Part shown: positions 1 to 44,295 of the stretch, one piece after another
How the letters are laid out: each line of letters begins with the position of its first letter
Position numbering within the stretch: position 1 is the first letter of the stretch
Origin: Komagataeibacter europaeus LMG 18890
Lineage (GTDB): Bacteria; Pseudomonadota; Alphaproteobacteria; Acetobacterales; Acetobacteraceae
Direction of reading: 5' to 3'
Assembly (NCBI RefSeq): GCF_000285295.1
Contig: NZ_CADP01000009.1
Span: forward strand, 34,737 to 79,031
Length of the DNA: 44,295 bases
Translations under genes and position numbers: made by a program
The notes under the pieces: model-generated
Databases searched by the model: none
What the model was told of the DNA's origin: nothing
Seen by the model: only the letters and a program-made list of their open reading frames with translations

Positions 1-188
1 CGGGCGCGGACGCGGCGGGGGATCTGGTGATGGATGAAGCGCCGGGCACGCATGTGCAGGCCGTGACGGCCCGGGCGGATGGACTGCTGGCGGTGGTGCT
101 GACCGGCGGTGGCGTTGCGGACCGTGTGGTGGTGTGGGATCCGTCCGGTCGGCGTATCGTGGCCCGGCTGGTTCTTGGCCGCTCCTGA
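1..188 (+). CDS. 3' end of an unidentified protein (partial)
   Basis: One frame is open from the left edge (first full codon at base 3) to a TGA at 186-188, giving about 61 residues. The tail is rich in Gly, Val and Ala and ends VARLVLGRS. The stretch around VVVWDPSGRRIVARL looks like one blade of a WD40/PQQ-type beta-propeller, but a single blade is too little to name a family. No start is visible because the gene begins outside the window. It lies 67 bases upstream of the tRNA-Glu gene and is probably not part of the cellulose operon. Confidence 0.5.
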   Translation, partial: GADAAGDLVMDEAPGTHVQAVTARADGLLAVVLTGGGVADRVVVWDPSGRRIVARLVLGRS

Positions 189-255
189 TGGATCGACCCA
201 CAATTCTTTCCTTGCATCCCCACGGGTGATCGCATAGAACGCGGCACCGGCCTTT

Positions 256-331
256 GTCCCGTTCGTCTAGAGGCCTAGGACACCGCCCTCTCACGGCGGC
301 AACACGGGTTCGAATCCCGTACGGGACGCCA
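256..331 (+). tRNA. tRNA-Glu (anticodon CTC), CCA encoded
   Basis: A complete cloverleaf can be drawn. The acceptor stem gtcccgt pairs with acgggac. The anticodon stem ccgcc/ggcgg encloses the 7-base loop CTCTCAC with anticodon CTC, which reads GAG. The T arm is cgggttcgaatcccg, and the discriminator G is followed by a genomically encoded CCA at 329-331. A matching glutamyl-tRNA synthetase gene lies at the other end of the window. Confidence 0.95.
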
Positions 332-1366
332 GATATCCTGCCACAGCTTTTTCGTGGTGGCTGGCCAGTTGCCATCATTTTCCTGAATTGCGACCATGTA
401 ACAGGTATCGGGGCTGTTGCCCCGCGTTCATGGATTCAGGATGTATGCGTGATATGGTGGAAATCATCACTTAACCTGACCGGTCCACACATGAAATATT
501 CGACCCGTGGATGGTCAGTCCATGCGTGATGACCCTTCATGCAGTGATGGCCTTGTTTGCGTGGACTGCGTTCGTTAGTGACCCGGATATGGCTGGATGT
601 GCTGGCGCATACGGCACGACGGGGCCGTGGCCGGGCAATCGTCATGCGCGGCAACCTGGAATTTTCCGGTTGGGCGGGCGCTTATATCGACCATGAAATG
701 ATGCTGGAACTGGCGGCATGCGCCGGGGTGGCCCACGGGTTTCCTGCCGTCAGTGCATATGGATGGGGGCGGTGGACTTCATCCATCCCCCATGGTTGTC
801 GAAGAAAAGAAACGGCATGCGGCGGCTTTGTTCGTATAGCGCGTAATATTTTTAAATAGTTATTTTTTATTGAAGAGCGATCAGGCTATGGCATGGCGAT
901 GCTTTTCATATTAATATATAATAAAGGCATCTTATATCGATTCCTGTACGATTTGAATGAAAAGCATTGATCCAGGTCAAGTCGCCCTGAAATTTAAAAA
1001 TATTTTCCATCTTTTAATTTCGGGAAGGATGGCAGCATATTGGCACTGGCCATTTTCCATATTTCTCTTTTGATTTTTGCAGGAATAATCAACAGGATTT
1101 TGGGGGTGCCTGCGGGCCTGACGTGATAAAAATGCAACTTCCCCGCCTTTCCGGTCCGTAAAGACGCTGGTGGCTGTTTCGTCACCGGGAGGTAAGACGG
1201 TATGCTCATCTTCCGTAACAAAGTCCGTTTCGTGGTGGCGGTGTCCGGGTTGCAGGATGGGGGAGTTTGCGACTAAGGCGTCATTGGATGCGACCGGGTG
1301 TGGAATTGAACACCAGTTCCCGCCTGTGGTTGCATCGGTTCGGATTTCTGAAGTGTGTGGTGATCA
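332..1366. other. Long non-coding leader upstream of the cellulose operon
   Basis: About 1 kb between tRNA-Glu and cmcAx holds no convincing gene. The open frames in it are short, have no family resemblance and lack good ribosome sites. Bases 840-1020 are strikingly AT-rich for this genome. They contain a TATAAT hexamer at 917-922, with only a poor -35 match at normal spacing, and an FNR-type palindrome at 967-980. The region is the natural place for the operon promoter. The transcription start cannot be fixed by eye. Confidence 0.5.
967..980. promoter_or_regulatory. FNR/CRP-family binding site (TTGAT-N4-GTCAA)
   Basis: TTGATCCAGGTCAA fits the FNR consensus TTGAY-N4-RTCAA at every specified position. 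It sits in the AT-rich part of the leader, about 390 bases upstream of the first gene of the cellulose operon and 45 bases downstream of a TATAAT hexamer. Crp/Fnr-type regulators have been linked to cellulose and beta-glucosidase expression in Komagataeibacter, so a role in oxygen- or metabolism-dependent control is plausible. The sequence alone shows only the motif. Confidence 0.5.
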
Positions 1367-2446
1367 ATGCTGTTGGATTTTATGAAGCTGCAGAAACATG
1401 TATCCGGGATGGGGCGTCGGTCCTTTCTGTCCGTCATGGCGGCAGCAGGCAGCATTCCGCTTGTTTCCACGGCTGAAGCGGGCGACAGTACGCCGGTAAG
1501 CCAGCAGTGGGCCATTTTCCGCAGTAAATATTTCCGCCCCGATGGTCGTATCGTTGACACGGGGAACAGTGGCGAATCCCATAGCGAGGGGCAGGGCTAT
1601 GGCATGCTTTTCGCTGCCTCCGCGGGTGACCAGGCAGCGTTCGAGGCAATATGGGTGTGGGCGCGCACCAATCTCCAGCACAAGACCGATGCCCTGTTTT
1701 CCTGGCGCTATCTGGACGGGCATAATCCACCGGTCGCGGACAAGAACAACGCCACCGATGGCGATCTGCTGATTGCGCTTGGCCTGGCGCGGGCCGGCAA
1801 GCTTTGGAAGCGGGCTGACTATATTCAGGACGCTATGGCCATCTACGCCGATGTGCTTAAGCTCATGACCATGAAGGTCGGTCCTTACGAAGTGCTGTTG
1901 CCCGGCGCGACCGGATTCGTCACCAAGGAAGCGGTCACCCTTAACCTGTCCTATTACGTCATGCCCTCGCTCATGCAGGCGTTTGAACTGACGGCCGATG
2001 CCCGGTGGCAGACCGTAATGGAAAACGGGCTGCGCATTATTGCCCAGGGACGATTCGGGGAATGGAAGCTTCCGCCGGACTGGCTGTCGATCAATCGGCA
2101 GACCGGCGCTTTTTCAATTGCCAAGGGCTGGCCGCCACGTTTCTCCTATGATGCGATTCGCGTGCCGCTCTACCTGTACTGGGCGCATATGCTGTCGCCG
2201 GATTTGCTGGCGGATTTCACCCGTTTCTGGAACCATTTCGGCGCATCGGCGCTGCCGGGTTGGGTGGACCTGACAAATGGTTCGCGATCGCCCTATAATG
2301 CGCCTCCCGGCTATCTGGCCGTTGCGTCGTGTTCGGGTCTGGCATCGGCAGGGGAACTGCCCACGCTGGACCACGCGCCGGATTATTATTCCGCAGCGCT
2401 TACATTGCTGGTTTATATCGCCCGTGCCGAGGGAGGTGGGATGTGA
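1367..2446 (+). CDS. cmcAx: Endo-1,4-beta-glucanase CMCax, GH8 (BcsZ)
   Basis: This is the secreted GH8 endoglucanase of the acetic acid bacterial cellulose operon. It cuts beta-1,4-glucan and is needed for normal fibril assembly. The protein is 359 residues from this ATG. In-frame ATGs at 1382 and 1409 are also possible starts, since no strong ribosome site decides between them. The N-terminus GRRSFLSVMAAAGSIPL has a twin-arginine-like pair before a hydrophobic stretch and a processing region VSTAEAGD, so export may use Tat. Family motifs include GNSGESHSEGQG, with the likely general acid Glu at about residue 70, and DKNNATDGDLL with Asp about 131. The C-terminus is well conserved (LPTLDHAPDYYSAALTLLVY). 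Its stop codon overlaps the GTG start of ccpAx, indicating translational coupling. Confidence 0.95.
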   Translation: MLLDFMKLQKHVSGMGRRSFLSVMAAAGSIPLVSTAEAGDSTPVSQQWAIFRSKYFRPDGRIVDTGNSGESHSEGQGYGMLFAASAGDQAAFEAIWVWARTNLQHKTDALFSWRYLDGHNPPVADKNNATDGDLLIALGLARAGKLWKRADYIQDAMAIYADVLKLMTMKVGPYEVLLPGATGFVTKEAVTLNLSYYVMPSLMQAFELTADARWQTVMENGLRIIAQGRFGEWKLPPDWLSINRQTGAFSIAKGWPPRFSYDAIRVPLYLYWAHMLSPDLLADFTRFWNHFGASALPGWVDLTNGSRSPYNAPPGYLAVASCSGLASAGELPTLDHAPDYYSAALTLLVYIARAEGGGM

Positions 2447-3471
2447 GTTCAGCCAATAATGAAGCAGCAGGGGCGCAGCCACCTCGCCCTGACGTGGACA
2501 TGGACAATCCACAGGATGTGGCCCGTATGCTTACGGCTGGCTACGGTCTGAGCGGGGAAGGGTTCCATTACCGTTCCTTCCGCTCGCTCGTACGGGATAT
2601 GCCCGTGGCGGACCCGGAAGAGTCCGTCCATGAGGACATGCATGCCTACACCCAGGATCATTATGCCGAACCGGAACAGCCTGCTCCTGTCGCTGAGCCG
2701 GAACCTGTGGCGCCGCCGGTTGTAGCGTCTCCGCCGCCTGCACCGCCTCCGCCGCCAGTCGTGCCGGAAGTCGTGCATGCGCCCCGCCCGCCTGTGGCTG
2801 AAACGGTTGCGCCCGCCCCCGCGCCGCCGCCGGTCGCACCGGAAGTCGTGCATACGCCCCAGCCGCCTGTGGCCGAAACGGTTGCACCGCCCCCACCACC
2901 TCCTCCTCCGCCGCCGGAAACCGTGGTGCGTCCTGCGCCGCAGCCGAAACCTGTTGCTCCGGCAGCGGATGTGGTGCAGGCGGGTGGACAGGAACGACGT
3001 GGCCTGCCGCCATTTACCGAAGCGCCGGCCACCCCCGTGCGGCCACGTCCGGCGCCGGTGCAGTCAGCGCCCTTCACGGTTGAAGCGCCTGAACCGGTGG
3101 TTACCGCGACAGATGATTGGGCCCCCGTACCAAAGGCGCAGCAACGTCGTGGACAGCGCCCGACAGGGCCTGGATTCTTCTTCGCCAAGGCAGGTGACCG
3201 GACCCAGATGGCCCGGTTGTTCCAATCCCCTCCGGTGCCGACATCACCGCCTGTTCCCAAACCTGTTTCCAAGGTGACCACGATGACCAAACTAGACAAG
3301 AATACATGGAACAAGAGCGCGGGACGGCCGTCGGCCCCGACGGACAACTCCCCGACCCTGACGGAAGTCTTCATGACGCTGGGTGGACGGGCCACGGATC
3401 GTCTGATCCCCAAGCCCAGCCTGCGTGAAGCCCTGCTGCGCAAGCGCGAAGAAGAAAACGGGGAATCCTGA
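2443..3471 (+). CDS. ccpAx: Cellulose-complementing protein CcpAx
   Basis: This small acidic, proline-rich protein is restricted to Komagataeibacter and relatives. It is known to be required for cellulose production and to work with BcsD in arranging the terminal complex. The predicted start is GTG at 2443, overlapping the cmcAx stop, with a good GGGAGGTGGG site just upstream. This gives 342 residues, near the usual size of about 350. The N-terminal third is followed by a low-complexity Pro/Ala/Val region of about residues 75-170, with a 25-residue tandem duplication and runs of up to ten prolines. Conserved blocks near the C-terminus are GPGFFFAKAGDRTQMARLF and LTEVFMTLGGRAT, ending in SLREALLRKREEENGES. 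No signal peptide is seen, so it is cytoplasmic. Confidence 0.92.
   Translation: MSSANNEAAGAQPPRPDVDMDNPQDVARMLTAGYGLSGEGFHYRSFRSLVRDMPVADPEESVHEDMHAYTQDHYAEPEQPAPVAEPEPVAPPVVASPPPAPPPPPVVPEVVHAPRPPVAETVAPAPAPPPVAPEVVHTPQPPVAETVAPPPPPPPPPPETVVRPAPQPKPVAPAADVVQAGGQERRGLPPFTEAPATPVRPRPAPVQSAPFTVEAPEPVVTATDDWAPVPKAQQRRGQRPTGPGFFFAKAGDRTQMARLFQSPPVPTSPPVPKPVSKVTTMTKLDKNTWNKSAGRPSAPTDNSPTLTEVFMTLGGRATDRLIPKPSLREALLRKREEENGES
2752..2901 (+). repeat. 75-bp tandem duplication inside ccpAx
   Basis: Two adjacent 75-bp units (2752-2826 and 2827-2901) each encode a 25-residue block containing PEVVH, PPVAETVAP and a proline-rich tail. The units differ at only a few positions (HAPRPP versus HTPQPP). The unit length is a multiple of three, so the frame is kept. 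This makes the linker a likely length-variable part of CcpAx. Confidence 0.85.
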
Positions 3472-3476
3472 GCCAC

Positions 3477-3563
3477 GTCGGCGGGCTGGACATGATGGCA
3501 GGCCAGCCCGCGACGGGTAAAAGGAAGGGAATGATCCCGCGTATGACCCGCAGGCCACGCGGG
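3477..3563. other. Two GC-rich hairpins between ccpAx and bcsA
   Basis: The 187-base gap holds two inverted repeats. The first pairs gtcggcgggctgg with ccagcccgcgac (3477-3514), with one bulged base. The second pairs cccgcgt with acgcggg (3536-3563). Neither is followed by a U-run, so they are not classical terminators. They may protect or process the mRNA between the two-gene and four-gene parts of the operon. The AT-rich stretch after them (3601-3658), with a TTGAAC hexamer at 3608, could hold a secondary promoter but lacks a good -10. Confidence 0.4.
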
Positions 3564-3658
3564 CCGAAAGGCGACATGACGGACCAGATGCGTCTGACGG
3601 TTTTCTTTTGAACGTAACTATCTGTTTTATCAGTATTTATTAATCGGACGAGTTATTG

Positions 3659-5896
3659 ATGTCAGAGGTTCAGTCGTCAGCGCCTGCGGAAAGTTGGTTT
3701 GGCCGCTTTTCCAACAAGATACTGTCACTGCGCGGTGCCAGTTACATAGTCGGGGCTGTGGGGCTTTTTGCCCTGCTCGCCGCCACTACAGTCACGCTGT
3801 CGATACATGAACAGTTGATTGTGGCATTAATATGTGTCGCAGTATTTTTCATCGTCGGCCGGCGTAAAAGCCGCCGCACACAGGTCTTTCTTGAGGTGCT
3901 TTCGGCGCTGGTGTCGTTGCGGTACCTGACATGGCGCCTGACGGAAACACTGGACTTCGATACGTGGATCCAGGGCCTGCTGGGTGTCACGCTGCTGCTG
4001 GCGGAACTGTACGCGCTGTACATGCTGTTCCTCAGTTATTTCCAGACCATATCCCCCCTGCATCGCGCGCCACTTCCCCTTTCGCCCAATCCGGACGAAT
4101 GGCCGACGGTCGATATCTTCATCCCGACATATGACGAGGACCTGAGCATCGTGCGCCTGACGGTGCTGGCGGCGCTTGGCATTGACTGGCCGCCCGAAAA
4201 GATGAACGTCTATATTCTGGATGATGGCAAGCGTGAGACATTCGGCCGTTTTGCCGAGGAATGTGGCGCGCGTTACATCACCCGTCCGGATAATACGCAT
4301 TACAAGGCCGGCAACCTTAATCACGCCATCAAGCAGACGAGGGGCGACTTCATCCTCATCCTTGACTGTGACCATATTCCGACGCGTGCATTCCTGCAGA
4401 TCGCGATGGGCTGGATGGTCGAGGATCCGAAGATCGCCCTGATGCAGACCCCGCATCACTTCTATTCCCCTGACCCGTTCCAGCGTAACCTGGCCGTGGG
4501 GTATCGCACCCCGCCGGAAGGCAACCTGTTCTACGGTGTCATTCAGGACGGCAACGACTTCTGGGATGCGACCTTCTTCTGCGGTTCGTGCGCCATCCTG
4601 CGCCGCAAGGCGATTGAGGAAATCGGCGGCTTCGCAACGGAAACCGTGACGGAAGATGCGCATACCGCGCTGCGCATGCAGCGCAAGGGCTGGTCGACCG
4701 CCTACCTGCGCATCCCCCTGGCCAGTGGCCTGGCGACCGAACGCCTTATCACGCATATCGGTCAGCGTATGCGCTGGGCCCGTGGCATGATCCAGATCTT
4801 CCGTGTTGATAACCCGATGCTGGGGCCGGGACTGAAGCTGGGGCAGCGGTTGTGCTACCTGTCAGCCATGACGTCGTTCTTCTTCGCCATTCCCCGCGTC
4901 ATCTTCCTGGCATCCCCGCTGGCCTTCCTGTTCTTCAACCAGAACATTATCGCCGCGTCGCCACTGGCGGTGCTGGCCTACGCCATTCCGCATATGTTCC
5001 ATTCGATTGCGACGGCGGCGAAGGTCAACAGGGGCTGGCGTTATTCGTTCTGGAGTGAAGTGTACGAAACCGTCATGGCGCTGTTCCTGGTGCGCGTGAC
5101 CATCGTGACGATGATATTCCCCTCCAAGGGCAAGTTCAACGTGACGGAAAAAGGCGGCGTTCTGGAAAACGAGACATTCGACCTTGACGCCACCTATCCG
5201 AACATCATCTTCGCTGTCGTCATGGCCCTTGGCCTGCTGCGCGGGGCATATGCGCTGATTTTCCAGCATCTGGACATCATTGCGGAACGTGCCTACGCGC
5301 TGAACTGCATCTGGTCGGTGATCAGCCTGATCATCCTGCTGGCCGCCATCGCCGTGGGCCGTGAAACCAAGCAGATCCGCCACAGCCACCGTATCGAAGC
5401 CCATATTCCCGTTACGGTTTATGATTACGAAGGCAATTCAAGCCACGGCATTACCGAGGACGTGTCCATGGGTGGTGTGGCGATCCATATGCCCTGGCGC
5501 GACGTGACGCCGGATCAGCCTGTACAGGTTGTGGTGCATGCGATACTGGAGGGCGAGGAAGTCAACCTTCCGGCCACCATGATCCGCAGCGCCAACGGCA
5601 AGGCCGTGTTTACATGGTCGATCAATAACATTCAGATTGAAGCATCTGTGGTCCGGTTCGTGTTCGGACGTGCCGATGCCTGGCTGCAGTGGAATAATTA
5701 TGAGGATGACCGGCCGTTACGAAGCCTGTGGAGTCTGATCCTCAGCATCAAGGCACTGTTCCGCAAGAAGGGTCAGATGATTGCCCATAGTCGTCCCAAG
5801 AAAAAACCAATTGCACTGCCGGTTGAGCGTCGGGAGCCAACAACCAGTCAGGGTGGTCAGAAACAGGAAGGAAAGATCAGTCGTGCGGCCTCGTGA
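3659..5896 (+). CDS. bcsA: Cellulose synthase catalytic subunit BcsA (UDP-forming)
   Basis: An inner-membrane GT2 glycosyltransferase that polymerises UDP-glucose into beta-1,4-glucan and threads it across the membrane with BcsB. It is activated by cyclic di-GMP. The protein is 745 residues from ATG 3659; a TTG immediately before it is a less likely start. The complete catalytic set is present: FIPTYDED at about residue 155, LDDG at about 186, the DxD motif in LDCDHIP at about 236, the catalytic TED at about 331, and QRMRW at 369-373. Transmembrane helices flank the GT domain. The C-terminal PilZ domain carries RHSHR (from about 574) and DVSMGG (from about 601), the c-di-GMP signature. The C-terminal tail [18 protein letters not shown] is typical of the Komagataeibacter enzyme. 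BcsA and BcsB are separate here, whereas some strains carry a fused bcsAB. No defect is seen. Confidence 0.97.
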
Positions 5897-5897
5897 T

Positions 5898-8249
5898 ATG
5901 AAAATGGTGTCCCTGATCGCGCTACTGGTCTTTGCAACGGGAGCACAGGCTGCCCCGATTGCATCCAAGGCGCCAGCCCCCCAGCCGACGGGTAACGACC
6001 TGCCTCCCTTGCCTGCCGCCGCCCCTGCAGGGGACGCGGGCAGCAATGCTGATGCGATACTGGACAACGCCGAAAATGCGACCGGCGCCAGTTCCGATGT
6101 CGCGACCGTTCATACCTATTCCCTGCAGGAACTGGGTGCGGCAGGCGCGTTGACCATGCGGGGTACGGCACCGCTGCAGGGCCTGCAGTTCGGCATCCCG
6201 GCGGACCAGCTGGTGACGTCGGCCCGTCTGGTGGTGTCGGGTGCGATGTCGCCCAACCTCCAGCCTGACAACAGTGCGGTCACGATCACACTGAATGAAC
6301 AGTATATCGGTACGCTGCGCCCCGATCCGTCGCACCCGGCGTTTGGTCCGCTGTCATTTGACGTCAACCCCATCTTCTTTGTCAGCGGCAACCGCCTGAA
6401 TTTCAGCTTTGCCACCGGATCGAAGGGATGCACGGACCCGTCCAACGGGCTGCAGTGGGCCAGCGTGTCCGAACATTCACAACTGCAGATCACAACCATT
6501 CCGCTTCCCCCCCGGCGCCAGTTGGCTCGACTGCCCCAGCCTTTCTTTGACAAGACTGTAAGGCAGAAAGTGGTCATTCCGTTTGTTCTTGCACAGACAT
6601 TTGATCCCGAGGTGCTCAAGGCTTCCGGCATCATTGCGTCATGGTTCGGGCAGCAGACCGATTACCGCGGGGTCAATTTCCCCGTCTTTTCCACCATTCC
6701 CCAGACAGGCAACGCCATTGTGGTCGGTGTGGCGGATGAACTGCCATCCGCATTGGGGCGGCCTTCGGTCAGTGGCCCGACCCTGATGGAGGTCGCCAAT
6801 CCGTCCGATCCCAATGGCACCCTGCTGCTGGTGACCGGGCGTGACCGCGATGAAGTCATTACGGCGAGCAAGGGGATCGGTTTCGGTTCCAGTGCCCTGC
6901 CGGTCGCCAGCCGCATGGACGTGGCGCCGATCGACGTGGCGCCGCGTGTCGCAAATGATGCGCCATCCTTCCTGCCCACCACCCGCCCGGTCCGGCTGGG
7001 TGAACTGGTGCCTGTCAGCGCATTGCAGGGGGAAGGCTATACGCCGGGTGTCCTGTCGGTTCCCTTCCGCGTGTCCCCCGACCTGTATACCTGGCGTGAC
7101 CGGCCGTACAAGCTGAACGTGCGTTTCCGCGCGCCGGATGGTCCGATCCTGGATGTCGCGCGTTCCCATCTGGATGTCGGTATCAATAACACCTACCTGC
7201 AGTCCTATTCACTGCGGGAGCAGAATTCCGTTGTGGACCAGCTTCTGCGCCGTGTTGGCGTGGGCACGCAGAACGCAGGCGTGGAACAGCATACGCTGAC
7301 CATTCCGCCGTGGATGGTGTTCGGTCAGGATCAGCTGCAGTTCTACTTTGACGCAGCTCCGCTGACGGAGCCCGGCTGTCGCCCCGGGCCAAGCCTGATC
7401 CACATGTCGGTCGACCCGGATTCAACCATCGACCTGTCCAACGCCTATCATATCACGCGCATGCCCAACCTGGCTTACATGGCCAGCGCGGGGTATCCGT
7501 TCACCACCTATGCCGATCTGTCGCGTTCGGCCGTGGTGCTGCCGGATCATCCCAATGGCACGGTGGTCAGCGCCTATCTCGACCTGATGGGCTTCATGGG
7601 GGCGACGACCTGGTATCCCGTGTCGGGTGTCGATATCGTTTCGGCCGATCATGTAAGCGACGTGGCGGACCGGAACCTGATCGTCCTGTCCACCCTGTCG
7701 AACAGTGGGGAAGTCTCCTCGCTGCTGTCCAACTCGGCTTACCAGATTTCGGACGGGCGGCTGCACATGGGGCTGCGTTCCACCCTCAGCGGGGTGTGGA
7801 ACATCTTCCAGGACCCGATGTCGGTCATCAGCAATACCCATCCGACCGAGGTCGAAACGACCTTGACCGGTGGTGTCGGCGCGATGGTGGAAGCGGAATC
7901 CCCGCTGGCATCCGGGCGCACGGTGCTGGCCCTGCTGTCGGGTGACGGACAGGGGCTGGATAACCTGGTCCAGATCCTGGGCCAGCGTAAGAATCAGGCA
8001 AAAGTGCAGGGCGACCTTGTGCTGGCGCATGGCGACGACCTGACATCCTACCGCAGTTCACCGCTTTATACGGTTGGCACGCTGCCGATGTGGCTCATGC
8101 CTGACTGGTATATGCACAATCATCCGATCCGTGTGGTTGTGGTCGGCCTGTTCGGTTGTCTGCTGGTGGTGGCCGTCCTGGTGCGCGCACTGTTCCGCCA
8201 CGCGATGTACCGTCGCCGGCAGCTGCAGGAAGAAAGGCAGAAATCGTGA
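5898..8249 (+). CDS. bcsB: Cellulose synthase periplasmic subunit BcsB
   Basis: BcsB is anchored in the inner membrane and guides the nascent glucan through the periplasm. Its C-terminal helix packs on BcsA and is needed for activity. The reading frame runs upstream into bcsA, but ATG 5898 (one base after the bcsA stop) gives a clean signal peptide, [18 protein letters not shown] followed by AP, and 783 residues, close to the usual 800. The mature part is the expected series of carbohydrate-binding and flavodoxin-like domains. The C-terminal membrane helix is at about residues 742-765 ([18 protein letters not shown]), followed by a basic tail [12 protein letters not shown]. The gene is intact. 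bcsC begins 2 bases after its stop. Confidence 0.96.
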
Positions 8250-8338
8250 TCATGAGTAGACGATACGTCTTTTCACTTTCTGCCGGGCTGCTTGCCAGCA
8301 GCTGCATGGGGGTGATGATGGCTGTGCCGGTAGCCCGT

Positions 8339-8350
8339 GCACAGAGCAGG
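8339..8350 (+). other. Frameshift 1 in bcsC: AG duplication at the signal-peptide junction
   Basis: The sequence gcacagagcagg contains AG twice. Removing one AG joins the signal-peptide frame (ARAQ) directly to the mature frame (QASTAMTGAQ), which is the junction expected in this family. The shifted frame ends in TGA 8363-8365, which overlaps ATG 8362 as ATGA. Ribosomes could therefore re-initiate and make cytoplasmic BcsC without its signal. Confidence 0.85.
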
Positions 8351-11300
8351 CATCAACTGCCATGACGGGGGCGCAGGCCACCGGCGGGACTGCCGCGCCA
8401 CGGCAGATCCTGCTGCAGCAGGCACGCTTCTGGTTGCAGCAGCAGCAGTATGACAATGCCCGGCAGGCATTGCAGAACGCGCAGCGGATCGCGCCTGACT
8501 CTCCCGACGTGCTGGAGGTTCAGGGTGAATACCAGACGGCCATCGGCAACCGTGAAGCCGCAGCCGACACCCTGCGTCACCTGCAGCAGGTTGCACCGGG
8601 CAGTACGGCGGCAAACAGCCTGACCGACCTGCTGCATGAACGGTCAATCTCGACGGGCGACCTGTCGCAGGTGCGCGCCCTTGCCGCTTCTGGCCATAAC
8701 GAGCAGGCCGTGGCCGGGTACCAGAAGCTGTTCAATGGCGGAAAGCCACCCCATTCGCTGGCGGTGGAATATTACCAGACCATGGCTGGCGTGCCCGCCG
8801 ACTGGGATCAGGCACGGGCGGGACTGGCCAGCGTCGTGGCGGCTAATCCGCAGGATTACCGTGCCCAGCTCGCCTTTGCGCAGGCACTGACCTATAATAC
8901 CCCCACCCGTATGGAAGGTCTGGCGCGACTGAAGGACCTGGAGGGTTTCCGGGCCCAGGCGCCGGTTGAAGCCGCGGCGGCAGCCCAGTCCTATCGACAG
9001 ACACTGAACTGGCTGCCGGTCACGCCTGAGACGCAGCCGCTCATGCAGCAGTGGTTGGCGGCGCATCCCAATGATACGGCGCTGAAGGAACACATGCTTC
9101 ACCCCCCTGGTGGTCCGCCGGACAAGGCGGGCCTTGCACGCCAGGCAGGTTACCAGCAGCTGAACGCCGGTCGTCTTTCCGCAGCCGAGCAGTCCTTCCA
9201 GTCCGCACTGCAGATCAATGCGCATGATGCGGATTCGCTGGGCGGCATGGGTCTGGTCAGCATGCGTCAGGGCGATGCGGCGGAAGCGCGTCGTTATTTC
9301 CAGGAAGCGATGGCCGCCGATCCCAAGACGGCTGACCGCTGGCGTCCCGCGCTGGCCGGCATGGAAATCAGCGGTGACTATGCCGCCGTGCGGCAGATGA
9401 TCGCGGCGCATCAATATACCGAAGCCAAGCAGCGCCTGACGTCGCTGGCGCGTCAGCCGGGGCAGTTCACTGGCGCCACGCTGATGCTGGCGGACCTGCA
9501 GCGCACGACCGGGCAGATCGATGCGTCCGAACAGTCATATCGTTCCGTTCTCGCGCGCGATCCCAACAGTCAGCTGGCCCTGATGGGGCTGGCGCGGGTG
9601 GACATGGCGCAGGGCAATACGGCGGAAGCGCGTCAGCTGCTGTCACGCGTCGGACCACAATACGCCGAGCAGGTGGGCGAGATCGAGGTGACGGGCCTGA
9701 TGGCCGCGGCCTCGCACACATCGGATTCGGCACGCAAGGTATCCATCCTGCGTGAAGCCATGACGCAGGCGCCGCGCGATCCGTGGGTGCGCATCAACCT
9801 CGCCAATGCCCTGCAGCAGCAGGGTGACGTGGCGGAAGCCGGCCGTGTCATGCAGCCGATCCTGGCCAATCCGGTTACGGCGCAGGATCGTCAGGCAGGC
9901 ATCCTGTACACTTATGGCGCCGGCAACGATGCGGCGACCCGCCGCCTGCTGTCCGGGCTGTCGCCAGAGGATTATTCCCCGGCCATCCGTTCCATCGCCA
10001 CCGAAATGGAGATCAAGGAAGACCTGGCCAGCCGCCTGTCGATGGTGGCCAACCCGGTGCCCTTGATCCGGGAAGCCCTGTCCCCGCCTGACCCGACGGG
10101 TGCGCGTGGCGTGGCCGTGGCCGACCTGTTCCGCCAGCGCGGCGACATGCTCCATGCCCGCATGGCGCTGCGTATCGCCTCGACACGTACGATCGACCTG
10201 TCGCCGGACCAGCGTCTTGCCTACGCCACCGAGTATATGAAGATCAGCAACCCGGTTGCCGCCGCCCGCCTGCTTGCGCCCCTTGGCGATGGCAGCGGGA
10301 GCGGCATGGGCAATGCCCTGCCACCGGAACAGCAGCAGACCCTGCAGCAGTTGCGCATGGGCATTTCCGTGGCCCAGTCCGACCTGCTGAACCAGCGTGG
10401 CGATCAGGCGCAGGCGTACGATCAGCTGGCCCCCGCGTTGCGGGCGGATCCGGAGGCGACGGCGCCCAAACTGGCGCTGGCCCGTCTGTACAATGGTGAA
10501 GGCAAGGCAAGCAAGGCGCTGGAAATCGACCTTGCGGTGCTGCGCCACAATCCACAGGATCTCGATGCCCGGCAGGCTGCGGTGCAGGCTGCGGTCAATA
10601 GCGGTCACAAGAGCCTGGCGACCCGTCTGGCGATGGATGGCGTGCAGGAAAGCCCGATGGATGCCCGCGCATGGCTGAGCATGGCCGTGGCCGACCAGGC
10701 GGACGGACATGGCCACCGGACCATCGCGGACCTGCGCCGGGCCTACGACCTGCGCCTGCAGCAGGTCGAGGGATCCCGCATGGCGGCGGGCGCGGGTGCT
10801 GCCGGGGCCGAGCAGGATGCGCTTGCGCCGCCGTCCAGCAATCCCTTCCGCCACCATGGCTATGGTCGGCAGACGGAACTGGGCGCGCCGGTCACCGGTG
10901 GATCCTACAGCATGGAAGCGACCTCGCCCGAGGCATCGGACCAGATGCTGTCTTCCATTTCCGGGCAGATCAACACGCTGCGTGAAAACCTTGCCCCGTC
11001 CATTGACGGTGGCCTCGGGTTCCGGTCGCGTTCGGGCGAACACGGCATGGGTCGCCTGACGGAAGCCAATATCCCCATTGTCGGCCGTCTGCCGCTACAG
11101 GCGGGTGAGTCCAGCCTGACCTTCTCGATCACGCCAACCATGATCTGGTCGGGTGATCTTGATAGTGGTTCAGTCTATGACGTGCCCCGGTTTGGCACCG
11201 ACATGGCGACACAGGCGTGGAACCAGTACGTCAATTACATGAACCGCAACAACCAGGGTTCCACCAGCCGTTACAAATCCCAGCTTGTAAAGGGTGGGGA

Positions 11301-12115
11301 AGGCGAAGCCGGCTTTGCACCTGATGTACAGTTCGGCAATAGCTGGGTGCGGGCCGATGTCGGTGCGTCACCGATCGGCTTCCCCATCACCAACGTGCTG
11401 GGTGGGGTCGAGTTCTCGCCACGTGTCGGGCCTGTGACATTCCGCGTCAGCGCCGAACGCCGTTCGATTACCAACAGCGTCCTGTCCTATGGCGGCATGC
11501 GTGATCCGAACTACTATTCCGCCATCGGGCGCTATGCCCGCAGCCTGTACGGCAAGGAACTGGCCTCGCAGTGGAGCCAGGAATGGGGTGGCGTCGTCAC
11601 CAACCATTTCCATGGCCAGGTCGAGGCGACGCTGGGCAATACCATCGTGTATGGTGGCGGTGGCTATGCGATCCAGACCGGCAAGAACGTGCGGCGCAAC
11701 AGCGAGCGTGAAGCCGGCATCGGCGTCAATACGCTGGTGTGGCATAACGCCAACATGCTGGTGCGGATCGGTGTCAGCCTGACCTACTTCGGTTATGGGA
11801 ACAACCAGGATTTCTATACCTACGGACAGGGTGGCTACTTCTCGCCACAGTCCTATTACGCGGCCACCGTTCCGATCCGTTATGCCGGCCAGCACAAGCG
11901 GCTTGACTGGGACGTGAATGCTTCCGTGGGCTATCAGGTCTTCCACGAACATTCGTCGCCGTTCTTCCCCACGTCTTCGCTGCTGCAGTCGGGTGCGCAG
12001 TATGTGGCTAATAATTACGTGACGAATGCGACAAGTTCTGATTATCTCTCACAGGAAACGGTAAATAGCGCCTATTATCCCGGGGACAGTGTTGCTAGTC
12101 TTACGGGTGGCTTTA

Positions 12116-12128
12116 ATGCTAGGGTATC
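12116..12128 (+). other. Frameshift 2 in bcsC: small indel before the last barrel strands
   Basis: The first frame reads GGFNARVSVYP and stops. The frame starting at 12125 reads YRFTHNLRLDLSGRW and continues to the family C-terminus. Joining after GGFNAR requires a net loss whose length is 2 modulo 3. It would be 5 bases if the ancestor read ARVGYRF. No homopolymer is present at the site. Confidence 0.82.
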
Positions 12129-12237
12129 GGTTTACCCATAATCTTCGTCTTGATCTGTCGGGGCGCTGGCAGAAGGCCGGTAACTGGACTGAAAGCGGCG
12201 CCATGATTTCCGCACACTATCTTATTATGGACCAGTA

Positions 12238-12708
12238 ATGACAACTTTCAACGCAAAACCGGACTTCTCGCTTTTTCTGCAGGCCCTGTCATGGGAAATT
12301 GACGATCAGGCCGGGATCGAGGTCAGGAATGACCTGTTGCGGGAGGTCGGCCGCGGAATGGCTGGTCGTCTGCAGCCGCCCCTGTGCAACACCATCCACC
12401 AGTTGCAGATCGAACTGAATGCCCTGCTGGGCATGATCAACTGGGGCTATGTGAAGCTGGAACTGCTGGCGGAAGAGCAGGCCATGCGCATCGTGCATGA
12501 AGACCTGCCGCAGGTCGGCAGCGCGGGTGAGCCGTCGGGCACATGGCTGGCCCCGGTGCTGGAAGGCCTGTATGGCCGCTGGATCACGTCGCAGCCCGGT
12601 GCGTTTGGTGATTATGTTGTCAGCCGCGACGTCGATGCGGAAGACCTGAACTCCGTCCCGACCCAGACTGTCATTCTGTACATGCGCACCCGCAGCAACA
12701 GCAACTGA
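12238..12708 (+). CDS. bcsD: Cellulose synthase subunit D (BcsD)
   Basis: BcsD forms a periplasmic ring-like octamer that groups glucan chains into ordered ribbons and is typical of Komagataeibacter-type operons. The 156-residue protein has the usual length and family blocks near its start (LQALSWEIDDQAGIEVR) and in the middle (ALLGMINWGYVKLEL), plus the C-terminal QTVILYMRTRS. The ATG overlaps the last base of the true bcsC stop (TAATG), so its translation was probably coupled to bcsC. With bcsC frameshifted, ribosomes now terminate about 100 bases upstream, which may lower BcsD synthesis. A hairpin terminator follows. Confidence 0.96.
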   Translation: MTTFNAKPDFSLFLQALSWEIDDQAGIEVRNDLLREVGRGMAGRLQPPLCNTIHQLQIELNALLGMINWGYVKLELLAEEQAMRIVHEDLPQVGSAGEPSGTWLAPVLEGLYGRWITSQPGAFGDYVVSRDVDAEDLNSVPTQTVILYMRTRSNSN

Positions 12709-12736
12709 CCTGAACTGCCCGGCCGCTTTTGCCGAT

Positions 12737-12783
12737 AACCCCGCCCGCAGGCATGTATATGACCTGCTGGTGGGGTTTTTTTT
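12737..12783 (+). terminator. Rho-independent terminator after bcsD
   Basis: aaccccgcccgcagg pairs with cctgctggtggggtt, with one wobble and one mismatch, around an 11-base loop. It is followed directly by a run of T. It separates bcsD from bglX, which then probably has its own promoter. Confidence 0.8.
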
Positions 12784-12930
12784 ACACCTGTTGCCCCAAT
12801 TTCCAGTCCCGCCTTGCGCCAGATCATGCGGATTGGGGATAGAGTGTTTCAGTAATATTGCCGTAGCCGGCAGATGGGACCGCCTGGCCCGCGTCGCCGC
12901 TACCCCGATCATCAAGGAGGAGCCTGCCGC

Positions 12931-15135
12931 ATGAAATTGTCCCGCAAGATATTCCTGCTGTCTGCCGTGGCGTGCAGCATGATGGTGGCGCACGGTGCCG
13001 CGCATGCCCATGCCGCGAAAGGCCCGACCGACCCGGCGGATGAAAGGGCGCGGCAGGTACTCGCGCATATGAGCCTGCAAGACAAGATGTCCCTGCTGTT
13101 CAGCGTGGATGGCGGCGGGTTCAATGGCAGTGTCGCCCCTCCGGGCGGGCTTGGCTCGGCGGCGTACCTGCGCGCGCCTGCGGGGTCGGGCCTGCCTGAC
13201 CTGCAGATTTCCGATGCGGGGCTTGGTATCCGTAATCCGGCGCATATCCGCAAGGATGGTGCGGCGGTTTCCCTGCCATCGGGCCTGTCCACCGCCAGTT
13301 CGTGGGATGTGGACATGGCGCGTGAGGCCGGGGCCATGATCGGTCGTGAAGCGTGGCAGAGCGGTTTCAACGTCCTGCTGGGCGGTGGGGCCGACCTGAC
13401 CCGTGACCCGCGCGGTGGCCGCAATTTCGAATATGCGGGCGAGGATCCGCTGCAGACTGGCCGCATGGTCGGCAGCACCATTGCGGGCGTGCAGTCACAG
13501 CACGTGATTTCCACCCTCAAGCATTATGCGATGAATGACCTTGAAACATCGCGCATGACCATGAGTGCCGATATCGACCACGTCGCCATGCGCGAAAGCG
13601 ACCTGCTGGGGTTCGAGATCGCCATGGAAACCGGGCACCCCGGTTCCGTCATGTGTTCGTATAACCGCGTCAATGACCTGTATGCGTGCGAAAACCCGTA
13701 CCTGCTGACCAGGACGATGAAGCAGGACTGGCATTATCCCGGCTTCGTCATGTCCGACTGGGGCGCGACCCATTCCTCCGCTCGTGCGGCGCTGGCCGGG
13801 CTGGACCAGGAATCCGCGGGGGACCATGCCGATGCACGCCCCTATTTCCAGACGCTGCTGGCGGCGGATGTGAAGGCAGGCCGTGTGCCGCAGTCGCGTA
13901 TTGATGACATGGCGCAGCGGATTGTCCGCTCCCTGTTCGCGCAGGGGCTGGTTGACCATCCGCCCGTGCGGGCCCCGCTGGATGTGGTGACCGATACCCT
14001 TGTCGCCCAGCGTGATGAGGAAGAAGGCGCGGTTCTGCTGCGTAACGAGGGCAATGTCCTGCCGCTTGCCACCACCGCCCGCATCGCGGTCATTGGTGGC
14101 CATGCGGATGTGGGCGTGATTTCGGGGGGCGGTTCCAGTCAGGTCGATCCCATCGGGGGCGAAGTGGTCAAGGGACCGGGCAAGAAGGACTGGCCGGGCG
14201 ATCCGGTGTATTTCCCGTCTTCCCCGCTCAGGGCCATGCGGGCCGAAGCCCCGGCCGCCCATATCACCTATGATCCGGGCACGAATATCGCCGCCGCCGT
14301 CCGTGCCGCCCGCGCGGCCGATGTGGCCGTCGTGTATGCAACGCAGTTCACCTTTGAGGGGATGGACGCGCCGAACATGCACCTTGATGGCAATGCCGAT
14401 GCCCTGATTGCCGCTGTCGCCGCCGCCAACCCGCACACTGTCGTGGTCATGGAAACCGGCGACCCGGTGCTGATGCCGTGGAACAGCAGCGTAGCGGGCG
14501 TGCTGGAGGCATGGTTCCCCGGTTCCGGCGGTGGGACCGCCCTCGCCCGGCTGCTGTTTGGCAAGGTCGCGCCATCGGGTCATCTGACCATGACCTTCCC
14601 GCAGGCTGAATCCCAGCTGGCCCATCCCGATATCGCGGGCGTGAACGCGAACAACGTGTTCGAAATGCAGTTCCACACCGATCAGGAACTGGTTTACGAC
14701 GAAGGCAGCGATGTCGGTTACCGCTGGTTCGACCGCAATCACCTCAAGCCGCTCTATCCGTTCGGCCATGGCCTGACCTACACCACCTTTGCGACCGATG
14801 GGCTGGTGGCGGGGTATCACCACAAGCAGCTGACGGTGACGTTCAACGTGCGCAACACCGGCACGCGTCCCGGCGTGGACGTGCCGCAGGTCTATGTCGG
14901 CCTGCCCGATGGGGGGGCGCGCAGGCTGGCGGGCTGGCAGCGCGTGAAGCTGGCGCCGGGTGAAAGCCGTCAGGTCTCGGTGCAGGTTGATCCGCGGCTG
15001 CTGGCTCATTTTGATGGCAGGCATGACCGGTGGGACATCCCTTCGGGCCGCTTCCGGGTCTGGCTGGGTACGTCAGCCGTGGATGACAGCCAGCAGGTTA
15101 CGGTGCATGTGCATGGGCGGACCATGGCGCCGTGA
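12931..15135 (+). CDS. bglX: Beta-glucosidase BglX/BglAx, GH3
   Basis: A periplasmic or secreted GH3 enzyme that hydrolyses cello-oligosaccharides and gentiobiose, and the usual last member of the cellulose cluster. ATG 12931 is preceded by a strong AAGGAGG at about 12914 and gives a signal peptide (MKLSRKIFLLSAVACSMMVAHG, with A-rich cleavage near AHA). Length is 734 residues, normal for GH3 with a C-terminal fibronectin-III-like domain. Motifs are DPRGGRNFEYAGEDP (substrate arginine and glutamate), LKHYAMND with Lys-His at 197-198, and VMSDWGA with nucleophile Asp at about 276. The second domain carries GGHADVGVISGGGSSQV, and the last ~110 residues form the FN3-like domain. A terminator separates it from bcsD. 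The next gene overlaps its stop. Confidence 0.95.
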   Translation: MKLSRKIFLLSAVACSMMVAHGAAHAHAAKGPTDPADERARQVLAHMSLQDKMSLLFSVDGGGFNGSVAPPGGLGSAAYLRAPAGSGLPDLQISDAGLGIRNPAHIRKDGAAVSLPSGLSTASSWDVDMAREAGAMIGREAWQSGFNVLLGGGADLTRDPRGGRNFEYAGEDPLQTGRMVGSTIAGVQSQHVISTLKHYAMNDLETSRMTMSADIDHVAMRESDLLGFEIAMETGHPGSVMCSYNRVNDLYACENPYLLTRTMKQDWHYPGFVMSDWGATHSSARAALAGLDQESAGDHADARPYFQTLLAADVKAGRVPQSRIDDMAQRIVRSLFAQGLVDHPPVRAPLDVVTDTLVAQRDEEEGAVLLRNEGNVLPLATTARIAVIGGHADVGVISGGGSSQVDPIGGEVVKGPGKKDWPGDPVYFPSSPLRAMRAEAPAAHITYDPGTNIAAAVRAARAADVAVVYATQFTFEGMDAPNMHLDGNADALIAAVAAANPHTVVVMETGDPVLMPWNSSVAGVLEAWFPGSGGGTALARLLFGKVAPSGHLTMTFPQAESQLAHPDIAGVNANNVFEMQFHTDQELVYDEGSDVGYRWFDRNHLKPLYPFGHGLTYTTFATDGLVAGYHHKQLTVTFNVRNTGTRPGVDVPQVYVGLPDGGARRLAGWQRVKLAPGESRQVSVQVDPRLLAHFDGRHDRWDIPSGRFRVWLGTSAVDDSQQVTVHVHGRTMAP

Positions 15136-15821
15136 AGCGACGCAGCATGGGCAGGGGCCGGTTTGTGGCGGCGATAATCGTGGGGGCTGGCCTGTTCAAT
15201 GCCGGTTATGCCCGGGCGGATGGCCTGTCCTGGCCTGATACCCCGTCCGGGCGGGCGAACCTGCTGACAGTCGTGCAGGCACTGGAAAAGACGCTGCGGA
15301 CCCACGCCAGCGCCACACTGGCGCTGGAAGACTGGTGCGCCACCCACCATATGGCCGCCCGCCCCGTGGTGGTGGCGCAGAAGGCGCCCCTGCCGCAGCC
15401 TGACCCGGTGCCCGCGCAGGTGCGGGCCGATCTGGGCATAGGCGCCACGCAGGCGGTGCGGCACCGGCGGGTCCGGCTGACCTGCGGCACGCATGTGCTT
15501 TCGGTTGCGGATAACTGGTATGTGCCTGATCTGCTGACGCCGGAAATGAACGCTACGCTGGAAAATACGGACACAGCCTTTGGCCATGTCGTGGCACCGC
15601 TGCATTTCACCCGTGAGCGGCTGCAGCTTGCCCCGTTATGGGCGCCATGGCCCGGCCCGTTGTTCGGGGCGGCCAGCGGGCGGGTCGTGGCGCCGGCCAC
15701 GATCATGCGCCAGCGCGCGGTGCTGCGCGACGGGCAGGGCCGTCCGTTTAGCGAGGTGATGGAAATCTATACGGACCAGAACCTCGATTTCACGCCATCG
15801 CCGGATGGTGGCGGGCCGTAG
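15132..15821 (+). CDS. Exported protein resembling chorismate lyase (UbiC/UTRA-fold)
   Basis: The GTG at 15132 overlaps the bglX stop codon (GTGA), so the two are translationally coupled. ATG 15147 is an alternative start. The N-terminus MGRGRFVAAIIVGAGLFNAGYARADG is a convincing signal peptide. The rest resembles the chorismate-lyase-like fold: an N-terminal helix with LEDWCATHH, then LENTDTAFGHVVAPLHFTR, and near the C-terminus an Arg-rich strand with RQRAVLRDGQGRPFSEVMEIY, recalling the R...G.P..V.E.F block of UbiC. The family match is my reading and is uncertain. UbiC is normally cytoplasmic, so an exported relative beside a beta-glucosidase is odd. Its function is unknown. Confidence 0.75.
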   Translation: MKRRSMGRGRFVAAIIVGAGLFNAGYARADGLSWPDTPSGRANLLTVVQALEKTLRTHASATLALEDWCATHHMAARPVVVAQKAPLPQPDPVPAQVRADLGIGATQAVRHRRVRLTCGTHVLSVADNWYVPDLLTPEMNATLENTDTAFGHVVAPLHFTRERLQLAPLWAPWPGPLFGAASGRVVAPATIMRQRAVLRDGQGRPFSEVMEIYTDQNLDFTPSPDGGGP

Positions 15822-15841
15822 GGCACCCGAAAACTTTTATT
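15822..15841 (+). repeat. REP-like element fragment (copy G, one end only)
   Basis: ggcacccgaaaacttttatt follows the preceding stop codon directly. It matches the right-hand end of the dispersed palindromic element seen complete at 38489-38572 (gcacccaaaaacttttatt). No hairpin is left. Confidence 0.6.
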
Positions 15842-15901
15842 CCTTATCATGCCTGCCATTTGCGGTCTGGCGGCAGGGGCGTTACGCCGGGGCATGAGAT
15901 C

Positions 15902-16381
15902 ATGACCGGAGCCAGAACCACCATGACAGATTTGCGCGATCCCGGCACGCCTGCCGCAACCGTGCGGCGACTGCTGGACCTGCAACCTCATCCCGAAGGC
16001 GGCAGCTACCGCGAGATATGGCGTGACGCATCCGCTGATGGCCCGCGTGGCGCGGTCTCGACCATCACGTTCCTGCTGGCGGAAGGGGAACGTTCGCACT
16101 GGCACCGGGTTGATGCAGCGGAAATCTGGTGCTGGCAGGGCGGTAGCCCGCTGCTGCTTGAAATCGCGGCGGGGCAGGGCGCGCCTGTTGAGCGGATCGT
16201 GCTGGGGCCGCTGCCCGCGCAGGGGCAGGTGCTGCAGGCGGTGGTGCCACCGGGCGCATGGCAGGCGGCGGCCAGCCAGGGGGCATGGAGCCTCATGGGC
16301 TGTCAGGTCGCGCCCGCTTTTGTCTTCAGCCAGTTTGAACTGGCCCCGCCCGGCTGGTCACCCGAAGGAGAAAATGCATGA
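15902..16381 (+). CDS. Cupin-superfamily protein, DUF985 type
   Basis: A single-domain cupin of about 150-160 residues. Starts at ATG 15902 or ATG 15923 are both possible. Recognisable DUF985 features are LDLQPHPEGGSYREIWRD at the N-terminus, then TITFLLAEGERSHWHRVDAAEIWCW with the metal- or ligand-binding His positions, and the VVPPGAWQAA strand. Members of this family have cupin structures but no settled reaction; sugar-nucleotide or small-ligand binding has been proposed. The gene overlaps the following NUDIX gene by four bases (ATGA), so the two proteins are probably made together and may act on related substrates. Confidence 0.85.
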   Translation: MTGARTTMTDLRDPGTPAATVRRLLDLQPHPEGGSYREIWRDASADGPRGAVSTITFLLAEGERSHWHRVDAAEIWCWQGGSPLLLEIAAGQGAPVERIVLGPLPAQGQVLQAVVPPGAWQAAASQGAWSLMGCQVAPAFVFSQFELAPPGWSPEGENA

Positions 16382-17007
16382 CAACCCCGCAATGGCTGAT
16401 CTGGGCCCGTGACCTGCAGGCGCTGGCGCAAAGTGGCCTGACCTATGCCGAAAGCCCGTTCGACCGTGAACGTTATGAAAGCATACGGCAGATCGCAGCC
16501 GACATGATGGCCGCAGGCAGTGATGCCGACATGACGCGCGTGCTGGATCTGTTCAGCCAGCAGGACGGTTATGCCACGCCAAAGGTGACAGTGCGGGCCG
16601 CCGTGTTTGATGACCGCCAGCGGATCATGCTGGTGCGTGAAGTACTGGACCATGACCGTTGGACCCTTCCCGGCGGCTGGGCGGATGTGAACCTCAGTCC
16701 GGTGGAAAACACGGTCAAGGAAGTGCGCGAGGAAAGCGGATATGATGTCCGTGTGACCAAGCTTGCCGCCGTATGGGACCGTGACCGGCAGGGCCATCCA
16801 TCCGCGCCGTTTTCATGCCACACGCTGTATTTCATATGCGCGCTGACTGGTGGACAGGCACGGACCAGCGTCGAGACATCCGAAATCGGCTGGTTTGGCC
16901 CCGATGAAATTCCTACGGACCTGTCCATGGGCCGCGTCCTGCCCCACCAGATCGCGCGTATGTTCGACCATGTCCGCGATCCGGCCCTGCCGACGGATTT
17001 TGATTGA
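16378..17007 (+). CDS. NUDIX hydrolase with N-terminal helper domain
   Basis: A 209-residue protein. Residues 1-60 form a helical N-terminal domain (WLIWARDLQALAQSGLTY), as in NUDIX enzymes of the Nudix_N_2 type. The NUDIX fold starts near TPKVTVRAAVFDD. The NUDIX box reads GGWADVNLSPVENTVKEVREESGY. The catalytic EVREE part is intact, while the first Glu of the textbook GX5E pattern is Leu, which also occurs in this subgroup. Likely substrates are nucleoside-diphosphate derivatives such as ADP-ribose, but the sequence does not decide. The ATG overlaps the cupin stop. Confidence 0.9.
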   Translation: MTTPQWLIWARDLQALAQSGLTYAESPFDRERYESIRQIAADMMAAGSDADMTRVLDLFSQQDGYATPKVTVRAAVFDDRQRIMLVREVLDHDRWTLPGGWADVNLSPVENTVKEVREESGYDVRVTKLAAVWDRDRQGHPSAPFSCHTLYFICALTGGQARTSVETSEIGWFGPDEIPTDLSMGRVLPHQIARMFDHVRDPALPTDFD

Positions 17008-17044
17008 AAGCGGGTTTTGAAATAACGGATTGACAGGAAATGAG

Positions 17045-17125
17045 AAAAGTTTCCGGGTGCCACCTGTTTTCCAAAAGGCGGCGTTTCCCGAAGCTTTCTG
17101 AAAAAAGCTTCGCCAAGAACTTTTC
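17045..17125 (+). repeat. REP-like palindromic element, complete (copy A)
   Basis: Flanked by aaaagtttccgg and ccaagaacttttc, the element holds two hairpins in series: gtgccacctgttttccaaaaggcggc and gaagctttctgaaaaaagcttc. It lies 38 bases after the NUDIX stop. The same arrangement recurs at several other gene ends in the window. Confidence 0.75.
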
Positions 17126-17294
17126 CTGATTGCCCGATGTTTCCCGGCCTGATTTTTCAAATGACCTTTTACAGGCGGGATACAGAAACGCTCTCCATTT
17201 CCTCCTGCACGCAGGCCATTGAAAACGCCGCGAAGATTTCCATATTCATTACAAATTGAAACCTGACCATATTTTCATGAACAAAGGACCGGCA

Positions 17295-19181
17295 ATGACG
17301 GAAAACACAACGACAACCCCGCCCGAAGCCACGGGTGAACAGCATGAATTCAGCGCCGAGGTCGGCCGCCTGCTCGATCTGGTGGTGCATGCGCTTTATT
17401 CCGAACGCGAGATCTTCCTGCGCGAACTCGTCGCCAATGCGGCGGACGCCACCGACAAGCGCCGTTTCGAGGCCCTGACCGATGGCGCCCGCGCCCTGCC
17501 TGATGATGCGAAGATCCGCATCAATCCCGACAAGGACGCCCGCCTGCTGACCATAAGCGACGATGGCGCGGGCATGAGCAAGGAAGACCTTGCCCGCAAC
17601 CTTGGCACCATCGCGCGTTCGGGCACCCGTGCCTTTGGCGAGGAACTGGCCAATGCCAGGCCCGAGGACAAGCCAAGCCTGATCGGGCAGTTCGGCGTGG
17701 GCTTCTACGCCGCTTTCATGGTGGCGGACCGGGTGGACGTGATCTCGCGCCGCGCGGGCAGTGATGAAGTCTGGTGCTGGTCCTCCACCGGCAAGGGCAA
17801 CTACACGATCAGTCCGGCGACGCGCGACAGGGCGGGCACCGACATCATCATGCACATCAAGGAAGATGCGAACGACTTCCTTGATTCGTGGCAGCTTGAA
17901 ACCATCGTGCGCAAATGGGCCGACCATATTTCGTGGCCCATCACGATCGTGAAGGACGATGGCGAGGAAACGTCGGCCAACAAGGGCACGGCGCTGTGGC
18001 GCAAGCCGCGTGGCGAGATTGATGAAGAACAGCTGAACGAGTTCTATCGCCACGTCAGCCACAACTTCGACACGCCATGGGCCACGCTGCACTGGCATGC
18101 CGAAGGGATGCTGGAATTCTCGGCGCTGCTGTTCATTCCTGGCAGCAAGCCGTTCGAATTCGCCGAACCGGTGCGTGAAAGCCAGATCCGCCTGCATGTC
18201 CGCCGCATGTTCATTACCGATGACGCAGGGCTGCTGCCGCCGTGGCTGCGCTTCGTAACCGGCGTGGTGGATACCGAGGACCTGCCGCTGAACGTATCGC
18301 GTGAAATGCTGCAGGCGACACCGGTGCTGGCGCGCATCCGCAAGGCGGTGACCAACCGCGTGATCTCGGAACTCAAGACCCGCAGCAAGGACGAGGCGGA
18401 TTTCGAGAAGTTCTGGGACAATTTCGGCCCGACCTTCAAGGAAGGCATCTGGGACGACGCCGAACACCGTACGGAACTGGCCACCATCGCGCGCTTCCGT
18501 TCCAGCACGCAGGACGGCTGGACCACGCTGGATGCCTATCTTGAGCGCAAGAAGCCCGAGCAGGAAGCCATTTACTACCTGACTGGCGACCGCACGGAAA
18601 TGCTGCCGTCCTCCCCGCAGCTTGAAGGCTTCCGCGCCCGCGGCATCGAGGTGCTGCTGCTGTCCGACCCGGTGGATTCCTTCTGGCCCGAACGCCTGGG
18701 CGTGTACAAGGACACGCCGCTGCGCAATATCAGCCAGTTCCACACCGATCTGGAAAAGTTCGGCGCACCGGAGGAAACGCAGGCTGAAAAGGATGCGCTG
18801 GACGTCGTCATTCCCGCGTTGAAGGAAGCGCTGGGGGATGCGGTATCGGATGTGAAGGGCACCAACCGCCTGGTCAGCAGCGCCGTGGTGCTGGCGGCCC
18901 CCGAATCCGGACCGGACCTGCAGATGATCCGGCTTATGAAGCGCAGCGGCCAGCAGGTGCCCGACACCGCGCCCGTGCTGCAGGTCAATCCGGCGCATCC
19001 GCTGATCGCGGATCTTGCGACCCGGGTGAAGAATGGCGACCCGGTGCAGGACATCGCCCTGACGCTTATGGACATGGCCCGTATCCAGGATGGCGAAAGC
19101 CCGAAGGACCCGACCGGCTTTGCCCAGCGCCTGACCACGATCCTGACCCGTCTGCCGCTGTCGGACGGACCGCAGGGCTAA
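17295..19181 (+). CDS. htpG: Chaperone protein HtpG (Hsp90)
   Basis: A cytoplasmic ATP-dependent Hsp90 chaperone. ATG 17295 is chosen because AAAGGA lies 7 bases upstream; an in-frame ATG at 17277 is possible. Length is 628 residues, normal for HtpG. The N-terminal ATP-binding GHKL motifs are intact: [42 protein letters not shown] and [17 protein letters not shown]. The middle domain has [19 protein letters not shown] and [17 protein letters not shown], and the C-terminal dimerisation domain ends in LPLSDGPQG. It is a single gene with its own terminator. No CIRCE-type inverted repeat or sigma-32 promoter was recognised upstream; the gap instead holds a REP-like element. Confidence 0.97.
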
Positions 19182-19210
19182 ATATCCCGGCCCTGGGGCT
19201 GATCGGCACG

Positions 19211-19244
19211 ATCCCGCCATGCGTTGCGCATGGCGGGATTTTTT
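19211..19244 (+). terminator. Rho-independent terminator after htpG
   Basis: A perfect 13-bp stem (atcccgccatgcg / cgcatggcgggat) with a 3-base loop, followed by six T, 29 bases past the htpG stop. Confidence 0.93.
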
Positions 19245-19270
19245 GTTCCTCAAGGCTGTCAGTCATAAGG

Positions 19271-19322
19271 AAGTTTCTGGCGAAGCTTTTTTCAAAAAAG
19301 GCGGTATCCGGAAACTTTTATT
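19271..19322 (-). repeat. REP-like element, collapsed form (copy B)
   Basis: aagtttctggcgaagctttttt is joined directly to caaaaaaggcggtatccggaaacttttatt. The left half of one hairpin is fused to the right half of the other, as if recombination or slippage at the shared A/T runs removed the middle. The outer inverted ends are kept. Confidence 0.7.
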
Positions 19323-19669
19323 GTTTTTTATCAGTCTGTCTGCCGCACACATGGGTCCATGTGCCCGTCATGGAACGGCAGTGTTTCTTTCGTGCATTCC
19401 CATGGCGTGATGATGCCCGTACCCTTTCCTTTGCAGGGCATCGGGACCACATGCATGACCGGGCATGCGCTCCGGTGTGGAATACCATGCGGACTGCCTG
19501 TATGATGGTTGCCATGCGGGGGCACGGCCATGTTGCCACGTGGTACAAAAGGCCCATATTGCCGGTTCATGAAGTATTCGGGGCCGAAGGGGCTTGAATG
19601 CCGGTGGGCCGGATGCTTCCCTGCGCGCCCTTTTGTGTGTTCTGGCTTTTGGATGGCGGCACGTATTAT
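19323..19669. other. Leader region upstream of mtnA, no gene recognised
   Basis: Short frames here have no family resemblance. A gatgccc/gggcatc inverted repeat lies around 19405-19445, and a gcatg/catgc one follows shortly after. I looked for a SAM-type riboswitch because mtnA belongs to methionine salvage, but recognised no consensus. The region may simply hold the mtnA promoter. Confidence 0.3.
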
Positions 19670-20761
<1,092 letters not shown>

Positions 20762-20767
20762 GGTACG

Positions 20768-20784
20768 GCCCCGCAGGCCGGGGC
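20768..20784 (+). terminator. Possible terminator hairpin after mtnA
   Basis: gccccg and cggggc pair around a 5-base loop, 7 bases after the mtnA stop. There is no T-run, so termination may be weak or absent. It lies in the 134-base gap before aspS. Confidence 0.3.
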
Positions 20785-20895
20785 TGCCACCTATGACCTT
20801 GACAGGCGTGGACGGTATTGGCTTTGTCGCGCCTGCAACCGGGTGTGGCCCCTTCAGGGCGCATCCCCCAAATCTGGTAGAATCAGGACAAGATC

Positions 20896-22692
20896 ATGCA
20901 TCCCTATCGTACCCATAGCTGTGCAGCCCTGCGGGCTGCAGACGCCGGGCAGACGGCCCGCCTTTCCGGATGGGTACATTCCAAGCGCGATCATGGCGGC
21001 CTGCTGTTCATTGACCTGCGCGACCATTTCGGCATGACGCAGATCGTGATCCCCGCAGGCTCCCCCGTGCTGGAAACGGCGGAACGCGTGCGCGTGGAAA
21101 GCGTGCTGACGGTCACGGGTGAAGTCGTGCTGCGTGATGGCGCGACAAAAAACCCGAACCTGCCCACCGGTGAGATCGAACTGCGCGCGCGTGAAATCGA
21201 TGTCCAGTCCAGCGCCGACGTGCTGCCGCTGCAGGTTGCGGGCAACGAGCACTACCCCGAGGACCTGCGCCTGACCTACCGCTACATCGACCTGCGGCGC
21301 GAGAAGGTGCATCGCAACATCATGCTGCGCGCGCAGGTGATCGCCAGCCTGCGCAAGCGGATGACGGATCTTGGCTTCGTGGAATTCCAGACCCCGATCC
21401 TGACCGCGTCCTCGCCGGAGGGCGCGCGCGACTTCCTGGTGCCCGCGCGCATGCACCCCGGCAAGTTCTATGCCTTGCCGCAGGCCCCGCAGCAGTTCAA
21501 GCAGCTTGCGATGGTGGCGGGCTTCGACCGCTATTTCCAGATTGCGCCGTGCTTCCGTGACGAAGCCGCCCGTGCCGACCGTTCACCCGGTGAGTTCTAC
21601 CAGCTTGATTTCGAAATGGCGTTCGCGACGCAGGAAGACGTGTTCGCGACCCTCGAGCCGGTGATGGAAGGCGTGTTCCGCGAATTCGGCGGTGGCCGCA
21701 TCGTAAGCGAAGGACCGTTCGAGCGCATTCCCTACGCCACGGCCATGGAAGTCTATGGCAGCGACAAGCCAGACCTGCGCAACCCGCTGAAGCTGTCGGA
21801 CGTGACCGAAGCCTTTGCCGGTTCCGGCTTTGGCCTGTTCGCGCGTATCGCAGCCGATGGCGGCCAGATCCGCGCCATCCCGGCCCCCGGCGCGGGTGAC
21901 CGCCCGCGTGCATTCTTTGACAAGCTGAACAACTGGGCGCGCGAATCCGGTGCTGGCGGCCTTGGCTACATCATCTTCGCCGAAGAAGGCGGCAAGGGCC
22001 CGATCGCCAAGAACCTCGAGGCCGACCGCATCGAGGCCATTCGCGCCAGAACCGGCCTGAAGGCGGGGGATGCCGTGTTCTTCGTCGCGGGCAAGGGCGA
22101 TGAGATGGTCAAGTTCTCCGGCGCCGTGCGTACGCGGGTTGCGAGCGAACTGGACCTGATCGAACAGAACGCCTTCCGCTTCTGCTGGATCACGGATTTC
22201 CCGATGTATGAACGCAACGAGGAAACGGGTGAGATCGATTTCTCCCACAACCCGTTCTCCATGCCGCAGGGCGGCATGGATGCGCTGCAGAACCAGGATC
22301 CGCTGACCATCAAGGCGTTCCAGTACGATATCGTGTGCAACGGCATCGAACTGTCCTCGGGCGCGATCCGTAACCACCAGCCTGACGTGATGATCCGCGC
22401 GTTCGAGATCGCGGGTTATCCGGCCAGCGAGGTCGAGGCCCGCTTTGGCGGCATGCTCAACGCCTTCCGCTATGGCGCGCCGCCGCATGGCGGCTCGGCC
22501 CCCGGCGTGGACCGTATCGTGATGCTACTGGCCGATGAGCCGAACATCCGCGAAGTCATCCTGTTCCCGCTCAACCAGCAGGGCGAGGATCTGATGATGG
22601 GCGCGCCCGCCCCGGTCGAGCCGCAGCGGCTGAAGGAACTCTCGCTCGCCCTTGACCTGCCGCGCCCCAAGCCTGGTCAGGCCAAGAACTGA
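20896..22692 (+). CDS. aspS: Aspartyl-tRNA synthetase
   Basis: A class II aminoacyl-tRNA synthetase of 598 residues, the bacterial size with the GAD insertion. The N-terminal OB-fold anticodon domain begins at [19 protein letters not shown]. Motif 1 is near [13 protein letters not shown], motif 2 is [21 protein letters not shown], and motif 3 is [19 protein letters not shown]. The GEFYQLD version of motif 2 is the alphaproteobacterial form, which is often non-discriminating (charging tRNA-Asp and tRNA-Asn) in organisms with GatCAB. That cannot be decided here. Confidence 0.97.
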
Positions 22693-22697
22693 GTGGC

Positions 22698-23606
22698 GTG
22701 ATGCCGGCCGATGCACTTGCCTTCCTGATGCCCCGTGCCGTGCAGTACGGGGTGCCGGTGGGGCGGTGCGTGATGGTGGGCATGACGCTGGCGGCCCTGT
22801 GGCGCGCCACACCCGTGCAGGCGGCGCCGGTCATGGCGGCCCACCGCGCGGTCTATGACCTGACGCTGGTAGCGGTCAGCGGTGGCGATGTCGTCACGGC
22901 GGAGGGCAGGCTGACCTTCGTCCTGTCCGATATGTGTTCGGCATGGTCCACGCAGCAGCAGTTGCGCCTGCGCACCGTGGATCGCGAAGGGACGGAAACG
23001 GTCAGTGATTCGGATTATGCCGTGCTGGAGGAAAAGGACGGCTCATCCCTGGTATTCCGTGCCGACCAGACGGAAAACGGCCATCCCGCCCCCCGTATCG
23101 CGGGGGAGGCGCATATGCGCCCCACCGGGGGACAGGTGCATTACACCGATCCCGTGGCGCATGACGTGACGCTGCCCATGGGCACGCTGTTTCCCGTGGC
23201 CCATACGGCAGCCGTCATTCAGGCGGGACAGGACGGGCAGGGGCCGATTGCCCCATTCCTGTTCGATGGCACGGTGGATACCGGGGCGCTTGGCACATAC
23301 GTGCTGTTTCTGGGGCATGACGCGCCGCCGGTCGCGACCACGTTCCCCGCCCTTGCCCCGCTTGCGGCGCAGCGGGTGCATGTTGCCTATTACAATACCA
23401 CCACCCGCGACATGACCCCGGTGTTCGAGACGGGCATGCGTTATTTCAGCAATGGCGTGGCCGACCGGGTGGATATGGATTTCGGGCAGTTCCGCATGTC
23501 GGGCACGTTGCGTGAATTCCGGCTGCTGCCCGTGCCCGACCATTGCCCGCTGCCCGGTGGGGCGCGCGGGCATGGTGGCGTCAGCCCGGCGCATCCGCCA
23601 GCGTAA
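22698..23606 (+). CDS. EipB-family periplasmic protein (DUF1849)
   Basis: About 300 residues from GTG 22698 or ATG 22701. A hydrophobic stretch followed by ATPVQAAPV marks a signal peptide cleaved near residue 43. The mature protein shows the DUF1849 pattern: MAAHRAVYDLTL, DMCSAW with the first conserved cysteine, YAVLEEKDGSSLVFRADQ, a TLPMGTLFPVAHT block, and a second cysteine near the C-terminus (PDHCPL). EipB proteins are beta-spiral periplasmic factors needed for cell-envelope integrity in alphaproteobacteria. It starts 5 bases after aspS. Its 3' end overlaps the convergent xthA by 26 bases. Confidence 0.85.
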   Translation: MMPADALAFLMPRAVQYGVPVGRCVMVGMTLAALWRATPVQAAPVMAAHRAVYDLTLVAVSGGDVVTAEGRLTFVLSDMCSAWSTQQQLRLRTVDREGTETVSDSDYAVLEEKDGSSLVFRADQTENGHPAPRIAGEAHMRPTGGQVHYTDPVAHDVTLPMGTLFPVAHTAAVIQAGQDGQGPIAPFLFDGTVDTGALGTYVLFLGHDAPPVATTFPALAPLAAQRVHVAYYNTTTRDMTPVFETGMRYFSNGVADRVDMDFGQFRMSGTLREFRLLPVPDHCPLPGGARGHGGVSPAHPPA

Positions 23607-24366
23607 CCGCCAGCGGCACATGGTCGGATGGCTGCGGCTTGCCCCGTTCGTCACGTGCGGGCAGGGCGGTCAGCAGCCGTTCGGCAACGCGGGGGGACAG
23701 CAGGGCATGGTCAATGCGCAGCCCGCTGTCACGCTGCCATGCCGCCGCCTGATAATCCCAGAATGTATAGAACCGCCCCACCGGGTGCAGCGCGCGCAAC
23801 GCATCGGTCAGCCCCAGCCACAGCAGGCGGCGGAAGGCCGCGCGGCTTTGCGGGCGGACCAAGGCGTCATCGGGCGACAGCGCGCCGGGGGCGTAGTCCT
23901 CGTCGGTGGGGCAGACATTGTAATCACCCAGCAGGACGAAATCCTGACCGGCCAGCAGCATGCCGCGTGCATGCAGGGCCAGTGCCTCCATGAACGCCAG
24001 TTTGGAGTCGTAGCCCGCACTGCCGCCGGAATTACCGTTGGGCAGGTACAGGTTGCCGAACACCAGCCCACGGCAACGGATTTCGACGTAGCGTGCCTGT
24101 GCCGGATCGGTTTCCCAGCCGGGCAGGGCGGTATGCGTGACTTCGTGCGGGTGGCGGGTCAGGATGGCGACGCCGTTATAGCTTTTCTGGCCCACCATGA
24201 TGCTGTCATAGCCTGCCGCCCTGAACACATCGACGGGAAAGACCTCGGTCTGGCACTTGATTTCCTGCAGCGCCAGCACGTCCGGCTGTTCGCGGGCCAG
24301 GTAGTCCAGCACATGGTCCTGGCGCTGGCGGATGGAATTGACGTTCCAGGTGGCGAATTTCATCAT
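23581..24366 (-). CDS. xthA: Exodeoxyribonuclease III (AP endonuclease)
   Basis: A base-excision repair nuclease of the Mg-dependent exonuclease III family. It is 261 residues from the ATG at 24366-24364, which overlaps the erpA stop as ATGA; the next codon is also ATG. The active-site set is complete: WNVNSIRQR, LQEIKCQ (metal-binding Glu), NLYLPNGN, LGDYNVCPTDEDY (catalytic Asp/Asn), RIDH and PSDHVPL (catalytic His). It is cotranscribed with erpA and overlaps the 3' end of the EipB gene. Confidence 0.96.
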   Translation of the reverse strand: MMKFATWNVNSIRQRQDHVLDYLAREQPDVLALQEIKCQTEVFPVDVFRAAGYDSIMVGQKSYNGVAILTRHPHEVTHTALPGWETDPAQARYVEIRCRGLVFGNLYLPNGNSGGSAGYDSKLAFMEALALHARGMLLAGQDFVLLGDYNVCPTDEDYAPGALSPDDALVRPQSRAAFRRLLWLGLTDALRALHPVGRFYTFWDYQAAAWQRDSGLRIDHALLSPRVAERLLTALPARDERGKPQPSDHVPLAVTLADAPG

Positions 24367-24728
24367 TCGACCGAAAAGCTCGTGCCACACCCGCATGATG
24401 ACGCGGCATTGGGATTGCGCACGGTAAAGTGCGCGCCCATCAGGCTGTCATCAAAATGCAGTTCCGCCCCTGTCAGCAGGTCCATGCTGGCCGGATCGAC
24501 CACGACACGGACGGTGCCCGCGGGGATCACGATATCATCGGGCTGGCTTTCGCCATCGAGTGCGAATTTGTACTGGAAGCCGTTGCACCCCCCTGCCTCG
24601 ACCGATACCCGCAGCGCAGGCTCCCCCGCGGGGGAGGCTGGCTGTTCATCCAGTATTTCACGTAGGCGGCGAGCCGCCGCGTCCGATACGCGGAAGCTGT
24701 CAGTGGCGGGGGCAGGGGGCATGGACAT
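24363..24728 (-). CDS. erpA: Iron-sulfur cluster insertion protein ErpA/IscA family
   Basis: A 121-residue A-type carrier that accepts Fe-S clusters and delivers them to apo-proteins. The three cysteines of the family are present: GGCNGFQYKF in the middle and CGCG at the C-terminus (SSCGCGTSFSVE), plus DPASMDLLTGAELHFDDSL. The N-terminal SFRVSDAAARRLREIL helix is typical. ErpA versus IscA cannot be resolved by eye. It is the first gene of a two-gene minus-strand unit with xthA and diverges from dgt. Confidence 0.93.
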   Translation of the reverse strand: MSMPPAPATDSFRVSDAAARRLREILDEQPASPAGEPALRVSVEAGGCNGFQYKFALDGESQPDDIVIPAGTVRVVVDPASMDLLTGAELHFDDSLMGAHFTVRNPNAASSCGCGTSFSVE

Positions 24729-24855
24729 CGGGTTTCACCATGATCAATGGCACGCAGGGCTATGGGACCATGTTGGCCACAGGCTGCGCGCGGGTTATGG
24801 ATGGGCGGCGGCATCATCATGTGCCGTTCCATCCATGGCTGGATCCTGATCTTAT

Positions 24856-26034
24856 ATGAGCACTGCATCCTATGCTGTCCAGACCGCCACGGCCCGTGGC
24901 AGGCTCTACCCCGAAGCCGAGGCCCCGACCCGCAGCCCATGGCAGCGCGACCGGGACCGGGTGCTGCATTCGGCGGGGTTTCGCACGCTGCAGTACAAGA
25001 CGCAGGTGTTCCTCAACCACGAAGGCGATTTTTTCCGCACCCGCCTGACCCATTCGCTGGAAGTCGCCCAGGTCGCCCGTTCCATCGCACGCAGGCTGGG
25101 GCTGGAGGAAGACTTGACCGAAGGCCTCGCCCTGGCCCATGACCTTGGCCACACCCCCTTTGGCCATGCGGGGGAGGAAGCGCTGTCGGCGGCCATGAAG
25201 CCGTGGGGCGGTTTCGACCACAATACACAGTCCCTGCGGCTGGTGACGCTGCTGGAGCGGCGGTATTTCGCCTTTGATGGCCTGAACCTGACATGGGAAA
25301 TGCTCGAAGGGCTGGCCAAGCATAACGGGCCGGTGGACCATCCCACGCCCTATGTGGCCGATTACGCGGCCCGGCACGGGCTGGAACTGGGCAGTTATGC
25401 CGCGGCCGAAGCACAGGTTGCGGCCCTGTCGGATGATATCGCCTATCACGCCCATGATCTTGATGACGGCCTGCGCGCGGGATTGCTGCATATCGAGGAA
25501 CTGGAAGCCCTGCCCGTCGTGCGTGAAGCCCTGGCCGATGCCCGTACGGCCCAGCGCCTCAGCGGGTGTCAGGCCAGCAATAACGATCCCCGCCTGCGCC
25601 ATGAAACCATCCGGCGCGTCATCAACACGCTGGCCATGGACCTGATCGGGCAGACCCAGCGTAACCTTGAACGCCTTGCCCCGAAATGTTCCGATGACAT
25701 CCGCCATGCCGCCCGCCCCGTTGTGGCGTACAGCCCGGATATTGCCGCCGCCAATCTGGAAATCCGCAAATTCCTGTATGCGCGGCTGTACCGTCACTGG
25801 CGCGTCAACCGCATGACGCGCAAGGCGCGGCTGACGGTCGAATCGATTTTCACCATCCTGTCGGAAAACCTTGCACTGCTGCCCGATGGCACGCGGGAGC
25901 CAGCCCTGGCCGCGCATGACGGGGGCGACAGGGCGGGCGCATGCCGCGTTGTGGCGGATTATATTGCCGGCATGACCGATCGCTGCGCGATGGAGGAATA
26001 TCGACGGTTGACGGACCTGTCCTCGCCGGGGTGA
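24856..26034 (+). CDS. dgt: Deoxyguanosinetriphosphate triphosphohydrolase-like protein
   Basis: An HD-domain dNTP triphosphohydrolase of 392 residues that hydrolyses dNTPs to nucleoside and triphosphate. The N-terminus has SPWQRDRDRVLHSAGFRTL and YKTQVF. The HD metal site is built from RTRLTHSLEV (His), LAHDLGHTPFGHAGEEAL (His-Asp) and the later LSDDIAYHAHDLDDG (Asp). The alphaproteobacterial dgtP-like group contains proteins of this size. It diverges from erpA across a 127-base gap; argS follows after 107 bases. Confidence 0.93.
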   Translation: MSTASYAVQTATARGRLYPEAEAPTRSPWQRDRDRVLHSAGFRTLQYKTQVFLNHEGDFFRTRLTHSLEVAQVARSIARRLGLEEDLTEGLALAHDLGHTPFGHAGEEALSAAMKPWGGFDHNTQSLRLVTLLERRYFAFDGLNLTWEMLEGLAKHNGPVDHPTPYVADYAARHGLELGSYAAAEAQVAALSDDIAYHAHDLDDGLRAGLLHIEELEALPVVREALADARTAQRLSGCQASNNDPRLRHETIRRVINTLAMDLIGQTQRNLERLAPKCSDDIRHAARPVVAYSPDIAAANLEIRKFLYARLYRHWRVNRMTRKARLTVESIFTILSENLALLPDGTREPALAAHDGGDRAGACRVVADYIAGMTDRCAMEEYRRLTDLSSPG

Positions 26035-26141
26035 AACACGCCCATCGCATTTATCCGATTGCCTGCCGTTCTGGTATCACGGCGGGCCATTCCTGCCGGG
26101 CCTGATGGTCCACTTACCGTTTTGTTGGGAAACCGTGCCGC

Positions 26142-27947
26142 ATGTCAGACAGTCTGTTCGTCCGTTACCTTACGCATGTGCGCGCAGCACTGGGCCGGAT
26201 CGTGCCCGACCTGCCGCCTGCGCTGCTGGACCGGGTGGAGGTCACGCCCACCCGTGATCCGGCCCATGGCGACCTTGCGACCAATGCGGCCCTGGTCGTA
26301 TCCAAGGCCGCGCGGCGTCGCCCGGCGGAAATCGCGGGCGAGTTGGTGACGGCGCTGGCGGATGTGCCCGGCATCGCCCATGCGGAGGTGGCCGGCCCCG
26401 GTTTCGTCAACATGCGCCTGGCCCCCGCCGTGTGGCAGGGCGTGGCGCGCAGCGTGCTGGAGACGGGGGAGGATTACGGCACCAGCACCGCCGGGAACGG
26501 AGTGAAGGTGAACGTGGAATACGTATCCGCCAACCCCACCGGCCCGATGCATGTGGGCCATTGCCGTGGGGCGGTTGTGGGTGACGTGCTGGCCAACCTG
26601 CTGATCAAGGCGGGTTACGAGGTCACCAAGGAATATTACATCAACGACGCCGGCGCGCAGGTCATCGCCCTGGCCTGGGCGACTTACTGGCGCTACCTGC
26701 AGGCGCTGGGCACCACCGTGACCGAGGAAGAATTCGCCGCCGTCGTGCCCGGTGGCGCGATCCAGTATGGTGGCGACTATCTGGTCCCGGTAGGCGAGGC
26801 GCTGGCCCGCAGGTTTGCCGACAGCCTCGCCGCTCCCGGCCTGAAACCCGCCGATCCCGCCCTGTGGCTGGATACGGTGAAGCGTGAGGCGGTCGATACC
26901 ATGATGGCCATGATCCGCGAGGATCTTGCGGCCCTTGGCGTGCATCATGATGTCTTCACCAGCGAGGCCGGGATACTGGCCGATGGCGAAACCGACCGCG
27001 CCATCGCGCAGCTGGAAAAGAAGGGCCTGATCTACGAAGGCGTGCTGGAGCCGCCCAAGGGCAAGCTGCCCGATGACTGGGAAGCCCGGCCGCAGACGCT
27101 GTTCCGCTCCACCGAATTCGGGGATGACGTGGACCGTCCGCTGCGCAAGTCCGATGGATCGAACACCTATTTCGCCAACGACATCGGCTATCATGCCGAC
27201 AAGATCCGCCGGGGCGCGGATGTGCTGGTGGACGTATGGGGTGCTGACCATGGCGGCTATGTCACCCGCATGAAGGCGGCGGTCGCGGCGCTGGCGACGG
27301 ACGGCCGGCCGGTGCTGGATGTGCTGCTATGCCAGATCGTGCGCATCGTGCGCGACGGGCAGCCGGTGCGCATGTCCAAGCGCGCGGGAACCTTCGTCAC
27401 CCTGCGCGACCTGATTGATGAGGTCGGGCGCGACGCCGTGCGCTTCACCATGCTGACCCGCAAGGCCGATGCGCAGATGGAATTCGATCTGGATCAGGTC
27501 GTGGCGCAGAGCCGCGACAACCCCGTCTTCTACGTGCAATACGCCCATGCGCGCTGCTGTTCCGTGCTGCGGTCGGCGGCAGGCATGGTCAATGACGGCA
27601 GGATCACGGGTGGCATCACGCCCGCGGAACTGGCGGGCGTGGATCTGTCGGGCCTGACGGCGGATGCGGAACTGGCGCTGCTGCAGCGCATGGCGCAGTG
27701 GCCGCGCATGGTCGAATCGGCGGCGGCCGCGCATGAACCGCACCGCATTGCCTTTTACCTGAATGAACTGGCGTCGGATTTCCATGCGCTGTGGAACCGG
27801 GGGCGCGATGATGCGACCCTGCGCTTCCTGCAGGAAGATGATATTGCCGCCACCCGCATGAAGCTTGCCCTTGTCGAGGCAACGGCAACCGTGCTGCGAT
27901 CGGGTATGAAAGTGCTCGGCGTACAGCCGGTCGAGGAGATGCGATGA
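26142..27947 (+). CDS. argS: Arginyl-tRNA synthetase
   Basis: A class I synthetase of 601 residues. The N-terminal Add-1 domain is followed by NVEYVSANPTGPMHVGHCRG, where HVGH is the HIGH motif, KEYYINDAGAQ, and the KMSKS equivalent VRMSKRAGTFVTL. The C-terminal DALR anticodon domain ends in MKVLGVQPVEEMR. Its stop overlaps the start of the SPOR gene (ATGA), opening the compact argS-to-serS cluster. Confidence 0.97.
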   Translation: MSDSLFVRYLTHVRAALGRIVPDLPPALLDRVEVTPTRDPAHGDLATNAALVVSKAARRRPAEIAGELVTALADVPGIAHAEVAGPGFVNMRLAPAVWQGVARSVLETGEDYGTSTAGNGVKVNVEYVSANPTGPMHVGHCRGAVVGDVLANLLIKAGYEVTKEYYINDAGAQVIALAWATYWRYLQALGTTVTEEEFAAVVPGGAIQYGGDYLVPVGEALARRFADSLAAPGLKPADPALWLDTVKREAVDTMMAMIREDLAALGVHHDVFTSEAGILADGETDRAIAQLEKKGLIYEGVLEPPKGKLPDDWEARPQTLFRSTEFGDDVDRPLRKSDGSNTYFANDIGYHADKIRRGADVLVDVWGADHGGYVTRMKAAVAALATDGRPVLDVLLCQIVRIVRDGQPVRMSKRAGTFVTLRDLIDEVGRDAVRFTMLTRKADAQMEFDLDQVVAQSRDNPVFYVQYAHARCCSVLRSAAGMVNDGRITGGITPAELAGVDLSGLTADAELALLQRMAQWPRMVESAAAAHEPHRIAFYLNELASDFHALWNRGRDDATLRFLQEDDIAATRMKLALVEATATVLRSGMKVLGVQPVEEMR

Positions 27948-28909
27948 GCCCTGACAACACATCCCCCCCCAATGTCCCCCCTGACAGCAGGGGCGACAAC
28001 CCGCCCGCGCCCGATCCCTATTCCGCGCCCTCCGGCCCGGGGCGGGAGCGCATGGGGACCGATTCCAATCCCGATCTGGGCATGCGCAAACCCATGGAAC
28101 CGGCGGATGACATCGGTCCGGCCGCCTCCTCGCAGGGGCGCCGGGGCGGCTTTGACTTCAGGGCCCTGCTGGCGCGCGTGGCGGGCAGCAACCTGCTGGG
28201 TGACGATCCGCTGACGCGCAAGCTGGTCTATGGCGCGGCGGGTCTTGGTGGCGTGCTGGTGGTGGCCATTGGGGGATGGTCGCTGTTCGGTCATCATCAG
28301 GCCGGGATTCCCGTTCTGGGGCCGCCGCCCGGCCCGGTGCGCGTCAAGCCCGCCGATCCGGGCGGGATGCAGATACTTGGCGCGGGCGACGGCATGCCCG
28401 CCGATGGCGGCGTGATGCGCCTGTCCCCGCCGCCCGAACAGCCACAGCCCGACGCCATGGCCCGCCAGTACGGACAGGTGGCCGGTGAAGGCGAACCGGC
28501 CCCGGCCCCGGCGCAGACGCCGCCAGCTGCCGCCCCCGCCCCGCCACCAGCCGCGGATACGCCCGCCAGCGCGCCGCCACCCGCCGCCCCGGCGCGGGCG
28601 GAAGCACCCGAACCGCAGGCCGCCCCGCTGCCACCCCCCGTGCCACGTGCATCCGGCACGGGTACAGGGGCGTATGGCGTGCAGCTTGCTGCGCTGGATT
28701 CGCAGGAAGCGGCGTTGAAAAGCTGGACCCGCCTCATTACGCGTTATCCCGATGTGTTCGGGCCATACCAGCCCACCGTGGTGAAGGCGGAACGGGGTGG
28801 CAAGACCTTCTATCGCCTGCGCGTCAAGGGACTGGCGAAGGCGCAGGCGGTCAGCCTGTGTGAAAAGGCCAAGGCGAAAAGCCAGGCGTGCGAGCTGGTC
28901 CATTCCTGA
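27944..28909 (+). CDS. SPOR-domain membrane protein
   Basis: A 321-residue inner-membrane protein. The N-terminal ~90 residues are hydrophilic and Pro-rich, followed by one membrane helix at about 93-112 (LVYGAAGLGGVLVVAIGGWSL). Next comes a periplasmic low-complexity Pro/Ala linker. The C-terminal SPOR domain (about 245-321) has GVQLAALDSQEAALKSW, FYRLRVKGLAKAQAVSLCEK and a terminal Cys-containing strand. SPOR domains bind denuded septal peptidoglycan, so a role at the division site is likely. Its position between argS and scpA is the usual alphaproteobacterial place; a nagZ gene that often follows is absent. Confidence 0.9.
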   Translation: MSPDNTSPPNVPPDSRGDNPPAPDPYSAPSGPGRERMGTDSNPDLGMRKPMEPADDIGPAASSQGRRGGFDFRALLARVAGSNLLGDDPLTRKLVYGAAGLGGVLVVAIGGWSLFGHHQAGIPVLGPPPGPVRVKPADPGGMQILGAGDGMPADGGVMRLSPPPEQPQPDAMARQYGQVAGEGEPAPAPAQTPPAAAPAPPPAADTPASAPPPAAPARAEAPEPQAAPLPPPVPRASGTGTGAYGVQLAALDSQEAALKSWTRLITRYPDVFGPYQPTVVKAERGGKTFYRLRVKGLAKAQAVSLCEKAKAKSQACELVHS

Positions 28910-28948
28910 TCCCGCCACGGCCCGCGACCCTGTGCTGCGGAGGGAACG

Positions 28949-29791
28949 GTGAGCGGGGATAATTCCCCGTCCGTTCCATCCGCGTCCACCAGCGCCCCGA
29001 TCGTGCATCTGGACGGGTTTGACGGGCCGATGGACCTGCTGCTGGAACTGGCGCGGGCGCAGAAGGTGGATCTGTGGCGCATTTCCATCCTGCAACTGGT
29101 TGATCAGTACCTGGCCGTGGTGCGTGCGGCACGCGACGTGCGGCTGGAACAGGCGGCGGACTGGCTGGTGATGGCGGCGTGGCTGGCGTGGCTCAAGTCC
29201 CGCCTGCTGCTGCCGGAAGACGACGACGAAGCCACCGATGCGGAGGAAGCGGCCAGCCTGCTGCATGAACGGCTGCTGGAACTGGAGCGGATGGTCCAGC
29301 TTGGCCGCTGGCTGGCCGCGCGTCCGCAACTGGGTCTGGAAGTATTCGAGCGCGGGCAGGCGGAAAACCTTGTGGAAATCGATCGCTCGGGCCTTGCGGT
29401 CGATGTGCCGCAGCTTATGCGTGGATACATGGCGGCCATGCGCCGGCGCGCGCGCCGATCCGTCTACCAGCCGCGCGTGCTGCGGTTCTGGACGGTGCAG
29501 GACGCGCTGGCACGGCTGCGGCGCATGCTCGGCACGCATGACCTGAAGGCGGACTGGTGCGGGTTGGAGGGCTTCGTGCCCGACCTGCCGCCACAGGCCG
29601 GCATGACGGAAACAATGGTGCAGACCGGCCGCCGCGCCGCCGTGGCGGGTACGTTGCTGGCCAGTCTTGAAATGGCGCGCAGCGGGATGATCGAACTCCA
29701 GCAGGCGGAACAGTTTGGCCGTATCTGGCTGCGCGAACGCACAGGGCAGCCAGATGCTGCCGGGACAGAACCGGAAGGGGACATGGCCTGA
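28949..29791 (+). CDS. scpA: Segregation and condensation protein A
   Basis: The kleisin subunit of the SMC-ScpAB condensin. The GTG start at 28949 is supported by GGAGGGAA upstream and yields 280 residues. The signature N-terminal motif is HLDGFDGPMDLLLELARAQKVDL, followed by LQLVDQYLAVV and MAAWLAWLKSRLLLPEDD. The winged-helix C-terminus binds SMC. Its stop overlaps the scpB start by one base (TGATG), as expected for two subunits made together. Confidence 0.95.
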   Translation: MSGDNSPSVPSASTSAPIVHLDGFDGPMDLLLELARAQKVDLWRISILQLVDQYLAVVRAARDVRLEQAADWLVMAAWLAWLKSRLLLPEDDDEATDAEEAASLLHERLLELERMVQLGRWLAARPQLGLEVFERGQAENLVEIDRSGLAVDVPQLMRGYMAAMRRRARRSVYQPRVLRFWTVQDALARLRRMLGTHDLKADWCGLEGFVPDLPPQAGMTETMVQTGRRAAVAGTLLASLEMARSGMIELQQAEQFGRIWLRERTGQPDAAGTEPEGDMA

Positions 29792-30450
29792 TGAACGAGA
29801 CGCAACAGCCGGGACTGCCGCCGGAAGATGAGATTGCCGCCATGATCGACGTGCGGGAATTTTCGCTACGCCTGGTGGAAGCCCTGATCTTTGCCCGCGC
29901 CGATCCGCTCAGCACCCGCGCCATTGCCGAAATACTGGGCGCGCAGGGCGGCATACCGCATGACACGGCCGACCGGGACGCCTATGTCACCGCCACCCTG
30001 TCCGCGCTGGCGGCGCGGTATGCGGGGCGTGGGGTCGTGCTGGTGGAGGTGGCCGGGGGCTGGCAGTTCCGCACGGCGCCCGACCTGGCCCCGCGCCTGA
30101 CCCGCGTCATGCCACGGCCACGCAGGCTTGCGCGTTCGACCATGGAAACGTTGGCGATCATTGCCTATCACCAGCCCTGCACCCGTGCCGAGATCGAGGA
30201 AATCCGTGGCGTCAGCCTGAGCCAGCAGGTGCTGGACACCCTGCTGGAGGCGGAACTGATCATGCCGCTGGGTCGTAAGGAAGTACCGGGGCGGTCCATA
30301 TTGTGGGGCACGTCATCGGGTTTCCTGCGGCATTTCGGCCTGAAGGATCTGGGCGACCTGCCCCGGCGCGAGGAACTGCTGGTGGACGTGCCCGATACCG
30401 CCATGCCCCCCGATGCGCCGGACGAGGTTCCTGACCCGCCCGCGTCGTGA
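29791..30450 (+). CDS. scpB: Segregation and condensation protein B
   Basis: 219 residues with two winged-helix domains. Visible blocks are LVEALIFARADPLSTRAIAEILG, VEVAGGWQFRTAPDLAPRL and the ScpB signature LARSTMETLAIIAYHQPCTRAEIEEIRGV, then GRKEVPGRSILWGTSSGFLRHFGL. It forms the condensin with ScpA and Smc. It is coupled to scpA and followed after 90 bases by tatB. Confidence 0.96.
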   Translation: MNETQQPGLPPEDEIAAMIDVREFSLRLVEALIFARADPLSTRAIAEILGAQGGIPHDTADRDAYVTATLSALAARYAGRGVVLVEVAGGWQFRTAPDLAPRLTRVMPRPRRLARSTMETLAIIAYHQPCTRAEIEEIRGVSLSQQVLDTLLEAELIMPLGRKEVPGRSILWGTSSGFLRHFGLKDLGDLPRREELLVDVPDTAMPPDAPDEVPDPPAS

Positions 30451-30540
30451 TAGGTGTGCAGGATATGCACGGGCGAAACATGAAGCCGCGCGGTGGCGTG
30501 CGGGTGTGCCGTGCGTGCATGGTGGTGGAGGAAAGTGGTC

Positions 30541-31113
30541 ATGTTCGATTTCGCGTGGTCTGAATTTGCCATGATCGGGGTGGTGGGCCTGCTGCTGATC
30601 GGGCCAAAGGACATGCCCATCGCCATCCGCACGGTGACCGGCCTGATCAAGAAGGCACGCGGTCTTGCCACCGAATTCCAGTCTCATGTGGACGAAATGG
30701 TGCGTGAGGCGGACCTGACGGAAGCGCGCGACCAGCTTGGCCAGCTCAAGCGGATGAACGTGCGCGACAAGCTGATGAAGGCGATTGACGGGGATGGCGC
30801 GCTGCGCCGCTCGCTCGATCCCGCCACGCTGATGGGGGATACCCCCGCCGCCCTTCCGGCAACACCCGTCGCAGGTGACGCGCTGCCTGAACAGCAGGTG
30901 CCTGCGCGCCATTATATGCCCCCCGTGTCCGCCGCCGCCCGGAAAGAAGTTGATGAAGCCCTGCTGGCCAGTGCGCCGGATTTCCTTCCGCCGCGTATCG
31001 CGCGCCGTATCGCGGCGGAACTGCCAGACCTGACGCCCCCGGCCTTCCTGCCGCCGGTCAGGGTCATTCACCGGGGGCAGCGTGTCTCCGTTACAGCCGA
31101 TGGGCGGGAATAA
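30541..31113 (+). CDS. tatB: Sec-independent translocase protein TatB
   Basis: A 190-residue membrane protein from ATG 30541, preceded by GGTGGAGGAAAG. The single N-terminal membrane helix reads FDFAWSEFAMIGVVGLLLIGPKDMP, with the acidic residue and hinge Gly-Pro typical of TatB. An amphipathic helix follows (RTVTGLIKKARGLATEFQSHVDEMV). The long C-terminal part is Pro/Ala-rich and variable. TatB and TatC form the twin-arginine signal receptor. tatA, often just upstream in alphaproteobacteria, is absent here. Confidence 0.92.
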   Translation: MFDFAWSEFAMIGVVGLLLIGPKDMPIAIRTVTGLIKKARGLATEFQSHVDEMVREADLTEARDQLGQLKRMNVRDKLMKAIDGDGALRRSLDPATLMGDTPAALPATPVAGDALPEQQVPARHYMPPVSAAARKEVDEALLASAPDFLPPRIARRIAAELPDLTPPAFLPPVRVIHRGQRVSVTADGRE

Positions 31114-31120
31114 GAACGCG

Positions 31121-31930
31121 ATGGATGCAGGAGACGAAACCCTGAATCAGGATTCGATCAACGACCAGCCCATGCCGCTGCTGGAACATCTGGTGGAACT
31201 GCGGCGCAGGCTGCTGTGGTCCATCGTGACGTTCATGGTGTGCTTTGCCGTCTGTTACTATTATTCGGAACAGATCTATTTCTTCCTGGCCAAGCCACTG
31301 GGCGACATCATGCGCCAGAATGGGGAACAGCCGCACCTGATCTATACCGCGCTGTATGAAGCCTTCTTCACCTACATGAAGGTTGCGTTCTTCGGCGCGG
31401 CCTGCCTGTCGTTCCCCATGATGGCGGTGCAGGCGTGGATCTTCATAGCCCCCGGGCTGTACCGCAGCGAAAAACGCGCCTTTGCGCCGTTCCTGGTCGC
31501 AACGCCCGTCATGTTCGCCATCGGGGCGGCGCTGGCGTACTATTTCATATTCCCCGCCGCGTGGAAGTTCTTCCTGTCGTTCCAGACGGCGGACGGGCAG
31601 GACGGATTGCAGATCGAACTGCAGGCCAAGGTATCGGAATACCTGACGCTGGTCATGAAGCTGATCCTGGCGTTCGGCATGGCGTTTGAGCTGCCCGTGG
31701 TGCTGACACTCATGGCGCGGGTGGGGCTGGTCACGTCAAAGGGGCTGGCGAAGGTCCGGCGCTATGCCTATGTCGGCGCGTTCGTGGCCGCCGCCATCCT
31801 GACGCCGCCCGACGTGATTACCCAGACCGGTCTGGCCGTGCCGCTGATCGGGCTGTACGAAATTTCCATTATCTGCGCCCGCCTTGTCGAGCCGCGCACC
31901 CCGCCTGAAGACACCGAGGAGACCCCCTGA
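31121..31930 (+). CDS. tatC: Sec-independent translocase protein TatC
   Basis: The core receptor of the Tat pathway. ATG 31121 (269 residues, with GGGCGGGAA upstream) is preferred. The frame extends to ATG 31100 and GTG 31082, both overlapping tatB. Family motifs are [18 protein letters not shown] at the N-terminus, [57 protein letters not shown] and [18 protein letters not shown]. Six membrane helices fit. Its stop overlaps the serS start by one base. Confidence 0.96.
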
Positions 31931-33201
31931 TGCACGACCTGCGCGCCCTTCGCGCCGATCCCGACGGTTTTGATGCTGACCTGAAGCGGCGGGGCGAGCC
32001 TGCCGTGGCGCAGGCGCTGCTGCTGCTGGACCATGATCGCCGCGCCGCTGAAACCGCATTGCAGGAACTGCAGGCGCGCCGGAAGCAGATTTCCAGGGAA
32101 ATCGGGGCAATGCGCAAATCCGGTGCGGATAGTTCGGCGCTGGAAGCCGAAGTGGCCAGCGCCAAAGGCCGGATGGAAGAACTGCAGACCCGTGCCGATG
32201 ACCTGGATGGACAGATCCGTGGCACGCTGGAACGCCTGCCCAACCGCCTGGATGCCAGCGTGCCCGAGGGCGCGGATGAAAATGCGAACGTGGAGGTGCA
32301 CCAGAACGGCACGCCACGTGAATTCGCCTTTGCCCCGCGTGAACACTTCGAACTGGGCGAAGCGCTGGGCATGATGGATTTCGAAACCGCGTCCCGCCTG
32401 TCGGGGGCGCGTTTCGTGGTGCTGCGTGGCCAGCTTGCGCGGCTGGAACGCGCATTGGGGCAGTTCATGCTGGACCTGCACACCGGCGAAAACGGCTACG
32501 AGGAAACCGCCGTGCCCGTGCTGGTCAATAACGAGGCGATGTACGGCACCGACAAGTTGCCCAAATTCGCCGACCAGTCCTTCCGCACCGAGGACGGCCG
32601 CTGGCTGATCCCCACGGCGGAAGTGCCGCTGACCGCCAGTGTCGCGGGCCAGATCCTGCCGGGCACCATGCTGCCGCGCCGCCTTGTCGCGCTGTCATCG
32701 TGTTTCCGTAGCGAGGCCGGGGCCGCAGGCCGCGACACGCGCGGCATGCTGCGCCAGCACCAGTTCCAGAAGGTGGAGATGGTGTCTATCACCACGCCGG
32801 AGGAAAGTGACGCCGAGCATGAACGCATGACCCGTTGCGCGGAAATGGTGCTGGAAAAGCTGGGCATTCCCTATCGACGCATGCTGCTATGCGCGGGGGA
32901 TACCGGCTTTGGCGCGGCAAAGACCTTTGATCTTGAGGCCTGGCTGCCGGGGCAGAAGGCATGGCGCGAAATCTCGTCGTGTTCCACCACGCGTGACTTT
33001 CAGGCCCGCCGCATGAATGCCCGCTACCGCACGGCGGAGGGCAAGCCCGCCTTCGTCCATACCCTGAACGGTTCCGGCCTGGCCGTGGGCCGTACGCTGA
33101 TCGCGGTCATGGAAAACTACCAGGAGGCGGATGGCAGCATTGCCGTCCCCGATGTGCTGCGTCCCTATATGGGCGGCATCGAGGTCATCCGCGCCGCCTG
33201 A
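31930..33201 (+). CDS. serS: Seryl-tRNA synthetase
   Basis: A class II synthetase of 423 residues. The N-terminal ~110 residues form the long antiparallel coiled coil ([25 protein letters not shown]) that grips the tRNA-Ser variable arm. The catalytic core includes [36 protein letters not shown], motif 2 in [25 protein letters not shown], and motif 3 in [20 protein letters not shown]. It is the last gene of the argS-tat cluster and ends against a degenerate REP-like element. Confidence 0.97.
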
Positions 33202-33217
33202 AAACTTGAAATCAGTA

Positions 33218-33256
33218 AAGACGTTTTTGGCGAAGCTTCCGTTTTCCCGTCTTTCC
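33218..33256 (-). repeat. REP-like element, degenerate (copy C)
   Basis: aaagacgtttttggcgaagcttccgttttcccgtcttt keeps the gtttttggcgaagctt end of the family and a short outer inverted repeat (aaagacg / cgtcttt). It occupies nearly all of the gap between convergent serS and the helicase gene, where a bidirectional terminator would be useful. Confidence 0.5.
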
Positions 33257-33257
33257 C

Positions 33258-35705
33258 TTAACGCCGCTTGCGGTGCGGGCGTTTGTCCTTTGATGGGGCA
33301 CCCCGTTTGCCGCGTCCCGGTGGACTGGCGCGGTTATCGGGGCTGAAGGGGGATATGCGCGGCGCGCGGGCGCGGATGCTCTGCTGGCGCAGCACGTCCT
33401 CGATCCAGTCATTCAGGCGCGCGGTCGTGGCCTCGGCTTCCTCGCGGTTGACGTAGGCTTCGGGGAAGCGCAGCGCCAGCCACCGCCAGGCCACCAGCCG
33501 CTTGTGGCGCTTTTCCGCGCGTTCCAGTTCCGTGCGCTCGGCCCGTTCGGGCGGTGGCAGGCGGCCGGTGCCCGGTGGCGGCACGGCATTGCCCGCCGCA
33601 TGGTCCGCCGCCCAGTGGACAAGACGCTGGATGCCGTTGTCGCGGTCATCCACCGGGCACATGGCGTAAACCCAGCGCTGCGCCAGTGTCAGGTCCGCAA
33701 CGCCTTCCAGCGCGGTTGCGATGGCGAAGGCCTGTTCCATGTTGGCCAGCCGGTAATTCGGGTCATCACGCCGCAGCACCGCGCGGCGGATGCGCACCAG
33801 CACGCCAAACAGGCTGTCCGACCCGATTTCGGCGGCCACCGCCTGAACAATGTCGGCATCGGGCTGCACCTGCGGGCGCATGTCCTCGATCGGCTGCGGG
33901 GGGGCTGCCAGCATGGCATGGATGAAGGACGGGCTGCCCACCCCTTCCAGCACGGCCACCACACCCTGTTCATGCTTGCCGTAGCGCCCGGCGCGACCGC
34001 CGATCTGCTTGACTTCCTGCGGGTTGAGGTCGCGCGTCTGGTTGCCGTCATATTTGCGCAGCGCGGCAAAGACGACGCGGCGTATGGTCAGGTTCAGCCC
34101 CATGCCGATGGCGTCGGTCGCGATCAGGATATCGGCGTCGCCATCATTGAAACGCTGGGCTTCCGCCCGGCGCACTTCGGGGCTGAGCGCGCCATACACC
34201 ACCGCGACACGCTTGCCCTGCGCCAGCAGCAGCGCACGCAGGTCCAGCACCTCGCGCCGGGAAAAGGCGATCAGCGCATCATGTTTCTGCAGTTCATGCA
34301 GGCTGACCGAGCGTTCGGCGGCGACCAGCGGGCTTTTGCGCTCCAGCCGGATTTCATCCACCGGGTCACCGCACAGTTCGGCAATGCGCCTGACCATGGG
34401 GATGCAGTCCGGCGCGCCAAGGATGAACAGGTGCCGCGCGGGTGCCCCCATGATGGCCGCCGTCCACGCCGCCCCCCGGTCGGGGTCGGTCAGCATCTGG
34501 GCTTCGTCAATGATCGCGACATCGACCGGATTGTTCAGCGGGCACATTTCCACGGTCGCGGCCAGATGGCGGCTGCCGGGCACGTCGATGCGTTCCTCGC
34601 CCGTGGCCAATGATGTCGGCACGCCACGCGCGGTCAGCGACTCGCGGAACTCATGCGCCAGCAGTCGCAGCGGGGCCAGCGCCAGCCCGCTTTCGGCGCG
34701 GGCCAGTGCATCGAGCGCGGTATGGGACTTGCCGCTGTTGGTCGGCCCCGTCACCAGCGTGATGCGGCGGTTGAGCGCGCGCGCGGTGCGGAAATGGGTA
34801 GCGTAGCGGTCAAGGGCCGCGACCTGCGCAATGACGGCGTTGCCTACGCGGCGGTTGCCAAGGTCGGGGGCCAGCGGCGTGCGGGACGGGGTTTCCTGTC
34901 CTTCCCTGCGCCACTGGGGCAACTGCTGGCGCAGGGCCATGAGTTCGGTCGGGTCGAACTCCCATCGTTCCTGCCCATCCGCCTGTGGCACGCGCCGGGC
35001 GACGGGCAGGCGGTTTTCCGCGATCCAGCGCAGGGCCTCGCGGTGCGAACAGCGCAGCAGGCCGGGCACGTCGCTGAAGGGGACAAGGCTTTTTTCCCAT
35101 TCGCGCAGGCGCAGCACTTCCTCGCGCCTGCGCGCACGTGCCGTATCCTCGATCTGGGTGTCGCGGTCCTTGCGGCTTGCGTCCTCGCGTTCCAGTTCGG
35201 CAGCGAAGGCGTCCGCATCCGGCAGGGCGAAGGCGTCGGCCACCGCCACGGCAAGGGTGCGCAGTTCCGCAGGCGCCAGCGTGCGCCCGGTGCCGTCAAA
35301 CAGGTCCGCGCGGATGTTTTCCACCGCCACGCGCGGCGTATCGCCCTGCGCGCGCAGTTTCTGGCGCAGCACGGGGGCAAGGGCCGACAGCAGGCGCGCA
35401 TCATCGGGTTCGGGGTCGTCCACGCTGACGGCAGCGGCTTCCGTATCCGCGCGCGTTACCCAGACCTGCCCCGCGCGACGGGTGAGGTCCATAAGGCGCG
35501 ATCCCCACGGCTTGCGCCGGACGGTGCACAGGGCGGAGCGGAACGTGGCGTCATCTATCCGCGTCGCACCGGGCTGCAGGCTGCGGGCGATCACGCGTTC
35601 CAGCTTCGGGCGTTCGCGGGTTTCAACATGCAGTCCGGTGGCGGCGATCGCCGCATCCAGCGCCAGCAGGGCAGGGGCGGCCCGGTCGGGGAATTCAGAA
35701 GTCAT
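33258..35705 (-). CDS. Suv3-like ATP-dependent RNA helicase
   Basis: An 815-residue superfamily 2 helicase. A long N-terminal region has an alpha-helical, Arg/Glu-rich stretch around residues 175-205. The helicase core has Walker A in VTGPTNSGKSHTALDAL, a DEAQ-type motif II (VAIIDEAQMLTD), FILGAPDCIPMVRRI, and motifs V/VI in ILIATDAIGMGLNLTIRRVVF and KQIGGRAGRYG. The combination GPTNSGKS + DEAQ + QIGGRAGRYG is that of mitochondrial SUV3, an RNA helicase of the degradosome, and its alphaproteobacterial relatives. The C-terminus is a basic, probably disordered tail (RGKRGAPSKDKRPHRKRR) that could contact RNA. It stands alone on the minus strand and is convergent with serS. Confidence 0.9.
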   Translation of the reverse strand: MTSEFPDRAAPALLALDAAIAATGLHVETRERPKLERVIARSLQPGATRIDDATFRSALCTVRRKPWGSRLMDLTRRAGQVWVTRADTEAAAVSVDDPEPDDARLLSALAPVLRQKLRAQGDTPRVAVENIRADLFDGTGRTLAPAELRTLAVAVADAFALPDADAFAAELEREDASRKDRDTQIEDTARARRREEVLRLREWEKSLVPFSDVPGLLRCSHREALRWIAENRLPVARRVPQADGQERWEFDPTELMALRQQLPQWRREGQETPSRTPLAPDLGNRRVGNAVIAQVAALDRYATHFRTARALNRRITLVTGPTNSGKSHTALDALARAESGLALAPLRLLAHEFRESLTARGVPTSLATGEERIDVPGSRHLAATVEMCPLNNPVDVAIIDEAQMLTDPDRGAAWTAAIMGAPARHLFILGAPDCIPMVRRIAELCGDPVDEIRLERKSPLVAAERSVSLHELQKHDALIAFSRREVLDLRALLLAQGKRVAVVYGALSPEVRRAEAQRFNDGDADILIATDAIGMGLNLTIRRVVFAALRKYDGNQTRDLNPQEVKQIGGRAGRYGKHEQGVVAVLEGVGSPSFIHAMLAAPPQPIEDMRPQVQPDADIVQAVAAEIGSDSLFGVLVRIRRAVLRRDDPNYRLANMEQAFAIATALEGVADLTLAQRWVYAMCPVDDRDNGIQRLVHWAADHAAGNAVPPPGTGRLPPPERAERTELERAEKRHKRLVAWRWLALRFPEAYVNREEAEATTARLNDWIEDVLRQQSIRARAPRISPFSPDNRASPPGRGKRGAPSKDKRPHRKRR

Positions 35706-36000
35706 ACCTGACTATGTGCGTCATCCACGCGCTGACGACAATGGACTCAGTACTTGCATCCATGCCCGAAATCATTGAATAGAACCCCGCATCGTACGCG
35801 TGTGACGTGACATGCGCGCCCCGGAATGGGGATTATGTGGTGAATCTGCTTCCCGTGGCGCGTGATATGTTAGTTTTGTGCTGGAATTCCACGCTGTGGA
35901 TGGCCTAAACATGCCCGCCTTAGTTATGTAGCTGTGGCCGGGCGCATGTTTCAGGGAATCCTGTGTCTGCGTCATATCCAGCCGGGAGAATGATAACCAG

Positions 36001-36879
36001 ATGTCAGATACATTGATTGTGCCAACCGCTGAGACCATGCTCACCGGTCTTGCCCCGGTCGATGGGCAGGAAGGCGTGTTCCACCTGGCTGAACCGACCA
36101 AGGAATACAGCCACCTGAATGCGGAGACCGTCCTGTCGGTCCATCACTGGACCGACCGGCTGTTCAGCTTCACCACCACGCGTGACCCCGCGCTGCGCTT
36201 CGAGAACGGCCAGTTCACGATGATCGGCATCGAGGTCGAGGGCAAGCCCCTGCTGCGCGCCTACAGCATCGCCAGCGCGAATTACGAGGATCACCTCGAA
36301 TTCCTGTCGATCGCGGTGCCCGACGGCCCGCTGACCTCGCGCCTGCGCCATGTCAAGGTGGGCGACAAGGTACTGATCGGCCGCAAGCCCGTCGGCACCC
36401 TGCTGCTGGACAACCTGCGGCCGGGCCGCAACCTGTATTTCCTGTCCACGGGCACGGGGCTTGCGCCCTTCATGAGCCTGATCAAGGACCCGGAATGCTA
36501 CGAACGCTATGACCACGTGATCCTGAGCCACACGGTGCGGATCTCGGGTGAACTGGCCTATGCCAACCACATCCGCCACGAATTGCCCGAACATGAGTTC
36601 CTCGGCGAGGACGTGAAGGGCAAGCTGCTGTATTACCCGGCCGTGACGCGTGAAGCCTTTGCCGTGACCGACCGCATCACCAAGCTGATCGAGACGGGCA
36701 AGATCTTTACCGACCTGAACATTCCCGAACTGGACCCCGAGCATGACCGCGTCATGATCTGCGGTTCGCCGGAAATGCTGGCCGATACGGAAAAGCTGCT
36801 GCAGGACCGTGGCTTTGACGAGGGGAACAACTCCAACCCCGGCGCCTACGTGGTGGAAAAGGCGTTCGCTGAACGCTGA
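36001..36879 (+). CDS. fpr: Ferredoxin--NADP(+) reductase
   Basis: An FAD enzyme of 292 residues that transfers electrons between NADPH and ferredoxin or flavodoxin. Motifs are RFENGQFTMIG, the FAD-binding RAYSIASANYEDHLEF, the NADP-binding STGTGLAPFMSLIKD, VMICGSPEML and the C-terminal VEKAFAER typical of the bacterial Fpr type. About 35 residues precede the conserved core, longer than in E. coli Fpr. GGGAG lies upstream of the ATG. The 295-base region upstream (35706-36000) holds the divergent promoters but no recognised operator. A strong terminator follows. Confidence 0.95.
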   Translation: MSDTLIVPTAETMLTGLAPVDGQEGVFHLAEPTKEYSHLNAETVLSVHHWTDRLFSFTTTRDPALRFENGQFTMIGIEVEGKPLLRAYSIASANYEDHLEFLSIAVPDGPLTSRLRHVKVGDKVLIGRKPVGTLLLDNLRPGRNLYFLSTGTGLAPFMSLIKDPECYERYDHVILSHTVRISGELAYANHIRHELPEHEFLGEDVKGKLLYYPAVTREAFAVTDRITKLIETGKIFTDLNIPELDPEHDRVMICGSPEMLADTEKLLQDRGFDEGNNSNPGAYVVEKAFAER

Positions 36880-36888
36880 TCGCGCACC

Positions 36889-36926
36889 AGCCCCGGCCAC
36901 AGGAACCATGGCCGGGGCTTTTTTTT
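36889..36926 (+). terminator. Rho-independent terminator after fpr
   Basis: agccccggcca pairs with tggccggggct around a short loop and is followed by eight T. Confidence 0.93.
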
Positions 36927-37017
36927 ATTGCTCCCACCCCGCGTCCGGGCGGGAGATCGCCGGAATGACGCATGCTGCAGGCCGTCCTTCCGGCCGGAAG
37001 CAGGATGCACAACCGGC

Positions 37018-38418
37018 ATGAGTTATGACTTCGATCTGTTTGTAATCGGCGCGGGTTCGGGGGGCGTGCGGTGCGCGCGCGTGGCCTCCAGCCATGGGGC
37101 GCGCGTGGCCGTGGCGGAAAGCCGCCACTGGGGCGGTACCTGCGTCAACCTTGGCTGCGTGCCCAAGAAACTGATGGTCCAGGCCAGTGAATATGGCGAC
37201 TGGGTGGATGACAGCCATGGTTTCGGCTGGAACACGAAGCGCGGGCAGCACGACTGGGCCGCGCTGATCGAAGCCAAGGACCGGGAGATCACGCGCCTGA
37301 ACGGCCTGTATGTCTCGATGCTGGAAAAGGCGGGCGTCGCCCTGTTCACCGGCCATGCCACCATCGAGGACGCGCACACCCTGCGCATCGACCCGTCCCC
37401 GCTTGCTCCCCATGAAGCCCCCCGCCGGGTAACCGCCGCCCGGATCGTCATTGCGGTGGGGTCCACCCCGACGGCCCCGAAAATTCCTGGTGCGGAATAC
37501 GCCATATCGTCCGATCAGGCCTTTCACCTCAAACAGCGCCCGCATCGGGTGTGCATGGTGGGTGGTGGCTACATTGGCGTGGAATTTGCGGGGATATTCC
37601 GTGGATTCGGCTCGGAAGTTGACCTGGTTTACCGCCAGCAGCAGCCGCTGCGTGGTTTTGATGGTGACCTGCGCCACGCCCTGCATGACGCCATCGACCT
37701 GCGCGGCATCCGCCAGCATGTCAGCGCATCGCCCATTGAAATTGAAAAGCGCAAGGATGGCAGCCTTGCCGTCACCCTTGATAACGGTGGCCGGATCGAA
37801 ACCGACTGCGTTTTCTTTGCCACCGGCCGTCATCCCAAGGTCACCGGCCTTGGCCTGACGCAGCTTGGTGTGGCGATGGAGGAAAACGGGCGCATCATTG
37901 TCGATGAAGGCAGCCAGACAACCGTGCCTGGCATCTATGCCATAGGCGACGTGACCAACCGGCTGAACCTGACCCCCGTAGCCATTGCGGAGGGGCATAA
38001 CCTGGCCGACCGCCTGTTTGGCAGCGCACCGGCGCGCCAGTGGTCCTATGCCACGACGCCCAAGGCGGTGTTCTTCACCCCCGCCCTTGCCAGTGTTGGC
38101 CTGACGGAAGCCGAGGCCGCGCATAAGGGCGCCGTGGATGTGTATGTCAGCCGCTTCCGTCCCATGCGCAACACGCTCAGCGGCCGCCAGCAGCGCACGT
38201 TCATGAAACTGGTGGTGGATCAGGCCAGTCAGGTCGTGGTGGGCGCGCATATGCTGGGTGATGACGCGCCGGAAATCATGCAGGGCCTGGCCATCGCGGT
38301 AACGGCGGGGCTGAAGAAGGGGGACTGGGACCGGACCATCGGCATCCATCCTTCCTCGGCGGAGGAATTCGTGACCATGCGTACCCGCACGCGTGTCACG
38401 CCCCATCACCCAGTCTGA
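37018..38418 (+). CDS. gor: Glutathione-disulfide reductase
   Basis: An NADPH-dependent flavoenzyme (466 residues from ATG 37018) that keeps glutathione reduced. It has FAD binding in FDLFVIGAGSGGVRCARVA, the redox-active disulfide in GGTCVNLGCVPKKLMVQAS, NADP binding in VCMVGGGYIGVEFAGIF, a second FAD motif in GIYAIGDVTNRLNLTPVA, and the C-terminal catalytic His-Glu in GIHPSSAEEFVTMR. The redox CVNLGC and the SSAEEF ending separate it from lipoamide dehydrogenase and mercuric reductase. The frame opens further upstream, but that part overlaps the fpr terminator. Confidence 0.96.
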   Translation: MSYDFDLFVIGAGSGGVRCARVASSHGARVAVAESRHWGGTCVNLGCVPKKLMVQASEYGDWVDDSHGFGWNTKRGQHDWAALIEAKDREITRLNGLYVSMLEKAGVALFTGHATIEDAHTLRIDPSPLAPHEAPRRVTAARIVIAVGSTPTAPKIPGAEYAISSDQAFHLKQRPHRVCMVGGGYIGVEFAGIFRGFGSEVDLVYRQQQPLRGFDGDLRHALHDAIDLRGIRQHVSASPIEIEKRKDGSLAVTLDNGGRIETDCVFFATGRHPKVTGLGLTQLGVAMEENGRIIVDEGSQTTVPGIYAIGDVTNRLNLTPVAIAEGHNLADRLFGSAPARQWSYATTPKAVFFTPALASVGLTEAEAAHKGAVDVYVSRFRPMRNTLSGRQQRTFMKLVVDQASQVVVGAHMLGDDAPEIMQGLAIAVTAGLKKGDWDRTIGIHPSSAEEFVTMRTRTRVTPHHPV

Positions 38419-38434
38419 TACGGTCCATATGAAA

Positions 38435-38466
38435 AACCGTTGCCGGGCAGTGTCTCGGCAACGGTT
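38435..38466 (+). terminator. Hairpin after gor
   Basis: An 11-bp perfect stem (aaccgttgccg / cggcaacggtt) with a 10-base loop, 17 bases past the gor stop. It lacks a T-run and is followed by a REP-like element, so it may stop transcription jointly with it or stabilise the 3' end. Confidence 0.5.
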
Positions 38467-38488
38467 GAAATATCCCGGGAATCAAAAA

Positions 38489-38572
38489 GAAGTTTCTGGT
38501 GAAGCTTTTTTCCGACAGGCGTGGGAGAATGCTGCCTTTTTGAAAAAAGGCAGCACCCAAAAACTTTTATTA
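38489..38572 (-). repeat. REP-like palindromic element, nearly complete (copy D)
   Basis: From agaagtttctggtgaagctttttt through gctgcctttttgaaaaaaggcagc to cccaaaaacttttatt. The outer ends are inverted (agtttctgg / ccaaaaactt). The tgctgcc...ggcagca hairpin is complete, but its partner has lost one arm. The orientation is opposite to copies A, E and F. It sits between convergent gor and the small exported protein gene. Confidence 0.75.
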
Positions 38573-38588
38573 TTTCTGAAGCCGTTTT

Positions 38589-38933
38589 CTAGCGGGGCGC
38601 GACCCAGCCATTGCCGGTCGAATCGCCAAGCTGGCCATCGCCGTTGATCCCGCTGCTCTGGTACGCGCTGCCAAAGCGTGACAGGTCCGTGCCGGTGACC
38701 GAATCACGATGCACGTGTTCCAGATGGTCGGGGTCTGGGCCATGGTTCAGTTCCATGGACGGCGCTTCCTCATAGCCTGGCGGCAGGTGGTTGCGCTGGC
38801 CATGAACGGTCATCTTGTCTTCGCTCTGGCTGTTGCTGTCGTCACTGTTGTCGGGTGCGGCCATGGCCGTCACACTGAACAGGCACAGCCCCGCAGCCAG
38901 GGCGGTTATGAATTTCCCACGTGTGGTGGCCAT
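38589..38933 (-). CDS. Small exported protein of unknown function
   Basis: 114 residues from the ATG at 38933, supported by TAAAAGGA about 10 bases upstream. The frame runs further upstream, but that part shows no conserved character. A clear signal peptide (TTRGKFITALAAGLCLFSVTAMA, cleaved before APDN) leaves a mature, acidic, Asp/Ser/His/Gly-rich and cysteine-free chain of about 88 residues with no recognised domain. The end SRFGSAYQSSGINGDGQLGDSTGNGW looks flexible. No family is recognised; a periplasmic or secreted location is inferred. Its leader contains a notable inverted repeat. Confidence 0.75.
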   Translation of the reverse strand: MATTRGKFITALAAGLCLFSVTAMAAPDNSDDSNSQSEDKMTVHGQRNHLPPGYEEAPSMELNHGPDPDHLEHVHRDSVTGTDLSRFGSAYQSSGINGDGQLGDSTGNGWVAPR

Positions 38934-38972
38934 GATCCGTAATCCTTTTACCTGAGAGGGCACCATGCCAAC

Positions 38973-39041
38973 CATGCTTCGCCAGGGGAAGCCGTGGTCT
39001 GGCAGGCCAACCATGTCACTTTTACATATGGGCGAAGCATG
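38973..39041 (-). other. Structured leader with 11-bp inverted repeat
   Basis: catgcttcgcc (38973-38983) and ggcgaagcatg (39031-39041) are perfect inverted repeats 47 bases apart. Between them a second hairpin can form from tggtctggcaggccaacca. On the minus strand this lies 40-108 bases upstream of the small exported protein. The decamer catggttggc also occurs twice there. It could be a structured 5' UTR or an operator. Confidence 0.4.
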
Positions 39042-39175
39042 ACTGTAATGCGACCTGGTACTGTATGGATCGGGTCGGTTTGTGGCGTCAATGCAACATC
39101 GAGTCCCCGCTGGCGGCATGAGTGGAAGGGCCGGGGCCAGAACAGGCTTTGCCATGCCGGGCTTTTTTCGACATA

Positions 39176-39213
39176 AAGACTGCCCTTCCGCCGCTGGCGG
39201 TGGGGACTGTCTT
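39176..39213 (+). other. Stem-loop in the DAHP synthase leader
   Basis: aagac/gtctt form an outer stem, and cccttccgcc pairs with ggcggtgggg (one mismatch) as an inner stem with loop gct. It lies 27 bases before the aroG start and has no T-run. An attenuator role would suit an aromatic pathway gene, but no separate leader peptide is apparent. Confidence 0.35.
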
Positions 39214-39240
39214 GTATCAAGAGGAATTAGGATCCGACCC

Positions 39241-40644
39241 ATGAGTGCGACGCACAGCCACAACAGTTCTTCCCGGCAGGCCTGGACGCCGGAGAGCTGG
39301 CGGTCGTTTCCGGCGCGGCAGATGCCGCGATATCCCGACGAAGCCGCCCTGGAGGGCGTGGAGGCGCGTCTGCGCCGCTACCCGCCGCTGGTTTTCGCGG
39401 GTGAAGCCCGGCGCCTGCGCGCCCATCTGGCCAAGGCCGCCACGGGGCAGGCCTTCGTGCTGCAGGGCGGCGCGTGCGCCGAAAGCTTCAGCGAATTCAC
39501 CGCCGACATCGTGCGCGACACCTTCCGCGTGCTGCTGCAGATGGCCGTGGTGCTGACGTTTGGTGCAAAGGTGCCCGTCATCAAGATCGGGCGCATGGCC
39601 GGGCAGTACGCCAAGCCGCGTTCGTCCGACACGGAAACGAAGGATGGCGTGACGCTGCCGTCCTATCGCGGTGACATCATCAATGGCTCGGACTTCACGG
39701 AAGCCGCGCGCATTCCTGATCCGAAGCGCATGGAAACCGGCTATTTCCAGTCCGTTGGCACCATGAACCTGCTGCGCGCGTTCGCCAGCGGGGGATATGC
39801 CAACCTGCATGAGGTGCATCGGTGGAACCTGGGCTTTGTCGAACGCTCGCCGCTGGCGCAGCGTTACGGGCTGCTGGCCGAACGCATTGGCGAAACGTTG
39901 GACTTCATGGCCGCGTGCGGCCTGACGGCGGCCACCACGCCCCAGATCGACGAGACCGAGTTCTATACCTCGCACGAGGCCCTGCTGCTGCCGTATGAAC
40001 AGGCGCTGACCCGCATCGATTCGACATCGGGCGAATGGTATGACTGCTCGGCCCATTTCGTGTGGATCGGGGACCGTACCCGCCAGCCTGATGGCGCGCA
40101 TGTCGAATTCCTGCGCGGGGTGCGCAACCCCATCGGGATCAAGGTCGGCCCCACCACCACCATCGAGGATCTGGAGCACCTGCTCGACATCCTCAATCCG
40201 GAAGATGAGGCGGGGCGCATTTCGCTCATCTCGCGCATGGGGGCGGGCAAGGTGCGTGACCACCTGCCGCCGCTGCTCGAGAAAGTGATGGCCACGGGGC
40301 GGACGGTCACATGGTTGTGTGACCCCATGCATGGCAACACCAGTTCGACCTCGACGGGTGTCAAGACGCGTTCGTTTGACGCCATCCTGTCGGAGATTCA
40401 CGGCTTTTTTGACGTGTTCGAGGCAGCCGGCGCCCATCCCGGCGGCGTGCATTTCGAAATGACCGGCCAGAACGTGACCGAGTGCATCGGCGGCGCACAC
40501 CGCTTGACGGAAGAGGATCTGGGTGAACGCTATGAAACCTTCTGCGATCCGCGCCTGAACGCGGAACAGTCGCTGGAGATGGCGTTCCGCCTGTCTGAAG
40601 AACTGAAGACGCGGATGCATCGCACGCACGGCGGGGCACGCTAG
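39241..40644 (+). CDS. aroG: 3-deoxy-7-phosphoheptulonate synthase, class II
   Basis: Condenses phosphoenolpyruvate and erythrose-4-phosphate to DAHP, the first step of the shikimate pathway. ATG 39241 is preferred because conservation starts at [18 protein letters not shown]; the frame itself opens earlier. The protein is 467 residues and of the plant/class II type. Motifs are [11 protein letters not shown] (metal-binding Cys), [15 protein letters not shown], the [17 protein letters not shown] block, [34 protein letters not shown] (metal-binding His) and [15 protein letters not shown]. The nicotinate phosphoribosyltransferase-like gene starts 31 bases later. Confidence 0.96.
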
Positions 40645-40675
40645 TTCCGCCCGTATCGGGGGGATTGGAGGGGCT

Positions 40676-41836
40676 ATGACCCATGGTGAGAAGGCAGGCC
40701 GGGGTGCGGGTGCGGTGGAACCGGACGTGATCGCCGCCCGCACGGATGCGTATTTCAACCGCACGCGTGCCATTGTCGAACACTTTGGGGACAGGAAGGT
40801 GACTTATGCCGTCTTTCTGCGCCGCCCCGTCGTGTCCGCGCCACGGCTTATGGTGGACTGGCTGCATGCCGTCGCGGCCGAACGTGGGATCGCTATCGAA
40901 TGTGACCTCATGTTCCCCGAGGGAACATGGGTGGGCGCGGGCGAACCGCTGGCCTACGTGACCGGATCGTTCGCGCAGCTTGCGGTGCTGGAGACGCTGG
41001 TGCTCCAGCGTCTTGGCCCGGCCTGTGTCGCCGCCCACAATGCCTACCAGATGGCCATGGCGCTGCCGCATGTGCGCTTCATGGCGATGGAGGCGCGGCA
41101 CTGCGCGGGCTTTGGCATGCAGGAACAGATGGCCTATGCCGCCTCCGTCGGCAGTCATGCCGCCCAGAAGGAAGGGGCGCTGGGCTTTGTTGGTGGCGCC
41201 AATGATGCGACGGCGCATTATTTCGGCACCACGAAGGGCCTGGGCACCATGCCGCACGCGCTGGTGGGCTATGCCGGGTCCACCCTGCGGGCCGCCGAGA
41301 TGTTCCATGAGGTCTATCCTGAAGTGGATCTTGTGGTGCTGGTGGATTATTTCGGGCGGGAGGTGACGGACGCGCTGGAAGTCTGTCGCCATTTTCCCGA
41401 CCAGGCCGCAACCGGGCGTCTGGCCGTGCGTCTGGATACGCATGGCGGCCGCTTTCTGGAGGGGCTGGACCCGCAATCGTCCTATGACGTGCTGGAACGC
41501 CACACGCCGGGCAGCATCCGGCGGTACCGGTCGGACAAGGAACTGCGCTACCTTGTGGGCACGGGGGTTTCCGCCGCCGCCATCTGGCGCATGCGCGAGG
41601 CATTGGACGAGGCCGGGTTCGCGCATGTGCGCATCATCGCGTCATCGGGTTTCAGCGTGGAAAAATGCCTCAGCATGGCTGACGCCCATGCCCCGGTCGA
41701 TGTGATCGGCACCGGCTCCTTCATTCCCGACCGCTGGTCGGAAACCTATGCCACGGCCGACATCGTGGCCTATGACGATGTGCCACGGGTCAAGGCGGGG
41801 CGTGAGTTCCTGCTGCGCCACATGCGCAACCGCTAG
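40676..41836 (+). CDS. Nicotinate phosphoribosyltransferase-like protein
   Basis: A 386-residue protein of the nicotinate/quinolinate phosphoribosyltransferase family, which makes nicotinate mononucleotide for NAD salvage. Visible signatures are TDAYFNRTRAIVEHFGDRKVTY at the N-terminus, EPLAYVTGSFAQLAVLETLVLQRLG, ARHCAGFGMQEQMAYAASVG, the GFVGGANDATAHYFGTTKGLGTMPHALVG phosphate/nicotinate-binding block, RLDTHGGRFLEGLDP, and IIASSGFSVEKCLSM and VIGTGSFIP near the end. It is shorter than E. coli PncB and matches the alphaproteobacterial short form. It probably shares a transcript with aroG. Confidence 0.88.
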   Translation: MTHGEKAGRGAGAVEPDVIAARTDAYFNRTRAIVEHFGDRKVTYAVFLRRPVVSAPRLMVDWLHAVAAERGIAIECDLMFPEGTWVGAGEPLAYVTGSFAQLAVLETLVLQRLGPACVAAHNAYQMAMALPHVRFMAMEARHCAGFGMQEQMAYAASVGSHAAQKEGALGFVGGANDATAHYFGTTKGLGTMPHALVGYAGSTLRAAEMFHEVYPEVDLVVLVDYFGREVTDALEVCRHFPDQAATGRLAVRLDTHGGRFLEGLDPQSSYDVLERHTPGSIRRYRSDKELRYLVGTGVSAAAIWRMREALDEAGFAHVRIIASSGFSVEKCLSMADAHAPVDVIGTGSFIPDRWSETYATADIVAYDDVPRVKAGREFLLRHMRNR

Positions 41837-41884
41837 GCCGCAGGCCCGCGTCGCGCGCACGAACGCATAACGAAAGGCTTCATC

Positions 41885-42253
41885 TTGTCAGAAACCATTT
41901 TTGCCCCCGAAGGGGGATGGCGCGTGCGGATTCTGGATCTGTCAGGCGGTGCCGAGGACAATATTGTCGAGGAAGTCGGCGGCTTCCCCGATCTGATCCA
42001 GGCCAATGCCTTTGCGCGTGCCTATGTGCGCGACAGCATCGAACGCTGCCGCATGCCAGGCCTGTCGGCGGCCGACATCCTCAAGGCATGGTTTTCCTTT
42101 GGGGAGGATGCGGAAGTGCTGGAAGCGGGTGATCAGGGCTGGCGTTCGGCCAATGAACTGGATGATTTCGCAGCCCATGCCGCAAGCCCGATGGAGCGCG
42201 ACTGGCGCGCCTTTGACCCCCGTCGTGGCGGTGACGAGGATGATGAGGCGTAA
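41885..42253 (+). CDS. Conserved small acidic protein of unknown function
   Basis: 122 residues starting at TTG 41885, supported by GAAAGG eight bases upstream. It has no signal peptide or membrane segment. The N-terminal part (WRVRILDLSGGAEDNIVEEVGGFPDLIQANAFARAYVRDSIERCR) looks like a compact alpha/beta domain. The C-terminus ends in a very acidic tail (GGDEDDEA). The steady coding character argues that it is real, but I do not recognise a family. It follows the phosphoribosyltransferase gene by 48 bases and may be cotranscribed. Confidence 0.75.
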   Translation: MSETIFAPEGGWRVRILDLSGGAEDNIVEEVGGFPDLIQANAFARAYVRDSIERCRMPGLSAADILKAWFSFGEDAEVLEAGDQGWRSANELDDFAAHAASPMERDWRAFDPRRGGDEDDEA

Positions 42254-42277
42254 GAACGCCCTTGAATCTGTAAAAGT

Positions 42278-42353
42278 ATAAAAGTTTTTGGGCGCCGCCT
42301 TTTTTCAAAAAGGCGGCGTTCCTTATAGTCCACCTGAAAAAACTTCCCCAAGG
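42278..42353 (+). repeat. REP-like palindromic element (copy E)
   Basis: ataaaagtttttggg leads into a near-perfect hairpin, cgccgcctttttt paired with caaaaaggcggcg, then a degenerate second half ending ctgaaaaaacttccccaagg. The first hairpin followed by its T-run could act as a terminator for the upstream gene. Confidence 0.75.
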
Positions 42354-42485
42354 CGTCTGGCATCGCAAAAGCGGGCTTTCCGGGTGCGTCCGGCGTTCGG
42401 CCCGGTCCTGAAGGGGTGGCGTTTCCGCGTCGGATTGCGCATGTGTTCTCTGGCATTCGGGGCGTAATCGCCGCATATAGGGGGC

Positions 42486-43823
42486 ATGAAACTCCGTTTT
42501 GCGCCCAGCCCGACCGGGCTGATCCATGTCGGCAATGCGCGTCAGGCCATTGCCAATGCCCTGTTTGCCCGCCGCCACAATGCCCGCTTCCTGCTGCGCA
42601 TTGACGATACCGATCGTGGTCGTTCGAAGGAGGACTATGTGCAGGCCCTGCAGGACGACCTGCGCTGGCTTGGCATTGGCTGGGACGAATTCGTGCGGCA
42701 GTCGGACCTGCTGGACCGCTACGCGCTGGCCATTGAGCAGCTTAAGGCCAGCGGGCGGCTTTATCCGTGTTTTGAAAGTGAACAGGAATTGGCCTCCAAG
42801 CGCGAGGCCCGTATCCGCATGCGCAAGCCGCCGGTCTATGACCGCGCCATGCTGCGCATGACCCCGCAGCAGCGCGCGCAGGCCGAAGCCAATGGCAAGG
42901 TGCCGTACTGGCGCTTCCGGCTGTCCGATCACCGCACGGTAGAATGGAATGATCTGGTCATGGGGGCGTGCCGGGTGAAGCTGCCCGCCATTTCCGACCC
43001 CGTGCTGGTGCGCGCGGACGGGACAGTGCTGTACACGCTGGCATCCGTCGTGGATGACATGGAACTGGGCATCACCCACATCATCCGCGGTGAGGACCAT
43101 GTGACCAATACCGGCGTGCAGATCGACATTGCCGAGGCACTGGGGGCAAAGCGCAACCGGTTCACCTTCGCGCACCTGCCGCTGTTGCTGGATGAAGGCG
43201 GCGGCAAGCTGTCCAAGCGTTTTGACGGGCTGTCGATTCGCGCGCTGCGGCAGGACGGGGTCGAGCCATCGGCCATCGTGTCCTACCTTGCGCGCCTGGG
43301 CAGCGCGGACGATCCGGCGCCACTGTCGTTTGATGAACTGGCAAAGAGCTATGACCTTGGCCGTGTCTCGCGCTCTGCCGCGCGGTTTGACATGCGGCAG
43401 TTGCTGGGCCTGAACCGTCGCATCATGCATGCCATGCCGTTCGAGGAAATCCGCGCCCGCCTGCCCGAAGGCGCGACTGAAGCCTTCTGGCTGGCGGTGC
43501 GGGGCAATGTGGATATGGTGGGTGAACTGCGTCACTGGTGGGACGTCGTGGCCGGTGAGATCATCCCCCCGGTGATCGAGGAGGCGGATCGTCCCTACCT
43601 GCTGCAGGCGCTGGAGTCGCTGCCTGCGGAACCGTGGGACGAAACCACGTGGAAAACATGGACCACGGCCGTGAAGGACGCCACGGGGCGCACGGGCCGC
43701 GCCCTGTTCCACCCGCTACGCCTTGCGCTGACGGGGGAAGACAGCGGACCGGAAATGCGCGACCTGCTACCGCTTATGGGCCGGGCGCGCGTGGCCGACC
43801 GGCTGCAGATCGCGGCACGCTGA
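42486..43823 (+). CDS. gltX: Glutamyl-tRNA synthetase (second, GltX2-like form)
   Basis: A class I synthetase of 445 residues. It has FAPSPTGLIHVGNARQAIANALF with HVGN in place of HIGH, LRIDDTDRGRSKEDY, IIRGEDHVTNTGVQ, and the KMSKS equivalent GGGKLSKRFDG at about residue 240. Alphaproteobacteria often carry two GluRS genes, one of which charges tRNA-Gln for the GatCAB route. This sequence looks like the second form, but that is an inference. A terminator follows. Confidence 0.95.
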   Translation: MKLRFAPSPTGLIHVGNARQAIANALFARRHNARFLLRIDDTDRGRSKEDYVQALQDDLRWLGIGWDEFVRQSDLLDRYALAIEQLKASGRLYPCFESEQELASKREARIRMRKPPVYDRAMLRMTPQQRAQAEANGKVPYWRFRLSDHRTVEWNDLVMGACRVKLPAISDPVLVRADGTVLYTLASVVDDMELGITHIIRGEDHVTNTGVQIDIAEALGAKRNRFTFAHLPLLLDEGGGKLSKRFDGLSIRALRQDGVEPSAIVSYLARLGSADDPAPLSFDELAKSYDLGRVSRSAARFDMRQLLGLNRRIMHAMPFEEIRARLPEGATEAFWLAVRGNVDMVGELRHWWDVVAGEIIPPVIEEADRPYLLQALESLPAEPWDETTWKTWTTAVKDATGRTGRALFHPLRLALTGEDSGPEMRDLLPLMGRARVADRLQIAAR

Positions 43824-43830
43824 CATGAAA

Positions 43831-43860
43831 AAGGCCCGGTTTCGTACCGGGCTTTTTTTT
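43831..43860 (+). terminator. Rho-independent terminator after gltX
   Basis: gcccggt and accgggc pair around the loop ttcgt and are followed by eight T, ten bases after the gltX stop. Confidence 0.93.
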
Positions 43861-43880
43861 AATGGAGAAAGATTTGCCAT

Positions 43881-43939
43881 AATAAAAGTTTCTGGGTGCC
43901 GCCTTTTTTCAAGAAAGCGGTGTTTCCTGAAGCTTTTTG
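43881..43939 (+). repeat. REP-like element interrupted by an insertion sequence (copy F)
   Basis: ataaaagtttctgggtgccgcc...aagaaagcggtgtttcctgaagcttttt follows copy A almost base for base. It then stops in the middle of the second hairpin, exactly where the IS element begins. Confidence 0.75.
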
Positions 43940-44295
43940 GGGTCTGTTGGGAATTGTGCTTTTTCAAAGTCACCAAATGTGATTCAAAATCCGTATGGAT
44001 CGCTTCGTACTGACAGACGCCCAATGGGCGAAAATGGAACCGCTGTGCCTTGGCAAGAAAACGGATCGGGGGCGCAGCGGGCAGGACAACCGTCTTTTTA
44101 TCGAGGCGGTCTTATGGATTGCCCGGACCGGCAGCCCATGGCGGGACCTTCCGACGTATTTCGGGCATTGGAACTCGGTCTATTCCCGTTACAGCGACTG
44201 GATGAAAGCCGGTGTTTTCAAACGGCTTTTTGAAGCGGTCTCTGACGAGGCCGACATGGAATATGCGATGATCGACGGCACGGTGGTCCGGGTTC
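43940..44295 (+). mobile_element. IS5-family insertion sequence, left part (truncated by window edge)
   Basis: The end sequence gggtctgttgggaattgtgc starts where the REP-like element breaks off and is followed by a transposase frame at 43995. The transposase resembles the IS5 family, IS427/IS1031-like group, common in acetic acid bacteria. The right end, and hence the terminal repeats and target duplication, lie outside the window. The left boundary is accurate to about two bases. Confidence 0.75.
43995..44295 (+). CDS. IS5-family transposase, N-terminal part (runs off the window)
   Basis: ATG 43995 opens 100 codons without a stop to the edge. The protein starts MDRFVLTDAQWAKMEPLC and continues with GRSGQDNRLFIEAVLWIARTG and SPWRDLPTYFGHWNSVYSRY, the DUF4096-type N-terminal domain of IS5-family enzymes. 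It then has MEYAMIDGTVVRV, which contains the first Asp of the DDE triad (IDGT). Many IS427-group elements encode the rest in a second frame joined by programmed frameshifting; this cannot be seen here. Confidence 0.88.
   Translation, partial: MDRFVLTDAQWAKMEPLCLGKKTDRGRSGQDNRLFIEAVLWIARTGSPWRDLPTYFGHWNSVYSRYSDWMKAGVFKRLFEAVSDEADMEYAMIDGTVVRV

Follow-up and report, generated by a model that had tools for sequence, protein, structure and literature searches.

The question raised by this locus is whether the type-I cellulose operon of Komagataeibacter europaeus LMG 18890 still encodes a working BcsC exporter and, if it does not, how and how long ago the exporter was lost. The analysed window (44,295 nt of contig NZ_CADP01000009.1, free of N) contains the operon in the order cmcAx-ccpAx-bcsA-bcsB-bcsC-bcsD-bglX, with the Pfam domains expected for the type-I bcs operon of the genus. 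A first-pass annotation, made from the letters alone, had placed two independent frameshifts in bcsC. We consider it very probable that the type-I bcsC (bcsC1) was recently inactivated, in a natural cellulose-negative vinegar strain, by slippage at tandem repeats.

Two lesions in bcsC of the type-I operon

The operon and its lesions have the following layout (window coordinates; the basis of each assignment is given in parentheses).

1367..2446, + strand: cmcAx (GH8), full length (Pfam, alignment to K. diospyri)
2329..3471, + strand: ccpAx ORF (CBP_CCPA), full length, true start probably further in (Pfam, alignment)
3656..5896, + strand: bcsA (Glycos_transf_2 and PilZ), full length (Pfam, alignment)
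5898..8249, + strand: bcsB (BcsB), full length (Pfam, alignment)
8252..8365, + strand: ORF of the bcsC1 signal peptide, in a different frame from the remainder (translation, ortholog comparison)
8343..8346, + strand: site 1, tandem AGAG, +2 nt (versus 15/15 orthologs)
8362..12141, + strand: bcsC1 remainder (TPR and barrel), 1259 aa, without signal peptide, barrel truncated (translation, Pfam)
12119..12124 (about), + strand: site 2, -5 nt, single AGGGT (versus 15/15 orthologs)
12139..12141, + strand: premature TAA (translation)
12238..12708, + strand: bcsD (Cellsynth_D), full length (Pfam, alignment)
12931..15135, + strand: bglX (GH3), full length (Pfam, alignment)

The annotation had called all genes of the operon except bcsC intact, and this holds: cmcAx, ccpAx, bcsA, bcsB, bcsD, and bglX each gave one unbroken full-length alignment to K. 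diospyri, and bcsA, bcsB, bcsD, and bglX were likewise unbroken against K. swingsii, whose locus ends inside cmcAx. The N-terminal part of bcsB (about 5990-6060) is shorter than in the relatives owing to in-frame indels.

Close bcsC orthologs (86-98% identity) were found in 15 of 18 other genomes of the genus, the remaining three having only matches of ~34%. Fourteen of the 15 are intact from the conserved ATG (1318-1335 aa, C-terminus YLIMDQ). Relative to 15/15 orthologs, the AGAG at 8343-8346 contains two additional nucleotides in the form of a tandem AG. Translation from the ATG at 8252 yields 37 aa and ends at the TGA at 8363-8365, which overlaps the ATG at 8362 as ATGA. The duplicated AG thus cuts the signal peptide from mature BcsC, as annotated, and the in-frame signal peptide required of a functional exporter is absent from bcsC1. 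BcsC without a signal peptide should remain cytoplasmic.

At the second site, the nearest orthologs have AGGGTAGGGT, a tandem AGGGT pair, of which the window keeps one copy; the loss of 5 nt again sets it apart from 15/15 orthologs. The annotated loss of the barrel end is real, while its extent was put at 37 residues and comparison with the sister protein gives 38, replaced by SVYP. The BCSC_C barrel profile (336 positions) is aligned over 2-274 here against 2-335 in the sister, and over 2-291 in a six-frame search of the genome; the complete C-terminal barrel that a functional exporter requires is therefore missing, and the equally required TPR region is present. A search of solved structures matched BcsC structures, but the alignments stop short of the lost C-terminal residues. 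BcsC that lacks C-terminal barrel residues should fail in outer-membrane assembly. Between the two sites, the 1259 codons from the ATG at 8362 are open, with no in-frame stop. Both lesions are unique among the 16 aligned bcsC1 sequences, their annotated positions were right, and, as had also been stated, neither lies on a single-base homopolymer, both being situated on tandem repeats.

The second lesion may extend to the next gene. In 16/16 aligned sequences, the original bcsC stop and the ATG of bcsD overlap as TAATG (12236-12240 in the window). With the premature stop placed 96 nt before this junction, ribosomes that complete bcsC probably fail to reach the bcsD start, and translation of bcsD may drop. 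The third positions of the last 37 original bcsC codons (window region 12125-12250) are nearly invariant, with a mean pairwise identity of 0.94 among 12 Komagataeibacter sequences, some of them conspecific, and with 22 consecutive invariant positions; none of 3490 windows of the same size in bcsA, bcsB, bcsC, bcsD, and bglX reaches this value (maximum 0.888). No RNA structure was found at the bcsC-bcsD junction (z +0.84), and two promoter-like sites occur on the minus strand at 12251-12216. The end of bcsC and the start of bcsD possibly hold a hidden cis element or a signal coupling bcsD.

The second BcsC and the repeat signature of the indels

The annotation had proposed a search for further bcs operons that could compensate. 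A profile search of the genome (E 0.001) matched BCSC_C twice and BcsB three times. The second BcsC belongs to operon II:

L044 13858-17939 (G000:C321:283858-287939), - strand: bcsC2, in two parts owing to a 31-nt deletion at 13-nt direct repeats

The deletion separates a 751-aa TPR part from a 601-aa barrel part and was observed in none of 12 aligned rows from 11 other genomes. The adjacent type-II synthase gene is unbroken (a single 1523-aa match). The third BcsB is located at G000:C282:2115-3938, and the same search found no third BcsC to accompany it. With one of the two BCSC_C matches truncated in the barrel and the other cut from its TPR half, no intact BcsC was found in the assembly.

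All three indels have a repeat context. The 5-nt deletion has 7 nt of homology, and in the sister gene 1.07% of deletions of this size have five or more; for the 31-nt deletion, the homology amounts to 13 nt, a length not exceeded at any of 3940 places. The +2 duplicates its neighboring AG in tandem, but 16.6% of inserts would do so at random, and taken alone it is a weak slippage signature. Judged from these sequence contexts, slippage or repeat-mediated deletion is the simplest cause for all three lesions.

Assembly errors, old decay, or a switch

An origin of the indels in sequencing or assembly was the alternative offered by the annotation. To its credit are the draft state of the assembly (321 contigs) and the N-filled gaps in two nearby genes. 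We compared 179 kb of the 4.23-Mb genome (the whole of contig C313, on which the window occupies 34737-79031, and 100 kb of C321) with relatives. Of 154 reference ORFs, 104 passed the thresholds of 75% identity and 80% coverage and 50 were dropped; two main references account for 85 comparisons (50 on C313 and 35 on C321; 84 distinct places; 36,676 aa), and two further references for the other 19 rows, which add three distinct places. Among the 85 comparisons, clean frameshifts were observed exclusively in bcsC1 and bcsC2, which make up 7% of the residues. Seven of the 104 rows were split: one for bcsC1, three for bcsC2 (against three references), and three others, which are explained by two N-filled gaps and one doubtful ORF (protein identity of 84%, below the DNA identity of 94%). 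The N-filled scaffold gaps interrupt two genes that precede the window and are conserved apart from the gaps (L057, about 10731-10738; L058, about C313:31846-31870). Restricted to the window, 28 of 29 reference ORFs had a match, and one additional row was split, at a one-base difference that precedes the start codon of the gene at 26142 and does not fall within the gene itself. The survey can miss frameshifts close to gene ends, and it is not unbiased, since the stretches were picked for holding bcsC; even so, the confinement of clean frameshifts to the two bcsC genes is evidence against random assembly error. Because, in addition, the +2, -5, and -31 indels all lie on tandem or direct repeats, unlike single-base homopolymer slips, and with the strain itself being listed as cellulose-negative, we regard assembly error as quite improbable.

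The annotation had also taken the presence of two hits in one gene as a sign of relaxed selection. Were bcsC1 a long-standing pseudogene, the second lesion would be neutral decay; such a history differs from the recent inactivation favored here in age and does not exclude it, and the likelihoods that we attach to the alternatives are not mutually exclusive. The two lesions in bcsC1 and the further one in its paralog bcsC2 speak for it, as does the N/S of bcsC, which is higher for the window branch, at 13/49, than for the sister branch, at 6/57 (p = 0.086, Fisher test). However, the intact neighbors bcsA, bcsB, bcsD, and bglX are looser on the window branch too, with 36 N and 88 S changes versus 18 and 117 on the sister branch (p = 0.002). 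Within the window branch, bcsC is tighter than the neighbors (13 N and 49 S changes versus 36 and 88; p = 0.29, Fisher test), and hence its amino-acid changes are no faster than theirs. In bglX, nine of 16 N changes are clustered in codons 714-732; with these nine removed, the neighbors have 27/88, which gives p = 0.047 against the sister branch and p = 0.85 against bcsC. Taking the neutral N:S of bcsC as 2.2-2.8, the share of the branch during which bcsC was neutral is at most about 13-16% if the sister ratio is used and 2-3% with the ratio of the neighbors. The N/S raised relative to the neighbors that would be expected of an old pseudogene was thus not found, and 1259 codons remain without an in-frame stop. 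We consider long-standing decay improbable. The comparison of changes indicates that the two lesions are no sign of long decay and that bcsC broke recently; the second lesion was possibly acquired because re-initiation at the ATGA made the first one leaky.

The remaining alternative is a reversible, contingency-type switch, with slippage at bcsC toggling export. The window AGAG is tandem, and a parallel lesion exists in another species: in K. oboediens LMG 18849 (L005), also listed as cellulose-negative and from submerged vinegar (PMC7347698, Table 1), bcsC1 has independently lost 1 nt at its 5' end, in the signal peptide and close to the corresponding window site, and translation stops after 36 aa. 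The -1 in this strain and the +2 in LMG 18890 bring the leader into one and the same frame, which closes at the identical ATGA overlap; a start there could still yield a mature but cytoplasmic BcsC in both. The bcsC2 matches of LMG 18849 come in pieces. A K. oboediens bcsCI frameshift is moreover described as yielding revertants in static culture (PMC7347698), but these are compensatory indels at other bases; the repeats are two-copy only, just one copy is left after the -5 lesion, and slippage cannot restore the 31 nt lost from bcsC2. A toggling switch is hence very improbable. Hardly more credit is due to the broader proposal that vinegar lineages repeatedly and specifically disable BcsC, the signal-peptide junction included, while keeping the synthase, with the junction as an export-off state reversible by a further small indel. 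By comparison, bcsC1 is intact in K. swingsii LMG 22125, K. diospyri MSKU 9, K. intermedius TF2, K. rhaeticus LMG 22126, and K. nataicola LMG 1536, all cellulose-positive in Table 1 of PMC7347698, while for TF2 cellulose is given as not determined in PMC6528568.

Published strains, phenotype, and significance

The core of this finding is already known: published passages on these strains report the loss of 5 bp, the disruption of bcsCII, and recurrent hits in bcsC. Table 3 of PMC7347698 gives LMG 18890 a 5-bp deletion and LMG 18494 a 1900-bp deletion in bcsCI, both strains being without cellulose; section 3.4.6 of PMC6528568 describes bcsCII of LMG 18890 as disrupted, and PMC8855687 names the two strains as non-producers with impaired bcsBI or bcsCI. 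The bcs operons of LMG 18890 are called similar to those of the producer GH1 in PMC7561693, where no lesion is mentioned. The reported deletion and disruption almost certainly concern the same gene and assembly as the window, and the 5-bp deletion probably does not verify the bases independently, because its source cites the paper of the same assembly. The passages on LMG 18890 in PMC7347698 and PMC6528568 mention neither the +2 nor the size or repeat basis of the bcsCII deletion. Likewise, the relevant passages of PMC6528568, PMC13068021, PMC7347698, PMC8855687, PMC4879726, PMC8970348, and PMC7561693 do not name the +2 or the lesion of K. oboediens LMG 18849; Matsutani 2015, cited for these strains, may have them.

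The closest cases are the large bcsCI deletions of LMG 18494 and NBRC 3261, in the same gene of the same species. LMG 18494 differs in the extent of its deletion (1900 bp), and both strains lack operon II (PMC6528568); cellulose is lacking in LMG 18494 according to PMC7347698 and not determined in PMC6528568, which gives NBRC 3261, too, as not determined. K. oboediens E3, derived from MSKU 3 (Taweecheep 2019, via PMC7347698), likewise lost cellulose through a small bcsCI indel, but this one is of laboratory origin, lies at gene position 2135, and was reverted by nearby indels. In agitated cultures of K. intermedius ENS15, deletions, a duplication, and frameshifts recurred in bcsC upon cellulose loss, affecting the gene in all three agitated flasks (PMC13068021); these come from experimental population sequencing and lie at other bcsC sites. 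K. medellinensis NBRC 3288 is also a vinegar strain without cellulose and with one frameshifted subunit, but there it is bcsBI, not bcsC (PMC7347698).

For LMG 18890, PMC6528568 lists cellulose as "-", and Table 1 of PMC7347698 likewise has the strain as cellulose-negative, giving its source as a German submerged vinegar generator. With bcsC broken, the rest of the operon present, and this phenotype in print, the strain has the features of a spontaneous cellulose-negative bcsC mutant. The claim of the first-pass annotation that the operon makes no exported cellulose is accordingly well supported as to the loss itself, by the listed phenotype and by the break in the only other BcsC found; that the bcsC lesions are its cause is what we infer. 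Other lesions, for example in pgm, in galU, or in regulators of cellulose production, may contribute.

The course of events proposed here would begin with replication slippage at the tandem AG (+2) and at the tandem AGGGT pair (-5), producing two frame breaks. The one at site 1 parts the signal peptide from the mature protein, and ATGA re-initiation would give a cytoplasmic BcsC at best; the one at site 2 takes off the 38 C-terminal barrel residues and, because bcsC originally ended on the start codon of bcsD, probably uncouples bcsD translation. The second BcsC was lost through the deletion of 31 nt between 13-nt repeats, leaving a genome that keeps its synthase genes with no intact exporter found. 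Such a loss may have been favored or tolerated in submerged vinegar culture.

These results provide a likely cause, at the level of individual lesions, for the cellulose-negative phenotype of the type strain, and replace the idea of long decay with that of a recent break, both BcsC copies having been found broken. One likely lesion is added for K. oboediens LMG 18849, and simple loci are named for checking in industrial strains. Together with the published cases, they support the view already in print that BcsC export is readily lost in these bacteria.
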